Source: Bacteroidota bacterium (lineage in GTDB: Bacteria; Bacteroidota; Bacteroidia; Flavobacteriales; Flavobacteriaceae). Taken from it: a DNA stretch of 64,000 nt. Numbering within the stretch: position 1 is the first letter of the stretch; each line of letters starts with the position of its first letter. The DNA lies in the NCBI GenBank assembly GCA_947447375.1, contig CANFJB010000002.1, forward strand, positions 186,001-250,000. Direction: 5' to 3'. The notes beneath the pieces were generated by a model that saw only the letters and a program-made list of their open reading frames with translations, made no database searches and was not told the DNA's origin. Below are positions 1-64,000 of this stretch, piece by piece. Both the position numbers and the translations under genes were made by a program.

Positions 1-2
1 TA

Positions 3-428
3 CAATTAGAAACAGTTTCAGAAATGGTTGCGCAAATTGAAACCATTCATTTTTTGTACCCAAACATGACGGTTGAAACCTACGAATCCTACTTAAGTAA
101 TATGTTGCCAAATGGGTACAAACAAGTAGCTGTTTTTGAAAATAAGCAATGTGTTGGGCTCTCCGGGTTTTGGTACAATACTAAATTATGGACCGGACCG
201 TATTTAGAAATTGATAATTTCATTGTACATCCTGATCATAGAAAAAAAGGGGTTGGAAAAATAATTACCGATTTTATTGATGCTAAAGCCAAAGAACTTT
301 CCTGCACTTGCATTGTTTTAGATGCTTTCACAGGCAATTTCCCTGCCCATCGATTTTATTACAATCAAGGGTATGAACCACGAGGATTTCATTTTATCAA
401 AACAATTGATGAAAACGGATTTTCGTAA
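3..428 (+). CDS. GNAT-family N-acetyltransferase, 5' end outside window
   Basis: Predicted acetyl-CoA-dependent N-acetyltransferase; substrate unknown. The acetyl-CoA loop is visible as HPDHRKKGVGK (the R/Q-x-x-G-x-G/A motif), preceded by the hydrophobic strand LEIDNFIV and followed by the C-terminal FYYNQGYEP segment typical of the fold. The frame is open to the first base of the window and has no stop before the ATG at 24, so the true start probably lies upstream and the 134 residues from that ATG are a minimum. It ends 10 bp from the convergent queD. Family assignment is secure; a specific function is not. Confidence 0.85.
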   Translation, partial: QLETVSEMVAQIETIHFLYPNMTVETYESYLSNMLPNGYKQVAVFENKQCVGLSGFWYNTKLWTGPYLEIDNFIVHPDHRKKGVGKIITDFIDAKAKELSCTCIVLDAFTGNFPAHRFYYNQGYEPRGFHFIKTIDENGFS

Positions 429-438
429 TTAACTTAAA

Positions 439-888
439 TTAATTATCGGATTGGTACCATTCTGCAAATGAAGTTTCAGTTTCTTGCAGTTTTAAAGAAT
501 GCAATTCAATTCCTTCAGGCAATCTATTTTTTATTCTATTGGCAAAATCGATAACCATATTTTCGCTTGTAGGTTGATAATCTACCAAAATAACATGGTG
601 ATCACGAGATTGTAATTCCTTTGCTAACTCAATGTGAGGAGTGTTTTTATTAAATACCGTAGCATGATCAAATTGATCTACAATTTCCTCTTTTACAATT
701 TTCTTTAAATCGGTGAAATCGATAACCATTCCGAATTTAACATTTGAATTATCATTAATTGGTTTGCCAATAACGGTTACAGACAATTTATAGCTGTGTC
801 CATGCACGTTTTTGCATTTCCCATCATAGCCATACAAAGCGTGTCCGGTTTCAAAATTAAATTGTTTGGTAATTCTGATATTGCTCAT
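439..888 (-). CDS. queD: 6-carboxy-5,6,7,8-tetrahydropterin synthase (QueD family)
   Basis: Converts 7,8-dihydroneopterin triphosphate to 6-carboxytetrahydropterin, the second step of queuosine (7-deazaguanine) biosynthesis. The 149-residue protein has the zinc ligands of the PTPS/QueD fold: His16 (ETGHA) and the pair His29/His31 (VHGHSY). The catalytic Cys25 sits four residues before the HGH motif as in QueD. FDHATVF and the C-terminal QETETSFAEW match the family, the latter carrying the pterin-binding Glu. Single gene with its own promoter (907-940, minus). The alternative would be eukaryote-like PTPS, but the CxxxHGH spacing favours QueD. Confidence 0.93.
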   Translation of the reverse strand: MSNIRITKQFNFETGHALYGYDGKCKNVHGHSYKLSVTVIGKPINDNSNVKFGMVIDFTDLKKIVKEEIVDQFDHATVFNKNTPHIELAKELQSRDHHVILVDYQPTSENMVIDFANRIKNRLPEGIELHSLKLQETETSFAEWYQSDN

Positions 889-906
889 TTATAAAGTATT
901 TGAATG

Positions 907-940
907 CAAATTTAGTAAATTGTAATCATTCTGCTTTCAA
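907..940 (-). promoter_or_regulatory. Bacteroidota-type promoter for queD
   Basis: On the minus strand there is a TAAATTTG (-7, TAnnTTTG) at 907-914 and a TTG (-33) at 938-940, 23 bp apart. It sits about 20 bp upstream of the queD ATG. Pattern match only. Confidence 0.6.
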
Positions 941-949
941 AAATAGAAG

Positions 950-983
950 TTGCTTTATATAAAACTAAAATAATGTATATTTG
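950..983 (+). promoter_or_regulatory. Bacteroidota-type promoter for tRNA-Ala
   Basis: TTG at 950-952 and TATATTTG at 976-983 (TAnnTTTG), 23 bp apart, ending 9 bp before the first base of the tRNA. It lies back to back with the queD promoter. Pattern match to the Flavobacterium consensus. Confidence 0.7.
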
Positions 984-992
984 CGTAAGCAA

Positions 993-1066
993 GGGGGATT
1001 AGCTCATTTGGCTAGAGCGCTACGCTGGCAGCGTAGAGGCGATCGGTTCGAATCCGATATTCTCCA
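993..1066 (+). tRNA. tRNA-Ala (anticodon GGC)
   Basis: A 74-nt cloverleaf. The acceptor stem GGGGGAT (993-999) pairs with ATTCTCC (1059-1065) and includes the G3:U70 wobble that is the alanine identity element. The D arm is GCTC/GAGC. The anticodon stem CTACG/CGTAG encloses the loop CTGGCAG with anticodon GGC. The T arm is ATCGG-TTCGAAT-CCGAT. The discriminator is A1066. The CCA end is not encoded, because CAA follows. Confidence 0.97.
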
Positions 1067-1294
1067 CAATATAATTAGCCATTTTTAGTTTTATTTAATA
1101 GAAATAATTGCAAATTAGTTGGCAGCTCACAATTACAACAATTATTATTTTGTTGATGTAATTGATTATAATTTAAATTAATTAATTCATAATCAGGAAT
1201 TTAATATTCCAATGTTGAAAAATATAATATTATTATTTCTAGTTTTGTATAGTTTTTATATACCAACGATTCGATTTTATTTATTTTCAATGAT

Positions 1295-1302
1295 TATATT
1301 TG
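1295..1302 (+). promoter_or_regulatory. -7 element upstream of the T9SS-B surface protein
   Basis: TATATTTG matches TAnnTTTG and ends 25 bp before the ATG at 1328. No convincing TTG lies at the proper distance, so the call is weak. The rest of 1067-1294 is AT-rich with no gene that I can support. Confidence 0.45.
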
Positions 1303-1327
1303 AATAAATTCATACGATAAAAAAATA

Positions 1328-4300
1328 ATGAAAAACAGCTTATACTATTTTCTTTTTTTGATTTTAATATCCTTTTCAAATAATGCTTTAGGACAAACGT
1401 TAACTAATGGTAATTTTGAATCTGGAGGAAATGGCGTAGGTTTTTTAATAAACGGAATAGGATACACTCAAATTAATCCACCCACAGGAACAAGTAGTCC
1501 AGGGAATTATGCGATAACTACCAATCCTCAATTACTTAATTCTAGCTTTATTTCTGGTGGCGATCACACTACTGGAACTGGAAAAATGCTTGTGGTAGAT
1601 GGAAATACTACCGCGGGATCAAGATTATGGTCTTGTACTTCAACAGGTGGAGCACTTACAGGATTTACCGCTGGTTCTACTTATACTTTTAGTTATTGGA
1701 TAAAATCAGTTTCAAATGATGTTACTAATAATGCCACCCAAGCAAATATTAACGTATTTTTTGTAAATGCTTCCAATATAAATCCTGCTAGCACTAATAA
1801 TTATGCACCTTTACCAAGTCAAGGATGGACTCGTGTCAGCTATTCATTTACCGCAACTACTAATAATGCTTTAATTGAATTAAGAAATAATAACACAAGT
1901 GTATTAGGAAATGATTTTGCATTGGACGATTTCACAATCACTCCAGGAGCTCTTCCATTAACTTTAACTCAAACACCAATAAACCCAACTTGTCCAACAT
2001 CATTAGATGGCTCTATTACAGGTATTGGGGGAGGTGGCGCATTGCCTTATACTTTCACGTTAACTTCTAGCACATTTACCTTAATAAATTCGTCTGGAGT
2101 TTTTGGAAATTTAGCTGCTGGCACTTATTCAATTTCAATTCAAGATGCAGCAGGATCAATGGTTCCGCCAATAATTGTGATATTGACACCGCCAAATGAT
2201 ATAACTATTAGCGCACCAGCTACAATTTGCGCGGGCTCATCTACTAATTTGTCAGTGAGCGGAAGTACAGATCCTTATTTATGGACTGCAAACCCTCCTG
2301 ATCCAAGTTTAACGGCAGCTAATAATACCAGCGCAACACCTACAGTTAGTCCTGCAACTACTACAATATACACTGTTACTTCTGGAATCCCTGCAAACCC
2401 AGTCAATTTAATTGTTAATGGCGATTTTACTTTAGGAAATACAGGATTTCTAACAGATTATATTAATTATAATGTTGGAACAGTTCCTGCTTCAGGGGTT
2501 CAAGGTGCCTATGGAGTGGTAAACAATCCAAGAAACTGGTTCAATCCGTTTTCAAATTGTGGCGATCATACCACTTCTTCAGGGAATATGCTAGTTGCCG
2601 ATGGTTCTACAAGCGGAACAGCGAGAGTTTGGTACTCTCAAATGCCAATCACTGTAATTCCAGGTAAAAACTATACTTTCAGTTATTTTTTAACTGCAGT
2701 AGTTAATGGTGGTCCAGCAAAATTGGAAGTTTTAATTAATAATATTTCTGTTGGACCTGTGGCAACTGCACCTTCAAGCCCTTGTGTTTGGGATGAGCAC
2801 TCCTATGTTTGGAATTCAGGAACCAACACTACCGCAGTAATCACAATTATTGACAGGGAAGCCTTCGGGAATAATGACTTTGCAATAGACGATCTTTATT
2901 TTAGAGAAACACCAACTTGTAATTATCAAAAGTCAGTAACAATTACAGTTATTCCAAATGTTGCACCTACTGTTGGAACAATTACACACCCAACTTGTTC
3001 AACAACTGGAAGTGTTGTATTAAACGGTATGCCAGCTGGAAACTGGACGATAAATCCAGGCGGAATTACAGGGAATACCTCTTCTGTTACAATTTCAAAT
3101 CTTACAACAGGAACCTATAACTATACAGTTACCAATGCAAATAATTGCACATCTACACCAGTTAGAGTTGATATTAACCCTATTCCAAATAGTGTAACAC
3201 CAATATTTACTCCTATTTCACCAGTTTGCGTTGGAACTACTATTGCGCTTCCATTGGTTTCCACAAATGGTGTTAATGGAACTTGGTCACCAGCATTTAA
3301 TCCTAATGCAACAACAACTTATACATTTACACCCAATCAAGGAGAGTGCGCAACTGCGGCAACACTTCAGGTTGTAATTTCACAAATCCCAACTGTTGTA
3401 GCTACCCCGAATAGTGAAACTATTTGTTCATTACAGTCTACAGGAATTTCATTATCAAGTTCAATTTCAGCAGCCACTTTCAGCTGGACTTCAACAGCAA
3501 TAGACGTTTCAGGGAATACAAGTGGTTCTGGGAATGTCATTTCAGAAGTTTTAACCGCAACGGGAACTTTAGTTGGAACTGTTCAATACACAATTACTCC
3601 AACAAATAATGGTTGTTCTGGTACGCCAACAAATGTTACTGTATTTGTAACACCAAAACCAACATTAACAGCGACTGCAGTTTCCAACTCAATATGTTCC
3701 GGAAGCGCAACAGCCATTAACTTAGTTGGGTCAATGCCAAATACTAATTTTAGTTGGAATTTAATTCAAAACAATGTAACCGGTGGTACAATTGGAAGCG
3801 GAAGTATAATTGCTCAAACATTAAACACAATAACTAATTCTTCGGGTGAAGCAGTTTATGCAATTACACCATCTGTAAATGGATGTAGAGGAATTACCAC
3901 TACTATTTCTATAATTGTAAATCCAATTCCAGTTGCAATAATCAATCCTGCAGCCGGACAAAACCTTTGCTCTGGACAAACTACCGCGATAGCTTTTTCA
4001 AGCCCGGTAATAAACACTACTTTTAATTGGACTGTGAATCAAACAAATTTAACGGGAACTTCTCCTGGAACTGGAACCTCGATTGCTCAAATTCTATCGG
4101 TGGTATTACCATCTTTAGGGACTGCAACTTATGTAGTTACACCAACCTCAAACGGATGTGTTGGAACTCCAGTTCAAGTTTCGGTAAATGTAAAACCAAT
4201 CCCAGATTTCTCCTCAGTTCCTACTCAAGCCCCAATTTGCTCAGGTGATAGCACTTCAATTGTCTTGACACCAAGTTTAACAGGCACAGTAATAACATGG

Positions 4301-5209
4301 ACGGTAGTTCAAAACGGAGTAAGAGGCGCTTTAGCGGATTCAGGAACCTCAATTGTTCAAGTATTAGAAACAATAGGTACTACTTCAGGGGATGCAATTT
4401 ATACCATCACCCCTGAATTAAATGGATGTGTAGGAAATCCTATTTCTATAACTGCAGTTGTAAATCCATTACCTCGACCGTCATTAACAGGAGGAAATAT
4501 TTGCGTGGATGCTTTAGGTGTATCCTTTACAACTTACACATTAAATAGCGGACTAAACAATACCGATTATACTTTCCAGTGGTTTTTAAATGGCGTTTTA
4601 CAAACAGGAACCAGTAGTACTTTTGTGGCTTCAGCAGCCGGAAATTATTCTGTTATAGCAACAAATATTGCAACAGGATGCGTATCTTCAAGTGTTTTCG
4701 CAACAGTTACATCATCACTTCCTGCAACAAGTATTTCTGCAGTAGGTACCTTTGCATTTGATCAAAACGCATCAATAACAGTAACTGCTTTAGATCCAAA
4801 TCCAAACTATCAATATGCCCTAGATTATGGTGCTTTACAGTTTTCTAATGTTTTCACCAATGTAAATCCTGGAAGCCATTTGGTAACCGTTACCGATACT
4901 AATGGTTGTACGAATTTGAGTACGAATGTATTTATTATTGGTTATCCAACTTATTTTACCCCTAATAGCGATGGGTTTAATGATTATTGGAATGTGATAG
5001 GAATGGAGAGTCAACCAACCGCTAACATCTATATTTTTGATCGATATGGTAAGCTCTTGAAACAAATTAGTTCTAAGAGTTTAGGATGGGATGGTACTTA
5101 TTTAGGATCACCTGTTCCTTCATCAGATTACTGGTTTACCATTGAATACATTGAACCATTAACCACAGATGTTAAGGTTTTTAAATCCCATTTTTCATTA
5201 AAAAGGTAA
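1328..5209 (+). CDS. Large secreted surface protein with PKD-like repeats and T9SS type B (gliding_CTERM) domain
   Basis: Predicted cell-surface protein of 1293 residues exported by Sec and then the type IX secretion system. Residues 1-22 form a signal peptide ending NALGQ. Two related jelly-roll (galactose-binding-like) domains follow at about 25-207 and 358-535; both carry a GDHTT...ML(V)..DG motif and end in FA(I/L)DD. After Ig-like linkers, four tandem PKD-like repeats of about 90 residues lie at about 690-777, 778-867, 868-960 and 961-1050, each beginning (I/L)CSG/ICS and ending NGC.G. The C-terminal 85 residues (PTYFTPNSDGFNDYW, IFDRYGKLL, GWDGTY.G) are the CHU_C / type B sorting domain. 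Very Thr/Ser/Asn-rich. Resembles SprB-like adhesins in architecture; ligand unknown. Converges on the barrel gene with a 10-bp gap. Confidence 0.85.
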   Translation: MKNSLYYFLFLILISFSNNALGQTLTNGNFESGGNGVGFLINGIGYTQINPPTGTSSPGNYAITTNPQLLNSSFISGGDHTTGTGKMLVVDGNTTAGSRLWSCTSTGGALTGFTAGSTYTFSYWIKSVSNDVTNNATQANINVFFVNASNINPASTNNYAPLPSQGWTRVSYSFTATTNNALIELRNNNTSVLGNDFALDDFTITPGALPLTLTQTPINPTCPTSLDGSITGIGGGGALPYTFTLTSSTFTLINSSGVFGNLAAGTYSISIQDAAGSMVPPIIVILTPPNDITISAPATICAGSSTNLSVSGSTDPYLWTANPPDPSLTAANNTSATPTVSPATTTIYTVTSGIPANPVNLIVNGDFTLGNTGFLTDYINYNVGTVPASGVQGAYGVVNNPRNWFNPFSNCGDHTTSSGNMLVADGSTSGTARVWYSQMPITVIPGKNYTFSYFLTAVVNGGPAKLEVLINNISVGPVATAPSSPCVWDEHSYVWNSGTNTTAVITIIDREAFGNNDFAIDDLYFRETPTCNYQKSVTITVIPNVAPTVGTITHPTCSTTGSVVLNGMPAGNWTINPGGITGNTSSVTISNLTTGTYNYTVTNANNCTSTPVRVDINPIPNSVTPIFTPISPVCVGTTIALPLVSTNGVNGTWSPAFNPNATTTYTFTPNQGECATAATLQVVISQIPTVVATPNSETICSLQSTGISLSSSISAATFSWTSTAIDVSGNTSGSGNVISEVLTATGTLVGTVQYTITPTNNGCSGTPTNVTVFVTPKPTLTATAVSNSICSGSATAINLVGSMPNTNFSWNLIQNNVTGGTIGSGSIIAQTLNTITNSSGEAVYAITPSVNGCRGITTTISIIVNPIPVAIINPAAGQNLCSGQTTAIAFSSPVINTTFNWTVNQTNLTGTSPGTGTSIAQILSVVLPSLGTATYVVTPTSNGCVGTPVQVSVNVKPIPDFSSVPTQAPICSGDSTSIVLTPSLTGTVITWTVVQNGVRGALADSGTSIVQVLETIGTTSGDAIYTITPELNGCVGNPISITAVVNPLPRPSLTGGNICVDALGVSFTTYTLNSGLNNTDYTFQWFLNGVLQTGTSSTFVASAAGNYSVIATNIATGCVSSSVFATVTSSLPATSISAVGTFAFDQNASITVTALDPNPNYQYALDYGALQFSNVFTNVNPGSHLVTVTDTNGCTNLSTNVFIIGYPTYFTPNSDGFNDYWNVIGMESQPTANIYIFDRYGKLLKQISSKSLGWDGTYLGSPVPSSDYWFTIEYIEPLTTDVKVFKSHFSLKR

Positions 5210-5219
5210 ACAGAAATCA

Positions 5220-8200
5220 CTAAAAATAAGCTCTAAGCTGAATGTTTCCTGTATGGATTGCATTACTGCTTTCACTTTTTCTTCCTTGATAATTTAAATT
5301 AATATCTAAATAATCAGTTAGGTTTTTTTGAATTAGTAAGCGCCAAGTAATATTGGAACCAGGTTGTAATCCTTCCAACATTTCATAAGCAACCGGAGTT
5401 AAATTACTTCCTACAAAACTATTTTCATACATAGAAAATTCCCCGTTCATGGTAAGTTTTTTTTCTGAAGCATAGTTAAATGAAGTCCCAAATCGGCTTT
5501 GCGCCAATGTTTCTAAGGAACCTATTTTGTTTTTCTTACTTTGATATTCATAAAACAAATCCCAACTCGCATTTTTTGAAAACAAATAGGAAATTTTTGG
5601 TGCTAACTGATACCCATTTAAGAGATAGTTTCTTGCCGAATAATTTTCCGATGTCATTTCTGAATTTATTGTTTTCGAACCAAAATTTATAAGCCAGTTT
5701 TTTTCATATAAATGAGTGTATTGCAATTGATGAGATTGATTTGAATTTTCTTGAGAACCTACCGAAAGCAAGTTTTTAATTCTACCCATCAGAAAAGTAT
5801 AGGTTATAGAATGCTTTTGTTTCCCCCTGTTAAAAAACAAACTATTTCTAAAACTTGAATTTAAACCTAATAAATTAGCATCATTGGAGCTAAAAGGGTT
5901 AAAATCAAAATCATCACCAAGACGTTTTATTTTTCGTTCACCGACAAAGGCCGTTTGATTGTAGAAAGAGGATAAAAAACGTTTCAATCCAGTTTCATTT
6001 TGCCATTGGCTCATATTAATTGTCACCGATTGAGAGAATTTATTTTGATGTGTTTTTAGGTAAACTTGGTTCGGTAAAAAGATCCAGATGTATTTTGCTT
6101 GGTCTATAAAAACGGCTACTTGAAACTCTTCTAAGTCTTGAATTCCATTGTTGTTATAATCACTCCAAGAGTAAATCCCGCGTCCCGGCTCAACCTCAAG
6201 GTAGGTAAATTCTTGTTGGGCAATTGCCCCTGAATTGGTTTCATATGCCGTTGTGAGCTGAATTAATTGATTAAAAAAGCGATCATTATATAACACTCTC
6301 GAGTTTAATGAAGGTTCAGCTGTTCTTGATAAATCAGTAAATTTTAAATTTCTATAATTCACAAATACCGATAAATCACGGGTGTCTGTTTTTATTAATT
6401 TGGATTTTAAATAATAGGATTGTGAGTTATTTACTCTTTTTAAAATGCCGCTTTGGATACTATCATTCGACCTATTTAAATAACCCAATTCTACAAAAAC
6501 TTTTGTGCTATCTCCACGACCAATAAATCCTCCAAATTCAGTAAATTTTTGACTTAATGAAGAAAACAAGTTAGTTGACTTCAATTTTTCCTGATTGTCT
6601 TCTAATCGTATGGTTGTTCCGGCCCAATTTTTCTTAAAATGATATTTTATTTGGGTTTGATTTCGGATAAAAACCGACGTCGAATAATTACTTTCACTTT
6701 TTAAAAAGCTGCCTTTATTTTGAATGTTCCATTTTTTCAAATTGACATTTCCATTAAATACTTGACGAGTCCCAGAAAAGCTATCTTTAAAACCTAAATT
6801 TTCAAATTGATAGGTTACTGCTCCTTTTTCGGGAAGGTTAAAATGCAATCCTGAAACAAGATAACTTTGTGTCCCAAATGGATTATTTAAATTCCAATCC
6901 CTATCAAATTCAATGGTAAACAATCGCTCAATAGTTCTATATTGCTTTTGAATTAATTGATAATTTGCAAAAAAATCAAGTTTCCATTTTTTAGAATAAA
7001 GGCGTTGTTTGAAGTTTATTTTCCCAGCAACACCATGATTATCAGAATCATCAATGGAAGAAAATAAGTTATTATCGTTATTGCTCACGCCAATCTCAAA
7101 ATCCACACTAGTTTTTTCAGAAGGGTTAAACTTTCCTAAAACGGTTGCAATTTGAAGTTCTGTTGGAGCAATTAATCTTACAACTGGTTCATAATTTCCT
7201 TGTGGAATTCCATTTAAAGGAGCTACATAACGGTATATTTTCCCAATTGCCGAGGAACTTGATAATACATAGTTTCCTAAATTATTACCAACAAGTGAAA
7301 ATTTTACATTGTACAATTCATCTGTTGAAACGTTAGAATAAACAAACACAGAAATTCCATTAACTATCATTTTTTTATAGAGAATTTTATTTTCCGAATA
7401 GGTGTCTAGATAAGCGGATGGTGCCGACATTAAATCGGGATTGTCCCCAGCATTTGCTAATGTTTGAACTTGCTCGGCAGATAAATTTTGCTGTAAAGGT
7501 TGGTTTTTTATATCATTTTCAGAATATAAATACCCGCCAATACTCCATTTTTCATGCTCCTGTGTAGCCCCCGCATAAGTAATAAAACGGTTGTAATTTC
7601 TATCTGAATATTGGTATTCAATAGAAATTCTCATTTCTGACGTTATAGGAAAAATGGAAGTAAATTTAATTTCCCCGGCATTATAATCGATAATATAATC
7701 GTTATTTTCACCACGAGTTAGTAGTATTCCATTTACAAAAACACGTTCAGAACCCGAAACTACCAAAACATATAATTCTCCATTTGCACCTCGAAATTTA
7801 TAGGGCCCTTGGTTTCCTTCTTGACCTACAAAAGTGCTTTTTGCATATTTTCCCCTTACTAATGCTGCCGCACCAAATACCGTAGTTTTCGAATTGGTGT
7901 TCCCAAATTCAAAACGCGACGACAAACCTTGAACCTTTTTATTGAAATTTAAAAATTTTGAATTTCTATTTTCTAAAAACAAATCCCCGGCTCTAATATT
8001 CCATTTATCCGAACTTAATTCGATAAATATTTGATCAAATTCATCTAGTCTTTGAGAATATCCACCTTCTTGCAACGGAATATTGTTGTCTTGAATGGAA
8101 GCCCTTAACGTAACTTTATCGGATATTTTCCCTGAAATTTGGAGATCAAGAGCAGAATTTAAAACAGAGTTTTGGTTGTTACCAATAGTTATTCCACGAG

Positions 8201-8630
8201 TTAAACTCCCTGAAGTTGTCAATCCATCAAAAGGGACATATTTTTTTTTATTGGCAAAATTCACTTTGTATAAATCTCCTAAAGTTGCATCGTTACTTAC
8301 CACACGACTTCTATCGTAAATACTGTATTCTTTAGTTAAAAAATCAGGAAATTTTAAAAACCGAACAATTAATGTGTCTTTATTATTTAGTAAATCCGGG
8401 CTAAATGTAAGTAGGCTTTTTTGATAATCAATCTTATAAAATGAAGAGTCAATAGCTTTTCCTTTGTTATTTTCTAATTTAAAAAAACTAGAATTTAAAC
8501 TCACGCTGTCCAGCTGAACTCCGTTTTTTGAAGCGACTATTTTTTTGATTTTATAATGCGTAGAAAATTCTTGAGCTCTGAGCCCTGAGAAGGATATCAA
8601 TAATAGCAAGTAAAATAACTTTCTCAACAT
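5220..8630 (-). CDS. Predicted outer-membrane beta-barrel protein, function unknown
   Basis: A 1136-residue protein with a signal peptide (residues 1-19, ending GLRAQ). The N-terminal ~120 residues look like beta-sandwich. Then follow more than 900 residues of alternating aromatic/hydrophobic strands with a terminal aromatic residue (IQLRAYF), as expected for a large OM barrel. A conserved-looking patch near residues 285-335 reads GSERVFVNGILLTRGENNDY, followed by IDYNAGEIKFT. Similar turn-and-strand motifs occur in Bacteroidota OM proteins, including parts of SprA, but this protein is half the length of SprA and I do not assign it there. No TonB plug or carboxypeptidase-like domain was recognised. 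It has its own promoter at 8653-8684. The role is unknown; adjacency to T9SS cargo is suggestive only. Confidence 0.65.
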   Translation of the reverse strand: MLRKLFYLLLLISFSGLRAQEFSTHYKIKKIVASKNGVQLDSVSLNSSFFKLENNKGKAIDSSFYKIDYQKSLLTFSPDLLNNKDTLIVRFLKFPDFLTKEYSIYDRSRVVSNDATLGDLYKVNFANKKKYVPFDGLTTSGSLTRGITIGNNQNSVLNSALDLQISGKISDKVTLRASIQDNNIPLQEGGYSQRLDEFDQIFIELSSDKWNIRAGDLFLENRNSKFLNFNKKVQGLSSRFEFGNTNSKTTVFGAAALVRGKYAKSTFVGQEGNQGPYKFRGANGELYVLVVSGSERVFVNGILLTRGENNDYIIDYNAGEIKFTSIFPITSEMRISIEYQYSDRNYNRFITYAGATQEHEKWSIGGYLYSENDIKNQPLQQNLSAEQVQTLANAGDNPDLMSAPSAYLDTYSENKILYKKMIVNGISVFVYSNVSTDELYNVKFSLVGNNLGNYVLSSSSAIGKIYRYVAPLNGIPQGNYEPVVRLIAPTELQIATVLGKFNPSEKTSVDFEIGVSNNDNNLFSSIDDSDNHGVAGKINFKQRLYSKKWKLDFFANYQLIQKQYRTIERLFTIEFDRDWNLNNPFGTQSYLVSGLHFNLPEKGAVTYQFENLGFKDSFSGTRQVFNGNVNLKKWNIQNKGSFLKSESNYSTSVFIRNQTQIKYHFKKNWAGTTIRLEDNQEKLKSTNLFSSLSQKFTEFGGFIGRGDSTKVFVELGYLNRSNDSIQSGILKRVNNSQSYYLKSKLIKTDTRDLSVFVNYRNLKFTDLSRTAEPSLNSRVLYNDRFFNQLIQLTTAYETNSGAIAQQEFTYLEVEPGRGIYSWSDYNNNGIQDLEEFQVAVFIDQAKYIWIFLPNQVYLKTHQNKFSQSVTINMSQWQNETGLKRFLSSFYNQTAFVGERKIKRLGDDFDFNPFSSNDANLLGLNSSFRNSLFFNRGKQKHSITYTFLMGRIKNLLSVGSQENSNQSHQLQYTHLYEKNWLINFGSKTINSEMTSENYSARNYLLNGYQLAPKISYLFSKNASWDLFYEYQSKKNKIGSLETLAQSRFGTSFNYASEKKLTMNGEFSMYENSFVGSNLTPVAYEMLEGLQPGSNITWRLLIQKNLTDYLDINLNYQGRKSESSNAIHTGNIQLRAYF

Positions 8631-8652
8631 AACAAGTATAACGCACAGACAT

Positions 8653-8684
8653 CAAAAGTAGTGTGTTTTGTTTGAAAAAGCCAA
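8653..8684 (-). promoter_or_regulatory. Bacteroidota-type promoter for the OM barrel gene
   Basis: Minus-strand TACTTTTG (TAnnTTTG) at 8653-8660 and TTG at 8682-8684, spacing 21. It ends 22 bp before the start codon. Confidence 0.6.
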
Positions 8685-8715
8685 GATTTGAATTTTCAAT
8701 AACGCAATCGCTATT

Positions 8716-9975
8716 TTAATTTTCTTCTTTTGTGATAATCTGCATGGTTTCTCTACTCACTTGTTTCAATAAAACGACCTTGTTTTTTTCAACAATTTGC
8801 GCTGCCTTTTGATCAAAATGACGAATGGTGAAAAGAGATACATTCTCGTTATAGGAGATTTTAAACTTCTTCGAAAGTACCGATTTTAGTGCGTTAAAAT
8901 TCCCGAATTTATCATCAATACAAACAGAAAAACTAATAGCCGAATTTTGTATCAAACTCACTTTCATCTTATATTGATGTAAAAGCGCAAATATTTCACT
9001 GATGTTTTCCTCCATTATAAATGAAAAATCTATTGAAGAAAGGGAAAGTAACAATTGGTTTTTCTTTAAAATGAAACAAGGTAAATGAGGATCTAAATCG
9101 GCACCTTTAGAAACGCTAGTTCCCGGTAAAGTAGGATTTATAAATGACTTTACAAATAATGGGATTTCCTTTTTTTGAAGTGGTTGTAACGTTTTTGGGT
9201 GAATTACTGTTGCTCCGTAAAACGCCAATTCGATGGCTTCACGATAGGAAATTTGATTTAATAACCTCGCATTTTCAAAATAACGAGGATCGGCATTCAT
9301 CACGCCAGGAACGTCTTTCCAAATAGTTACACTTTCAGCATTTAGGCAGTAAGCAAAAATTGCAGCGGTATAATCGGAACCCTCGCGGCCTAAAGTGGTG
9401 GTAAAATTATTCTCATCTGAACCTAGGAAACCCTGAGTTACATTTAGCGTTTTTTTCTTAACGGTTTTCGAAATTAATTTTTGCGTGGTGTCCCAATCAA
9501 CATTCGCATCGCGGTAATTATTATCTGTTTTAATTAAATTTCTAACATCAATCCATTGGGTTTTAATCCCCATGAATCCCATATAGTGACTAACAATTGT
9601 TGTAGAAATTAATTCACCAAAACTCACAATTTGGTCGTAAACAAAATTATAATTTGGCGATTTATTCTGACTAATAAAATGATCTAATTCTGAAAACAAT
9701 GAATTCACGTCTTTAAAAACAGCATTTTTATCGTCTTCAAAAAGATCTAAAAGAATTTGATTGTGGTACTTTTTTACCTCTTGAATTGAAGATTGCAGCT
9801 CAGGAGATTTCTCAAAATAGTTTTTAATAACTACCTCAAGCGCATTTGTAGTTTTTCCCATTGCAGAAATTACTAACAAAACATCTTCAAAACCAACAGT
9901 TTGCAAAACGCTGTGAACGTTTCTAATTCCTTCAGCATCTTTTACCGATGCACCACCAAATTTAAATATTCTCAT
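8716..9975 (-). CDS. lysC: Monofunctional aspartate kinase
   Basis: Phosphorylates L-aspartate, the entry step to lysine, threonine, methionine and diaminopimelate. The 419-residue protein starts with the aspartokinase signature KFGGASV (residues 5-11) and has the later kinase motifs VSFGELISTTI, TLGREGSDYTAAIFA and WKDVPGVMNADPR. The C-terminal ~130 residues (about 290-419) are degenerate ACT domains, so allosteric control by an end product is likely but not predictable. No homoserine dehydrogenase is fused. It is the second gene after a GNAT gene (12-bp gap), so the two are probably co-transcribed from the promoter near 10549. Confidence 0.93.
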   Translation of the reverse strand: MRIFKFGGASVKDAEGIRNVHSVLQTVGFEDVLLVISAMGKTTNALEVVIKNYFEKSPELQSSIQEVKKYHNQILLDLFEDDKNAVFKDVNSLFSELDHFISQNKSPNYNFVYDQIVSFGELISTTIVSHYMGFMGIKTQWIDVRNLIKTDNNYRDANVDWDTTQKLISKTVKKKTLNVTQGFLGSDENNFTTTLGREGSDYTAAIFAYCLNAESVTIWKDVPGVMNADPRYFENARLLNQISYREAIELAFYGATVIHPKTLQPLQKKEIPLFVKSFINPTLPGTSVSKGADLDPHLPCFILKKNQLLLSLSSIDFSFIMEENISEIFALLHQYKMKVSLIQNSAISFSVCIDDKFGNFNALKSVLSKKFKISYNENVSLFTIRHFDQKAAQIVEKNKVVLLKQVSRETMQIITKEEN

Positions 9976-9987
9976 TTCTTAAGATAA

Positions 9988-10467
9988 TTATATTTTGTTT
10001 TTCTCTAAAAAAGCGTCAATTCCTTTTTCGTCCATTTGGGCCACTAGCCAATCTTTAAAAACTTTAGCACCCGATTTTTCGTAAAATTCAATCGCAGGTG
10101 CATTCCAATCCAATACATTCCATTCAATTCTTCGAACTCCATCACATTTGCCTTGAGCAATAACCTCGGAATACAATTTGAATCCCAAACCAGCACCTCG
10201 TTTTTCTTCCTTTACAATCAAATCTTCAAGGTGTATTGTCTTGCCTTTCCAGGTTGAATATCTGTAATAATACAAAGCCATTCCTACAATTTCTTCGTTT
10301 TCTTCGGCAATAAAAGTATGAAACAATGGGCTTTCGCCAAATCCATCTCGTTCTAAATCGGCAACAGTTACAACAACCGCATTAGGTTCTTTCTCAAAAG
10401 TGGCTAGCTCTTTTATGAGTCCCAAAACCGCAGGCATGTCTTCAATTTTTCCTTTTCTAATGTTCAT
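9988..10467 (-). CDS. GNAT-family N-acetyltransferase (SSAT-like)
   Basis: 159-residue acetyltransferase. Visible family features are the N-terminal MNIRKGKIED strand, the core LEDLIVKEEKRGAGLG with the acetyl-CoA pyrophosphate loop (K-R-G-A-G-L-G), the helix GVRRIEWNVLDWNAPAIEFY and the C-terminal YEKSGAKV. The WNVLDWN..A..FY stretch is characteristic of the diamine/spermidine or thialysine acetyltransferase subgroup, so a small amine is a plausible substrate. It precedes lysC in the same operon, which would fit an amino-acid or amine substrate, but that link is inference. Start supported by the promoter 80 bp upstream. Confidence 0.85.
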   Translation of the reverse strand: MNIRKGKIEDMPAVLGLIKELATFEKEPNAVVVTVADLERDGFGESPLFHTFIAEENEEIVGMALYYYRYSTWKGKTIHLEDLIVKEEKRGAGLGFKLYSEVIAQGKCDGVRRIEWNVLDWNAPAIEFYEKSGAKVFKDWLVAQMDEKGIDAFLEKNKI

Positions 10468-10548
10468 TTAACGATCTTTTGGTGTAGAATTCTTAATTTG
10501 AAACTTCTAAAAAAACAGATTTAAAATTTAAATTGCTTATTATTCAGC

Positions 10549-10556
10549 AAATATAC
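10549..10556 (-). promoter_or_regulatory. -7 element for the GNAT-lysC operon
   Basis: Minus-strand TATATTTG (TAnnTTTG) in the divergent GNAT/fbp intergenic region, 82 bp from the GNAT start. No clear -33 TTG. Confidence 0.5.
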
Positions 10557-10641
10557 AAATCTGACAAACTATCTGATAAATTTCGGTGCATTATCACAAA
10601 AATAACGATATTTGTGGAAAATTAACTACAACGTTATAGTA

Positions 10642-11661
10642 ATGGAACAACGCAATAGAACACTGGGAGAATTTATTATCGAAAACCAAAATTCGTTTCA
10701 ATATTCATCTGGGGAATTGTCCAGAATTATCAATTCTATTCGATTAGCTGCTAAAGTTGTGAACTATAAAGTAAACAAAGCCGGATTAGTAGATATAGTT
10801 GGTGCTGCTGGCGAGCAAAATATTCAAGGCGAAGATCAACAAAAGCTTGATGTTTATGCGAATGAGATTTTCATTCAAACACTTATAAATCGAGAAATTG
10901 TTTGCGGAATTGCCTCCGAAGAAAACGATGAATTTATTACCGTTGCAGGAAATGACAATTGCCATAACAATAAATATGTAGTGTTAATGGATCCGCTCGA
11001 CGGGTCTTCAAATATTGATGTGAACGTTTCTTTAGGGACCATTTTTTCAGTATATCGTAGAGTTTCACCCGTGGGAACCCCCGTTACTATGGAGGATTTT
11101 CTTCAACCAGGAATCAACCAGGTTGCTGCTGGTTATGTAATTTATGGCACTTCAACCATGCTAGTTTATACTACTGGCGACGGTGTGAACGGATTTACAT
11201 TGAACCCTGCAATTGGAACTTTTTATCTTTCTCATCCTAATATGAAATTTGCCGAAAACGGAAATATCTATTCTATAAATGAGGGAAATTACATCCATTT
11301 TCCGCAAGGAGTAAAAGATTATATTAAATATTGCCAAACCGAAGAAGGCGACAGGCCCTATACTTCAAGATATATTGGTAGTTTGGTTTCCGATTTTCAT
11401 AGAAACATGATTAAAGGGGGAATTTACATTTATCCAACCAGCTCAAAATCTCCAAAAGGGAAATTACGGTTGTTATACGAATGCAATCCAATGGCCTTTA
11501 TTGCTGAACAAGCCAGTGGAAAAGCTTCAGATGGATTTACTAGAATCATGGAAATTCAACCAAAAGAATTGCATGAAAGAGTGCCATTTTTCTGCGGAAG
11601 CAGCAATATGGTCAATAAAGCGGAAGAATTCATGCATCTTGCAAAATTGAGCAAGTATTAA
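10642..11661 (+). CDS. fbp: Fructose-1,6-bisphosphatase class I
   Basis: Hydrolyses fructose-1,6-bisphosphate to fructose-6-phosphate in gluconeogenesis (cytoplasm, Mg-dependent). The metal/phosphate signature [12 protein letters not shown] lies at about residues 116-127. Other family blocks are [20 protein letters not shown], the [16 protein letters not shown] block that binds the sugar phosphate, and [22 protein letters not shown] choose the ATG at 10642 (339 residues, usual length) over an upstream TTG at 10612, because that TTG lies inside a promoter-like ATATTTG stretch and adds ten non-conserved residues. Divergent from the GNAT-lysC operon. Confidence 0.96.
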
Positions 11662-11733
11662 TTTACGAATTTTCTTATTTATTATAATTAATCTAAAGCA
11701 AAATTCCGTTCCTATTATTTTCAAAATAATTCG

Positions 11734-11741
11734 TAAGTTTG
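11734..11741 (+). promoter_or_regulatory. -7 element upstream of the HupE/UreJ-like gene
   Basis: TAAGTTTG (TAnnTTTG) ends 29 bp before the ATG at 11771. No good TTG upstream. Confidence 0.45.
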
Positions 11742-11770
11742 ACATTCATTAAATCGCTAAAACATTACCT

Positions 11771-12364
11771 ATGTCGGATTTTTGGATTTACTTCGAAGTT
11801 GGAATGCGTCATGTATTAAACCTATTTTCCTACGATCACGTATTGTTCTTGATTGCATTAAGCGTTCCTTATGTGTTTAAAGATTGGAAAAAAGTGTTGC
11901 TTTTAGTTTCCCTTTTCACCGTTGGTCACACCCTTGCTTTGCTACTTTCAGTTTATGAAATTATAGTTGTAAAAGTAGATATTATAGAATTTTTAATACC
12001 AATCACGATATTAATTACCGCATTTTTTCACTTATTTACAGCTGGAAAATCATCTAAAAATGAAAGCATAAGTGTTATTGGAGTTATCACATTATTTTTT
12101 GGAATTATTCATGGATTAGGATTTGCAACGTATTTCAAATCAATTATTGGCGGAACCTCAGATTCGAAATTACTTCCCCTTTTAGAATTTGCTACGGGAA
12201 TAGAAGCGGCACAGATTATAGTAGTTTTAGTATCATTAATAGCAGCCTATTGTGTGCAAACCCTTTTTAGATTTTCAAAAAGAGATTGGACTTTAGTGAT
12301 GTCTTCATTTGTAATTGGTGTAGTTTTGCCAATGATAATTGAAAGTAAAATTTGGATTAGATAA
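11771..12364 (+). CDS. HupE/UreJ-like integral membrane protein
   Basis: 197-residue polytopic membrane protein with six likely transmembrane segments. The N-terminal GMRHVLNLFSYDHVLFLIAL and later TVGHTLALLLSVY, FFGIIHGLGFA and ATGIEAAQI blocks, with His residues inside membrane segments, match the HupE/UreJ_2 family. Members near hydrogenase or urease genes are thought to move nickel, but there is no nickel enzyme here, so metal transport is a family-level guess. It overlaps or abuts the dCMP deaminase gene, which starts within 2 bp of its stop. It is therefore probably the first gene of an operon with that gene and the CtpA-type protease. Confidence 0.8.
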   Translation: MSDFWIYFEVGMRHVLNLFSYDHVLFLIALSVPYVFKDWKKVLLLVSLFTVGHTLALLLSVYEIIVVKVDIIEFLIPITILITAFFHLFTAGKSSKNESISVIGVITLFFGIIHGLGFATYFKSIIGGTSDSKLLPLLEFATGIEAAQIIVVLVSLIAAYCVQTLFRFSKRDWTLVMSSFVIGVVLPMIIESKIWIR

Positions 12365-12365
12365 A

Positions 12366-12794
12366 ATGGAAAAAACGAAATTAAATAAATACGATAAAGC
12401 CTATCTTAGAATCGCATCTGAATGGGGACAACTTTCCTATTGCAAACGACGTCAAGTGGGAGCCATTATTGTTCGCGATAAAATGATTATTTCCGATGGA
12501 TACAACGGCACACCATCAGGATTTGAAAATTGTTGTGAAGATGAAGAAGGGTTAACCCAATGGTTTGTTCTTCACGCTGAAGCAAATGCTATTTTAAAAG
12601 TAGCTCGTTCAACTCAAACTTGCGATGGAGCAACGCTATATGTTACCCTTTCACCATGCAAAGAATGTAGTAAACTTATTCACCAATCTGGGATTAAAAG
12701 AGTAGTTTATCAAAATGGCTATCGCGACGATTCGGGACTTCAATTTTTGATAAAAGCGGGAATAGAAGTAGAACAAATTTCGGATTTAGATTAA
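12366..12794 (+). CDS. Deoxycytidylate (dCMP) deaminase
   Basis: Converts dCMP to dUMP for thymidylate synthesis. The 142-residue protein carries the zinc cytidine-deaminase motif: His70-Ala-Glu72 (HAEANAI) and PCKEC with Cys98 and Cys101. The SCDGYNGTPSG-type region reads SDGYNGTPSGFENC and CKRRQVGAIIV precedes it, as in ComEB-like dCMP deaminases. The ATG at 12366 is preferred to one at 12339, which lies inside the upstream gene and adds nine non-conserved residues. Only 3 bp separate it from the next gene, so they are co-transcribed. Confidence 0.93.
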   Translation: MEKTKLNKYDKAYLRIASEWGQLSYCKRRQVGAIIVRDKMIISDGYNGTPSGFENCCEDEEGLTQWFVLHAEANAILKVARSTQTCDGATLYVTLSPCKECSKLIHQSGIKRVVYQNGYRDDSGLQFLIKAGIEVEQISDLD

Positions 12795-12797
12795 TAA

Positions 12798-14372
12798 ATG
12801 AAAATCAACCCCAACTATTATCCTGTTTTATTTTTTGGAACTTTAGCATTAGGAATACTGCTTGGTGCAACTCTTAATTTCCCTCAACAAGGCAATTTAT
12901 CCGCTTCAGACAATCATAGAAACAAGCTTAATAAATTAATTGATTTTATTGATAATGAATATGTTGACAAGGTAAACACCGACTCCATAGTTGATTTAGC
13001 GGCATCCAATATCCTTGATAAATTAGACCCACATTCTGTTTATGTTCCAAAAAGCGAACAAACTCAACTTGCAGAAACCATGAAAGGTGATTTTGTGGGA
13101 ATTGGAGTTAATTTTTATATGTTAAATGACACAATTGCCATTGTAAATCCAGTTAAAGGCGGACCTTCTGAAAAAGCTGGAATAAAATCGGGGGATCGAA
13201 TTTTGTATGCCAATAAAGAAAAATTATTTGGCAGAAAACTAACTTCCGAAGATTTATATTCAAGATTAAAAGGAGAAAAAGGAACAGATGTTGCGCTTAC
13301 CATTTATAGAAAAAGCGAAAATAAAAAATTTCAAATCCAACTACAACGAGATGTTGTTGCTATTGAAAGCGTTGCGGCATCAGTAATGATTAATCCAACT
13401 TTAGGATATATAAAAATCAATCGATTTGCCGAAACTACGCATGACGAATTCAAAAAAGGGTTGTTGCAATTAAAGCAACAAGGCGCAAAATCATTGGTGA
13501 TTGACGTTCGAGATAATGGCGGCGGTTACATGGAAATTGCTGCAGAAATTGCCGATGAATTATTAAAAGACAAGCAATTAATTGTTTTCACAAAAAACAA
13601 AAAAGGTAAAATAGACAAGACTTATGCCACTGAAGACGGAGAATTTGAATCGGGGAAAGTTTATATTTTAATAAATGAAAGTTCTGCATCAGCAAGTGAA
13701 ATTTTAGCGGGTGCAATTCAAGATAACGATCGTGGAACGGTTATTGGACGACGTTCATTTGGGAAAGGCTTGGTTCAACGAGAAATGAATTTCCAAGATG
13801 GATCAGCGGTTCGACTGACCATTGCTAGATATTATACTCCAACTGGGCGCTCAATTCAAAAGCCTTATCAAAAAGGGATAGACGATTACAATAGCGATTT
13901 CGACAAGCGATTGACTAATGGCGAATTGTATAAAAAAGATAGTATAAAAGTCGATTTAAAACTGAAATATAAAACTCCAAAAGGGAAGATTGTATATGGA
14001 GGCGGCGGAATTGTTCCCGATATTTTCGTTCCATTAGAAGTGGAACATGGCGACGAAGGGGTAATTTATTTAATGCAATCTGGAGCGACGGGCTATTATG
14101 TTTTTGAAGAATTAGACAAAAGCAGAAAGCAATTCCAAGGATTGAAGATGGCTCAATTAGTCGCGAAAATCGAAAACTCTGATATTTATTATGAAAATTT
14201 CAAAAAGTATTTGTCGAAAAACGGCTTGGATCTTAAGTTAGAAAAAGACAAAAAACTGGTAAAAAGATATTTAACAGCTGAATTTGTAAGACAATTATTA
14301 GGCGAAAATTATTACTATTCGCTACTACTCAAGGAAGATTCGATGATTAAAAAAGTGCAAACTTTAAAATAA
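12798..14372 (+). CDS. S41 family C-terminal processing peptidase (CtpA/Prc-like)
   Basis: Periplasmic serine protease with a Ser/Lys dyad, 524 residues. Domains in order: an N-terminal hydrophobic anchor or signal (about 8-28), a helical segment with DPHSVYVP, a PDZ domain (about 85-175, PVKGGPSEKAGIKSGDRIL), then the S41 catalytic core (about 190-365) with GYIKINRF, VIDVRDNGGGYM, the nucleophile block NESSASASEILAGA and the catalytic-Lys segment RRSFGKGLVQ. The C-terminal ~100 residues are a charged helical extension. Family members trim or degrade envelope proteins; the substrate here is unknown. Last gene of the HupE-like / dCMP deaminase cluster and convergent with the next gene (10-bp gap). 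Confidence 0.92.
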   Translation: MKINPNYYPVLFFGTLALGILLGATLNFPQQGNLSASDNHRNKLNKLIDFIDNEYVDKVNTDSIVDLAASNILDKLDPHSVYVPKSEQTQLAETMKGDFVGIGVNFYMLNDTIAIVNPVKGGPSEKAGIKSGDRILYANKEKLFGRKLTSEDLYSRLKGEKGTDVALTIYRKSENKKFQIQLQRDVVAIESVAASVMINPTLGYIKINRFAETTHDEFKKGLLQLKQQGAKSLVIDVRDNGGGYMEIAAEIADELLKDKQLIVFTKNKKGKIDKTYATEDGEFESGKVYILINESSASASEILAGAIQDNDRGTVIGRRSFGKGLVQREMNFQDGSAVRLTIARYYTPTGRSIQKPYQKGIDDYNSDFDKRLTNGELYKKDSIKVDLKLKYKTPKGKIVYGGGGIVPDIFVPLEVEHGDEGVIYLMQSGATGYYVFEELDKSRKQFQGLKMAQLVAKIENSDIYYENFKKYLSKNGLDLKLEKDKKLVKRYLTAEFVRQLLGENYYYSLLLKEDSMIKKVQTLK

Positions 14373-14382
14373 GAAATGTTAC

Positions 14383-14991
14383 TTATTTTTGAATTTTGTC
14401 GTGACTTTGAGATTGAATTCCGTTATTCCACATTGTTAGAATATCAGTTGCAACCGCAGCGCCACTGCCCGCAGCAATAGAAAGTTGACTTCTCCAACCA
14501 GCAAGTGTTCCGGCAACATAGATTCCTTGAGTAACCAGATGATCCGTATTTTTTAGTTGGATTCGTTGTTTTTCAGCGACTGCTTTTTTATGTGTTTCCA
14601 CAAATTCCATCAAGCCTTGAATGTAAAAAGTATTGGAATAACCAACGGCAACCACAATTGATTTTGTAGCGTAGGAATTTTTATTGGTTACAACTATAAA
14701 ATTTGGAAATTTACCTTCAATTCGCATTACTTTTTCACCTTCAATTTGATCAATATGAGGATATAATTCCGATAATTGGGTTAGGCTATCTTTTAATAAA
14801 TCACTTCCTAAAGTTCCAGCGGGAATCCCGTAAGCATTATTAAATAAGGCTTCTTGCAGTGAAGATGTTTTTTGATGGGTAACAATTCCAATTTTTTTAT
14901 CGGCTACAAAAGGTTTTTTAACTGCCGACCCTAAAACAAGTGCGCAGGACATTCCAGAAACACCGCCGCCAATAATTAGGGTGTCGTACAT
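14383..14991 (-). CDS. Short FAD-dependent (thioredoxin-reductase-like) oxidoreductase
   Basis: 202-residue flavoprotein of the pyridine-nucleotide-disulfide family. The N-terminal YDTLIIGGGVSGMSCALVL holds the GxGxxG dinucleotide fold and the C-terminal VTQGIYVAGTLAGWRSQLSIAAGSG the second FAD motif with the GD replaced by GT. Thioredoxin reductases are about 310 residues with an inserted NADPH domain and a CxxC; both are absent here, so it is a reduced single-domain form and not a thioredoxin reductase. The ATG at 14991 is chosen over 15018 because the latter overlaps the upstream gene and the GGGVSG motif is normally near the N-terminus. Eight bp after the small membrane gene, likely the same transcript. 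Confidence 0.8.
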   Translation of the reverse strand: MYDTLIIGGGVSGMSCALVLGSAVKKPFVADKKIGIVTHQKTSSLQEALFNNAYGIPAGTLGSDLLKDSLTQLSELYPHIDQIEGEKVMRIEGKFPNFIVVTNKNSYATKSIVVAVGYSNTFYIQGLMEFVETHKKAVAEKQRIQLKNTDHLVTQGIYVAGTLAGWRSQLSIAAGSGAAVATDILTMWNNGIQSQSHDKIQK

Positions 14992-14998
14992 TAGAGAA

Positions 14999-15193
14999 TT
15001 ATTTAGAACGCTCTTCAATTTTTTTAGACATTCTAAAAATTAATAGAATTAATACTGCACAAATTGAGGCTACAATTCCTATTAAAGCTACCGAATTTTT
15101 ACTGTTAAATAAATTCGTGTAATCAAGTAAAGTGATATTAAAAACAATTAGCGCTAAAGCAATAACAACTAATATTGATGTAAAAATTTTCAT
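14999..15193 (-). CDS. Small two-TM membrane protein, unknown
   Basis: 64-residue protein with two predicted transmembrane helices (about 5-24 and 36-55) and a positively charged C-terminus (RMSKKIEERSK), so both ends probably face the cytoplasm. No family recognised beyond small Flavobacterium membrane proteins. Just upstream of the FAD oxidoreductase and downstream of marC on the same strand (38-bp gap). Coding likelihood is good because it fills the gap neatly and has a normal start; the function is not known. Confidence 0.65.
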   Translation of the reverse strand: MKIFTSILVVIALALIVFNITLLDYTNLFNSKNSVALIGIVASICAVLILLIFRMSKKIEERSK

Positions 15194-15231
15194 TCCTGAT
15201 GTATTTAAAACGTAAAAATACTAAAAATTAC

Positions 15232-15807
15232 CTACATAAATAAACCTTTAACATTACTGGCAAATAATTTAACAGCAATAGCGAGAAGTACAATTCCAAA
15301 CGTTTTTCTGATAACGCCCAAACCGTTTTTGCCCAACATTTTTTCAATTTTTGCTGACGATTTTAATACAAGGTAAACTACAATGATATTCAATAAAATT
15401 GCAACTACAATGTTTTCTGTAACATATTGTGCTTTTAAAGAAAGCAATGTGGTCATGGTTCCAGCCCCTGCAATTAATGGAAATGCGATCGGGACAATAG
15501 AGGCCGAACTCGCTTCTTCATCGCGATAAATACGAATTCCTAATATCATTTCTAATGCTAAAAAGAACAATACAAATGAACCTGCTACTGCAAATGAATG
15601 GACGTCAATTCCGATAAGTTTTAAAAGCCCTTCTCCAGCAAATAAAAACACAATCATGATTATTCCAGCCACAATTGAAGCTTTCTCAGATTCAATATGT
15701 CCGTGTTTACTTCTTAAATTTACAATAATTGGAATAGTTCCTACAATATCAATTACTGCAAAAAGCACCATTCCAACCGTTGCAATTTCTTTAAAATCGA
15801 ATTCCAT
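15232..15807 (-). CDS. MarC family integral membrane protein
   Basis: 191-residue protein with six predicted transmembrane helices. The N-terminal region DIVGTIPIIVNLRSKHG, the block LEMILGIRIYRDEE and PIAFPLIAGAGTMTTLLSL match MarC (PF01914). E. coli MarC was first named for antibiotic resistance but that role was later disputed, and the family is now called a putative NAAT transporter. The substrate is unknown. First gene of a likely marC / small membrane protein / oxidoreductase transcript. Confidence 0.9.
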   Translation of the reverse strand: MEFDFKEIATVGMVLFAVIDIVGTIPIIVNLRSKHGHIESEKASIVAGIIMIVFLFAGEGLLKLIGIDVHSFAVAGSFVLFFLALEMILGIRIYRDEEASSASIVPIAFPLIAGAGTMTTLLSLKAQYVTENIVVAILLNIIVVYLVLKSSAKIEKMLGKNGLGVIRKTFGIVLLAIAVKLFASNVKGLFM

Positions 15808-15827
15808 AATATGTCTGATTTAGAGCA

Positions 15828-15835
15828 CAAAAGTA
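15828..15835 (-). promoter_or_regulatory. -7 element upstream of the MarC gene
   Basis: Minus-strand TACTTTTG (TAnnTTTG), 20 bp upstream of the marC-family ATG. No clear -33 TTG. Confidence 0.5.
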
Positions 15836-15910
15836 GTTAATTTGGAAGGAAATTGGCTGTAATTTTCGTTATTATTATATTATTTTATCGGGGCAATTCA
15901 AAACAATAGT

Positions 15911-15918
15911 TATCTTTG
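15911..15918 (+). promoter_or_regulatory. -7 element directly before DUF3109 ATG (possible leaderless transcript)
   Basis: TATCTTTG (TAnnTTTG) ends only 4 bp before the ATG at 15923. If used, transcription would start at or within a few bases of the start codon. Confidence 0.5.
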
Positions 15919-15922
15919 CGGC

Positions 15923-16489
15923 ATGTTTCAAATAGGAAAAACCATAGTATCTGAAGACATTCTTGAAAAAGAATTCGTGTGTAATTTATCTGCTTGTAAA
16001 GGAGCTTGTTGTGTTGATGGAGATGCGGGAGCGCCTTTAAGTCAAGAAGAAACTTTAATTATGGAATCTATTTTTCCAAAAGTAAAACCTTTTTTAAGAA
16101 AAGAAGGAATTGACGCAATTGAAGCTCAAGGCACATGGACTAAAGGTAAAGAAGGCGATTTAGAAACGCCATTAGTTGACGATAAAGATTGTGCTTACGT
16201 AATTTATGACGGAGCAACCGCGCTTTGCGGAATTGAACAAGCCTACAACCAAGGAGTAATTGACTGGAAAAAACCTGTTTCTTGTCATTTGTATCCAATT
16301 CGAGTGAAAGATTTTACCGAATTTGCCGCTGTAAATTATGACAAATGGGAAATTTGTGACGACGCCTGTTCTTTAGGAAAAGAATTAGAAGTTCCGGTTT
16401 ATAAATTTGTCAAAGAAGCTTTAATTCGACGGTTTGGTGAAGACTGGTATTTGGAACTAGAAAAAGTTGCCGAAGAAATAAAAAAATAA
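15923..16489 (+). CDS. DUF3109 family cysteine-rich protein
   Basis: 188-residue soluble protein of unknown function. It starts MFQIGKTIVSEDIL, a conserved beginning in the family, so the start is firm. Cys20, Cys25, Cys29 and Cys30 form a N-terminal cluster (CNLSACKGACC), and further conserved Cys lie in DDKDCAYV, ALCGIEQ, VSCHLYPIR and EICDDAC. This layout resembles the YkgJ-type zinc or Fe-S binding proteins, so metal or cluster binding is likely. The biological role is not known. Stands alone between marC (divergent) and nrdB. Confidence 0.85.
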   Translation: MFQIGKTIVSEDILEKEFVCNLSACKGACCVDGDAGAPLSQEETLIMESIFPKVKPFLRKEGIDAIEAQGTWTKGKEGDLETPLVDDKDCAYVIYDGATALCGIEQAYNQGVIDWKKPVSCHLYPIRVKDFTEFAAVNYDKWEICDDACSLGKELEVPVYKFVKEALIRRFGEDWYLELEKVAEEIKK

Positions 16490-16635
16490 TCACCTCATTT
16501 TTGTTCAATATTTCCCTCTATTCCAAAATATAAAATTCCTAGATTTTACGGGACTTTAAGACTTTTTATATTTTTTAAAACACTGACAATCAAATTATTA
16601 AAAATAATTTTAAAAAATATCTAAGTTGGATTCGA

Positions 16636-16670
16636 TTGTTAAAAACTATTGTAAATTGTGAATAAGTTTG
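16636..16670 (+). promoter_or_regulatory. Candidate promoter of nrdB
   Basis: TTG at 16636-16638 and TAAGTTTG at 16663-16670 (TAnnTTTG), 24 bp apart and about 90 bp upstream of the nrdB ATG. The -7 element overlaps the left arm of the DnaA-box-like inverted repeat. Confidence 0.5.
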
Positions 16671-16698
16671 CCTTTTTTTAACCGCGATTATTCACAAT
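16655..16698. promoter_or_regulatory. Perfect 11-bp inverted repeat holding two DnaA-box-like sites upstream of nrdB
   Basis: ATTGTGAATAA at 16655-16665 and its exact complement TTATTCACAAT at 16688-16698, separated by 22 bp. Each arm contains TTATTCACA (minus at 16657-16665, plus at 16688-16696), which fits the relaxed DnaA box TTWTNCACA. The sites are 31 bp apart, about three helical turns, and the left one overlaps the -7 element. By analogy with E. coli nrdAB, whose promoter has DnaA boxes, this may couple dNTP synthesis to replication. The analogy is inference. No dnaA or dnaN lies nearby, so I do not call an origin. Confidence 0.5.
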
Positions 16699-16758
16699 CT
16701 TTGTAGTTCAGATTTTAATAATAATTCAACATTTTAATTAGATAAAAGTCAACCAATT

Positions 16759-17736
16759 ATGTCATTAGTAGAACCAATTTTACAAGAAAACAAGAATCGC
16801 TTTGTGATTTTCCCTATCAAGCACCATGATATATGGGAATGGTATAAGAAAATGGAGGCTAGTTTTTGGACTGCCGAAGAAATTGATTTGTCTCAAGATA
16901 TTAATGATTGGAACAATAAATTAAACGACGAGGAGCGCTATTTTATCAAGCATATTTTAGCATTTTTTGCCGCTTCTGATGGAATTGTTAATGAAAATTT
17001 AGCAGAGAACTTTGTGAATGAAGTTCAATATGCTGAAGCAAAATTCTTCTATGGGTTCCAAATTATGATGGAGAACATTCATAGCGAAACGTATTCGCTA
17101 TTAATTGACACTTACGTAAAAGACGAATCAGAAAGAGATGAGTTATTCAACGCTTTAGAAGTTTTTCCTGCGATTAAGAAAAAAGCAGATTGGGCTTTAA
17201 AATGGATTGAATCTGATTCTTTTGCAGAAAGATTAATTGCTTTTGCAGCTGTTGAAGGAATTTTCTTTTCGGGAGCATTTTGTTCAATTTACTGGTTGAA
17301 AAAACGTGGTTTAATGCCGGGATTAACCTTTTCAAATGAGTTAATTTCTCGTGACGAAGGAGTTCACTGTGACTTTGCAGTGCATTTACACAACCACCAT
17401 TTAGTAAATAAAGTACCTAAATCTAGAATTCGTGAGATTATTGTGGACGCTTTAAATATTGAAAGAGAGTTTATTACTGAATCGCTACCTGTAAGTTTAA
17501 TTGGTATGAATGCCGCTTTAATGACTCAATATTTAGAGTTTGTTGCAGACCGATTATTAGTTGAATTAGGTTGCGATAGAGAATACAACACCTCAAATCC
17601 TTTTGATTTTATGGATATGATTTCCCTTCAAGGAAAAACCAATTTCTTCGAAAAGAAAGTGGCAGAATATCAAAAATCAGGAGTGATGAATACCGATTCT
17701 CAAGCTCAAAAAATTAGTTTCGACGCTGATTTTTAA
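16759..17736 (+). CDS. nrdB: Ribonucleoside-diphosphate reductase class Ia, beta subunit
   Basis: Radical-generating small subunit that, with NrdA, makes deoxyribonucleotides. The 325-residue ferritin-like protein has the expected metal ligands: Asp43 (EEIDLS), Glu105 and His108 (ENIHSETY), and the later pairs in [10 protein letters not shown] and RDEGVHCDF. Tyr112, four residues after His108, is the radical tyrosine position, so this is a tyrosyl-radical class Ia enzyme and not a class Ic type. The C-terminus ends SFDADF, the tail that binds NrdA. No ATP-cone on this subunit. The gene precedes nrdA, the reverse of E. coli order, with a 255-bp spacer containing a dispersed repeat. Confidence 0.97.
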
Positions 17737-17810
17737 TATAAAAATTCTAAACCATTCAAAGTTCCATTTTTGGAATGATTATTCGAAATTACCAATGCAT
17801 CTGTAGCTTT

Positions 17811-17915
17811 TAGCCCAGATAGTAATGGAAATCCCACGGTTTTTAGCGTGGATTGCAATGGATAGCTGGATACGAGCGCAGCGAACTGACGAAGTAAATA
17901 GCTCCAAAAAATAAA
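17811..17915 (+). repeat. Dispersed palindromic repeat, family A copy 1
   Basis: Starts TAGCCCAGATAG and ends AATAGCTCC. The core is AAATCCCACG-GTTTTTAG-CGTGGATT, a hairpin-forming segment. It matches copies at 39540-39632 (minus) and 55848-55990. It occupies most of the nrdB-nrdA spacer. A short hairpin ACTGAA-AAAA-GTTCAGT follows near 17925. Confidence 0.7.
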
Positions 17916-17991
17916 TACTGAAAAAAGTTCAGTATCATTACAAATAACCAAAACAGCGAAGGGATTTTCTGTTTTAAAAAATTAAAAAATT

Positions 17992-20418
17992 ATGTACGTA
18001 GTAAAAAGAGATGGCCATAAGGAGCCAGTAATGTTCGACAAAATCACAGATAGAATTAAAAAACTATGCTATGGTTTAAACGATTTAGTTGATGCAGTAA
18101 AAGTCGCAATGCGAGTAATCGAAGGACTTTACGATGGAGTTTCTACGTCAGAATTGGATAATTTAGCTGCTGAAACGGCGGCGTCAATGACTATTGCACA
18201 TCCTGATTATGCACAATTAGCTGCGCGTATTGCGATTTCTAATTTGCATTCAAATACCAAAAAATCGTTCTCGGAAACCATGGACGATATGTTCAATTAC
18301 GTAAATCCTAGAAACGGACTTTCTGCGCCTTTACTTTCAGAAGAAGTGCACAAAGTGATCATGGAAAATGCGGAATTTTTGGATTCACACATCATTTACA
18401 ATAGAGATTTTAACTACGATTACTTTGGGTTTAAAACCTTAGAGCGTTCTTATTTATTGAGAATTAACGGAAAAATTGTAGAGCGTCCACAGCACATGTT
18501 AATGCGTGTATCTGTTGGAATTCACTTAGACGATTTGAAATCGGTGATTGAAACTTACGACTTAATGTCGAAAAAATACTTCACTCACGCTACGCCAACA
18601 TTGTTTAACGCGGGAACTCCAAAACCACAAATGTCTTCTTGTTTCCTTTTAGCGATGCAAGATGATAGTATTGATGGAATATACGATACGTTAAAACAAA
18701 CGGCTAAAATTTCACAATCGGCGGGAGGAATTGGACTTTCAATTCACAATGTACGTGCGACAGGATCTTACATTCGTGGGACTAACGGAACGTCAAACGG
18801 GATTGTTCCAATGTTAAGAGTTTTCAATGATACTGCACGTTACGTAGATCAAGGTGGAGGAAAGCGTAAAGGTAGTTTTGCGATTTATATTGAAACATGG
18901 CATGCCGATATTTTCGATTTCTTAGATTTGAAAAAGAATACAGGAAAAGAAGAAATGCGTGCAAGAGATTTGTTTTTTGCAATGTGGACTTCCGATTTAT
19001 TCATGAAACGTGTTCAGGATGACGGAGACTGGACTTTAATGTGTCCAAACGAATGTCCTGGACTTTATGATGTTCACGGTGAAGAATTTGAAGCATTATA
19101 TACTTCTTATGAAGCAGCTGGAAAAGGAAGAAAAACGATTAAAGCACATGAATTATGGGAGAAAATTCTAGAATCACAAATTGAAACTGGAACTCCTTAC
19201 ATGCTTTATAAAGATGCTGCCAATAGAAAATCAAACCAGAAAAATTTAGGTACAATTCGTTCTTCGAATTTATGTACTGAAATTATGGAATATACCTCTA
19301 AGGATGAAATTGCCGTTTGTAATTTAGCTTCACTTTCATTACCGATGTTTGTTGAAGACGGTAAATTCAACCATGAATTATTTTTTACCGTTACTAAACG
19401 AGTAACTAGAAACTTAAATAAAGTAATTGACCGAAATTATTATCCTGTAAAAGAGGGTGAAAATTCTAATAAACGCCACCGTCCAATTGGACTAGGAGTT
19501 CAAGGATTGGCAGATGCTTTCATCATGTTGCGCCTACCTTTTACCAGTGATGAAGCTAAGAAATTGAATCAAGAAATTTTTGAAACGATGTATTTTGCAG
19601 CCGTAACTGCATCGATGGAAATGGCTATAGAAGAAGGACCGTATTCAAGCTATGAAGGGTCGCCGATATCACAAGGAGAATTCCAACACAATCTTTGGGG
19701 GATAAAGGACGAAGAGCTTTCAGGACGATGGGATTGGGGAGCATTGCGTAAAGAAGTGATGAAAAACGGGGTTAGAAACTCGCTTTTAGTCGCGCCAATG
19801 CCAACCGCTTCCACTTCACAAATATTAGGAAACAACGAAGCTTTTGAACCTTACACTTCTAATATTTATACTCGTAGAGTTCTTTCAGGAGAGTTTATTG
19901 TAGTTAACAAACATTTATTGGAAGACTTGGTAAAACTAGGACTTTGGACAGAGACTTTGAAACAAGAATTAATGCGTGAAAACGGATCGGTTCAGAACTT
20001 GAATATTCCTCAAAACTTGAAGGATTTATACAAAACGGTTTGGGAAATGTCAATGAAAGATATTATTGATATGTCACGTCACAGAGGTTATTTTGTGGAT
20101 CAATCGCAGTCGTTGAACTTATTTATGCAAAATGCTAATTATTCGAAATTAACATCGATGCACTTTTATGCTTGGCAATCAGGATTAAAAACGGGAATGT
20201 ATTATTTAAGAACAAAAGCGGCAGTTGACGCGATTAAATTTACCTTAAATAATGATAAAAAAGCAGAACCTATTGAAGTTCAAGAACAAGAAGTAAAAGA
20301 GCCAGTTGCTGCGCCTTTAGATACTCAAGCAGTTGAAATGACTCCTGAAGAGTACCGTGCGATGATAGAATTGGCTAAAAATGCAGGTCCTGAGGATTGC
20401 GAAATGTGTGGTAGTTAA
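17992..20418 (+). CDS. nrdA: Ribonucleoside-diphosphate reductase class I, alpha subunit
   Basis: Catalytic large subunit, 808 residues. Residues 1-90 are an ATP-cone ([16 protein letters not shown]), implying allosteric on/off control by ATP/dATP. The active-site set is present: Cys217 ([12 protein letters not shown]), Asn426-Leu-Cys428-Thr-Glu430 (NLCTE), and the radical-transfer tyrosines near the C-terminus. The substrate-specificity region [19 protein letters not shown] is intact. The last residues EDCEMCGS hold the CxxC (Cys803, Cys806) that is re-reduced by thioredoxin or glutaredoxin. Follows nrdB and ends at a strong bidirectional terminator. Confidence 0.97.
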
Positions 20419-20443
20419 TCCATAATTTCACAATAAATCATAA

Positions 20444-20475
20444 AAAAACCGCTATTCGAAAGAGTAGCGGTTTTT
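20444..20475. terminator. Bidirectional intrinsic terminator between nrdA and RNase G
   Basis: Stem AAAAACCGCTA / TAGCGGTTTTT extended through TTC/GAG with a GAAA tetraloop at 20458-20461. It is flanked by A-run and T-run, so it serves both convergent genes. A close relative of this terminator follows the nuclease gene at 39468. Confidence 0.9.
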
Positions 20476-20479
20476 GTTT

Positions 20480-22024
20480 TTAATCATTAATAACATTTCC
20501 TTTTTTATCGAAGAAATGATATTCAAAGTACGTGTAAGCGTCACGTGGTATTATTTTTACCCATTTTTTATATTCAAAAAACCATTTTGAACGAATGGAT
20601 GGGAATCCTTTTGTAAGGTAGGCGCCTACAAATGGGTGCACATTAAGTACTACATTTGGCTGCGTTTTTACAATTCTATCTAGATCAGAAATAATTCTGT
20701 CGATAATTAAAATTGGAGCTTCAATATCCCCTTTTTCATTATTGGGATCTTCTTCTCTGGTTTCAATATTTACTTCTGGTCGAACCCTTTGTCTTGTTAT
20801 TTGGACTAATCCAAATTTACTTGGGGGTAATATTTTGTGTTTTGCTTTGTCATCACTCATTTCTTCTCTTAAGAAATCGTACAACACTTTTCTATTTTCC
20901 GGATCGGATAAATCGATAAAATCTACTACTATAATTCCTCCCATATCGCGCAGACGTAATTGTCTTGCGATTTCTGCGGCAGCAATCATGTTCACTTCCA
21001 TTGCTGTTTCTTCTTGATTAGAAGATTTATTGGAACGATTTCCGCTATTCACATCTATAACGTGAAGGGCTTCGGTGTGTTCAATGATTAGATAAGCACC
21101 TTTGCTCATCGAAACATTTTTTCCAAATGAAGTTTTGATTTGTCTCTCTATATTGTATTTCTCGAAAATTGGAGTGTCGTTAGATTGATAAAACTTAACG
21201 ATTGATGATTTTGAAGGAGCTATTACTTGCAAATAGTCCTTTGTTTGGTTGTACAACTCTTCATCATCTATTTGAATTCCCGTGAAGGAATCATTAAAAA
21301 CGTCTCTTAACATGGAAGAAGCTTTGTTAAGTTCTCCTAATATTTTGGACGGATGATGAGCGGTTGGTAATTTTTTACACATTGCAGTCCATCTGTCTAA
21401 CAGGTTCTGCAAATCTTTTTCTAATTCGGCTGTATTTTTGCCTTCGGCTACTGTTCTCACAATAACTCCAAATCCTTTAGGTTTGATGGATTGTACCAAT
21501 CGTTTTAGACGCTCTTTTTCTCCTTTTATCTCTATTTTTTGTGAAACAGAAACTCGGTCAGAAAACGGAACGAGAACAATAAATCTTCCGGCAAGAGAAA
21601 GCTCAGAGCTAATTCTTGGTCCTTTAGTAGATATTGGTTCTTTTACGACTTGTACTAAAATTGACTGGTTTGGACTTAGAATGTCTAAGACCGTTCCATC
21701 TTTATCAATTTCTTTTTCAAACTGAAAGTTTTTAAGGTTGAAATCCTTTATTTTACCTGCGCTTACAAGCTTTATGAACTTCAGTTGGGAAGCAAGATTA
21801 GGTCCTAAATCGTGATAATGTAAAAAGGCATCTTTATCGTGGCCTACATTTACAAAAGCAGCATTAAGTCCAGCAACTGGTTTTCTTATTTTGGCAATAA
21901 AAATATCACCAACTTGGAAATTGCTTTTTTCTTCTTCTTTGTGTAATTCAATTAGTTTTCCATCTTTTAATAAGGCAAAATCTACGGCTTCAGAACTAGA
22001 TCTGATGATTAATTCTTTATTCAC
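20480..22024 (-). CDS. rng: Ribonuclease E/G family protein
   Basis: 514-residue endoribonuclease of the RNase E/G family acting in rRNA and mRNA processing. An S1-type RNA-binding domain is at about residues 34-110 (FQVGDIFIAKIRKPVAGLNAAFVNVG). The catalytic Mg-binding aspartates are in HVIDVNSGNRS and GGIIVVDFIDL. ITRQRVRPE marks the end of the catalytic core. Unlike E. coli RNase E/G, where a CPxCxG zinc-link follows RQR, here the stretch is acidic (EEDPNNEKGD) with no cysteine pair, so dimer assembly through zinc is missing. The only Cys is at WTAMCKKL. C-terminal WFFEYKKWVKIIPRDAYTYFEYHF is a Bacteroidota-type end. Downstream of the small basic gene and HU. Confidence 0.9.
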   Translation of the reverse strand: MNKELIIRSSSEAVDFALLKDGKLIELHKEEEKSNFQVGDIFIAKIRKPVAGLNAAFVNVGHDKDAFLHYHDLGPNLASQLKFIKLVSAGKIKDFNLKNFQFEKEIDKDGTVLDILSPNQSILVQVVKEPISTKGPRISSELSLAGRFIVLVPFSDRVSVSQKIEIKGEKERLKRLVQSIKPKGFGVIVRTVAEGKNTAELEKDLQNLLDRWTAMCKKLPTAHHPSKILGELNKASSMLRDVFNDSFTGIQIDDEELYNQTKDYLQVIAPSKSSIVKFYQSNDTPIFEKYNIERQIKTSFGKNVSMSKGAYLIIEHTEALHVIDVNSGNRSNKSSNQEETAMEVNMIAAAEIARQLRLRDMGGIIVVDFIDLSDPENRKVLYDFLREEMSDDKAKHKILPPSKFGLVQITRQRVRPEVNIETREEDPNNEKGDIEAPILIIDRIISDLDRIVKTQPNVVLNVHPFVGAYLTKGFPSIRSKWFFEYKKWVKIIPRDAYTYFEYHFFDKKGNVIND

Positions 22025-22278
22025 GCTGTAAATTTTTATCCGAACTTTTGGTTGTCGGTTGTTGGTTGTCGGTTGTTGGAAAATCCATCAACTAGCAACT
22101 ATCAACCATCAACTTTCGAGTAAGGATGGATTAAACAATATTTTAACAGGTATTGAACCCGGTGAGATTTTGGTTTTAGAATTCTGATTTTGTTTCTAGA
22201 TTTTTTCAAATCTGCAATCTTAAATCTGCAATCTAAATTCTAAAATCTCAATTTCAATGAACTTGGTATTCTAAAATA
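22025..22278. other. Intergenic spacer with repeated short words, no gene seen
   Basis: Holds two copies of TTGGTTGTCGGTTG at about 22050-22078, then a CAACTA/CAACCATCAAC stretch which is the complement of GTTGATGG-type words, then repeated AAATCTGCAATCT words at about 22205-22235. These look like slippage-derived spacer sequence rather than genes. Confidence 0.5.
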
Positions 22279-22305
22279 GAAAAAGTAGTGTTAAACTACT
22301 TTTTC
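22279..22305 (-). terminator. Intrinsic terminator overlapping the small basic gene stop codon
   Basis: Stem AAAAAGTAGT (22280-22289) and ACTACTTTTT (22295-22304) with a 5-nt loop. The stop codon of the 22296-22388 gene lies within the arm. Minus-strand RNA would end in a U-rich run. The terminator may be partial, because rng lies downstream. Confidence 0.6.
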
Positions 22306-22388
22306 TTCTTGTGACGGTTAGCTCTCGCTCTTTTTTTACGTTTGTGCGTCGCTACCTTATGTCTTTTTCTTTTTTTACCGCTTGGCAT
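22296..22388 (-). CDS. 30-residue very basic protein, possible ribosomal protein (bS22/mS38-like)
   Basis: Encodes MPSGKKRKRHKVATHKRKKR followed by ten more mostly Lys/Arg/His residues; about two thirds of residues are basic. The ATG is firm and the gene is 29 bp downstream of HU. The pattern KKRKRHKxxTHKRKKR is reminiscent of the C-terminal basic block of AURKAIP1/COX24 (mitochondrial mS38) and actinobacterial bS22. From memory, near-identical small ORFs occur in many Flavobacteriia next to HU. A ribosome-bound or rRNA-binding role is therefore plausible but not shown by sequence. No Shine-Dalgarno. It is easily missed by gene callers because of its length. Confidence 0.8.
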   Translation of the reverse strand: MPSGKKRKRHKVATHKRKKRARANRHKKKK

Positions 22389-22417
22389 ATCTTTTCTTTT
22401 TATTGATTAATAAATAA

Positions 22418-22708
22418 TTATTTTGTTTTGTTATTTGCTTTTACTCCTTCAACAAATACTTTAGCTGGTTTAAAAGCTGGAATGTTGTGAGCTGGAATTT
22501 TGATTGTAGTGTTTTTAGAGATGTTACGCCCTGTTTTTTCAGCTCTAGTTTTGATAATAAAGCTACCAAAACCTCTTAAATATACATTATCTCCACTTTC
22601 TAAAGAGTTTTTTACCTCTTCCATTAATGTTTCAACTGTTGCTTGAACGTCTCCTTTTTCAAGACCTAGTTTTTCCGAAATCTTTGCTACGATATCTGCT
22701 TTCGTCAT
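22418..22708 (-). CDS. HU family DNA-binding protein
   Basis: 96-residue nucleoid protein. N-terminal MTKADIVAKISEKLGLEKGDVQATVETLMEEV forms the two dimerisation helices, followed by the GDNVYLRGFGSF segment and the DNA-binding arm with AEKTGRNISKNTTIKIPAHNIPAFKPAK. It ends with a short basic tail. Length is standard for HU. Its promoter lies at 22750-22781 on the minus strand, divergent from mutY, and it is followed by the small basic gene and RNase G. An IHF-like identity cannot be excluded, but the single-gene HU type is usual in this phylum. Confidence 0.95.
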   Translation of the reverse strand: MTKADIVAKISEKLGLEKGDVQATVETLMEEVKNSLESGDNVYLRGFGSFIIKTRAEKTGRNISKNTTIKIPAHNIPAFKPAKVFVEGVKANNKTK

Positions 22709-22749
22709 TTTCTTTCTAATTAATAAAGTTCTACTTTTTTTTGAGGTTG

Positions 22750-22781
22750 CAAATATATGAATTAAAAAAACAAATATTCAA
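22750..22781 (-). promoter_or_regulatory. Bacteroidota-type promoter for HU
   Basis: Minus-strand TATATTTG at 22750-22757 and TTG at 22779-22781, spacing 21, 41 bp from the HU ATG. Confidence 0.65.
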
Positions 22782-22815
22782 GCATAAACCATTAAAATTT
22801 AACAACATAAAAAAT

Positions 22816-22823
22816 TACTTTTG
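22816..22823 (+). promoter_or_regulatory. -7 element for the mutY-ssb-gldE-gldD operon
   Basis: TACTTTTG (TAnnTTTG), 18 bp upstream of the GTG start of mutY. No good -33 TTG. Confidence 0.5.
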
Positions 22824-22841
22824 CATTCTAAATAATAGAAT

Positions 22842-23891
22842 GTGATTTTTTCTAACTCATTAATTAATTGGTATTTAAATAATAAACGTGATTTGCCTTG
22901 GCGAAATACGGACAATCCTTATAATATATGGTTGTCGGAAATCATGCTTCAGCAAACAAGAGTTGCCCAAGGATTACCATATTATTTAGATTTCATTGCC
23001 ACTTTTCCTACCGTTTTTGATTTAGCAAAGGCACCCGAGGAAAAAGTTCTAAAACATTGGCAGGGTTTAGGTTATTATTCAAGAGCTAGAAACCTTCATT
23101 TTACTGCGCAATATGTTGCGAATGAATTAAAAGGGGAATTTCCTAATAATTATAAGGAGTTATTAAAACTGAAAGGAATTGGGGAATATACCGCTGCCGC
23201 AATCGCTTCTTTTTCTCACAACGAAGCAGTTCCTGTAGTAGATGGAAATGTATTTAGAGTGCTTTCCAGATATTTTGATATTGAAACCGACATCTCATTG
23301 GCTACAGCCAAAAAAGAGTTTTCCGACTTGGCTTTGGAATTAATGCCAAAAAATGATCCTGCAACTTTCAACCAGGCCATTATGGAATTTGGGGCTTTAC
23401 AATGTGTTCCCAAAAACCCCGATTGCCAAAATTGCATTTTCAATAGTAGTTGTGCCGCTTTGCAAAAGAAAAAAGTGCAAAACCTTCCGGTGAAATTAAA
23501 GAAAATCAAAATTAGCTACCGGTTTTTTAATTATATAGTTTTTGAAGACGATAAATTAAACACCCTTATTCAGAAAAGAGATCAAAAAGGAATTTGGCAA
23601 AATTTATATGAATTTCCACTAATTGAAACCGAAACCGAATTAAATTTAGATGCCGTTTCCGAATTGATATCCGATAAATACAGCTCTCAATACAAAATAA
23701 AAGGAATTTCAAATTTGAATTCAAAGGGTAAAATCCATAAATTATCACACCAACATTTGAATATAAATTTTTGGAAAGTAAAAGTAAAAGGGGAAATTTT
23801 GGGTGCTACAAATAAAAAAAACATCAAGAATTTTCCATTTCCAAAAGTTATTTTTAATTTTATAGAAGAGGAATACTCTGAATTAAGTTAA
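22842..23891 (+). CDS. mutY: A/G-specific adenine glycosylase
   Basis: Removes adenine mispaired with 8-oxoguanine (GO repair). 349 residues. The helix-hairpin-helix domain has Glu33 (LSEIMLQQTRV), the LKGIGEYTAAAIASF hairpin and catalytic Asp134 (VPVVDGNVFRV). Cys188, Cys195, Cys198 and Cys204 fit the C-x6-C-x2-C-x5-C 4Fe-4S cluster. The C-terminal half (about 225-345) is the NUDIX-like domain that reads 8-oxoG. The start is a GTG (22842); no in-frame ATG precedes the conserved DLPWR block. Head of a cluster leading to gldE and gldD, an arrangement also known in F. johnsoniae. Confidence 0.95.
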   Translation: MIFSNSLINWYLNNKRDLPWRNTDNPYNIWLSEIMLQQTRVAQGLPYYLDFIATFPTVFDLAKAPEEKVLKHWQGLGYYSRARNLHFTAQYVANELKGEFPNNYKELLKLKGIGEYTAAAIASFSHNEAVPVVDGNVFRVLSRYFDIETDISLATAKKEFSDLALELMPKNDPATFNQAIMEFGALQCVPKNPDCQNCIFNSSCAALQKKKVQNLPVKLKKIKISYRFFNYIVFEDDKLNTLIQKRDQKGIWQNLYEFPLIETETELNLDAVSELISDKYSSQYKIKGISNLNSKGKIHKLSHQHLNINFWKVKVKGEILGATNKKNIKNFPFPKVIFNFIEEEYSELS

Positions 23892-23931
23892 AATAGCGTA
23901 CATTTGGAATTACTAAAACTTTCAAAATAAG

Positions 23932-24339
23932 ATGAACGGAACAATAAACAAGGTGATGCTGATTGGCTACCTAGGCGATGATGTTAAAATGCACTACTTC
24001 GATGGGGGTAATTGTATTGGTAGATTTCCTTTGGCAACAAATGAAACCTATATCAATAAAACTACAAATGAGAAAATAAATACTACAGAATGGCACAATT
24101 TAGTGGTTCGTAATAAAGCTGCTGAAATTTGCGAAAAGTATTTATCTAAAGGAGATAAAATCTATGTTGAAGGAAGAATAAAATCGCGCCAATGGCAAAC
24201 TGATGAAGGGTCAACCAAGTTTACAACTGAAATTCAAGTTACAGAATTTACTTTTTTAACTACTAAAAAAGAATCTGAACCATTTAAACCAACCAATACT
24301 GATTCGCCAGCAGGCTTATTAGATGATTCGCCATACTAA
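23932..24339 (+). CDS. ssb: Single-stranded DNA-binding protein
   Basis: 135 residues. OB-fold at about 1-108 with NKVMLIGYLGDDVKMHYFDGG, the NTTEWHNLVVRNKAAEICEKYL block and GDKIYVEGRIKSRQW. The C-terminus is short and ends DDSPY, a version of the acidic tip (usually DDDxPF) that recruits partner proteins. That tip distinguishes it from the second SSB in this window (55277-55609), so this is the more likely housekeeping copy. Between mutY (40 bp) and gldE. Confidence 0.93.
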   Translation: MNGTINKVMLIGYLGDDVKMHYFDGGNCIGRFPLATNETYINKTTNEKINTTEWHNLVVRNKAAEICEKYLSKGDKIYVEGRIKSRQWQTDEGSTKFTTEIQVTEFTFLTTKKESEPFKPTNTDSPAGLLDDSPY

Positions 24340-24362
24340 TTGTTTAACTAATCCCATTAAAT

Positions 24363-25664
24363 TTGGACCCGGAACCTCCCAGTTTCACTGACATTTTTCA
24401 AAACATAGATTCTAATTTGCTTTTTGGTACAATTGGAATTTTTGTTTTGCTTTTTATATCGGCATTGCTTTCCGGTGCCGAAGTTGCCTTTTTTTCTTTG
24501 TCCCCAAAAACCCTTGATGATCTTTCAAAAGCCGATTCTTCAAAGGGGAAATTGATCTTATTATTAGTTGACAAACCGAAAAAATTATTAGCAACGCTTC
24601 TTGTAGCCAATAATTTTATCAATATTGGAGTTGTAATTTTGTTCTCTTTTATAAGTGCAAATTTATTTTCGGCAATTGAATCGGAAATAATCCGATTTAT
24701 TTTAGAAGTAATTGTCGTTACTTTCCTAATTCTATTATTTGGCGAGGTTATCCCGAAAGTCTATGCCAATAGAAACAATCTGAAGTTTGCTGAATTTGTA
24801 GTTCGTCCTTTATATATATTGGATAAATTGTTAACACCAATTAGTTCTCCGATGAGAGCATTGACAATTTATTTGCATGAAAAATTGGGGAAACAAAAAG
24901 CCTATTTTACGGTTGATCAATTATCGCAAGCCCTTGAATTAACTTCTTCGGAAGGTTCTTCTCACGGTGAACAAAAAATATTAGAAGGCATTGTAAACTT
25001 TGGAAACACTGACACCAAACAAGTCATGAGTCCAAGAATTGATGTTTTCGCAATTGAAATTAACGAACCTTTTGATAAAATTCTTCCTAAAATAATTGAT
25101 AAAGGGTATTCAAGAATTCCGGTTTACAATGACAATATTGACCATATAGAAGGCGTTCTATTCGTTAAAGATTTAATACCACATATTGATAAAGTCGATT
25201 TTGACTGGAAAACGCTTTTGAGAAAACCATTTTTCGTTCCTGAAAATAAAAAATTAGATGATTTGCTGAAAGAATTTCAAAACATGAAAAATCACCTTGC
25301 GATTGTGGTTGATGAATACGGCGGAACCTCAGGATTGGTTTCTCTCGAAGACGTAATCGAAGAAATTGTTGGTGATATTAGTGATGAATTTGACGATGAC
25401 GACATTCCTTTCACTAAAATAGATGAAAAAAATTACCTTTTTGAAGGGAAAATCAATCTAAAAGATTTCTATAGAATCATCGATGTAGACGAAACGCTAT
25501 TTGAAGAAAGAAAAGGAGAAGCGGAAACTCTTGCCGGATTTTTATTAGAAATCCAAGGTAATTTTCCTAAAAGAGGAGACCAATTTATATTTGAAAATTG
25601 TTTGTTTAAAATTGTTTCTATCGATAGAAAGAGAATAAAACAAATAAAAGTAACTATAGAATAA
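24363..25664 (+). CDS. gldE: Gliding motility-associated CNNM/CBS protein GldE
   Basis: 433-residue inner-membrane protein of the CorC/HlyC (DUF21 plus CBS) family. DUF21/CNNM transmembrane region at about 20-165 (ISALLSGAEVAFFSLS, LVANNFINIGVV), then two CBS domains (about 205-340, ending VVDEYGGTSGLVSLEDVIEEIVGDI), then a CorC/HlyC transporter-associated domain (about 350-433). In F. johnsoniae gldE lies directly upstream of gldD, and GldE overexpression can suppress some gldB mutants. The start is a TTG at 24363; no ATG lies before the transmembrane region. It ends 6 bp before gldD. Confidence 0.93.
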   Translation: MDPEPPSFTDIFQNIDSNLLFGTIGIFVLLFISALLSGAEVAFFSLSPKTLDDLSKADSSKGKLILLLVDKPKKLLATLLVANNFINIGVVILFSFISANLFSAIESEIIRFILEVIVVTFLILLFGEVIPKVYANRNNLKFAEFVVRPLYILDKLLTPISSPMRALTIYLHEKLGKQKAYFTVDQLSQALELTSSEGSSHGEQKILEGIVNFGNTDTKQVMSPRIDVFAIEINEPFDKILPKIIDKGYSRIPVYNDNIDHIEGVLFVKDLIPHIDKVDFDWKTLLRKPFFVPENKKLDDLLKEFQNMKNHLAIVVDEYGGTSGLVSLEDVIEEIVGDISDEFDDDDIPFTKIDEKNYLFEGKINLKDFYRIIDVDETLFEERKGEAETLAGFLLEIQGNFPKRGDQFIFENCLFKIVSIDRKRIKQIKVTIE

Positions 25665-25670
25665 TTACAA

Positions 25671-26237
25671 ATGTTTAAAAAAAACATAGTTTTAATATTA
25701 CTTTTCACTTTTGCAATTTCAGTTATTAGTTGCAAAAATGAGACTATTCCAAAGCCAGCAAGTTATTTGAGATTGGATTATCCAATAGCGGAATATAAAA
25801 ATTATGAAAACGATTGTCATTACACTTTCGTTATTAATTCTAATGCGATAATTACCGAAAAAGGAGATTGTAATTTTGAAATTACCTACCCAAAAATGAA
25901 GGCTACCATTTATTTGAGTTATAAGCCTGTGAATAACAACATTAAATTATTACTTCAAGATGCTCAAAAATTGACCTACGAACACGTGATTAAAGCGGAT
26001 GATATTTTAGAGCAACCTTATATAAACAAGGAGAAAAGAGTTTTTGGAATGTTCTATCAAGTAGATGGAAATGCGGCTACCAACACCCAATTTTATGTCA
26101 CCGACAGCACCAAAAATTTCGTAACAGGTTCCGTTTATTTCTATGCAAAACCCAATTTTGATTCAATTATGCCCGCAGCAAGTTATATCAAAAACGACGT
26201 GCAGAATTTAATGGAGAGTTTAAAATGGAAAAAATAA
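25671..26237 (+). CDS. gldD: Gliding motility lipoprotein GldD
   Basis: 188-residue lipoprotein required for gliding in F. johnsoniae, where gldD mutants are non-motile. Signal peptide with lipobox VISC and Cys21 as the lipidated residue. The body matches GldD: KPASYLRLDYP, NFEITYPKMKATIYLSY, VFGMFYQVDGNAATNTQFYVTDS and SVYFYAKPN. It follows gldE at a 6-bp gap, the conserved pair. Gliding and type IX secretion are linked in this phylum, so the T9SS cargo in this window (1328, 44274, 47202) is consistent with a working system encoded elsewhere. Converges on ribE. Confidence 0.95.
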   Translation: MFKKNIVLILLFTFAISVISCKNETIPKPASYLRLDYPIAEYKNYENDCHYTFVINSNAIITEKGDCNFEITYPKMKATIYLSYKPVNNNIKLLLQDAQKLTYEHVIKADDILEQPYINKEKRVFGMFYQVDGNAATNTQFYVTDSTKNFVTGSVYFYAKPNFDSIMPAASYIKNDVQNLMESLKWKK

Positions 26238-26244
26238 TTTAGAT

Positions 26245-26832
26245 TTATTTATTCGAATAAAGTTTCGAAACGTACTTCCCAATCACATCAAATTCTAAAT
26301 TTACCTTAGTTCCAACTACGAAATCATGAAAATTAGTATGCTCATAAGTGTAAGGAATTATAGCAACACTAAATTCATTTTTCATCGAATTTACTACTGT
26401 TAAGCTCACTCCGTTAACCGTAATTGAGCCTTTTTCAATGGTAAGGTTATTTAAATTCGGATCGTATTCAAAAGTATAATACCAACTCCCGTCTGCCTCT
26501 TTTATCGCTTTGCAAATTCCCGTTTGATCCACATGTCCTTGAACAATATGTCCGTCCAATCGGTCTCCCAATTTCATGGCGCGCTCTAAATTAACAGCCG
26601 CACCAATTTTCCAATCCGATAAATTCGTTTTATCGATAGTTTCTTGAATCGCAGTCACCTTGTAATCGTTATTTTCAATTGAAGTAACGGTTAAACAAAC
26701 GCCATTATGAGCAACACTTTGGTCAATTTTTAACTCATTGGTAATCGCTGAGGTAATGGTAAGATGAACGTTTCCGCCTTCTTTTTCGATTGCTTTGATT
26801 TCTCCAAGGGTTTCTATGATTCCTGTAAACAT
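26245..26832 (-). CDS. ribE: Riboflavin synthase, alpha chain
   Basis: Dismutates two 6,7-dimethyl-8-ribityllumazine molecules to riboflavin. 195 residues from the ATG at 26832, beginning MFTGIIETLG, the invariant N-terminus of the family; the longer upstream reading frame is not used. The two lumazine-binding repeats are visible: CLTVTSIENN with GDRLDGHIVQGHVDQTG in the first, and the second with GSITVNGVSLTVV. Divergent from pdxA, so two cofactor genes share the 58-bp control region. Confidence 0.95.
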   Translation of the reverse strand: MFTGIIETLGEIKAIEKEGGNVHLTITSAITNELKIDQSVAHNGVCLTVTSIENNDYKVTAIQETIDKTNLSDWKIGAAVNLERAMKLGDRLDGHIVQGHVDQTGICKAIKEADGSWYYTFEYDPNLNNLTIEKGSITVNGVSLTVVNSMKNEFSVAIIPYTYEHTNFHDFVVGTKVNLEFDVIGKYVSKLYSNK

Positions 26833-26849
26833 TTGTGATATTATTTTAC

Positions 26850-26857
26850 TAAATTTG
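26850..26857 (+). promoter_or_regulatory. -7 element upstream of pdxA
   Basis: TAAATTTG (TAnnTTTG), ending 33 bp before the pdxA ATG. A TTG at 26833-26835 is only 14 bp away, shorter than usual. Confidence 0.45.
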
Positions 26858-26890
26858 CGTTTCAAAATTAGCAATAAATAACGTGTAGTC

Positions 26891-27934
26891 ATGATAAAAA
26901 AAGCAGAAAATATAATCGTTGGAATTTCAATAGGAGATTTAAACGGTATTGGAAGCGAAGTGGTGCTAAAAACCTTTGAAGATTCTAGAATGTTAGAATT
27001 TTGTACGCCTGTTATTTTTGCCAATGTAAAAATCATATCTGCAATAAAGAAAACCTTCGAATCTACCGCTGCAATTCACGGAATAGATACTTTGGAGCAA
27101 ATAGTTATTGGTAAAATAAATGTTTTTAATGTTTGGAGAGAGCATTTAGAATTAAATTATGGAACCAATGACGATGCATTAGGAAAATATGCAATTAAAT
27201 CATTTGTATCTGCTACAAAAGCTTTAAAAGAAGGAAAAGTTGACGTTTTGGTTACGGCACCAATAAATAAATACAATATACAGTCGGACGATTTTAAATT
27301 TCCAGGGCACACCGATTATTTGAACCAAGAATTAAATGGCGATGCATTGATGTTTATGGTTCAAGACAACCTAAGAGTTGGACTTTTAACTGATCATATT
27401 CCTGTGAACGAGGTAGCTTCGCATCTTACAGAACAATTAATTACTCAAAAAATTGACACTATTAATCAATCATTAATTCAAGATTTCAGTATCAACAAAC
27501 CGAAAATTGCCGTTTTAGGATTGAATCCACATGCGGGTGATGGCGGAGTAATAGGAAAAGAAGACGATACTTTATTGAAACCAGTAATTAAAAAATTATT
27601 TGAAAAAGGAACTTTGGTTTTTGGACCTTATCCTGCCGATGGTTTTTTTGGCAATAGCCAATATGAGAAATTCGATGCGGTAATTGCGGCATATCATGAC
27701 CAAGGTTTAATACCATTTAAAACATTGTCGTTTGGAAATGGAGTGAATTATACTGCGGGATTAGATAAAATTCGAACTTCCCCAGACCACGGAACTGCTT
27801 TTGATATTGCAGGAAAAGGAATTGCCAATCATAATTCTTTCAAGGAAGCTGTTTTTTTAGCAATTGACATCTATAACTCAAGAAATGAGTATGTAGAAAT
27901 CAGTAATAATCCACTAAAAACGAAAGAAAAGTAG
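26891..27934 (+). CDS. pdxA: 4-hydroxythreonine-4-phosphate dehydrogenase
   Basis: Oxidises 4-phosphohydroxy-L-threonine on the deoxyxylulose-5-phosphate-dependent route to pyridoxal phosphate. 347 residues. IGDLNGIGSEV near the N-terminus, and the three divalent-metal histidines in PGHTDYL, GLNPHAGDGGVIG and AYHDQGLIPFK. The C-terminal FDIAGKGIANHNSF matches the family. The protein needs a metal and NAD. It uses the product of Dxs, which is encoded at 42455. Confidence 0.95.
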   Translation: MIKKAENIIVGISIGDLNGIGSEVVLKTFEDSRMLEFCTPVIFANVKIISAIKKTFESTAAIHGIDTLEQIVIGKINVFNVWREHLELNYGTNDDALGKYAIKSFVSATKALKEGKVDVLVTAPINKYNIQSDDFKFPGHTDYLNQELNGDALMFMVQDNLRVGLLTDHIPVNEVASHLTEQLITQKIDTINQSLIQDFSINKPKIAVLGLNPHAGDGGVIGKEDDTLLKPVIKKLFEKGTLVFGPYPADGFFGNSQYEKFDAVIAAYHDQGLIPFKTLSFGNGVNYTAGLDKIRTSPDHGTAFDIAGKGIANHNSFKEAVFLAIDIYNSRNEYVEISNNPLKTKEK

Positions 27935-27961
27935 TTGTAAACAAAAAAATGTTGATAACGC

Positions 27962-27991
27962 TTTTGATATTAGTATTATTTTATATCTTTG
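27962..27991 (+). promoter_or_regulatory. Bacteroidota-type promoter for the DUF177-rpmF-fabH-accBC cluster
   Basis: TTTTG at 27962-27966 and TATCTTTG at 27984-27991, 17 bp apart. It overlaps a spurious TTG start at 27989 and places the real start of DUF177 at 28025. Confidence 0.75.
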
Positions 27992-28024
27992 CACCCCGAA
28001 GTTTTGGGAAAAATTGTTGTTAGG

Positions 28025-28555
28025 ATGAAAAAGTTAAATGAATTTTTAATTCCTTTTATAGGATTAAAGTTAGGAAAACACCAATTTGAATATCAAATAA
28101 GTAAGGAGTTCTTTGATAACTTTGATTATGATGAGTTTGAAAGTGCAAACATTAAAGTAAATGTTGCTTTTGAAAAGAAAAGCACTCTTATGGAATTGAA
28201 TTTCAAACACAACGGAACCATTCATGTTCCTTGTGATTTGACAAACGAAATGTTTGATTTTCCAATAAAAGGAAAACTAAAAGTAATTGTAAAGTTTGGA
28301 GAAGAATACAATGATGATAATGACGAGTTATTGATTTTACCTCACGGGGAACATGAAATTAATATTTCTCAAATTATATATGAAATGATTGTTTTGTGGA
28401 TACCTTTCAGAAGGGTTCACCCGGGAGTAAAAGACGGAACATTAAATTCAGAAGCATTAAAAAAGCTAAATGAATTAAGAGTTGAAGAAATAAAAAAAGA
28501 AGAAGAAATTGACCCGCGTTGGGAAAAATTAAAACAACTATTAACGGATAAATAA
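28025..28555 (+). CDS. DUF177 (YceD-like) protein
   Basis: 176-residue protein of the YceD/DUF177 family, which in most bacteria sits directly upstream of rpmF; in E. coli YceD is tied to 23S rRNA levels. Visible features are the central GTIHVPCDLTNEMFDF and a C-terminal acidic/Lys helix (KKEEEIDPRWEKL). The ATG at 28025 is chosen because the upstream TTG at 27989 lies in the -7 element. Nine bp before rpmF. Confidence 0.88.
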   Translation: MKKLNEFLIPFIGLKLGKHQFEYQISKEFFDNFDYDEFESANIKVNVAFEKKSTLMELNFKHNGTIHVPCDLTNEMFDFPIKGKLKVIVKFGEEYNDDNDELLILPHGEHEINISQIIYEMIVLWIPFRRVHPGVKDGTLNSEALKKLNELRVEEIKKEEEIDPRWEKLKQLLTDK

Positions 28556-28564
28556 TATAGTAAA

Positions 28565-28759
28565 ATGGCACATCCTAAGAGAAAAATCTCGAAGACGAGA
28601 AGAGACAAGAGAAGAACACATTATAAAGCTACAGTTGCTCAAATTGCAACTTGTCCTATCACAGGAGAAGCACATTTATACCACAGAGCTTACTGGCATG
28701 AAGGTAAAATGTACTACAGAGGTCAGGTTGTTATTGACAAGCAAGTTGCTGTTGCTTAA
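28565..28759 (+). CDS. rpmF: 50S ribosomal protein L32
   Basis: 64 residues beginning [20 protein letters not shown], the standard L32 N-terminus; then [15 protein letters not shown]. Only one Cys remains, so the zinc-ribbon of the C+ form is absent. It has a following hairpin (28781-28805) that may attenuate read-through into fabH. Confidence 0.97.
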
Positions 28760-28780
28760 TACATTTTAAAAATAAAAGAT

Positions 28781-28805
28781 AAACTCTCACCTGTTGGGAG
28801 TTTTT
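28781..28805 (+). terminator. Intrinsic terminator or attenuator after rpmF
   Basis: AAACTCTC...GGGAGTTT stem with an 8-nt loop and an eight-T run (28801-28808). fabH starts 115 bp further, so partial read-through is possible. Confidence 0.8.
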
Positions 28806-28921
28806 TTTGTTGGAATAAACTTTAACAGCTTATATTCAACACTAAATGAAATAATTTAGAAAATAATTTGTAATTTCAACCCGTTTTCGGAATACAATTA
28901 CAAGGCGAAAATTAAAATCCT

Positions 28922-29920
28922 ATGAGTAAAATTACAGCCGCAATTACTGCTGTCGGTGGATATGTTCCAGATTTTGTACTTTCTAATCAAGTATTAGAAA
29001 CTATGGTTGACACCAATGATGAATGGATTACAACAAGAACTGGAATTAAAGAAAGAAGGATTTTAAAAGGAGAAGGTTTAGGGACTTCATATTTAGCAAT
29101 TCAAGCCGCAAAAGACCTACTTAAAAAAGGAAATATTGACCCTTTAGAAATTGACTTGGTTTTGTTGGCAACTGCAACACCTGATATGCTTGTAGCATCA
29201 ACAGGAGTTTATGTAGCTTCGCAAATTGGCGCTACTAATGCTTTTGCCTATGATTTACAAGCAGCATGTTCAAGTTTCTTATTCGGAATGTCAACAGCTT
29301 CAGCCTATATAGAATCTGGGAGATATAAAAAAGTACTTTTAATAGGTGCCGATAAAATGTCATCAATTATTGATTATACTGATAGAGCTACTTGTATTAT
29401 TTTTGGTGATGGTGCAGGAGCGGTTTTGTTTGAGCCAAATCATGAAGGACTTGGTTTCCAAGATGAGGTTTTGAGATCAGACGGAATAGGGAGAGATTTT
29501 CTTAAAATGGATGCGGGTGGTTCAATGCTTCCTCCATCACACGAAACTATAGATGCAAAACAACATTTCGTTTTTCAGGACGGAAAGCAAGTGTATAAAT
29601 ATGCTGTTACCGGAATGGCTGATGTGAGTGAGAAAATAATGCAAAGAAATAATCTTTCACACGAAGATGTGAATTGGCTAGTTGCACATCAAGCAAATAG
29701 AAGAATAATTGATGCTACATCAAGTAGAATGGGAGTTGAAGATAGTAAAGTATTAATAAATATTGAAAAATATGGAAATACTACATCAGCAACCTTACCC
29801 TTATTATTATTTGATTTTGAGAAAAAATTTAAAAAAGGAGATAATTTAATATTTGCTGCTTTTGGAGGTGGATTCACATGGGGATCTATCTACTTAAAGT
29901 GGGCATACAACAGAGAGTAA
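28922..29920 (+). CDS. fabH: 3-oxoacyl-[ACP] synthase III
   Basis: Condenses acetyl-CoA (or a branched primer) with malonyl-ACP to start fatty acid synthesis. 332 residues with the Cys-His-Asn triad: Cys116 (LQAACSSF), His256 (VAHQANRR) and Asn286 (KYGNTTSAT). Flavobacteria make many iso-branched fatty acids, so branched primers are likely substrates by family knowledge. Followed by accB and accC, the carboxylase that makes malonyl-CoA, so the cluster is functionally coherent. Confidence 0.97.
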   Translation: MSKITAAITAVGGYVPDFVLSNQVLETMVDTNDEWITTRTGIKERRILKGEGLGTSYLAIQAAKDLLKKGNIDPLEIDLVLLATATPDMLVASTGVYVASQIGATNAFAYDLQAACSSFLFGMSTASAYIESGRYKKVLLIGADKMSSIIDYTDRATCIIFGDGAGAVLFEPNHEGLGFQDEVLRSDGIGRDFLKMDAGGSMLPPSHETIDAKQHFVFQDGKQVYKYAVTGMADVSEKIMQRNNLSHEDVNWLVAHQANRRIIDATSSRMGVEDSKVLINIEKYGNTTSATLPLLLFDFEKKFKKGDNLIFAAFGGGFTWGSIYLKWAYNRE

Positions 29921-29940
29921 ACTAACCTAAAATTAATATT

Positions 29941-30414
29941 ATGGATTTAAAAGAAATTCAAAACCTGATCAAGTTTGTTTCTAATTCGGGAGTTGCAGAA
30001 GTAAAACTAGAAATGGATGATGTAAAAATCACCATCAAAACTACAGTTGAAGGAACTTCTCCAGAAATTACATATTTACAGCAAGCGCCTATAGCTCAAG
30101 CTGCTCCTCAAGCCGCTCCAGCTCCGGTTGCTGCCGCTCCAGTTGCTGCTGCACCTGCTACAGAAAACTCAAATTACATCACTGTAAAGTCTCCAATGAT
30201 TGGTACTTTCTACAGAAAACCATCACCAGAAAAACCAATGTTTGTTGAAGTTGGAAGCACAATTTCAAAAGGAGATACAGTATGTGTAATTGAAGCGATG
30301 AAATTGTTTAACGAAATTGAATCTGAAGTTTCAGGTAAAATCGTTAAAATTTTAGTTGATGATATGTCACCAGTTGAATTTGACCAACCTTTATTTATAG
30401 TTGATCCTTCTTAA
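29941..30414 (+). CDS. accB: Acetyl-CoA carboxylase biotin carboxyl carrier protein
   Basis: 157 residues. N-terminal helical segment, then a Pro/Ala linker (about 50-75, PQAAPAPVAAAP), then the biotinyl domain with the thumb SPMIGTFYR and the biotinylated Lys121 in EAMKL. 21 bp after fabH and 87 bp before accC. Confidence 0.97.
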   Translation: MDLKEIQNLIKFVSNSGVAEVKLEMDDVKITIKTTVEGTSPEITYLQQAPIAQAAPQAAPAPVAAAPVAAAPATENSNYITVKSPMIGTFYRKPSPEKPMFVEVGSTISKGDTVCVIEAMKLFNEIESEVSGKIVKILVDDMSPVEFDQPLFIVDPS

Positions 30415-30500
30415 GAAATTATAAATGCTAAATTTTGAATGATGAATTCCATCGTTCAAAAAAATTTAAATTTAAAATTCAACATTTAAAATTTCAAACG
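30415..30500. other. accB-accC spacer with repeated AT-rich words
   Basis: Contains several variants of AAATTTTGAAT / AAATTCAACATTTAAAATTT with partial inverted symmetry around 30440-30460. No promoter seen. It is read through in frame by a spurious upstream accC start at 30435. Confidence 0.45.
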
Positions 30501-31847
30501 ATGTTTAAAAAAATATTAATTGCAAATAGAGGTGAAATTGCTCTTCGAGTTATTAGAACCTGCAGAGAAATGGGAATTAAAACGGTTGCCGTTTATTCAA
30601 CTGCTGATGCTGAAAGCCTTCACGTAAAATTTGCTGACGAAGCAGTTTGTATTGGCCCTCCGCCAAGCAATCTTTCCTATTTAAAAATGTCAAATATTAT
30701 TGCTGCAGCTGAAATTACTAATGCTGATGCAATTCATCCAGGATATGGATTTCTTTCTGAAAATGCTAAATTTTCAAAAATATGTCAAGAGCACGGAATA
30801 AAATTTATTGGTGCTTCTCCAGAAATGATTGATAGAATGGGGGACAAAGCTTCTGCAAAAGCAACTATGATTGAAGCAGGAGTTCCTTGTGTACCAGGTT
30901 CTGCAGGAATATTAGAATCATTTGAACAAGCTCAAAAATTATCTTTAGAAATGGGTTATCCTGTAATGCTTAAAGCTACCGCAGGTGGTGGAGGTAAAGG
31001 GATGCGTGCTGTTTGGAAAGAAGAAGATTTATTAAAAGCTTGGGAAGGTGCTCGTCAAGAGTCGGCTGCTGCCTTCGGGAATGACGGAATGTATCTTGAA
31101 AAACTAATCGAAGAACCACGTCATATTGAAATTCAAGTAGTTGGTGATTCTTACGGGAAAGCCTGTCATTTATCTGAAAGAGATTGTTCTGTTCAGCGTC
31201 GTCATCAAAAACTGACCGAGGAAACTCCGTCACCATTTATGACCGATGAATTAAGAACTAGAATGGGAGAAGCTGCTGTGAAAGCCGCCGAATATATAAA
31301 ATATGAAGGTGCTGGAACAGTAGAATTTTTAGTGGACAAACATAGAAATTTCTATTTCATGGAAATGAACACTAGAATTCAAGTAGAGCACCCAATTACG
31401 GAGCAAGTAGTAGATTACGACTTAATTCGTGAGCAAATAATGGTGGCTGCAGGAATTCCAATTTCAGGGAAAAACTATTTACCACAATTACACGCAATTG
31501 AATGTAGAATAAACGCTGAAGATCCTTACAATGATTTCCGCCCTTCACCAGGAAAAATCACTACACTTCATGCGCCAGGAGGACACGGTGTTCGTCTAGA
31601 CACGCACGTTTACGCAGGTTACACGATTCCGCCAAATTACGACTCAATGATTGCCAAATTAATTACAACGGCTCAAACGCGTCAAGAAGCGATTAATAAG
31701 ATGAAACGCGCCTTGGATGAATTTGTAATTGAAGGCGTAAAAACTACCATTCCTTTTCACCGTCAATTAATGGATGATGAGCAATATGTAGCTGGAAATT
31801 ACACCACTGCTTTCATGGATACTTTCAAAATGAAAGATCCTGAATAA
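30501..31847 (+). CDS. accC: Acetyl-CoA carboxylase, biotin carboxylase subunit
   Basis: 448 residues. ATP-grasp enzyme that carboxylates biotin on AccB. Start ATG at 30501 gives the usual [23 protein letters not shown]. The glycine-rich ATP loop is [68 protein letters not shown] and ECRINAEDP follow as in family members. The upstream frame from 30435 translates spacer and is rejected. Ends at a terminator. Confidence 0.97.
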
Positions 31848-31866
31848 AGTGAAATATATAAAAATA

Positions 31867-31898
31867 AAAAATCCCATTCTTTCGAGTGGGATTTTTTT
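31867..31898 (+). terminator. Intrinsic terminator after accC
   Basis: Stem AAATCCCA / TGGGATTT around a 10-nt loop with A and T tails on both sides. Also serves the convergent C1 peptidase. Confidence 0.9.
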
Positions 31899-31921
31899 AT
31901 TTATAAACTTCAAGGATTTAA

Positions 31922-33118
31922 TTAAATTCCTAATTTTTTAGCTAATACAGTTGGAATTGCGCCTTTGTTTACCATTAAAGCAGTAGTTTTATACTTGATG
32001 AAGTTTTTAGTTACATAAAGGTATCCTTTGTAGTCGTTGGTTGCTCCCCAAGAGTTTTTAACGATGTAATATTCTTTACCGTCTTGGTCTTTAGATACAC
32101 CTACAATGTGCATTCCGTGATCGTCGGTAGTTTGATAATTATCAAATGCTTTTTGACGTACTTCTTCTGTAATTTCCATTTCTGGCTTTGGACCATTGAA
32201 CATATTTTCTTTTTCCTCCGGAGTCATCTCATCTACCTTTTTTGTTGGAACGTAAGCAATTCCGTTTTTCCAACTGAAACTTTTTTCGCTAACATCAGTA
32301 GCCCAAGCAACGGTGTAACCATTTTTTAAGGCATTGTCAATAATATCTGTTAGGTCATTTAAATGTACATTATAAATCATATCAAACGACCAGTTATCAG
32401 GAACCATTAACATGGTTTTAGTGTAATAAGGCGCATTAGAATAAGAAGATAATTCTACATACTCATCAGGATTTAATCCCACTACTTCCTTTGCAAATGT
32501 TTGAGGGGTATAGTTTTTTCCTTTAAAATTAAAATTCTGAGGAACTTGACCTAAGTAAGAATCAATAACCGCTTCATACGCTTTGATCCAATTTGGAGTT
32601 AACTCCCCATTAGGATTTTTTACTGCTGCAACCAATAATCCTTCTGTTAAAGCTGCCATTTCTCCAAATTTATTTTTTGTAGTTCCGTAATTTAAACCGG
32701 TATATACTTCTTGAGGAACCGCTCCATATTTTTTAAGCATATTAGTTACATCGTGTAACGATCCACCATCGCCTAAAGTGACAGCACCGTGCATTCTTAC
32801 ATAGTTTTTTCCTTTTTCAACGTAGGCATTTCTTGCGGTAAAAATTTGTGATAATTCAACTGGTTGTTTACCAATTCGGATCATTTCCGATTCTAAAAAC
32901 GAGTTTCCAGAATAACTCCAGCACGTTCCTGAAGAACCTTGATTTTTTACTGAAGTATTCGCAAGGTTGATGACATCTGTAAATTTAAAGCTCTCTTTAC
33001 TTTTATCGCTTGCATTGACTTTTAGTGAGTTTACTAAAATGTCTTGTGCAAAATTTGCATTAGCACCAAGTAAAAATGTTAGGACCAATAACAAGGATTT
33101 GAATGAAAATTTAATCAT
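31922..33118 (-). CDS. Secreted C1 family peptidase (bleomycin-hydrolase/aminopeptidase C type)
   Basis: 398-residue papain-fold cysteine peptidase with a signal peptide (about 1-24, ending ANFAQ), so it acts in the periplasm or outside, unlike cytoplasmic PepC. The triad is Cys66 with oxyanion Gln60 (KNQGSSGTCWSYS), His337 (DDHGMHIVG) and Asn355 (KNSWGA). The long insertion between the Cys and the His, with the NWSFDMIYNVHLNDL block, is of the C1B bleomycin-hydrolase type. It may be an aminopeptidase trimming peptides. Single gene. Confidence 0.9.
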   Translation of the reverse strand: MIKFSFKSLLLVLTFLLGANANFAQDILVNSLKVNASDKSKESFKFTDVINLANTSVKNQGSSGTCWSYSGNSFLESEMIRIGKQPVELSQIFTARNAYVEKGKNYVRMHGAVTLGDGGSLHDVTNMLKKYGAVPQEVYTGLNYGTTKNKFGEMAALTEGLLVAAVKNPNGELTPNWIKAYEAVIDSYLGQVPQNFNFKGKNYTPQTFAKEVVGLNPDEYVELSSYSNAPYYTKTMLMVPDNWSFDMIYNVHLNDLTDIIDNALKNGYTVAWATDVSEKSFSWKNGIAYVPTKKVDEMTPEEKENMFNGPKPEMEITEEVRQKAFDNYQTTDDHGMHIVGVSKDQDGKEYYIVKNSWGATNDYKGYLYVTKNFIKYKTTALMVNKGAIPTVLAKKLGI

Positions 33119-33198
33119 TTTTCTTAAAATTTAAATTAGACTGAAAAGTACAAAATAGTTATAAAATACACATCATTATTTTAAAAAATAACCACAAA

Positions 33199-33228
33199 AA
33201 AAAGAGCTACATTCCTGCAGCTCTTTTG
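33199..33228 (-). terminator. Intrinsic terminator of the TonB receptor operon
   Basis: AAAAGAGCT / AGCTCTTTT stem around a 10-nt loop, 18 bp downstream of the 33246 stop (minus strand). Confidence 0.85.
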
Positions 33229-33245
33229 TATAATTATTTTATTGA

Positions 33246-34547
33246 TTAAATCCCGGTGACTTTTACATTATCAATTTCCCAGCTTGAAGCAGCAGCAGTT
33301 GTTGATATATATTTAAACGCAACATATACTGTGCTATTTCCAGCGAAAGCATTTAGGCTAAGCGCTCCTGAATTTGCCCAAGCAAAACTACCGCCTGATA
33401 ATACAGGATTTAAAGTAGTCCAAGTTGCTGAATTAGGGTTTCCAGTTCCGGTATAGTTATTTGAAACCATAACTTGAATAGGGGCTCCAGCATAATTGTA
33501 AGCACTATCAAATTTCAACGATGCCGAGGTATACCCTGTTAGATTTAATACTGGAGAAATTAACCAATCTTCGTTAGCTCTATTTCCAGCAGAATAACCA
33601 TTCATTAAGGCGCAAGGTGCCGGATTACCAAAAGAAGCTTGAGCCCAAACCTGAGTTCCCACTACACTATAAGCATTCCAAGCAGTAATTCCGTTTGCAA
33701 AATCTTCATTTAAAAGAGGCACTAATCTACGTCCAGTCAATCTGAAATCGTTGTTATAACGAACCATAAATTGGAAATCTGAATTGTATTTTGTCATTAC
33801 ACCTCTTATAGAACCTTTTCCACTAGGAACATTGTTAACCGAAAATGTGGCATATTGACTAATTCTACAAATTCCTGTGGTTCCTATATTAGGATCTTCA
33901 ATTATTTGATTGGTTGCATATCCTCCAGAGTCAATGTCGAATAAAGTTCTTCCGATAGATGTATTTGCAAATTGAACGTCGTCAATTTCTACCAAAGTAT
34001 TTTGATTGGCATCTAATCTAGCGTTGAAAAGCGACATATGTCTAACCAAGTCTTCTTCACTTAAAACGGTAGAGGATGGGAAAAGATATTTTTGATAATC
34101 TAATGGTTCTAATCCGTCTAAAGCGCTATTCCATCCTATTTTCAAAGATCCAAATTGTAATCCAAAGTACAATCCTTTCAATTTGATATATACTTTTCTA
34201 CCAGGATAAAATCCGTCAGCAAATGTCATAGATTTATTTACGGCTACGCTAAATCCTATTGGAGTTCCAGCAGCAGTAGGAATACTTTGAAAAGAAATTG
34301 ATTTATAGAAATTTCCCGCAGCATCATTTGAAGTTACGTAGGCCTCTATAATATCATCAGCAGTGTATTGAACTACAGCCGAAGTTGCCATCGCTCTTAC
34401 TGCCACTATAGTTGTAGTAGTAGTAAATTGATAGGTTTGAATTTCTGGCGAACCTGAGTTATACGGTTTATCACTTTGTGTACAATTTGTAAAAAGCGCT
34501 ACAAAACAAAGAAATAATGTTCCTTTTATAATAGTATTTATTTTCAT
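33246..34547 (-). CDS. DUF5689 and choice-of-anchor-J-type surface lipoprotein
   Basis: 433-residue predicted outer-membrane lipoprotein. Signal peptide with lipobox LFTNC, Cys22. Residues about 40-240 look like DUF5689 (TADDIIEAYVTSNDAAGNFYKSI, VYIKLKGLYFG, LVEIDDVQFAN), and the C-terminal ~150 residues (about 280-433) are a jelly-roll (LNEDFANGITAWNAY; ANEDWLISPVLNLTG; WEIDNVKVTGI). DUF5689 has an OB-fold-like look. Third gene after the receptor (17-bp gap), so it may bind or present substrate to the TonB receptor. No enzymatic motif seen. Confidence 0.8.
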   Translation of the reverse strand: MKINTIIKGTLFLCFVALFTNCTQSDKPYNSGSPEIQTYQFTTTTTIVAVRAMATSAVVQYTADDIIEAYVTSNDAAGNFYKSISFQSIPTAAGTPIGFSVAVNKSMTFADGFYPGRKVYIKLKGLYFGLQFGSLKIGWNSALDGLEPLDYQKYLFPSSTVLSEEDLVRHMSLFNARLDANQNTLVEIDDVQFANTSIGRTLFDIDSGGYATNQIIEDPNIGTTGICRISQYATFSVNNVPSGKGSIRGVMTKYNSDFQFMVRYNNDFRLTGRRLVPLLNEDFANGITAWNAYSVVGTQVWAQASFGNPAPCALMNGYSAGNRANEDWLISPVLNLTGYTSASLKFDSAYNYAGAPIQVMVSNNYTGTGNPNSATWTTLNPVLSGGSFAWANSGALSLNAFAGNSTVYVAFKYISTTAAASSWEIDNVKVTGI

Positions 34548-34564
34548 TTTAACTTATTTAAAGA

Positions 34565-35179
34565 TTAATAAACAATTCTAACATTATCTACTTGATAAGT
34601 ACCGCTAATAGCCGGCACCCCAATGTATTTAAATGCAAAATGCAAAGTTCCTGTATATCTTGATAAATCGATAGCACCAGAATTTACATAAACATATGGT
34701 TTTGTAAGCGGATCAGGTAAAGTTGTGATATAGTTAGTTTTAGTCCAATTGGCAGTAGAAAAATTAGTTCCAGTGTAATTAGTAGAAATATACAATTCAA
34801 TAACATTAGTTGTTGTATTTACATATTTGCTATGGCAAGTTTGAAAAGAAAGTTGTTCCCCTTGAACGGCATCCATATTAATTTCTGGAGATATCAACCA
34901 ACTATTAAGTTGAGAAGGAGCCGAAGATAATGTACTGTACCCATTCAATTGAGCATATCCATCCCCAGCATAAGCGCCAGAGCTCCAAAGTGTTGTTCCC
35001 GTTTGGGCATAAGCTGTCCAACCAGTTGGAAGTGCAGGCGACGTTAATCCACCATCAAAATTTTCGGCAAAATAAACATTTTTTAATGTTGGATATTCCA
35101 CATCGCTGTCCTTAGTACAACTTGAAAATATTGACCCAACTAAACCAACTAAAACTAAAAGTTTGATTCTTGTTATCAT
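34565..35179 (-). CDS. Choice-of-anchor-J-type surface lipoprotein
   Basis: 204-residue lipoprotein with lipobox IFSSC (Cys21). The mature part is one jelly-roll domain resembling the C-terminus of its neighbour: FAENFDGG, LNSWLISPEINMDAVQGEQLSFQT, the strand IELYISTNYTGTNF and the end YQVDNVRIVY. Related domains occur in cleaved-adhesin and anchor-J proteins that bind glycans or proteins. Between the receptor (12-bp gap) and the DUF5689 lipoprotein (17 bp); the three form one operon. Confidence 0.8.
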   Translation of the reverse strand: MITRIKLLVLVGLVGSIFSSCTKDSDVEYPTLKNVYFAENFDGGLTSPALPTGWTAYAQTGTTLWSSGAYAGDGYAQLNGYSTLSSAPSQLNSWLISPEINMDAVQGEQLSFQTCHSKYVNTTTNVIELYISTNYTGTNFSTANWTKTNYITTLPDPLTKPYVYVNSGAIDLSRYTGTLHFAFKYIGVPAISGTYQVDNVRIVY

Positions 35180-35191
35180 AGTGTTTTTTAA

Positions 35192-38029
35192 TTAAAAGTT
35201 AATATATAAGTTTACAAAATAAGTTCTGCCATATCCGTAAAAGTATTTAGGCCCAAAAACAGGAGTTGCAGAAGTAACATTTGTATTTGGATTTAAATGC
35301 GGAGTATAGTCTTGATCCAATTGCGTGTAATTTGAATTTCTTGCTTGTTCAAAACCTCCCGTTTTGTATTTTGTATCTAAAACATTATTAATCATAATAT
35401 TTAGACCAATAATTTTATCCCCAATTTTCCATGATTTTCCTCCTGAAAGATTTAACAACATAAAGCCATCAAATTTTTCTTGTTTTAACAATTCAGCAGC
35501 TCTAGCTTCTGTTGCTCCAGAAACAGGAACTCCTGGAGATAAATTGGCATCATCATAAAAACGGGATGTTCTTGTTATTGGAGCTACATCAATGTAGGAG
35601 TTACCAAGGTAATTAGCATTGGTTCCAATCCACCAAAATTTAGGGTCTCTGTATTCTAATCCTAAAGACGCTGCTTGTTGCGGCATCCCAGATTGTTTGT
35701 AATTTTTAAGTTTAGCTTCTCCATAATTTATTACCGGTTTGGTATTCGTAGCACTTGCTAAATTATCAATGTTCAAAGCTACATTAGGATTTCCATCGTA
35801 AATGTATTCTCCATATGCTGCAGCACCAATTACTTTTATTGTTGAAGTTATTGGATATTCAAATCCAAATTCTAAACCAATATTTCTTTTACTAATGTTT
35901 GATACCGTTTCTGCAACGAAGGCATTACTTTCATTTGCAGTTGTAGTAGGATCATCAACTCCTGCTCCATCTCCAAAGAAAAATGAAGTTTCTGTTTGGT
36001 TTTTTATTGTAGAATAAAAAGCGGTTAACCTCGTTTTAAACTTAGGAGAATTTATAATAAAACTAGCGTCTGCGCTTGAAATAGTTTCGTTTGAAATTCC
36101 GTCAGTAACATTATTGTTCAATCTAGAATTATTAAAAACATTTCTTAATGATGGTGCTTTTGTCATGTAAACCCCATTAAAAGTAAGGTATTGTCTTCCA
36201 GAAATTTTGTAGGTTATCCCTCCTTTGAAACCAAAATTATCGAAAGCTAATTTTTCGCTTTTCCCAAATGAATTACTTGGATAATATCCATTTTTATACA
36301 ATCCTTCTCTTTGGTATTCTGATCGAGAAAAAGTTTGAGATAAATAGAAATCTACTTTTTTAAAGAAGAATTTGAATTGAGTAAAACCATCAAAGGTATT
36401 TGATTTTAAATTATAGTTGTACCCAAAAGTTTCTCCCACTCCAACTGTTCTGTCAGGGTTATTTAAATCTGATTGTCTTTGATCATGTCCAGTTCCGTAT
36501 AAGGTAACATCATTAAAAAAGGCTCCTCCTAATAAATCCAACATATTTTGGAAATTATGAGAAGACAAATTTCTGAAAGTAGCTCCAGCATTTAAAGTAA
36601 TATTTGAGGCCAATTGAGAACTAATAACCGTATTTGCGGTGAATAATTTATCGTCGGTTCTGTCTTCATATAAGGTGTACATACTATTTACATTCCCACC
36701 TTGTTGGTGTGTATTTGCATAAATCAAATGATCCCAGTCCAATTGTCCGTTGGCAACAAAATTTTCTTGATTTCTAACTGCTTGAACAAAATCTGGAGTC
36801 CAAACGTTATCAGTATAATGTGCAATTTCAGAACTTGGCAAACTCGTGTAATAACTTGGATCTGGGTTGGTAGCACCTTGATAAGTTAATCTAGTATTTC
36901 CAATTTTACCAAATTGATATGCCACAGAAGTGGAAATATTGGTAGAAGGAGAAATTTTCCAGTAATCGGTTAAAATAAACAAAGGCTCATCTACTGTTTT
37001 TACCCTAGAATTTCTTGCAATACCTCCTTGTAAACCCCAGTAAGAGTTGTATTTAACTCCTTTTAATTCCGTTACTTCAGCTGTATTTGGCGAATTTTTA
37101 CCTCTATTATTTTGGCCTAAAATGGCCGTGAAATTTAAGCTGTGTTTGTTGTTGATTTTCTTCTCAACGCTTGCAAAAAAGGAGTTAGCACTATATGTTG
37201 TTCCTTCAAAATAGCCATTGTTAGCAAATCTTCTAGATGCTGAAATCATATAGGCCCAGCCATCTTTTCTCATTCCCGAAGCAATAGTTCCCATTAGTCT
37301 TCCTGAATAATTGGTGTTTGTTGCTGAAGTAGAAATTCTATTTCCTGGACGGTATAACGAAGCTCTTGTATTGATTTCATCTGTTCCTAAAATTCCTCCA
37401 AATGTATAATCTGAAGGTGCAGAACCATTAGTATACTCTTGATTTCTTGTAGCATCATTTAAGCCACCCCAATTGCTATATTGTGGTCTATTGTCATAAA
37501 TTTTATTCATAACAACTCCATTAATCATAGTAGTTCCATAGGCGTTATCTAATCCTCTAACTTGAAATCTCGATTGTCCCCAGTTAAAAGCTGCTGCTTG
37601 GTTAAAGGCATCACGTGAGGCTTGCAATAAACTTGAAGTACTTTCTGAACCACTATTGTCATCTCCTAAATCATTATCTGATATAGAAATTAAATTACTT
37701 TGTTGTTCTATGGTCAAATCTTCCGCTAAAATAATAGTTCCTAAGTCTAAGATTTTTCCAGAAACAATTTCAACAGGAAGTAACTGGTCTTTATAACCTG
37801 AACTTTTAATTTGAACCAATTGACTACCAACAGCTACATTTTCAAAAGTAAATTTACCTTCTGCATTGGTGAGCTGTGTTAAATTTGAATTTTGAATAGA
37901 AGCAATAACATTTTGTAAAGGCTTTTGAGTTTTAGCATCTACTACTTTTCCAGAAACTCCAGAAACATTTTGAGCAAAAACAAAAAACACTTGCATTACA
38001 AATAATGTACTAATAACAAGTTTTTTCAT
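35192..38029 (-). CDS. TonB-dependent outer-membrane receptor
   Basis: 945 residues: signal peptide (1-19), carboxypeptidase-regulatory-like domain (about 23-105, VSGKVVDAKTQKPLQNV...NAEGKFTFENV), plug domain (about 110-240, RFQVRGLDNAYGTTMINGVVMN), then the 22-strand barrel ending in aromatic IYINF. No SusD partner is next to it; instead two lipoproteins follow, so this is not a classical SusCD glycan pair. It lies divergent to a secreted endonuclease/phosphatase-fold enzyme. That context suggests uptake of a nucleic acid or phosphate-containing product, but the substrate is not known. Confidence 0.9.
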   Translation of the reverse strand: MKKLVISTLFVMQVFFVFAQNVSGVSGKVVDAKTQKPLQNVIASIQNSNLTQLTNAEGKFTFENVAVGSQLVQIKSSGYKDQLLPVEIVSGKILDLGTIILAEDLTIEQQSNLISISDNDLGDDNSGSESTSSLLQASRDAFNQAAAFNWGQSRFQVRGLDNAYGTTMINGVVMNKIYDNRPQYSNWGGLNDATRNQEYTNGSAPSDYTFGGILGTDEINTRASLYRPGNRISTSATNTNYSGRLMGTIASGMRKDGWAYMISASRRFANNGYFEGTTYSANSFFASVEKKINNKHSLNFTAILGQNNRGKNSPNTAEVTELKGVKYNSYWGLQGGIARNSRVKTVDEPLFILTDYWKISPSTNISTSVAYQFGKIGNTRLTYQGATNPDPSYYTSLPSSEIAHYTDNVWTPDFVQAVRNQENFVANGQLDWDHLIYANTHQQGGNVNSMYTLYEDRTDDKLFTANTVISSQLASNITLNAGATFRNLSSHNFQNMLDLLGGAFFNDVTLYGTGHDQRQSDLNNPDRTVGVGETFGYNYNLKSNTFDGFTQFKFFFKKVDFYLSQTFSRSEYQREGLYKNGYYPSNSFGKSEKLAFDNFGFKGGITYKISGRQYLTFNGVYMTKAPSLRNVFNNSRLNNNVTDGISNETISSADASFIINSPKFKTRLTAFYSTIKNQTETSFFFGDGAGVDDPTTTANESNAFVAETVSNISKRNIGLEFGFEYPITSTIKVIGAAAYGEYIYDGNPNVALNIDNLASATNTKPVINYGEAKLKNYKQSGMPQQAASLGLEYRDPKFWWIGTNANYLGNSYIDVAPITRTSRFYDDANLSPGVPVSGATEARAAELLKQEKFDGFMLLNLSGGKSWKIGDKIIGLNIMINNVLDTKYKTGGFEQARNSNYTQLDQDYTPHLNPNTNVTSATPVFGPKYFYGYGRTYFVNLYINF

Positions 38030-38082
38030 ATAGTATTTTTAAATTAACCCTGCCTTTTTATTAATTTAGAAAATAGGGCTTA

Positions 38083-38115
38083 CAAATTTACAAGAATTAA
38101 TGTTACAAAAATCAA
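38083..38115 (-). promoter_or_regulatory. Bacteroidota-type promoter for the receptor operon
   Basis: Minus-strand TAAATTTG at 38083-38090 and TTG at 38113-38115, spacing 22, 53 bp from the ATG. Confidence 0.6.
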
Positions 38116-38151
38116 TATATTCATCGTTTCTGTTAAAAATGTTAATTTCTT

Positions 38152-38159
38152 TACATTTG
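38152..38159 (+). promoter_or_regulatory. TACATTTG element, distal
   Basis: TAnnTTTG pattern 199 bp upstream of the nuclease ATG. Weak; possibly a second transcription start. The region 38030-38358 otherwise holds only AT-rich regulatory sequence. Confidence 0.35.
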
Positions 38160-38304
38160 AATATCAAGTAATTTTACCTGAAAAACCTTCAATGAACCTA
38201 TTTTATTAAGTTCTCAAGGGATTCTAAATTACTTAAAATTCACTTAAAAATAATCAATTATTAATTTCTTAATATGCGAATGTAATTAATCTCTAATAAT
38301 ATTT

Positions 38305-38312
38305 TACATTTG
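38305..38312 (+). promoter_or_regulatory. -7 element for the secreted nuclease/phosphatase gene
   Basis: TACATTTG, 46 bp before the ATG at 38359. A TTG start at 38326 lies just downstream of it and is not used. Confidence 0.5.
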
Positions 38313-38358
38313 TAGCCCTACTAGGTTGAAGCCGAGGATAAATAAACACCTAAATTCT

Positions 38359-39468
38359 ATGAACTTAAGAAATAAAATCACACTACTTTTTCTATTTTTT
38401 TCAATTATTTGTGCCAATGCGCAGCAAAAGAAATTTTCTGTTCATACGGTTGCTTTCTATAATTTAGAAAATTTGTTTGATACCATTAATAATCCAAATC
38501 TTGATGAAGAATGGTTGCCCAATGGTGCTCAAAACTGGACTTCCGAAAAATACAACAAGAAATTACAAAACTTAGCAAGAGTGCTTTCTGAAATAGGAAC
38601 AGGTGAAAACCCAAATTCTCCAACCCTAATTGGAGCATCAGAAATTGAAAACAGAGGCGTTTTGGAAGACTTAGTTAAACAACCAAAATTAGCTGTAAAC
38701 GATTACGGAATTGTACACTATGATTCTCCTGACAAACGTGGAATTGACGTGGCACTTTTGTATCAAAAAAAGCATTTTAAGCCTACAAGTTCCATCAACA
38801 TTCCTTTATTAATTTACAGAAACGATTCTAAAATCGTAGAGAAAAATACAGGTGAAACTGCTGAAGATAAAGCCGATAGCGATAAAAATGAAGTGGCAAT
38901 TGATAACCGAGTTTACACAAGAGATGTATTATTAGTCACCGGAATATTAGACGGCGATGAGGTAAATATCATTGTAAATCACTGGCCTTCAAGATCTGGA
39001 GGAGAAAAAAAGAGCAGCCCTTTCAGAGAAGCAGCCGGAAGATTGGATAGAAAAATCATGGATTCAATCTATAAAGTCAATCCAAATGCCAAAATAATCA
39101 ACATGGGCGATTTAAACGATGGAACCTATAATAAAAGCGTAAAAGAAGGTGTGGGCGCGAAATTAAAAAAAGAAGAAGTGAAACAATTCGGAGTTTACAA
39201 CCCTTTTGAGCAAATGGCAAAAGAAGGAAATGCTTCCCTGTTTTATAGAGACGCTGGAGATATTTTTGACCAAATAATGGTATCCGAAACATTAATCCAA
39301 AAAGACTATTCGTCCTACAGGTATTGGAAAGCAGGAATTTACAACAAACCCTTTATGATACAAACCACCGGCCAATACAAAGGATATCCACTCCGACATT
39401 CTATAAATGACCCTGGTTTTAGTGATCACTTCCCGGTTTATATTTATCTCATAAAAGAAGAAAAATAA
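38359..39468 (+). CDS. Secreted endonuclease/exonuclease/phosphatase-fold enzyme
   Basis: 369-residue protein of the DNase I-like EEP superfamily with a Sec signal peptide (1-21, ending CANAQ). Active-site motifs are NLENLFD (Asn35, Glu37), ASEIENR, DKRGIDVALLY, NHWPSRSGGE, MGDLNDG and SDHFPVY, which carry the metal- and phosphate-binding residues of the fold. The substrate could be DNA, RNA or a phospho-sugar/lipid; DNase-like is likely from GDLND and SDH. Start at 38359, since the TTG at 38326 is close to the promoter. Divergent from the TonB receptor operon, with which it may work. Confidence 0.88.
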   Translation: MNLRNKITLLFLFFSIICANAQQKKFSVHTVAFYNLENLFDTINNPNLDEEWLPNGAQNWTSEKYNKKLQNLARVLSEIGTGENPNSPTLIGASEIENRGVLEDLVKQPKLAVNDYGIVHYDSPDKRGIDVALLYQKKHFKPTSSINIPLLIYRNDSKIVEKNTGETAEDKADSDKNEVAIDNRVYTRDVLLVTGILDGDEVNIIVNHWPSRSGGEKKSSPFREAAGRLDRKIMDSIYKVNPNAKIINMGDLNDGTYNKSVKEGVGAKLKKEEVKQFGVYNPFEQMAKEGNASLFYRDAGDIFDQIMVSETLIQKDYSSYRYWKAGIYNKPFMIQTTGQYKGYPLRHSINDPGFSDHFPVYIYLIKEEK

Positions 39469-39503
39469 AAAAAACCGCTATTCATTGAGTAGCGGTTTTT
39501 TTG
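39468..39503 (+). terminator. Intrinsic terminator after the nuclease gene
   Basis: ACCGCTA / TAGCGGT stem with a run of T. Almost the same stem as the nrdA terminator (20444-20475). Confidence 0.9.
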
Positions 39504-39539
39504 TATTCCTAGTTTTTTGAGAAACATGATTAAATTGTT

Positions 39540-39632
39540 ATTGCGAGTTTTTACGAAGCAATCAGGAGCTATTCCGGCTATCATTCCAAATCCTCGCTAA
39601 AAAGCTCGGGATTTTCCCTTCTATCCGGGCTA
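39540..39632 (-). repeat. Dispersed palindromic repeat, family A copy 2
   Basis: Read on the minus strand: TAGCCCGGATAGAAGG, AAATCCCGAGCTTTTTAG, then AATAGCTCC at the end, then the tail ATTGCTTCGT..CTCGCAAT. Homologous to 17811-17915 and 55848-55990. It lies between the nuclease and the ABC transporter; the 39504-39721 spacer holds nothing else. Confidence 0.7.
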
Positions 39633-39721
39633 GGGAATTTGATATTTTAAGATTGTTTTCATTTAAAACCAATTTATATAATTTGTTATTTTAACTATAT
39701 TTGTAAATATAAATCCAATTA

Positions 39722-40618
39722 ATGATTACTTTACTTACCTATTTAATTCGTATTCGGTTTAGGAAGATATTTGGAAAAGATGATTATCTAGCTATTTTTT
39801 TGTTTTTGTTATCAATTGGTGTTTTACTTTATTTTTTAAATAAAAATTACAGCCAATATGCCAATTTTTCACTTTTTTTCTTGTTTGAAATTGCAACAAT
39901 TCATTCCAATCGGAAAGACCTTGAATTGTTGAAATTAAGCCCAAATTTCTCTACAATCCTCTTTCTTGAATATAGTATATATTCTATTCCAATTTTAGTG
40001 TTATTATTAATTAATCAAAAATTCATTGGCATAATTTTTATTTTTATTTCCATTGTATTTATCACCAGAATTACAAAAATACACCAACGAATGCTACATT
40101 ATCCATTTAAAATGTTTGATCCTTTTTGGGTAATTTCATTCAGAAAAAATAAATTAGTGTTATTTTTCCCTTTAATTTTTCTTTTTGGATATATGGGTTT
40201 CAAGTATAATAACGAAAATTTATATTATGCTGTATTAGTTTTTTTTGGAGCAATTGCTTCCATTCCTTCTTTTGAAAGAGAAGAAATAATTCACATAAAA
40301 GCCAGTTATTATATCGGAAAAAACTATTTGTTTCAACAATTCAAAGTTAGTTGTTTCAATTTTATTTATTTAGGATTCCTTTTGGGGATTTTATTTGTAA
40401 TACTTCAACAATGGTTTTTGTTAGCGTTAATACCAATATTACTTTTTTTTCCAATGTTAAACTTACTTTTTAAATATGCTTTTTTTGAGAGAAAGATTAT
40501 TCATTCCATTTTTTTTGCACTCTTTCTAGGAAATATAATTTATGGATTTCCACTACTTTTAATTCCATTTCTATATTTTAAAGCTATTAAAAACTTAAAT
40601 AAAATTCAAAATGCTTGA
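39722..40618 (+). CDS. Predicted ABC transporter permease, unknown substrate
   Basis: 298-residue integral membrane protein with about eight transmembrane segments and very few polar residues; rich in Phe/Leu/Ile/Lys. I recognise no conserved domain. It overlaps the following ABC ATPase gene by 8 bp, which makes it the likely permease of that ATPase, perhaps as a homodimer. A cytoplasmic loop holds HQRMLHYPFKMFDPFWVISF. The substrate is unknown. Confidence 0.65.
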   Translation: MITLLTYLIRIRFRKIFGKDDYLAIFLFLLSIGVLLYFLNKNYSQYANFSLFFLFEIATIHSNRKDLELLKLSPNFSTILFLEYSIYSIPILVLLLINQKFIGIIFIFISIVFITRITKIHQRMLHYPFKMFDPFWVISFRKNKLVLFFPLIFLFGYMGFKYNNENLYYAVLVFFGAIASIPSFEREEIIHIKASYYIGKNYLFQQFKVSCFNFIYLGFLLGILFVILQQWFLLALIPILLFFPMLNLLFKYAFFERKIIHSIFFALFLGNIIYGFPLLLIPFLYFKAIKNLNKIQNA

Positions 40619-41243
40619 TATTTCAATTTCAAAAAAAGAGTTTGCCAACAAGATTATTCTTGAAAACATTAACATTGAAATCCACAAAAATGGGATTTAC
40701 GGGATTGTGGGGAAAAATGGAGAAGGGAAAACCACACTTTTTAAATGCATGTTATCTCTGACGTCATTTGAAGGAAAAATCAGTTTTGAAAATGAGGCTT
40801 TAAAAAGTCAAAAAGCATTATGGTGTCCCACAGAACCTGCTTTATATGAAGAATTAACCGCAACTGAATTTTATGATTTTTATAGAGAATTAACCTCAAG
40901 TACTTCTAATAATTCCAAAATGTTGTTTGATGTTACTGAAAACCAGTTGATAAAAAATTTCTCTACTGGTATGAAAAAGAAAACGTATCTCAATGCCGTT
41001 TTTCAAAATGAATATCCCATTTATATTTTAGACGAACCCTTTAATGGATTGGATTTAGAAGCAAACTATATTTTAGTTCAGTATTTAAAGGAAAAAAGTA
41101 AAAGCAGTATAATATTAATTTCCTCACATATATTAGAAATACTTTATGCTAATTGTGAGTCAATATTTGTAATTAAAGACAAGAAGATTGTGAATTTTCA
41201 AAAAAGTGATTTTCAAAAAATCGAAGAAAAGCTATTTCAATAA
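40611..41243 (+). CDS. ABC transporter ATP-binding protein
   Basis: 210-residue ATPase. Walker A GIVGKNGEGKTTL (about 31-43), Walker B YPIYILDEPFNGLD, and switch His in ISSHILE. The signature is NFSTGMKKK instead of LSGGQ, as in ABC proteins of the DrrA/NatA-like exporter branch with lax signatures. Overlaps its permease gene by 8 bp and ends 2 bp from the convergent tadA. No substrate-binding protein nearby, so export is more likely than import. Confidence 0.88.
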   Translation: MLDISISKKEFANKIILENINIEIHKNGIYGIVGKNGEGKTTLFKCMLSLTSFEGKISFENEALKSQKALWCPTEPALYEELTATEFYDFYRELTSSTSNNSKMLFDVTENQLIKNFSTGMKKKTYLNAVFQNEYPIYILDEPFNGLDLEANYILVQYLKEKSKSSIILISSHILEILYANCESIFVIKDKKIVNFQKSDFQKIEEKLFQ

Positions 41244-41244
41244 A

Positions 41245-41688
41245 TTATTTTCTTTTCCCCGCGAAAAACGACTTCATTAAGTTGGTCGCTTCTTCCGCCA
41301 ATACTCCTCGCACAACGGTTGTTTTAGGATGCAATTGTGTTCCCATTTTCTCAAAACCTCGGTTTTCATCGCTTGCACCAAACACAATTTTGGAAATCTG
41401 ACTCCAATACAATGCTCCAGCACACATTTGGCAAGGTTCTAAAGTAACATACAACGTACAACCCGTTAAGTATTTTCCGCCAAGGAAATTTGCCGCCGAA
41501 GTAATGGCTTGCATTTCTGCATGAGCGGTAACATCATTCAAAAGTTCAGTTAGATTGTGGGTTCTAGCAATGATTTTATTATCAACTACAATTAAAGCGC
41601 CCACGGGAATTTCACCCTTTTCAAAAGCCAATTCCGCTTCCTGCAAAGCTTTTTTCATGAAATATTCGTCACTGAAAGGGTTTTCCAT
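41245..41688 (-). CDS. tadA: tRNA-specific adenosine(34) deaminase
   Basis: Converts wobble A34 to inosine in tRNA-Arg(ACG). 147 residues. The zinc site is His56-Ala-Glu58 (HAEMQAI) with Cys86 and Cys89 (PCQMCAGA). The family block NLTELLNDVTAHAE and C-terminal VRGVLAEEATNLMKSFF match TadA. A -7 element sits 5 bp before the ATG (see 41694). Distinct from the dCMP deaminase at 12366. Confidence 0.95.
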   Translation of the reverse strand: MENPFSDEYFMKKALQEAELAFEKGEIPVGALIVVDNKIIARTHNLTELLNDVTAHAEMQAITSAANFLGGKYLTGCTLYVTLEPCQMCAGALYWSQISKIVFGASDENRGFEKMGTQLHPKTTVVRGVLAEEATNLMKSFFAGKRK

Positions 41689-41693
41689 AAATA

Positions 41694-41701
41694 CAAAAGT
41701 A
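41694..41701 (-). promoter_or_regulatory. -7 element directly before tadA (possible leaderless transcript)
   Basis: Minus-strand TACTTTTG (TAnnTTTG), ending 5 bp before the ATG. No -33 TTG at normal spacing. Confidence 0.45.
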
Positions 41702-41752
41702 CGATTTTGACTTAATTTTCGTTATATTTATAACCAGAAAACAAATTTTTTT

Positions 41753-42424
41753 ATGGAACCAAAATTTAAATTTTCTATCCCAAAACCTTGTCATGAAGAT
41801 TGGAATAGTATGACACCCGAAGAAACAGGAAGATTTTGTAGTGTTTGTACAAAAGGAGTTGTTGATTTTTCAGATAAAAGTTCTGAAGAAATTCAAAACT
41901 ATTTATTTCAAAATCAAGAGAAAAAAATTTGTGGAAGATTTAGAAATGATCAAATAAACACATTCGATATTAAGGTTCCAAAAAGTATTTTATTGCAAAA
42001 AAGGTCCTTCCATAATGCCTTTTTATTGGCGCTTTTTATTGTTATGGGAACAACGCTTTTCAGTTGTAAAAACCATAATGATGCCACTTTAGGAGAAGTT
42101 TCAATTGTTGAAGATACATCCCAAACACAACATACAAAAGGACTTGTTTTACCTCGAAAAGATACCGTTCAAAATCAAGATAAACCAATGATGGGTAAAA
42201 TTGACATGGAAAGGTATGATTCTTTAGTTAAAGCAGGGGTTAAAATGCCGCCACTTCCACCGCCACCTCCGCCTAAAGCAGAACAAGTTAAATTCATAAA
42301 GCCAAAAAAGTCCCATCAGACAAAAAACTCCCAAGTTAAAGTTGGAGAGTTATCAATAATGCTAGTAAAACCCGAAGAAAACCCTTCGCAAATTATAGAT
42401 ACCTCAAAAACAAAAAACAATTGA
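41753..42424 (+). CDS. Membrane protein with N-terminal Cys motif and Pro-rich tail, unknown
   Basis: 223 residues, no assigned function. The N-terminal cytoplasmic part has Cys13-His14 (KPCHEDWNSMTPEE) and Cys29-x2-Cys32 (FCSVCTKGVVDFSD), a C..CxxC motif that is common to a Bacteroidota family with varied C-terminal tails and is a likely zinc site. One transmembrane helix at about 88-107 ends TLFSC. The rest is likely periplasmic and holds a Pro stretch (PPLPPPPPPK at about 169-178), as in TonB-like spacer tails. TonB itself is not seen (no C-terminal TonB fold). Followed by dxs. Confidence 0.6.
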   Translation: MEPKFKFSIPKPCHEDWNSMTPEETGRFCSVCTKGVVDFSDKSSEEIQNYLFQNQEKKICGRFRNDQINTFDIKVPKSILLQKRSFHNAFLLALFIVMGTTLFSCKNHNDATLGEVSIVEDTSQTQHTKGLVLPRKDTVQNQDKPMMGKIDMERYDSLVKAGVKMPPLPPPPPPKAEQVKFIKPKKSHQTKNSQVKVGELSIMLVKPEENPSQIIDTSKTKNN

Positions 42425-42435
42425 ATTTAAAAACG

Positions 42436-42443
42436 TAAATTTG
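42436..42443 (+). promoter_or_regulatory. -7 element upstream of dxs
   Basis: TAAATTTG (TAnnTTTG), ending 11 bp before the dxs ATG, directly after the stop of the preceding gene. Confidence 0.5.
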
Positions 42444-42454
42444 TTTTTTAAATA

Positions 42455-44221
42455 ATGATGAAAAGCAATTTACTTTCAAATATCAATTCTCCATCCGATT
42501 TACGGCTTCTTGACGAAGGGCAACTTCCTCAATTGGCTCAAGAGTTGCGCGATTTTATTATTGATATTGTTGCCGTAAAAGAAGGGCATTTGGGAGCAAG
42601 TTTGGGCGTTATAGAATTAACCATCGCCCTGCATTATATTTTTGACACCCCTAATGATTTATTAGTTTGGGATGTGGGTCACCAAGCCTATGGCCACAAA
42701 ATCCTTACCGGCAGAAGAGATAATTTTCATACCAACCGACAACTGAACGGGATTTCAGGTTTCCCAAAACGCAGTGAAAGCCATTTTGATACCTTCGGTG
42801 TTGGACATTCGTCAACTTCAATATCAGCTGCTTTAGGAATGGCAATTGCTTCCAATTTGAAAGGCGATTTGAACAAGCAACACATTGCGGTTATTGGCGA
42901 TGCCTCAATAGCTTCCGGAATGGCGTTTGAAGGATTGAATCACGCCGGAGTTACCGATGCCAATTTATTAGTGATTCTGAACGATAATGCCATTGGAATT
43001 GATCCAAGTGTTGGTGCCTTGAAAAACTATTTGACTGCAGTCAAAGAAGGGAAAAATCCGAAGGGGAACAACATGATCAAATCCCTAAATTTTGATTATT
43101 CTGGACCAATTGATGGAAACGATATTGATGCAGTTCTGAAAGAATTAAAACGATTACAAAAAATAAAAGGGCCAAAGTTCCTTCACATTATTACAACAAA
43201 AGGGAAAGGACTTCAACAAGCCGAAGACAACCAAGTGCAATACCACGCACCAGGGAAATTTGATAAAATCACGGGAGATATTATTCCAAAATCGGAGCAG
43301 CATTTACCACCAAAATACCAAGACGTTTTTGGATTAACTATTTTAGATTTGGCTAAAGCCAATGAAAAAATAATTGGAATTACACCTGCAATGCCTTCAG
43401 GAAGTTCCTTAAAATTCATGATGGACGAGTTCCCAAAACGCGCTTTCGATGTTGGAATTGCCGAACAACACGCGGTAACTTTAGCAGCTGGAATGGCAAC
43501 CCAAGGAATGATTGTTTTTTGCAATATTTATTCTACATTTTTACAGCGCGCCTACGACCAAGTTATTCACGATGTAGCTTTGCAAAATCTTCCTGTTATT
43601 TTCTGTTTGGACAGAGCGGGGTTGGTTGGTGAGGATGGCGCTACGCATCATGGCGTTTTCGATTTGGCTTATTTGCGATGTATTCCCCACTTGATTGTGT
43701 TTTCGCCGATGAACGAAATTGGCCTTCGTAATATTTTATATACTGCTCAATTGGGCTTGAACCATCCAATCGCAATTCGTTATCCTAGAGGTCGAGGGCA
43801 AATTGTAGATTGGCAAAAGCCATATAAAAAATTGGAAATCGGCAAAGCCAATTGTATTAAAGAAGGAACAATCACCGCTGTTTTATCCAATGGACCAATA
43901 GGAAACACAGTTGCATTGGCTATAGCCAAACTGAATAATCCAGAAACCATAGCACATTACGATTTTGCATTTGTAAAACCTTTGGATGAAAATTCGTTGC
44001 ATACCATTTTCAATGAATTTGAAAAAATAATCACCATTGAAGACGGAGTAATTATGGGTGGTTTTGGAACTGCCGTTTTAGAATTTGCCTCTCAAAATAA
44101 CTTTTCAAACCCAGTACTAAATTTGGGAATCCCAGATGAATTTATTGAGCAAGGAACCGTTGAAGAATTGCATCAATATTGTAAAATAGATGTTGACAGT
44201 TTAGTTTCCATATTATCATAA
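42455..44221 (+). CDS. dxs: 1-deoxy-D-xylulose-5-phosphate synthase
   Basis: Thiamine-diphosphate enzyme that makes DXP from pyruvate and glyceraldehyde-3-phosphate, the entry to the MEP isoprenoid route and precursor of PLP (with pdxA). 588 residues, a little shorter than the E. coli enzyme. The ThDP motif reads GDASIASGMAFEGLNHAG...ILNDN. GIAEQHAVTLAAGMA holds the catalytic Glu, and DRAGLVGEDGATHHGVFDL and RYPRGRG are conserved. MM start; the second Met (42458) is equally possible. Ends at a terminator (44221) shared with the M36 gene. Confidence 0.95.
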   Translation: MMKSNLLSNINSPSDLRLLDEGQLPQLAQELRDFIIDIVAVKEGHLGASLGVIELTIALHYIFDTPNDLLVWDVGHQAYGHKILTGRRDNFHTNRQLNGISGFPKRSESHFDTFGVGHSSTSISAALGMAIASNLKGDLNKQHIAVIGDASIASGMAFEGLNHAGVTDANLLVILNDNAIGIDPSVGALKNYLTAVKEGKNPKGNNMIKSLNFDYSGPIDGNDIDAVLKELKRLQKIKGPKFLHIITTKGKGLQQAEDNQVQYHAPGKFDKITGDIIPKSEQHLPPKYQDVFGLTILDLAKANEKIIGITPAMPSGSSLKFMMDEFPKRAFDVGIAEQHAVTLAAGMATQGMIVFCNIYSTFLQRAYDQVIHDVALQNLPVIFCLDRAGLVGEDGATHHGVFDLAYLRCIPHLIVFSPMNEIGLRNILYTAQLGLNHPIAIRYPRGRGQIVDWQKPYKKLEIGKANCIKEGTITAVLSNGPIGNTVALAIAKLNNPETIAHYDFAFVKPLDENSLHTIFNEFEKIITIEDGVIMGGFGTAVLEFASQNNFSNPVLNLGIPDEFIEQGTVEELHQYCKIDVDSLVSILS

Positions 44222-44387
44222 AAAAAATCCAACCATTTTCATGATTGGATTTTTTAATTCAACTATTTTAATACTAGTTTTTGATAATTTTTTGAGAATA
44301 ATTTAAGTCATCTCCAGAAATTCTAAGTACATAAATTCCAGACTCAACCGATTTTAAATCAATTGCTTTTTCTGAATTGAACATTTC
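44217..44387. repeat. 171-bp duplicated block, copy 1 (terminator plus sorting-domain 3' end)
   Basis: Matches 47145-47315 at 170 of 171 positions by eye (one T/A difference near 44271). It spans the dxs stop, the shared terminator and the last ~38 codons of the M36 gene. Outside it the two genes diverge. Confidence 0.85.
44221..44255. terminator. Bidirectional terminator between dxs and the M36 peptidase
   Basis: Stem AATCCAA / TTGGATT inside an A-run and a T-run. An identical copy lies at 47149-47183. Confidence 0.9.
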
Positions 44388-47039
44388 GTTTTTAGCAGTA
44401 TAAACTTCTCTTCCGTTTAAATCAACTACTTGAATAGTTACTTTTCCAACATAGTTGTTAATCTTTACATTAATTAATCCGTTTGTTGGATTAGGATAAA
44501 CTTTAAATACGTCAAGGGTTTCAAAATAATCTAAATTAAGTACACAATTAGGACCAGCTGGAGGAACTGTAAAGTCTTCCACTTGATCAATTGATGATAA
44601 ATTACTTCCAGAATCAGCATTAAGACCTAACCCTCTTCTTGCGAATACTTGCCAAATCATACAATAATCTTGACCTCCTGTTGTTGCTTGGTCTGCAGCA
44701 ATAATTGCATCTCTGGCTTGAACAAATGTAGGAGCACAAGGTTGTAATTTAATTCCGTCTAATACTAATCGCATTAGTTTATTGTTTCCGCCTGTTCCGG
44801 TATATTTATTATCATCATACCCGTATTTGTTAACATACGCCCAAGTTAAATCCCATAGCATTGTTGCCCATACTTCACCTACATTATGAGTTTCGGTTAC
44901 AGTATCGCCAGCTGCATTTGTTATTTGATTTAAATTTACGGTATTAAATGTTTCAGGGTTAATTGCCATGTTAGTTGAATAAGGAAAATTTCTTATTCCT
45001 GGGCCATTTACTGGTAAACTTTCAACAAAATTTCCAATTCCAATTGGAGTAGCGCCAACGTCACCTGGATGCATTTGAAGCATTAATGCAAACCAATCAG
45101 ACCATCCCTCACCCATTTGTTCTTCATTAGCTAAGCAATTTGAATTATTTCTTCCACCAGCAAGACGAGTAGAGATTCCATGACCATATTCATGAGCAAT
45201 TACTCCGTTGTCAAAATCTCCATCGGCATTAATGAACGGAGCATAATTGGAAGGCAATTGCAATTTAACATTAACAGGACTTATTCTCATTTGTGCTCTT
45301 AACATATCCCCAACAATTTTTGAAACACCAATAGCTGGAATTGTAATTGAAGCGTCACCACCAATCATTCCAATTGGAACATCAACAGCAGTTCCAGAAT
45401 TATTTACCATATCAATATTGTTGGAAACTATTACAGCTATTGCTCCTGCTAGTTGAGCATTTTTAACTTTTTCAGAAAAACTACAAGGAGACCCTCCGGA
45501 AGTGGCTGCCAATGATCTATTAATCAATACAATGTGGCCATTAATTGCTGCTGCGTTTGTAGCAACAGAACACGCATCTGAATTATCAGGCGCACCTGTA
45601 TCGGCAGTTCCGTCATTATAAAGAACCAAATCTGATTGTAAAGCAGCAGGCGCTATTGGTAAATCAACGTGTCCTGGTGAAAATGAATTTTGTCTTGAGT
45701 TATAATTTCCAGCAATTAAATTAGGAGTAACGACAAAAAGAGGGTTAACAGTGGGGCCAATGCTCCATAAAAACATTTGCATTCTTCCTTTTTGTCCATC
45801 AACAGGTGTAGAAAAATTGGCGTTATTTAATGTTGGCGTTGCGGAGGTAGAACCGTCTTGAGCATCTGCGTAAACATAATCTGCTGCGGTACCTCCATTA
45901 TTATGATTATCTTGTTGAAAATTACCATTGGCTTCATTAAATCCATACTGATACCATATATCGTGACATATATTATTTATGTAAAATAAATTGGTACATG
46001 CTGCATTAATATAAGTATTGGCAACTACGGAAGTTCCCCCATAAGGATAATCAAAAGACAACCCTGATCCACCGTCTGGAGCATAGCCATTTGCAGTAGA
46101 AACAGTTGAATGAGTAGTTGGATTTACTCCGCTATAATCGGACCTAGACCATACATTATTACCTCTGGTATAAGTATAAATTAATGAAGCGTTCGTTCCT
46201 GTTAGAGTATTGGCATCATGCCACCCTTTAGGAGAAGCAAAAGCGTTTTCAGGGTTTGAAATTAAAACTCTGGGACTTTCTAAAAGACTCACATAATTAA
46301 AAGGAATTACTCTATAAGCTCCGCCCATCACTTCAAGTGGAGACGTTATTTTACTTTTAAAAAACGATTTTGTAAATTCACTTCCCTGATTATTTTTGGA
46401 AGACAAATTTTCCTTTTTTTGGAAATTACAAGAAATAACCATATCGTTTTTGTCCAGTAAATCCCCATTGGTTGCATCAATTCTAATACTCCATAAATGA
46501 TTATGATTTTGAGTATAAAAGGTAAAGTTCCATGCTAATTTTAGTGAATTTTTTACAGGTTGAAAAACCAATTTTGCTGTAATAGGATCCTCAGTTAAGG
46601 AGCCATTAGAAATTTTAAATTCAGTGGAGCTTATGGTTTCGATTATTTCACATGATATAGAAGGAGCATTTACGGACATAAATCCTTTTTGTAAAGCAGC
46701 TAAAACAGATAATGTTGGAGTAGTTGTGTTGATCTTTTGACTAATATTAGGTATAAATCCATTTAATAGATTAATAATTTCGTCATTTTTTATCCACACA
46801 TTAGAGGTTGCATTGTAAATTTCAATCCCCTGGTATTTTTGGATGATCCAGTAGGTGTCAATTTTAGTTGACTCAGAATTACCAATACTCTGAACAGACC
46901 AATCGCTTATATCTTGATTAGCTAGGTTGAATTTTGTTTTGTTTTGATTTAAATAGTTTTGAATTTTCCCTTTGTTGTCTTGAGAAAACCCTAAAATGGT
47001 AAAGAATACCATCAAAAGTGAGGTAATTTTTCTTGTCAT
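44274..47039 (-). CDS. Secreted M36 (fungalysin) metallopeptidase with PA domain and T9SS type A sorting domain
   Basis: 921 residues. Signal peptide (1-19, GFSQ), an FTP-like propeptide (about 30-200), then the M36 catalytic domain with zinc motif HEYGHGIS (about 628-635), where the two His and Glu act as zinc ligand and base. A protease-associated (PA) domain is inserted before it (about 480-600, SDLVLYNDG...VSNNIDMVNN). The C-terminal ~75 residues (VYPNPTNGLINVKI, ESGIYVLRI, YSQKIIKN) are the type A sorting domain. Predicted cell-surface or secreted protease exported by T9SS. Shares its 3' end with 47202. Confidence 0.92.
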   Translation of the reverse strand: MTRKITSLLMVFFTILGFSQDNKGKIQNYLNQNKTKFNLANQDISDWSVQSIGNSESTKIDTYWIIQKYQGIEIYNATSNVWIKNDEIINLLNGFIPNISQKINTTTPTLSVLAALQKGFMSVNAPSISCEIIETISSTEFKISNGSLTEDPITAKLVFQPVKNSLKLAWNFTFYTQNHNHLWSIRIDATNGDLLDKNDMVISCNFQKKENLSSKNNQGSEFTKSFFKSKITSPLEVMGGAYRVIPFNYVSLLESPRVLISNPENAFASPKGWHDANTLTGTNASLIYTYTRGNNVWSRSDYSGVNPTTHSTVSTANGYAPDGGSGLSFDYPYGGTSVVANTYINAACTNLFYINNICHDIWYQYGFNEANGNFQQDNHNNGGTAADYVYADAQDGSTSATPTLNNANFSTPVDGQKGRMQMFLWSIGPTVNPLFVVTPNLIAGNYNSRQNSFSPGHVDLPIAPAALQSDLVLYNDGTADTGAPDNSDACSVATNAAAINGHIVLINRSLAATSGGSPCSFSEKVKNAQLAGAIAVIVSNNIDMVNNSGTAVDVPIGMIGGDASITIPAIGVSKIVGDMLRAQMRISPVNVKLQLPSNYAPFINADGDFDNGVIAHEYGHGISTRLAGGRNNSNCLANEEQMGEGWSDWFALMLQMHPGDVGATPIGIGNFVESLPVNGPGIRNFPYSTNMAINPETFNTVNLNQITNAAGDTVTETHNVGEVWATMLWDLTWAYVNKYGYDDNKYTGTGGNNKLMRLVLDGIKLQPCAPTFVQARDAIIAADQATTGGQDYCMIWQVFARRGLGLNADSGSNLSSIDQVEDFTVPPAGPNCVLNLDYFETLDVFKVYPNPTNGLINVKINNYVGKVTIQVVDLNGREVYTAKNEMFNSEKAIDLKSVESGIYVLRISGDDLNYSQKIIKN

Positions 47040-47076
47040 AATATAATTTATTTGTATGGTGATTATAAAACTTGAA

Positions 47077-47107
47077 CAAACCTAATCTATTTTATTACAG
47101 ATTGCAA
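47077..47107 (-). promoter_or_regulatory. Bacteroidota-type promoter for the M36 peptidase gene
   Basis: Minus-strand TAGGTTTG at 47077-47084 and TTG at 47105-47107, spacing 20, 37 bp from the ATG. Confidence 0.65.
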
Positions 47108-47144
47108 CTTTTTCATTTAAAATTCAATAATTTAACATTTAAGG

Positions 47145-47315
47145 CATAAAAAAAATCCAACCATTTTCATGATTGGATTTTTTAATTCAACTATTTTAAA
47201 ACTAGTTTTTGATAATTTTTTGAGAATAATTTAAGTCATCTCCAGAAATTCTAAGTACATAAATTCCAGACTCAACCGATTTTAAATCAATTGCTTTTTC
47301 TGAATTGAACATTTC
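47145..47315. repeat. 171-bp duplicated block, copy 2
   Basis: Near-identical copy of 44217-44387 (offset 2928). It starts in the M36-BNR gap with the same CATAA that is the dxs end in copy 1. Confidence 0.85.
47149..47183. terminator. Terminator after the BNR protein gene
   Basis: Identical AATCCAA / TTGGATT hairpin as 44221-44255, here downstream of the 47202 gene on the minus strand. Confidence 0.85.
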
Positions 47316-50300
47316 ATTTTTAGCGGTGTAAACTATTCTTCCATTTAAATCAACCACATCAATGGACACTTTTCCAGAGTATTGATTGATGTTGATATTA
47401 AACACCCCATTTGAAGGATTTGGCGAAATTGAAACTCCCTTTTTGTTTGAGAAGTCTTCATTTGCCAATGTTCCGTTGGTAAATAATCCTGAGAATACTC
47501 CTCTTCCATAAGTAGAAGCGAAAACAGCATTGTCATTTCTTAAATCTAAATCAGTAACTTTTACGTTGCTCATTCCGTTGAAAGATTGGTACCAAACTGG
47601 TGAAGCAGTGTCAAAAGTGGTTGTATACCAAACTCCCAATTCTGTTCCAATAATCACTTCATTCAATTTCAACGGGTTTTGTAAAATACATTTTACAGGC
47701 ATGTCAGGAAGATTTCCTTCTTTGTTTTCCCAAGTTGTACCTCCGTCAGAGCTGTACCAAACATTAACTACGTTATAATTATGGAAAGTCACGAAAATAT
47801 CATTGTTTGATGCTCCTAATTCTACATCAGAAATACTTCCTAAAAACTCAGGACCAGTAATATCTGTCCAAGTTACACTAGCAACAGTAGTTGTATTTGC
47901 ATTTACAGATCTTAACAATTTACCATTTTTAAATCCTGCTAATAATGTTGTTGCTGTTGTAGTATATTTAGAAACATTTAATGCAGTTACTGTACTTGTA
48001 ATTAATGCATTTGTAATTGTAGATTTTACAGAAGCAGTTGCATTTGTAGGATTTGTATTGGTATAACGTCTAATCCCGTAGGTGGTTGTTGTTCCAGCTA
48101 CTGAATAATCTGAAAATAAAATATCTTTATTGGAGTCCAATGCCATTTGAGAAATAAAAGCACCATTACTAGTAGTTTCACTATTTAATAATTTTGAAGT
48201 ACCAGTAGTAAGTCTAGAATAAATACTTTGATTGTAAACGTAATTTGTAATCATATATTTATCGGCACCTTGGTCAAACAAACTGATTCCTCCATCTCCA
48301 CTTTGAACTTTAGTACTACTATTAGTAGTTCCAGTTACACCTGAGAAATATTGAGAACCGTTGTCTTGAGCACCAGCAACAAAATGGTCGTTTGCTAAAC
48401 CACTAACTGTTGAGGTTGGGGCAACCCCCACGGCATAAAATTGAGTTACATTAAATCCAGTATTTCTTGAAGTAATTCCAGAGGTATTTGTAGCTGTCGA
48501 TAAACTACCACAATAATATACACCGCCATCATTTCCAAAAGCAGCCGCATTTGGTGTTCCTGGTTTAAATGTTATTGCATGTTGGTCAGAGTGAACCGCA
48601 GAACCAGAATCCCATGTTGAAATTTGATTCCAAGTTGCAGCACCATCAGTTGAACGGAATAAGTCAATTCCTCCTACATATACTATTTGATCGTTACTAG
48701 GATCGGCTTCAATTACTAAATCGTACCAAGCTTGAGCACCTGTAAATCCATAAGTATCTGTTCTTGCTGCAGGATTTAAAGTTACCGCTGGCAAAGCTGG
48801 AGTTGTAGTAGTTGCAAAACCGTCTGTTGTTTTGATAATTTGAACTTCTATTACATCAGTTGCAGTAGCTTGTTTTAATTGCGCTAAAACATAAATTAAG
48901 TTTGGATTGGTTGCTGAAGTTTCAATTTCTGTTCTTCCGCCACCACCATTTGCAGTAACAGTATATTTATCTGTAAATGTTGCACCACCATCAGTTGAAC
49001 AGAATACTTTTCCACCACCGTCATTGCGAGAAAAACTAGTTTTCGTAGCAACCCAAATTTTACCATCGGCACCAATTTCTATATCGTTAGGGCAATGTTT
49101 ATTACCCGCAGTAGTTAGAGGAAGGTTTAATAAAGTCCAAGATGTACCACCATTATTAGTTTTATAAACCCCATAATTGTTTGCACCCATGTAGGTTGTA
49201 GCATTGGCATCACCATAATAAGAATCTGCCACAGCAACATAAACTTCTGAAACCCCTGCGTTATTTTTGATTGCAATTTTATTGATGTGTTGTGCTCCTG
49301 GAACAATATTACCTGAAACAGCCCCTGCAACACTCGGGTTTAATGTAACATTAACTGCTCCACTTGCTAAAGCTGTTTCAATTAGATTTCCATCAGTCAT
49401 AGAAACCATAATTGAAGGAATAGTAATTGTTGCATCAGTTCCTCCCATAGAAATAGGTGGCCCAGAAATATTATTCATCATAATAACCGCAATAGCACCA
49501 GCGTCTTGAGCCATTTTTACCTTAACGGCAAACGTACAGCTACCCCTTCTTATTAATGCTATTTTGCCACTTAAGGCAGCTCCATTTGTTAGTGCGCTAC
49601 ATCCAAGGGAAGTTGGAGCAGAAACACCATCATTTACTAGTACAATATTCCCTGTAATTGGAGTTGTAATTGCCGCTCCAAAAGAAGTATTAGGAATACA
49701 AGGATATACACCTGCAACCCCTGACGGGCTATTAACTGTCAAATTTGAAGCAGTTGTGAAAATGGTAGCTCCAGAAATACCTCCAAAAACTTTAGTCCAA
49801 GTTGCACCACCGTTTATAGATTTCCAAACTCCATCTCCACCAGCATCTCCACCAGTCCAAGATTCTCCTGTTCCAACATAAAAAATATTGGTATTATTTG
49901 GGTCATAAGCTAGGCAAGAAACATTTAAGTTATCTGAAATATTTACTCTTGTCCATGTAGACCCTGAGTTTGAAATTGCTGTATTTTTCCATAAACCACC
50001 ACTAACTCCACCTGCGAAAACTGTTTCACGAGTAGGGTCGTTAGGGTCAAACATAATTGCTCTGGTTCTACCACCCACATTTGTTGGTCCTCTTTCAACC
50101 CAAGCATTGTCTACAGCGTCACCAGGAACTCTTCCGGTAGCAAGAATACTTTGTTTCTCTTCTAGTAATTCTTTTCTAATTACTTCTAAATTTTCTGGAG
50201 TTGGTCGTCCTAAAACAGGATTCATAGTTAATTCCCACTCGCTTTCGAAATATTTATTTGGTGGAACACCATTTTTTCCACCTTCTTCTTCAGACAGGTT

Positions 50301-50501
50301 TGCGTTTTTAGAAAATGGGCTATGACTTTGATAATAAGCCAATTTTTTGCGTAATTCTAAGGTTTTTTTACTTGGCTTTGTTTTTTTATTTTTTTGAATT
50401 GTAGCCGATAATGTTTTAGTTTCTTTTTCTGTTTTTGTCTGAGAAAATCCCGTAACAACAAACAAAATCGACAAAATCGAAATAAGTAATTTGTTTTTCA
50501 T
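47202..50501 (-). CDS. Secreted BNR/VPS10-like beta-propeller protein with PA domain and T9SS type A sorting domain
   Basis: 1099 residues. Signal peptide (1-20, GFSQ); then Asp-box (BNR) sequences such as GVWKSINGGATW, STDGGATF, STDGAATW and SSDGGTTW, which build sialidase-like or VPS10 propellers. A PA domain is inserted at about 250-370 (SALTNGAALSGKIALIRRGSCTFAVKV, DATITIPSIMVS). No catalytic sialidase residues (RIP motif) seen, so it is more likely a binding or scaffold propeller than an enzyme. C-terminal type A sorting domain (ISPNPSNGVFNINI to YSQKIIKN) almost identical to the M36 neighbour. Same strand as M36 but with its own terminator. Confidence 0.85.
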   Translation of the reverse strand: MKNKLLISILSILFVVTGFSQTKTEKETKTLSATIQKNKKTKPSKKTLELRKKLAYYQSHSPFSKNANLSEEEGGKNGVPPNKYFESEWELTMNPVLGRPTPENLEVIRKELLEEKQSILATGRVPGDAVDNAWVERGPTNVGGRTRAIMFDPNDPTRETVFAGGVSGGLWKNTAISNSGSTWTRVNISDNLNVSCLAYDPNNTNIFYVGTGESWTGGDAGGDGVWKSINGGATWTKVFGGISGATIFTTASNLTVNSPSGVAGVYPCIPNTSFGAAITTPITGNIVLVNDGVSAPTSLGCSALTNGAALSGKIALIRRGSCTFAVKVKMAQDAGAIAVIMMNNISGPPISMGGTDATITIPSIMVSMTDGNLIETALASGAVNVTLNPSVAGAVSGNIVPGAQHINKIAIKNNAGVSEVYVAVADSYYGDANATTYMGANNYGVYKTNNGGTSWTLLNLPLTTAGNKHCPNDIEIGADGKIWVATKTSFSRNDGGGKVFCSTDGGATFTDKYTVTANGGGGRTEIETSATNPNLIYVLAQLKQATATDVIEVQIIKTTDGFATTTTPALPAVTLNPAARTDTYGFTGAQAWYDLVIEADPSNDQIVYVGGIDLFRSTDGAATWNQISTWDSGSAVHSDQHAITFKPGTPNAAAFGNDGGVYYCGSLSTATNTSGITSRNTGFNVTQFYAVGVAPTSTVSGLANDHFVAGAQDNGSQYFSGVTGTTNSSTKVQSGDGGISLFDQGADKYMITNYVYNQSIYSRLTTGTSKLLNSETTSNGAFISQMALDSNKDILFSDYSVAGTTTTYGIRRYTNTNPTNATASVKSTITNALITSTVTALNVSKYTTTATTLLAGFKNGKLLRSVNANTTTVASVTWTDITGPEFLGSISDVELGASNNDIFVTFHNYNVVNVWYSSDGGTTWENKEGNLPDMPVKCILQNPLKLNEVIIGTELGVWYTTTFDTASPVWYQSFNGMSNVKVTDLDLRNDNAVFASTYGRGVFSGLFTNGTLANEDFSNKKGVSISPNPSNGVFNININQYSGKVSIDVVDLNGRIVYTAKNEMFNSEKAIDLKSVESGIYVLRISGDDLNYSQKIIKN

Positions 50502-50584
50502 GATATTTTTTTGAAAATTTTAGTTCCGTAAAGATAGTAATATCATTTGTTCTTCCAAATTATATATTCATAATCGTCTACTAT

Positions 50585-51928
50585 TTAACTTTTTGAGGCA
50601 TTAATTGTATTAAATAGTATGTACGCATTTCCATCAGTAAGAAGTGAAATAAAATGACAAATGTGAAGTAATCTGTCGTATAAATTGTCTTTTTCAACTC
50701 TGAATTTTTCTGGTAGTAACTGCATAACTAAACTATCAAAATTAGATGCTTTGCCTTCGTAATTGTTATTATAGGCAGTAATAAATTTGTCTAAAAGTGT
50801 ATTTATTATCTGATAACCGGTCAATTCTTTTTCAATCACTTCTCGGCTTTTATAAATATTTTTCACACTCAATTTGATAATATCATCCATTTGAGCTTTG
50901 TATTTACTTTTATCGGTAAGCGCGTAAGGGAATTTTCCGTTTAAAATTGCTTCTTCATTTTCAATAAATACATTTACTGCATCATTAATTAAACTACCAA
51001 TTGCAATGGCGCGTAAATAACTAATTCGATCTTCTTTAGAAGTTAAAGTGTTGTATTTATTAGTGTCAATACTGTCTTTCACCAAATTAATTAGGTATTC
51101 CAAAGCATAATCTTCAGAAACTAAACCAAGGTTGATTCCGTCTTCAAAGTCAATTATGGTGTAACAAATATCATCTGCTGCTTCAACTAAATACGCCAAA
51201 GGATGTCTTTCAAAACCAACATCTTTTCCTGATTTATTTGGAATCATCCCTAATTCTGAAGCAACTTCCTTAAAAAAGGCCACATCAGATTGGAAAAAGC
51301 CATATTTTTTATCGGCAATTGCTGTGGTTGGTTTTTTTGGCAAACTCTCTTTAGGATATTTCATAAACGCCCCTAAAGTTGCATAAGATATTCTTAAACC
51401 GCCATCATTTCCGGGTCTGGAGCTTGTTAAAACTGAAAACCCATTAGCATTTCCTTCAAAATCTATTAAGTCTTGCCATTCTTTATCAGATAATTTGGCT
51501 TTGTATTTTTGACCATTTCCAATAGAAAAATATTCTCCAATTGCTTTTTCACCTGAATGGCCAAAAGGGGGATTTCCAATGTCGTGAGCCAAAGATGCTG
51601 CAGCTACAATTGCCCCAAAATCATTCATTTCATAACCATGAATCTCATTTAAATAAGGATATTTTTCAATTATTTTCTTTCCAACCAATCGCCCAATGGA
51701 ACGACCAACAACCGAAACTTCTAAGCTATGGGTTAATCTTGTATGAACAAAATCTGTTTTAGACATTGGGATTACCTGCGTTTTATCTTGCAAACTTCTA
51801 AATGCCGATGAAAATATAATTCGATCATAATCGACTTCAAAACCCAATCGGGTGTCGTCTTGTTCTTTGCGCAAGCGCTTAAAAGTGTCTCCTTGTCTTT
51901 TTAGTGATAATAATTCTTCCCACTTCAT
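50585..51928 (-). CDS. dgt: Deoxyguanosinetriphosphate triphosphohydrolase (HD domain)
   Basis: 447 residues. Hydrolyses dGTP (or dNTPs) to nucleoside and triphosphate. HD signature SLAHDIGNPPFGHSGEKA with His/Asp metal ligands; RLTHSLEVSVVGRSIG supplies the first His. The substrate-binding block YLVEAADDICYTIIDFEDG supports the dGTPase assignment. It is one of several dNTP-pool genes in the window (with nrdAB and dCMP deaminase), though not linked. Divergent from metG. Confidence 0.92.
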   Translation of the reverse strand: MKWEELLSLKRQGDTFKRLRKEQDDTRLGFEVDYDRIIFSSAFRSLQDKTQVIPMSKTDFVHTRLTHSLEVSVVGRSIGRLVGKKIIEKYPYLNEIHGYEMNDFGAIVAAASLAHDIGNPPFGHSGEKAIGEYFSIGNGQKYKAKLSDKEWQDLIDFEGNANGFSVLTSSRPGNDGGLRISYATLGAFMKYPKESLPKKPTTAIADKKYGFFQSDVAFFKEVASELGMIPNKSGKDVGFERHPLAYLVEAADDICYTIIDFEDGINLGLVSEDYALEYLINLVKDSIDTNKYNTLTSKEDRISYLRAIAIGSLINDAVNVFIENEEAILNGKFPYALTDKSKYKAQMDDIIKLSVKNIYKSREVIEKELTGYQIINTLLDKFITAYNNNYEGKASNFDSLVMQLLPEKFRVEKDNLYDRLLHICHFISLLTDGNAYILFNTINASKS

Positions 51929-52034
51929 TTGTTTGATAGCTTTGGTTTAATTCACGAATATACAAAATAGGATTGAAGTTCCTTAATTGCAATTAATAAA
52001 AAAATAAAAAAGCATTTCCGTAGTATCCAGCTAC

Positions 52035-52064
52035 TTGTCCCTAAGATAAAATATCTTATTTTTG
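52035..52064 (+). promoter_or_regulatory. Bacteroidota-type promoter for metG
   Basis: TTG at 52035-52037 and TATTTTTG at 52057-52064, spacing 19. A TTG at 52062 that opens the long frame is part of the -7 element and is not the start. Confidence 0.75.
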
Positions 52065-52106
52065 CATCTATTCTTGACTAGTTTCAAGGATTTCAAAATT
52101 ACAAAT

Positions 52107-54206
52107 ATGATACAAAATCCTAAAAGATATACCATAACGGCTGCGTTGCCTTACACTAATGGACCAATTCATATTGGACATTTAGCGGGTGTTTACGTGC
52201 CTTCAGATATTTATTCCCGATATTTAAGATTACAAGGCAAAGACGTTTTGTTTGTTTGCGGAAGCGATGAACACGGCGTTGCCATTTCAATGAAAGCTAA
52301 AAAAGAAGGAGTTACGCCTCAGGAAATCATTGATAAATATGACGGAATAATTCGTCAATCGTTTATAGATTTTGGAATTTCTTTTGACAATTATTCTAGA
52401 ACTTCAGCAAAAATTCACCACGAAACTGCATCCGGATTTTTCAAAAAATTATATGACAATGGTGATTTTATCGAGCAAGTAACGGAACAATTATATGATG
52501 CTAAAGCAAATCAATTTTTAGCCGATCGATTTGTTACTGGAACTTGTCCTAAATGCGGTCATGAAGAAGCATATGGCGACCAATGTGAGAAATGCGGTTC
52601 TACATTAAACGCAACTGATTTAATTAATCCAAAATCAACCATTACAGGAGAAATCCCCGTTTTGAAATCGACAAAACATTGGTTTTTACCTTTGGATCGA
52701 TACGATGCTTTTTTAAGAGAATGGATTTTGGTTGGTCATAAAAACGACTGGAAGCCGAATGTTTACGGACAAGTAAAATCCTGGATTGATAGCGGTTTAG
52801 AGCCTCGAGCAGTTACTCGAGATTTAGATTGGGGAATTGACGTGCCTGTTGAAGGTGCCGAAGGGAAAAAATTATACGTGTGGTTTGACGCCCCAATTGG
52901 ATATATTTCTGCTTCCAAAGAATGGGCTGCGAGAGAAGGAAAAGACTGGGAACCGTATTGGAAAAATGAAGATACGAAACTGGTTCACTTTATTGGGAAA
53001 GACAATATTGTTTTTCACTGTATCATTTTCCCCGCGATGTTAAAAGCCGAAGGAAGTTATATTTTACCAGATAATGTTCCTGCAAATGAATTTTTGAATT
53101 TGGAAGGAGATAAATTATCGACATCAAAAAATTGGGCCGTTTGGTTGCACGAATATTTACTTGATTTTCCAAATCAGCAAGATGTATTAAGATATGCATT
53201 GACTTCAAATGCTCCAGAAACTAAGGATAACGATTTTACTTGGAAAGATTTTCAAGCGAGAAACAACAATGAATTGGTTGCGATTTTTGGAAATTTTATC
53301 AATCGGGTGGTGGTTTTAACCAATAAATTTTATAATGGAATTGTTCCAAATCCGATCCCCCTAGCCCCCGAAGGGGGAACTCCTAACTTCACGGATTATG
53401 ACAATGAAGTTTTAGTAGAGTTAAAAGCCTATCCAGCGGTAATTTCAAGTTCTGTGGAGCGCTACCGTTTTAGAGAGGCCTTGGGAGAATTGATGAATGT
53501 GGCCCGTTTGGGAAATAAATATTTAGCAGATGAAGAGCCTTGGAAAGTAATTAAAGACAATCCTGAGCGCGTGCAAACACAAATGTATGTTGCCTTGCAA
53601 ATTGCAGCTGCTTTGAGTTCACTTTGCGAACCCTTTTTACCTTTTACAGCAGTAAAACTTTCTAGAATTTTAAAAATAGAAACCAAAATAGATTGGAAAA
53701 CCGTTTCCGAAACGTCAGAATTAATTCCTTCAGGTCACCAAATTGGCGAAGCAGAATTGCTTTTTGCAAAAATTGAAGACGAAGAAATAAAAAAACAAAT
53801 GGACAAATTAGAAGCTACGAAAGTGGCAAATAAAGAAGAAATTGCTTCGTCTCTCGCAATGACAGAACCACAAAAAGAAACGATTCAATACGATGATTTT
53901 TCAAAAATAGATTTGCGTGTTGGAACTATTTTAGAAGCGGAAAAAATGCCTAAAGCAAATAAATTATTGATTCTAAAAATTGATACTGGAATTGATGTTC
54001 GCACCATTGTTTCGGGAATTGCAGAGAGTTTTTCTCCTGAAGAAATTATTGGGAAACGCGTTACGGTTTTAGTGAATTTAGCTCCTAGAAACCTTCGCGG
54101 AGTAGATAGTGAAGGAATGATTTTGATGGCTACCAATGCGGAAGGAAAATTGGTTTTTGTAAATCCTGATTCCGACGGAGTTGTCAATGGGGAAACCATA
54201 AATTAA
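52107..54206 (+). CDS. metG: Methionyl-tRNA synthetase with C-terminal tRNA-binding domain
   Basis: 699 residues from the ATG at 52107. Class I synthetase: HIGH motif in [10 protein letters not shown], zinc knuckle [18 protein letters not shown] (about 147-165), KMSKS variant KLSTSKN, anticodon-binding helical domain (about 400-560) and a C-terminal EMAP-II/Trbp111 OB domain (about 590-699, [18 protein letters not shown]). Two linker segments look like repeat-derived insertions: 53357-53383 ([11 protein letters not shown]) and 53840-53863 (EIASSLAMT). The last codons are tandemly duplicated downstream. Single gene with its own promoter. Confidence 0.97.
53357..53383 (+). repeat. C/G-rich palindromic repeat (family B) inside metG
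   Basis: CCCCCTAG-CCCCCGAAGGGGG-AACTCC, with stem CCCCC-GAA-GGGGG, in frame in metG. Very unlike the AT-rich surroundings. The reverse complement of an intergenic copy at 55251-55275 matches it (CCCCCTAACCCCCGAAGGGGG). Confidence 0.75.
53840..53863 (+). repeat. Tail element of repeat family A inside metG
   Basis: ATTGCTTCGTCTCTCGCAAT with ATTGC/GCAAT ends, followed by GAC, in frame. Matches ATTGCTTCGTTCCTCGCAAT-GAC at 55969-55990 and the tail at 39540-39562 (minus). It encodes EIASSLAMT in a linker. Confidence 0.7.
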
Positions 54207-54326
54207 AAAAACTAACCGCAAATTCGCAAATTTGAAATGAATCAAAAATGATAATTTGCCAATGGGGAAACCATAAATTAAAAAAACTAACCGCAAATTT
54301 AAAATGAAACAAAAATGATAATTTGC
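54185..54326 (+). repeat. Tandem duplication over the metG 3' end
   Basis: Unit 54185-54259 (75 bp, starting CAATGGGGAAACC) repeated at 54260-54326 with an 8-bp deletion. The first copy holds the metG stop. A 10-bp hairpin arm ACCGCAAATT (54290-54299) pairs with AATTTGCGGT (54328-54337) and could terminate metG. Confidence 0.85.
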
Positions 54327-54349
54327 TAATTTGCGGTAAAATAAATAAA

Positions 54350-55036
54350 ATGAACCCAAAAATTATTGCTTTTGATGCCGATGATACATTGTGGCACAAC
54401 GAACCTTATTTCGATGAAGCCCAAGAGCGTTTTTGTGTTTTGTTTCAAGATTATGCTTCTAAGCAAGAGATATTAGGGTTGATTTTAAATCACCAAATTG
54501 CAAATTTATCTTTGTATGGATTTGGAATTAAGGCTTTTACACTTTCAATGATTGAAACCGCTTTGGAATTAACCAATCATACAATTTCAGGAAGTGGAAT
54601 TGAAAAAATAATTACAATTGGAAAGGATTTATTGCAAAAACCAGTTGAATTAATGCCAAACGTGGAAAAGGTATTGGAGGAATTACAAGGGAAATACAAA
54701 TTAGTTGTTGCCACCAAAGGCGATTTAAAAGACCAACACCGCAAACTTCACGATTCAGGAATTGGAGCTTATTTTCATCATATTGAGGTGATGAGTGACA
54801 AAACGGAATTGGATTATCAAAAAATGTTAGGGCGATTGGATTGTGATCCCAAAGATTTTTTAATGATTGGGAACTCATTAAAATCGGATGTTTTACCTAT
54901 TTTAAATATTGGGGGTTACGGAGTTCACATTCCGTATCACACTACTTGGGAATACGAAAAAATTGATTTTGAAATTAAACACGACAATTTTTATTCCTTT
55001 GAAAATATTACAGAAGTCTTGTCGCTTCTAAAATAA
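54350..55036 (+). CDS. HAD superfamily hydrolase
   Basis: 228 residues from the ATG at 54350. HAD motif I FDADDTLWHN (nucleophile Asp), motif II in VVATKGD, and motif III/IV in GNSLKSDVLP. The cap is alpha-helical (residues ~15-85). It may be a phosphatase such as the phosphoglycolate or nucleotidase class; the substrate is not determinable from sequence. The longer frame from 54323 translates repeat sequence and is rejected. Between metG and ssb. Confidence 0.88.
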   Translation: MNPKIIAFDADDTLWHNEPYFDEAQERFCVLFQDYASKQEILGLILNHQIANLSLYGFGIKAFTLSMIETALELTNHTISGSGIEKIITIGKDLLQKPVELMPNVEKVLEELQGKYKLVVATKGDLKDQHRKLHDSGIGAYFHHIEVMSDKTELDYQKMLGRLDCDPKDFLMIGNSLKSDVLPILNIGGYGVHIPYHTTWEYEKIDFEIKHDNFYSFENITEVLSLLK

Positions 55037-55200
55037 AATTGGTGAAAATTGGTGAAATTTGTGATTAAGAAATAACTCTAAATTTTTTGCCACAGATTTA
55101 ACGGATTAAACTGATTCCCACAGATTTTTAATAATAAAATTGGTGAAAATTGGTGTGATTCGTGGCTAAAAAAATAGTTGATTTCATTCTGAATAACAAT
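55037..55200. repeat. Degenerate short repeats, no gene
   Basis: Two copies of AAAATTGGTGAAAATTGGTG (near 55035 and 55135) and two of CCACAGATT (near 55090 and 55119). They look like a decayed dispersed intergenic repeat. No reading frame of note. Confidence 0.5.
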
Positions 55201-55201
55201 A

Positions 55202-55240
55202 AAAAAAGCCGCAGTTAATAGAAAACTGAAAACTGCGACT
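55202..55240. terminator. Terminator-like hairpin between HAD gene and SSB
   Basis: GCCGCAGTT (55208-55216) pairs with AACTGCGAC (55231-55239) with one mismatch, loop of 14 nt, A-run before. Likely terminator for the convergent pair. Confidence 0.65.
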
Positions 55241-55250
55241 TAATTTGTTA

Positions 55251-55275
55251 ATTCCCCCTTCGGGGGTTAGGGGGC
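55251..55275 (-). repeat. C/G-rich palindromic repeat (family B), intergenic copy
   Basis: On the minus strand CCCCCTAACCCCCGAAGGGGG. Same as the metG segment. It abuts the SSB stop codon at 55277. Confidence 0.75.
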
Positions 55276-55276
55276 T

Positions 55277-55609
55277 TTATTTTCCTAACATCAATAATTC
55301 ATCAATTACGACTTCGGTGACATAGCGTTTTTCTCCGTTTTTGTCTTCGTAACTTCTGTGTGTTAGTTTACCCTCGATGGCAATTTCTTTACCTTTTACG
55401 ACATATTTCTCAATGATATCGGCAGTTTTTCCCCAAGCAATAAGACTGTGCCATTGGGTTTCTTCAACTTTTTCGCCTTTGTCGTTTTTATAACTTTCGT
55501 TGGTGGCAACGTTTAGTTTGGCTAATTTTTTTCCTCCATCGAATGTTTTGATTTCTGGATCATTACCAACGTGACCGATTAACTGTACTTTGTTTCTTAA
55601 TGTGCTCAT
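55277..55609 (-). CDS. SSB-like protein without acidic tail (second copy)
   Basis: 110-residue OB-fold SSB paralogue: MSTLRNKVQLIGHVGNDPEI, TQWHSLIAWGKTADIIEKYV, GKEIAIEGKLTHRSYED. It stops at LLMLGK with no linker or acidic DD.PF tip, unlike the SSB at 23932. It may bind ssDNA without recruiting partners, and could be a specialised SSB (for example natural transformation or an element). Downstream is the family B repeat. Function is inferred from fold only. Confidence 0.9.
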   Translation of the reverse strand: MSTLRNKVQLIGHVGNDPEIKTFDGGKKLAKLNVATNESYKNDKGEKVEETQWHSLIAWGKTADIIEKYVVKGKEIAIEGKLTHRSYEDKNGEKRYVTEVVIDELLMLGK

Positions 55610-55847
55610 GGCGTTTAATATTTAAAAGGTTTGATCTGAACTCGTTTCAGATTCTTTGTTTTGCCGATACTTATTTGATTTCGACATTGCAAAGATGTGG
55701 CGACTTCCAAAATTTATTCGGTTGTTAACTGCTTACTTTCGGTTGTAGTTGTTTGTAAGCGTTTGTAATTGGAAAATTATAAGTATATTTGATTGATTGT
55801 AAAAGTTTTAAGGCCAAAAATTAAAAACACAAAAGACAATATACTTT
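55610..55847. other. Intergenic region upstream of SSB, no gene seen
   Basis: AT-rich. Holds a weak minus-strand CATCTTTG (near TAnnTTTG) at about 55690. Nothing else supported. Confidence 0.4.
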
Positions 55848-55990
55848 TAGCCCCGATGGCAGTGAAAATCCCATGTTTTTACATGGATTGAAACGAACAG
55901 CGGGAATAGGATTGGTAAAATTAGACTGGCTTTTCGCTTCAAAAAGAAATTAATAATAAGGGGAAAGATTGCTTCGTTCCTCGCAATGAC
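55848..55990 (+). repeat. Dispersed palindromic repeat, family A copy 3
   Basis: Starts TAGCCCCGATGGCAG, core AAATCCCATGTTTTTACATGGATTG (CCATG/CATGG hairpin), then AGCGGGAATAGG, and the tail ATTGCTTCGTTCCTCGCAATGAC. It runs up to 7 bp before the start of the 55997 gene. Confidence 0.75.
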
Positions 55991-55996
55991 GAAATT

Positions 55997-56347
55997 ATGA
56001 ATAAAACGTGTTTGGAATGCAACGATAAAATTGTGGGGCGCGAGGACAAAAAGTTTTGCAGCGACGGTTGTAGGAATTCCTATAACAACAAAATCAATAA
56101 GGATAGCACGAATTTTATGCGCAATGTGAATAATAAATTGCGGAAAAATTATCGGATTTTGGGCGCTTTGAATGTAGAGGGAAAGTCGAAAACAACGCGT
56201 GCAAAATTGTTAAGTAAGGGATTTGATTTTGAATTTTTTACGAATATTTTGAATACCAAAACGGGTAACACCTATTATTTTATATACGACCAAGGCTATA
56301 TGGCATTGGAAAACGATTATTTTATGTTAGTCAAAAAAGATATTTAA
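55997..56347 (+). CDS. Small Zn-finger protein of unknown function
   Basis: 116 residues. N-terminal CLECNDKIVGREDKKFCSDGCRNSY has a C-x2-C...C-x3-C pattern, a zinc ribbon like DUF2116-type. The rest is basic and helical with a C-terminal strand region (YYFIYDQGYMALENDYFML). Nucleic-acid binding is possible. The repeat upstream ends 7 bp before its ATG, so its expression signals may lie within the repeat. It is 17 bp upstream of the M28 gene, likely one transcript. Confidence 0.7.
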   Translation: MNKTCLECNDKIVGREDKKFCSDGCRNSYNNKINKDSTNFMRNVNNKLRKNYRILGALNVEGKSKTTRAKLLSKGFDFEFFTNILNTKTGNTYYFIYDQGYMALENDYFMLVKKDI

Positions 56348-56364
56348 CTTCAAATTTATTACAA

Positions 56365-58755
56365 ATGAAAAACAGATTCACCGCCATTTTATCGTTATTA
56401 TTTATTGCTGGAACCATAGGATTAATTTACTTGTTAATGATGCCGCAATGGGTTTCAACGGATGATGCATTGCTCTCGGAATATTCCACAAAAAGGGCGC
56501 TTGAAAAAGTAAAAGTTATTTCGGAAAATCCGCATTTTGTAGGTTCGGAGAATCATAAAATGGTGGGGGAATATTTGGTAAATGAATTACAAAAATTGGG
56601 ATTGGAAACCCAAATTCAGGAAGGGACTACACTTTCTGATTGGGGAAATTTGACGAAATCTAAAAATATATTAGCGAGAATTAAAGGATCTGATAGTTCG
56701 AAAGCCTTGTTATTATTGTCGCATTATGATAGCGCGCCACATTCGTATTCACATGGGGCAAGCGATGACGCTTCGGGAATTGCAACTATTTTGGAGGGCA
56801 TTCGTGCTTTTTTGGCCAATAAAACACCACATAAAAACGATATTATCATTTTGTTTTCGGATGCGGAAGAACTGGGTTTGAATGGAGCGGCACTTTTTGT
56901 AACCCAAAGCAATTGGGCGAAAGAAGTGGGTTTGGTTTTGAATTTTGAAGCCCGAGGAAGCGCTGGACCAAGCTATATGTTGATGGAAGTGAATAAGGGG
57001 AATGCCAATATGGTGAAGGAATTTTCGGCCGCCAACCCAAGTTATCCGGTTTCAAATTCCTTGATGTACAGCATTTATAAAATGTTGCCCAACGATACTG
57101 ATTTGACCGTTTTTAGAGAGCAAGGGAAAATCCAGGGATTTAATTTTGCGTTTATCGACAACCATTTTAATTACCATACGGCGCAAGATGATTTCAATCA
57201 TTTGAGTCCGAAAACAATGGAGCACCAAGGGACTTATTTGGTTCCGTTGTTGGATTATTTCTCCAATTCCGACCTGACTTCTCTTCAGTCGGGGGATGAT
57301 TATGTTTATTTTAATACGCCATTTAAATTTGTGAGTTATCCTTTTTCTTGGGTTTTACCAATGGTTTTGATTGCTGTTTTTCTATTTCTATTTTTAGTAT
57401 TTATTGGCCTTGGCAAACGAGTTTTGGCATTTTCAGAAATGGGGAAAGGCTTTTTAATTTTCCTTGGGGCGTTACTCGTTTCGGGAATAACTACTTATTT
57501 TGGTTGGAAATTGCTGCTAAAGATTTACCCACAATACAATGATATTCTTCATGGTTTTACCTATAACGGTCACGATTATATAGGCGCGTTTGTGTTTTTG
57601 AGTTTGGCGATTTCGTTATTGTTTTATTCCAATTCCAATTCGGAAAATAAAACCGAAAATTATTCTGTTGCACCATTATTTATTTGGATTTTAATCAATA
57701 TTGCGATTGCTTTTTATTTGCCTGGAGCTGGATTTTTAATTATTCCATTATTTTTCAGTTTGTTTATGTTGGCTTATTTTGTCACCACCCAAAAAACAAA
57801 TCCGATACTGAATTTAATTTTGAGTATTCCGTCTTTAATTATTATTGTTCCTTTTATTATAATGTTTCCAATAGGATTGGGGTTAAAAATAGTGGCAGGA
57901 AGTGCGGTGTTAACTGTTTTGGTTTTTGGTTTGTTGTTACCAATTTTTGGATCGTTTCCTAGAAAAGGTTTTTGGTCATTGGTGTTGTTTTTAATATCAA
58001 TAAGTTTTTTCATAAAGGCTAGTTTCAATTCTGGTTATGCTGTTGGAACTGCAAAACCAAACAGCTTGCTTTATGTTTATAATGCCGATACAAAAAAAGC
58101 GGTTTGGACTACCTATGATTTAAACTTAGACTCTTGGACGAAAATGTACTTGGGTGAAAACCCAAAAGACGCAGCAGAGTTAAACAAGAATCCATTATTT
58201 AGCAAATACAATTCGGGATTTACTTATTCAGCTGAAGCCGATGTAAAAGAAATAAGCGATCCTACAATTTCGTTTTTACGGGATAGTATTGCGGGGTCTC
58301 AACATTATTATAAGATAAAAATTACTCCAAATCGACCAGTAAATCGTTATGATGTTTTTGCAAATGAAAACATGACGTTCTATAATTTAAAGGCAAATGG
58401 AGCTTCGGCATTAGACCAAAAAGGAAGTATTTATAAACGAAGAGGGAAGAAATTAGTTAGCTATTATGTTGTTGACAATGAGCCGTTGGAATTGCAATTT
58501 TCTATTCCTGTTAATGCGGTTTTTGAAATGGATTTAATGGAAAGTTCGTTTGATTTAGTGAGTAATCCAAAATTCAGAATTGCCAAAAGATTGCCTTGGA
58601 TGATGCCAACGCCATTTGTTTTGAATGATGCGGTTGTGATTCAAAAGAAGATTATTCAACCAAATGTGGTTCAAAAATCAGATAATTTCAAATCTAGGAA
58701 TTTGAATCCGAAAGATAGTTTGACAGTTAGAGTTGATACTTTAATAACTAAATAA
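56365..58755 (+). CDS. M28 family metallopeptidase with C-terminal membrane domain
   Basis: 796 residues. N-terminal TM anchor (about 7-27), then the M28 zinc aminopeptidase domain (about 40-310) with HYDSAPHSYSHGASDDASG, SDAEELGLNGAALF and EARGSAG supplying zinc ligands and Glu base. C-terminal ~210 residues (about 325-560) contain seven to nine hydrophobic helices, followed by a soluble ~230-residue tail. The layout resembles the Fxna/ER metallopeptidase type found in Bacteroidota. Likely an envelope aminopeptidase; the substrate is unknown. Confidence 0.88.
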   Translation: MKNRFTAILSLLFIAGTIGLIYLLMMPQWVSTDDALLSEYSTKRALEKVKVISENPHFVGSENHKMVGEYLVNELQKLGLETQIQEGTTLSDWGNLTKSKNILARIKGSDSSKALLLLSHYDSAPHSYSHGASDDASGIATILEGIRAFLANKTPHKNDIIILFSDAEELGLNGAALFVTQSNWAKEVGLVLNFEARGSAGPSYMLMEVNKGNANMVKEFSAANPSYPVSNSLMYSIYKMLPNDTDLTVFREQGKIQGFNFAFIDNHFNYHTAQDDFNHLSPKTMEHQGTYLVPLLDYFSNSDLTSLQSGDDYVYFNTPFKFVSYPFSWVLPMVLIAVFLFLFLVFIGLGKRVLAFSEMGKGFLIFLGALLVSGITTYFGWKLLLKIYPQYNDILHGFTYNGHDYIGAFVFLSLAISLLFYSNSNSENKTENYSVAPLFIWILINIAIAFYLPGAGFLIIPLFFSLFMLAYFVTTQKTNPILNLILSIPSLIIIVPFIIMFPIGLGLKIVAGSAVLTVLVFGLLLPIFGSFPRKGFWSLVLFLISISFFIKASFNSGYAVGTAKPNSLLYVYNADTKKAVWTTYDLNLDSWTKMYLGENPKDAAELNKNPLFSKYNSGFTYSAEADVKEISDPTISFLRDSIAGSQHYYKIKITPNRPVNRYDVFANENMTFYNLKANGASALDQKGSIYKRRGKKLVSYYVVDNEPLELQFSIPVNAVFEMDLMESSFDLVSNPKFRIAKRLPWMMPTPFVLNDAVVIQKKIIQPNVVQKSDNFKSRNLNPKDSLTVRVDTLITK

Positions 58756-58764
58756 ATATAAGCC

Positions 58765-59274
58765 ATGGACATTTCAATATTACAAGCCAAAATACACGAA
58801 GTTAGAGGACACAAAGTAATTTTAGATTTTGATTTAGCTCTACTTTATAAAGTGGAGACTAGAGTTTTGAATCAAGCTGTTAAAAGAAATTCGCAAAGAT
58901 TCCCGGAGGATTTTATGTTTCAATTGACTTTAGAAGAGTTCGAAAATATGTCATCACAATTTGTGATGAGATCCCCATCTAAAAGACCAAAAACCGCATT
59001 GCCATTTGCATTTTCTGAACAAGGAATTGCAATGCTAAGCGGTATATTAAACTCAGAAGTTGCAATTAATGTTAATATTGCTATTATGAGAACCTTTGTT
59101 ATGATAAGAAAATTTGCAATAGAAAATAAAGATTTAAATTTTAAATTATTGGAAATGGAAAGTAAATACGAGAAGCATTTTAGTGATATATATGAAGCAT
59201 TGAATTTTCTTATAAAGAGAGATGAAAATGAAATAATCCAAAAAGAACGAAAACAAATTGGCTATAAAAAATAA
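58765..59274 (+). CDS. ORF6N domain protein
   Basis: 169 residues. The N-terminal ~90 residues match the ORF6N domain (VRGHKVILDFDLALLYKVETRVLNQAVKRN, RFPEDFMFQL), a DNA-binding domain frequent in phage and mobile-element anti-repressors and in chromosomal regulators of Bacteroidota. The C-terminus is helical/coiled-coil (KDLNFKLLEMESKYEKHF). Ten bp after the M28 gene, 2 bp before the SDR gene, so it is co-transcribed. No prophage is around it. Confidence 0.9.
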   Translation: MDISILQAKIHEVRGHKVILDFDLALLYKVETRVLNQAVKRNSQRFPEDFMFQLTLEEFENMSSQFVMRSPSKRPKTALPFAFSEQGIAMLSGILNSEVAINVNIAIMRTFVMIRKFAIENKDLNFKLLEMESKYEKHFSDIYEALNFLIKRDENEIIQKERKQIGYKK

Positions 59275-59276
59275 TA

Positions 59277-60080
59277 ATGACAAAAATTAGCATTCTTGGT
59301 TGTGGTTGGTTGGGATTGCCTTTGGCGAAAGCCTTAATAGAAAATGGATTTTCGGTCAAGGGTTCGACGACTTCAACTGAAAAAATAGCGAGACTTCAAC
59401 AGGCAGGAATAATTCCTTTTTTGATCGAAATAGGAGAAAACGGCATCAATGGGGATGTAGATCAATTCTTGGATCAAAGTCAAGTTTTAATAATTAATAT
59501 TCCGCCTAAATTAAGAGGAAATTCCACTGAAAATTTTGTTTCTAAAATAGAAACCTTCCTTCCATTTATTGAAAAATCGGGAATTAAAAAAGTGCTTTTT
59601 GTGAGTTCTACTTCTGTTTATTCTGATGAAGACAAAGTTGTAACTGAAGAAACCATTCTAAATCCAGATTCCGAAAGTGGGAAGCAATTGCTTGATTGTG
59701 AGAAACTTTTGCATGAAAATTCTCATTTTGAAACTACCATTTTACGTTTTGGAGGGCTTATTGGCGAAGACCGTCATCCTATTTATTTTTTAGCTGGGAG
59801 AAGTAATATTGAAAACCCAGATGCGCCAATAAATTTGATTCATCAAGAAGATTGCATCGGAATTATTTTAAAAATAATTGAAAGTAATTGTTGGCAAGAA
59901 ACGTTCAATGCAGTTGCTCCTTTTCATCCAAGTCGTGAAGAGTATTATTCTAAAAAAGCAAAAGAATATAATTTGGAACCTCCTATCTTTACGCATTCAA
60001 AACCATCAATTGGGAAAACCATTTTATCTGATAAATTGGAGAATGTTTTGAAATACCAATTCAAAAAAGGAAGTTTATAA
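59277..60080 (+). CDS. SDR-like NAD(P)-dependent epimerase/reductase (YeeZ-like)
   Basis: 267 residues. Rossmann fold, ISILGCGWLGLPLAKALI with GxGxxG-like GCGWLG, STSVYS for the Ser/Tyr region, ILRFGGLIGEDRHP. Extended SDR/YeeZ-type; no YxxxK pair is clear, so activity is uncertain. Substrate unknown. Next gene starts directly after its stop. Confidence 0.8.
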   Translation: MTKISILGCGWLGLPLAKALIENGFSVKGSTTSTEKIARLQQAGIIPFLIEIGENGINGDVDQFLDQSQVLIINIPPKLRGNSTENFVSKIETFLPFIEKSGIKKVLFVSSTSVYSDEDKVVTEETILNPDSESGKQLLDCEKLLHENSHFETTILRFGGLIGEDRHPIYFLAGRSNIENPDAPINLIHQEDCIGIILKIIESNCWQETFNAVAPFHPSREEYYSKKAKEYNLEPPIFTHSKPSIGKTILSDKLENVLKYQFKKGSL

Positions 60081-61007
60081 TTGATACAAAAATTAAAATC
60101 TAAAATTCATTCGAAAATTACCTCAATAGGATTGCCAATTTTGGCACTTTGTTGGGTGAGTTTTTTTTGGGGAACTACTTGGATTGCATCAAAAGAAGGG
60201 GTGAAGTACATGCCGGCGTTACAGCTTGCAGCTATTCGCCAATTTTTAGGCGCCACTTTATATTTGTCTTATTTTTTATTTAAGAAAACTCCTTGGCCGA
60301 AAGGCAAACAATGGAAAACGATTATTATATTGAGTATTTTGAATTTTGTTTTAAGCAACGGTTTAAGCACTTGGGGAGTGAAATACATAAGCAGTGGTTT
60401 GGGAGCAATTATTGGCGCTTTGGTTCCGCTTTGGGTGGTAATTATTAGTTTGTCTAGAGGCGAAAAATTAGTAAAACTCGCAATTGTAGGTTTGATTATT
60501 GGATTTGCGGGGGTTTGTGTAATTTTCTACGAACATCTAAGTGATTTCTTGATTTTTGATTTCCGATTTGGCATAATTATATCCATAATTTCAACATTAA
60601 CTTGGGCTTTTGCTACATTATATACTAAGAAAAAAGCGGCTAGTTTTAACCCTTATTTTAGTTTGGGAATCCAAATGTTTATTTCAAGTATTTTCCTTTT
60701 TGCCTATTTAGGCGCTACGGGATCGGCGGTGAGTTTATCTACTATTCCAGTTATTTCGTGGGTTTCAATTGGTTATTTGGTGATTTTTGGATCGGTGTTA
60801 ACCTTCATCGCCTACATTTATGCGTTGCAACATTTGCCTGCAGAAATCAATAGTATTTACGCTTATATCAATCCAATAATTGCGGTTCTTTTAGGTGCTT
60901 ATATTTTTGGAGAACCATTATCGTTAGCAATTGCTATTGGCGGAACAATCACTTTATTTGGACTTTATTTGGTTAATAGATCCTTTCAAAATTCTAAAAA
61001 CGCATAA
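60081..61007 (+). CDS. EamA-family drug/metabolite transporter
   Basis: 308-residue DMT-superfamily transporter with ten predicted transmembrane helices in two EamA repeats (about 20-150 and 160-300). LCWVSFFWGTTWIASKEGVKYMPALQLAAIRQFLGA is the first repeat and AYIYALQHLPAEINSIYAYINPIIAVLLG the second. Start is a TTG immediately after the SDR stop; no earlier ATG exists. Substrate unknown. Followed by a terminator at 61012-61040. Confidence 0.88.
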   Translation: MIQKLKSKIHSKITSIGLPILALCWVSFFWGTTWIASKEGVKYMPALQLAAIRQFLGATLYLSYFLFKKTPWPKGKQWKTIIILSILNFVLSNGLSTWGVKYISSGLGAIIGALVPLWVVIISLSRGEKLVKLAIVGLIIGFAGVCVIFYEHLSDFLIFDFRFGIIISIISTLTWAFATLYTKKKAASFNPYFSLGIQMFISSIFLFAYLGATGSAVSLSTIPVISWVSIGYLVIFGSVLTFIAYIYALQHLPAEINSIYAYINPIIAVLLGAYIFGEPLSLAIAIGGTITLFGLYLVNRSFQNSKNA

Positions 61008-61011
61008 AAAA

Positions 61012-61040
61012 AATCCCATTTTGAATTACAAAATGGGATT
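61012..61040. terminator. Bidirectional terminator between EamA and M13 genes
   Basis: Stem AATCCCATTTTG / CAAAATGGGATT (12 bp) with loop AATTA. Confidence 0.9.
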
Positions 61041-61063
61041 ATTAAATTTATATAAATTGGTTA

Positions 61064-63127
61064 TTACCAAATTTTAACTCTTTTTTCAGGAGCTACAAAC
61101 ATTCCGTCACCTTCTTTAATGTCAAATGCAGAATAGAAAGAATCAACGTTTTGAATTGGCACATAAGCGCGGTACATTCCTGGAGAATGCGGGTCTGTTT
61201 TCACTTGATTTTTCAACGCTTCGTCTCTCATTTTAGATCTCCAAATGGTTGACCAAGAGATAAAAAATCGTTGTTCCGGTGTATAACCATCAATTAAACC
61301 TGGATTTCCATTTTCTTTCAAATACAATTGTAATCCGTCGTAAGCAGCATTCACCCCACCTAAATCACCAATATTTTCTCCTAATGTAAATTTACCATCT
61401 ACGTGAGTTCCTGGCAATGGTTCTAAAGCAGAATATTGATCAGCAAGAGCTCCGCCTAGAGCAGTGAATTTTGTTAAATCTTCAGCTGTCCACCAGTCAA
61501 TTAAATTTCCATCTGCATTATAAGTCGCCCCTTGATCATCAAAACCATGAGAAATTTCATGCCCGATTACTCCACCAATTCCACCGTAATTTACAGCTTC
61601 ATCAGCTTGGTAATTGTAAAATGGTGGTTGTAAGATTGCCGCTGGGAATACAATTTCGTTGTAAGAAGGATTGTAATAAGCATTAACCGTTTGAGGCGAC
61701 ATTCCCCATTCTGTTTTATCAACTGGTTTTCCCAATTTAGCTAGGTCTTTATCCCAACCCCATTTAGAAACGTTTCTTATGTTTTGAAAATAGCTTCCTC
61801 CATCTTCAGGACTTTTCACAGCTAAAGCAGAATAATCTTCCCATTTGTCAGGGTAACCTATTTTTATAGTTAATTTATTCAACTTTTCAACCGCTTTTGC
61901 TTTGGTTTCAGCTGACATCCAAGTCAAATTATTAATTCTAATTTCATAGGCTCTCATTACGTTTTTGATCATTTTCATGGCCTTAGCTTTAGCTTCAGCT
62001 GGGAACATTTTTTCAACGTATAATTTCCCTAAGGCTTCACCCACTGTTCCATTAACAACTTGTAAAGCTTTTTCGTGACGAGGTCTTTGTTTTAAAGCAC
62101 CTGTTAAAGTTTTTCCGTAAAACTCCCAGTTTGCAGTTTCAATAGTTGTAGACAATTGGCTTGAAGCTCCTCTTAACAACATCCAACGCATGTATGCCTT
62201 CCAGTCTTCTACTTTATTTTCAGTGAATAAAGTTTGTAAAGAACTCATGTATCTTGGTTGAGAAACGATTATAGTATCAATTTTAGTAATTCCAATTCCT
62301 TTAATATAAGTATTCCAATCTATTGAAGGAAGCATTTTTTGTAAATCGGCAATTGCAGTTGGGTTGTATTGTTTTTTACTATCTCTACGCTCCACACGGT
62401 CCAACCTTGGTTTAGACATTTGGATTTCTAATGCAAGAATTTTTTCAGCATTTGCTTTAGCTTGTTCTGGAGATTCATTTAAAAATTGTAACATTTTTGC
62501 AACGTGAAGAACATATTTCTCGCGTTTTTCTTTAGAATCTTTGTCTTCTGAAACATAGTAATCTCTGTCTGGCAATCCTAATCCACCTGGACCAACACTA
62601 ACTACATTTCGAGTACTATTTTTTTCATCAGCACCAATTCCAACACCAAAAAAACCAACGCCTCCACCTTGCGCTTCAGTTTCCATCATCAATTTTTGTA
62701 AATCTTTGACGTTTTTCACCGCATTAATTTTAGCTAAATAAGGAGCTAATGGTGCGACCCCTTGTTTGTTTCTTGCCACAGTATCCATAGCGGCTTTGTA
62801 CATAATAATCGCTTTACCTTGATCGGTATTTGATTTGTATTTTGGATTTTTTGAAGCCTCTTTTAAAATTGCTAAGGCATCTTTATCGGTGTTTTGACGT
62901 AATTCATCAAAACTTCCCCAACGCGTTTTGTCAGCTGGGATTTCTGTGTTCTTTAACCAAGTTCCATTCACGAATTTGAAAAAATCTTCACTTGGCTTCA
63001 CCGATTTATCCATAAAAGGAACGTTTATTCCAGGCGTCTTTTGAGAGGCCTCTTTTTGTGCATTCGCAGATAATCCAATCAGGGCTGGAATAACGTACAA
63101 CAATGTCTTATTAAAATTAAGTTTCAT
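61064..63127 (-). CDS. M13 family metallopeptidase (neprilysin/PepO-like)
   Basis: 687-residue secreted zinc peptidase. Signal peptide (1-23, SANAQ). The zinc motif HEISH (GGVIGHEISHGFDDQG) and the downstream GENIGDLGG (third ligand Glu) are present, and the substrate motif NAYYNP and terminal W (KRVKIW) fit M13. It acts on oligopeptides outside or in the periplasm. Single gene with a promoter at 63153. Confidence 0.95.
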   Translation of the reverse strand: MKLNFNKTLLYVIPALIGLSANAQKEASQKTPGINVPFMDKSVKPSEDFFKFVNGTWLKNTEIPADKTRWGSFDELRQNTDKDALAILKEASKNPKYKSNTDQGKAIIMYKAAMDTVARNKQGVAPLAPYLAKINAVKNVKDLQKLMMETEAQGGGVGFFGVGIGADEKNSTRNVVSVGPGGLGLPDRDYYVSEDKDSKEKREKYVLHVAKMLQFLNESPEQAKANAEKILALEIQMSKPRLDRVERRDSKKQYNPTAIADLQKMLPSIDWNTYIKGIGITKIDTIIVSQPRYMSSLQTLFTENKVEDWKAYMRWMLLRGASSQLSTTIETANWEFYGKTLTGALKQRPRHEKALQVVNGTVGEALGKLYVEKMFPAEAKAKAMKMIKNVMRAYEIRINNLTWMSAETKAKAVEKLNKLTIKIGYPDKWEDYSALAVKSPEDGGSYFQNIRNVSKWGWDKDLAKLGKPVDKTEWGMSPQTVNAYYNPSYNEIVFPAAILQPPFYNYQADEAVNYGGIGGVIGHEISHGFDDQGATYNADGNLIDWWTAEDLTKFTALGGALADQYSALEPLPGTHVDGKFTLGENIGDLGGVNAAYDGLQLYLKENGNPGLIDGYTPEQRFFISWSTIWRSKMRDEALKNQVKTDPHSPGMYRAYVPIQNVDSFYSAFDIKEGDGMFVAPEKRVKIW

Positions 63128-63152
63128 AATTAGTTACTATTTAGTTAGACTT

Positions 63153-63160
63153 CAAAAATA
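63153..63160 (-). promoter_or_regulatory. -7 element upstream of the M13 gene
   Basis: Minus-strand TATTTTTG (TAnnTTTG), 25 bp before the ATG. No good -33. Confidence 0.4.
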
Positions 63161-63271
63161 TTGAATATTTTTTTAATAATTGTTAAATTTTACCATTTTT
63201 ATAACTATTGTAGTTTCTTTATTTCATCAAAAATTAAATCGAGAATACCATTTCAGACTCTATAACTTTTG

Positions 63272-63279
63272 TAAATTTG
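63272..63279 (+). promoter_or_regulatory. -7 element upstream of the SCO gene
   Basis: TAAATTTG (TAnnTTTG), 15 bp before the ATG at 63295. Confidence 0.55.
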
Positions 63280-63294
63280 TAAAAAAAAAAATCA

Positions 63295-63960
63295 ATGCTT
63301 TCTTTTTTCAAAAAATACAAATGGTTCTTGCTTTTAGTAATAGGACTTTCTGCAATAATTTTAACCTTATTTTATTCGGCTTTAAAGCCAAAAAAGACGC
63401 TTCCAATTTACAATCCGTCAATGGTAAATCCGGAATTGGTAGATTCTACGATTCAATATATCAGTAAATACCATACTATTGCTGATTTTTCATTTACCAA
63501 TCAAAATGGGAAAATAATCACACAAAAAGAATATGAAGGCAAAATTTATGTGGCCGATTTTTTCTTTACCACTTGCGGTTCTATTTGTCCAAAAATGACC
63601 ACTAATTTAGTTGAAGTTCAAAAAGCATTTATCAATAATCCTAAAGTGATGTTGCTTTCTCACACTGTTTTTCCTGAAACAGATAGCGTTGCAGTTTTAA
63701 AAGAATATGCCAAAAAAAACGGAGTGATTGATGGAAAATGGAATTTGGTAACTGGCGATAAAAAGCAAATTTATGCTATGGCGAGAAAGTCTTATTTGGC
63801 AGTAAAATTGGGTAAACCCGAAGAATTATACGATATGGTTCACACCGAAAACTTTGTATTGGTAGACTCAAAAAGACGGGTAAGAGGTTTCTATGACGGA
63901 ACGAAAAAAGAAGATATCGAAAGATTAATCGAAGACATTAATTTTTTGTGCACTCAATAA
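63295..63960 (+). CDS. SCO family thioredoxin-fold protein
   Basis: 221 residues, membrane-anchored at the N-terminus (about 10-30). Thioredoxin fold with the copper-binding Cys pair in CGSICPKM (CxxxC) and the His in MVHTENFVLVD. SCO proteins deliver copper to the CuA site of cytochrome oxidase, or act as a thiol-disulfide reductase. Start at 63295 agrees with the promoter at 63272. Confidence 0.93.
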   Translation: MLSFFKKYKWFLLLVIGLSAIILTLFYSALKPKKTLPIYNPSMVNPELVDSTIQYISKYHTIADFSFTNQNGKIITQKEYEGKIYVADFFFTTCGSICPKMTTNLVEVQKAFINNPKVMLLSHTVFPETDSVAVLKEYAKKNGVIDGKWNLVTGDKKQIYAMARKSYLAVKLGKPEELYDMVHTENFVLVDSKRRVRGFYDGTKKEDIERLIEDINFLCTQ

Positions 63961-64000
63961 AAGGCGATTTCTAAACCCTAAAAATGTCATAAAACTGATA

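Follow-up and report, generated by a model that had tools for sequence, protein, structure and literature searches.

The window, a stretch of 64,000 nucleotides, carries metG, the gene for methionyl-tRNA synthetase (MetRS), on the forward strand at 52104..54206, as identified by its reading frame and by alignment of MetRS. Within metG lies a 21-mer repeat, CCCCCTAGCCCCCGAAGGGGG (53357..53377, forward strand, by motif match and shuffles), in the orientation denoted F and in the frame that reads PLAPEGG. Alignment to MetRS lacking the segment gives a net insertion of 27 nt, or nine amino acids, at 53357..53383 (+), with exact ends that are ambiguous by a few bases. Next to it, at 53385..53414 (+), is a 30-nt 3′ flank (10 residues) that is common to other insertion-bearing metG alleles and unlike the nearest empty relatives. 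A second copy of the 21-mer, CCCCCTAACCCCCGAAGGGGG, is found on the reverse strand at 55254..55274, two bases past the stop codon of a neighboring gene (55277..55609, reverse strand). The copy abuts the 3′ end of this gene, whose product we take, by recognition alone, to be a single-strand DNA-binding protein. The initial annotation had equated the metG segment with the minus strand of the second copy bar one base, and the match holds, with one mismatch between the two and no match to the 21-mer in 100 shuffles.

The codons of the metG segment (ATC CCC CTA GCC CCC GAA GGG GGA ACT) are in frame and encode IPLAPEGGT. In an AlphaFold2 model of MetRS (46 sequences, mean pLDDT of 79.2), the insertion is predicted to have no regular structure except for a one-residue strand and to lie between the helices formed by residues 380-410 and 431-452, with a pLDDT of 64 for residues 421-430. 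The model is consistent with the linker placement originally proposed. As a single strand, the repeat folds no better than shuffles (z of −1.05, −0.46, and −1.07); GAA and UUCG loops are known to be extra-stable. Separately, the end of metG, AATGGGGAAACCATAAATTAAAAAAACTAACCGCAAATT, recurs ~75 bases downstream (window about 54186-54330).

Most relatives of the enzyme lack the segment. Eighty MetRS loci were fetched and 79 were aligned, L066 being left out as it is cut by a contig end and has no frame. The segment is absent from 77 of the 79, and orthologues without the repeat lack these residues. In the remaining two, L038 has the segment intact at the same site and in the same frame, and L042 has a diverged 12-aa form. 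The full segment also has no counterpart in the alignments to P. abyssi-type (1rqg) and human (5gl7) MetRS, the first two among the solved MetRS listed. The empty relatives and the preserved frame support the initial annotation in its claims that a repeat has been inserted in frame into metG and that repeat DNA has been captured there as coding sequence in a linker.

A genus-wide peptide search matched MetRS in 383 of 398 genomes. Among the matches listed, the linker span exceeds 201 nt in at least seven genomes, that of the window included, measuring 228 nt in four, 237 in two, and 249 in one; the excess is divisible by three in every case. The long-span metG alleles form a series from intact to rebuilt palindromes, accompanied by codon changes. 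Because the alleles differ, no claim of DNA-level conservation of the repeat within metG is made. The metG linkers of L153, L151, and L154 hold other or nested palindromes (TTCCGATAAATCGGAA; CCCCCAAAGGGGG), resembling a repeated landing place.

The distribution of the insertion does not follow the descent of the host protein. A MetRS tree of 57 rows was calculated with the linker left out, after dropping L148, which represents the window, and L042, whose stretch as read is the same as that of L151 and which was treated as a duplicate. The eight insertion rows are scattered on this tree (7 changes, compared with a shuffled mean of 7.7), a single clade of insertion alleles is rejected (p-AU 0.003), and the three rows closest to the window (L160, L156, and L155) all lack the insertion. 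A single inherited metG insertion was dropped as an explanation on account of this scatter.

The 3′ flank has a history of its own. Seven of the eight insertion alleles have the common 30-nt flank or a close form of it, while L038 has the repeat without that flank. Compared with L156, the nearest empty row, the window is 93% and 89% identical in 60-codon segments on either side and 57% identical in the 30-nt flank; compared with the insertion-bearing L149, it is 97% identical in the flank and 86% identical on both sides. The other six flank-sharing alleles are 43–60% identical to their nearest empty row in the flank and 82–97% outside it (the downstream segment of L153 was left out of this comparison), and 80–97% identical to their best partner in the flank. 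The mosaic has a permutation p of 0.0018, uncorrected for kinship. On the evidence of these alignments, the scatter on the MetRS tree and the flank common to seven of the eight alleles show that the allele plus its flank has evidently moved between lineages at one site.

Homing is the likely but unproven means by which the metG insertion spread. Homing with one-sided co-conversion would leave a shared 3′ flank, and the pattern that same-site spread with co-conversion would produce is present in metG. The same mosaic would result if the repeat allele had spread between species by ordinary short-tract homologous recombination, with no nuclease necessary, and the genome of the window has no copy of the nuclease domain DUF559 with ends that match the metG repeat. 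However, the tract is one-sided and at the same site in all seven flank-sharing alleles, and undriven transfer would need no such repeated targeting, which leaves ordinary recombination a possible but rather unlikely account.

The repeat is widespread beyond metG. In the genome of the window (2.39 Mb, 25 contigs) there are four exact copies of the 20-mer and seven with up to three mismatches, against none of a reversed control. Exact copies are present in 53 of 199 Flavobacterium genomes (227 copies, up to 22 in one genome; reversed control 0 in the rows shown), and the motif is therefore not confined to metG. In a sample of the order, the 20-mer occurs in 8 of 296 genomes, two further genera of the family among them. 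A longer version of the repeat, with CCTATTAGGGGTCAATAGG or something close to it coming next, is seen in L009, L017, L018, L021, L024, L033, and L036, often just ahead of a start codon.

A codon model was used to class 180 distinct exact copies, read from loci that had been sampled for the repeat. With the spans that define the end classes fixed beforehand and the class counts standing without a null, 72 copies are at the 3′ end of a gene, all in F orientation; 28 precede an ATG by no more than 30 bases, 25 of these in R orientation; 31 are inside a coding frame; 22 are in frame at the N-terminus, where some cases may be misjudged starts; 8 are in frame at the C-terminus; and 19 are elsewhere. 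Among the 3′-end copies, a stop codon precedes the 20-mer in 62, most commonly ending two bases before it (33 of these), and in 10 of the 72 the TAR of the repeat is itself the stop codon. Internal copies are read in frame F0 (PL[TA]PEGG) 15 times and in frame R0 (PPSG[VA]RG) 16 times, and never in the two other open frames; for the N- and C-terminal copies the counts are 8 for F0, 21 for R0, and one for another frame. The in-frame copies are not independent, since several represent the same site across genomes (leuS, metG, metH, ileS-type, and purL-type). Repeat pairs within 700 bases are arranged inward, F..R, in 14 cases and in the opposite order in one; 13 are 50–98 bases apart and one 422. 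By Pfam, the hosts of the repeat include class I and class II tRNA synthetases, DNA polymerase I, RNase HII, and a PurL-type enzyme, along with uroporphyrinogen decarboxylase, porphobilinogen deaminase, urocanase, FixH, an Eco57I methylase, and a pyruvate dehydrogenase E1-type protein.

The repeat has the character of a REP, being short, palindromic, present in many copies, and mostly between genes (of 180 copies, 100 lie at the ends or starts of genes, 61 in coding frames, and 19 in other places). Neither the GTAG nor the CGTC tag is found in full, and TAA or TAG stands beside the hairpin instead. REPs elsewhere are tied to RAYTs (REP-associated tyrosine transposases), according to the portion of PMC3733652 available, and RAYT matches (E ≤ 0.001) are present in 152 of the 199 genomes, that of the window included. 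An ordinary REP mobilized by a RAYT, with DUF559 as a passenger, is nonetheless improbable. The C4..G4 hairpin repeat was found in the flank read of none of 50 RAYT loci, RAYTs are not associated with the repeat (44 of 53 repeat-bearing versus 108 of 146 repeat-free genomes, p 0.26), and some genomes have repeats but no RAYT match, such as G004, G030, G055, G064, and G037. An IS200-type/Y1 transposase was also rejected as the mover, with the repeat at 0 of 30 Y1 transposase loci. The hairpins seen near Y1 transposases are CCCCCAAAGGGGG in L118 and CCCCTAACGGGG in L133.

In a fuller form of the element, two inverted repeats enclose a DUF559 (Vsr-like) nuclease domain, which housekeeping enzymes carry as an in-frame insertion. 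In the leucyl-tRNA synthetase (LeuRS) of L026, DUF559 (E 4.5e-35) is directly upstream of the repeat-coded PPSGARG, and Pfam places the domain in MetH at two sites. DUF559 is matched in 105 of the 199 Flavobacterium genomes, with many strong matches within large frames. The best 30 DUF559 loci were fetched, of which 27 belong to host genes and 3 are free-standing; 20 further stretches gave 13 readings, with 7 unread under the motif filter. Five host sites are known from these loci, namely LeuRS, MetH A, MetH B, RecG, and a UvrD-type helicase, with the domain assigned by Pfam, and the DUF559 insert has no equivalent in the solved LeuRS and RecG. The copy in the genome of the window (G000:C3:41699-42013) is in a UvrD-type helicase on contig C3 (L388 1018-4689, reverse strand). 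There the inserted domain is flanked by inverted stretches of about 50 nt, and its ends belong to another repeat subfamily than the metG 21-mer.

Among 40 in-gene DUF559 copies, 27 have a hairpin stronger than in the rest of the gene (p < 0.05) at the left end, 36 have one at the right end, and 24 have both. In a set that draws on other families of the phylum as well, 36 of 50 in-gene copies and 6 of 12 stand-alone ones have one flank matching the other in inverted orientation (p < 0.05); in a few (L405 and L386), something other than the hairpin gives the best match. In L363, L366, L373, and L378, the LeuRS insert has at its right end exactly the 21-mer of metG. The intergenic layout of the repeat, with F at stops, mostly R before starts, and some inward F..R pairs, is the layout of the ends of the nuclease form. 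Two further arrangements were observed, a LeuRS of 1386 aa with two DUF559 stretches (L393 697-4854, reverse strand) and a DUF559 gene standing alone between the two arms of a 37-nt inverted repeat with zero mismatches (L436 1444-1827, forward strand).

The inserts appear to be retained in the host protein. The frame is open right through them, all 40 in-gene domains examined for the DUF559 core motifs have retained them, and a scan of 15 proteins found host domains and DUF559 only, with no splicing (intein) family at E ≤ 0.001. No group I/II intron family was matched at the 6 loci scanned, where the sole matches were two of the Flavo-1 RNA. Flavo-1 was rejected as the identity of the repeat pairs, its matches having no overlap with the repeats. 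The window holds two Flavo-1 (RF01705) matches, at 55845-55911 (+, 60.5 bits) and 17808-17876 (+, 55.1 bits). In a phylum sample, DUF559 occurs in 170 of 296 genomes, partly in large frames. Of 30 phylum loci, 19 are readable and 10 are in host genes, including LeuRS, MetH, and HsdR-like proteins named by motif; these host copies mostly have strong end hairpins, counted without a null, with none on the left in L413.

It could be argued that the hosts benefit from DUF559 as an accessory domain and that the repeats are mere linkers. RecG, the UvrD-type helicase, and, elsewhere in the phylum, the HsdR-like proteins (by motif) act on DNA, and the DUF559 motifs are intact. However, LeuRS and MetH do not act on DNA, the insertion is patchy (any DUF559 match in 105 of the 199 genomes), and the repeats also occur without DUF559, in unrelated genes and between genes. 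An accessory role therefore has little probability.

The repeat and the nuclease tend to occur in the same genomes. Strong DUF559 matches (E < 1e-20) are found in 39 of 53 repeat-bearing and 39 of 146 repeat-free genomes (odds ratio 7.6, p 3e-9, uncorrected for kinship, in a genome set that includes some incomplete genomes). Against the nuclease as mover, the DUF559 core is within about 480 nt of only 7 of the 180 exact copies, and 14 of the 53 repeat-bearing genomes have no strong match (one of them with 12 copies); any part it takes in the proposed homing-like move would be in trans, now or formerly. Moves of DUF559 between host sites are rare, as the DUF559 tree has five label changes for six groups, the fewest possible. 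MetH site B is placed next to two of the site-A copies (88/77). Frequent movement between host sites was rejected, one clade not being rejected by the AU test for MetH site A (p 0.10) and LeuRS (p 0.36).

These findings suggest a mobile element that resides within proteins and does not splice itself from them. Since the right end of some LeuRS inserts matches the metG 21-mer exactly and the repeats bound DUF559, a solo end is the best reading of the metG segment. We put at roughly 0.55 the probability that it is the 27-nt solo end of a family of small mobile palindromic elements with a nuclease-bearing fuller form and homing-like spread. A break at the empty metG site would be followed by repair from an insertion-bearing copy, and the insertion would be tolerated because its 27 nt leave the reading frame intact and code for a linker rich in Pro and Gly. 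We infer that the DUF559 nuclease drives the spread of the insertions. A wider generalization is more tentative, with the balance somewhat against it: that DUF559 between inverted hairpin repeats forms non-splicing, in-frame homing elements, retained as tolerated domains and homing with co-conversion, whose solo ends, that in metG included, are scattered within and between genes across Bacteroidota. The mover of palindromic elements into proteins is, to our knowledge, an open question, and repeats that are the two ends of an in-frame nuclease domain offer a concrete candidate. They also offer a testable route from selfish DNA to protein sequence without splicing, and linker or domain insertions in essential enzymes of Bacteroidota may be remains of elements, not adaptations.

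Several known systems bear comparison. Di Nocera et al. 2013 (PMC3733652), in the part available, describe intragenic REPs, which are short palindromes in coding frames, including those of tRNA synthetases and repair genes, and report that REPs adjoining 3′ ends can supply a TAG stop, that inverted dimers occur, and that in one case two Xanthomonas recB genes share a REP site. The Flavobacterium repeat resembles these in its positions within frames, at 3′ ends, and as inverted pairs, whereas that part of the paper covers other sequence families, does not include Flavobacterium, and describes no nuclease domain between repeats. The initial annotation's analogy with Rickettsia palindromic elements is supported, in that the metG segment would work as they do, with repeat DNA in frame within a protein gene and serving as coding sequence; these elements belong to another lineage, some (RPE-1) are longer, and the likeness drawn here is one of the mode of insertion (PMC3733652, same part). 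RepRanger predicts 2,411 and 4,118 REPs in two Flavobacterium genomes (Table 3) and notes many E. coli REPs 1–20 nt from a stop codon, and the accessible text describes neither in-frame insertion nor a nuclease link for the Flavobacterium REPs (PMC12306157). VsrA of Caulobacter, a DUF559 Vsr-like protein held responsible for DNA damage, is of the same domain family as the inserts but is a separate gene with a predicted mismatch repair role, as far as the accessible text of PMC12907096 goes.

Already known, then, are REPs in genes and near stops, REP predictions for Flavobacterium, and DUF559 as a Vsr-like endonuclease. The nuclease-bearing combination was not found in print, and no description of repeat-bounded in-frame DUF559 insertions was found in the literature as judged by titles and the starts of abstracts, with few subscription papers covered. 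Inteins and homing endonucleases are nuclease domains in frame in housekeeping enzymes, at recurrent sites and with co-conversion of flanks. The DUF559 element is unlike inteins in having hairpin repeats at its ends and no intein family in the 15 proteins, but it resembles inteins and homing endonucleases in bringing an in-frame nuclease into housekeeping enzymes at recurrent sites.
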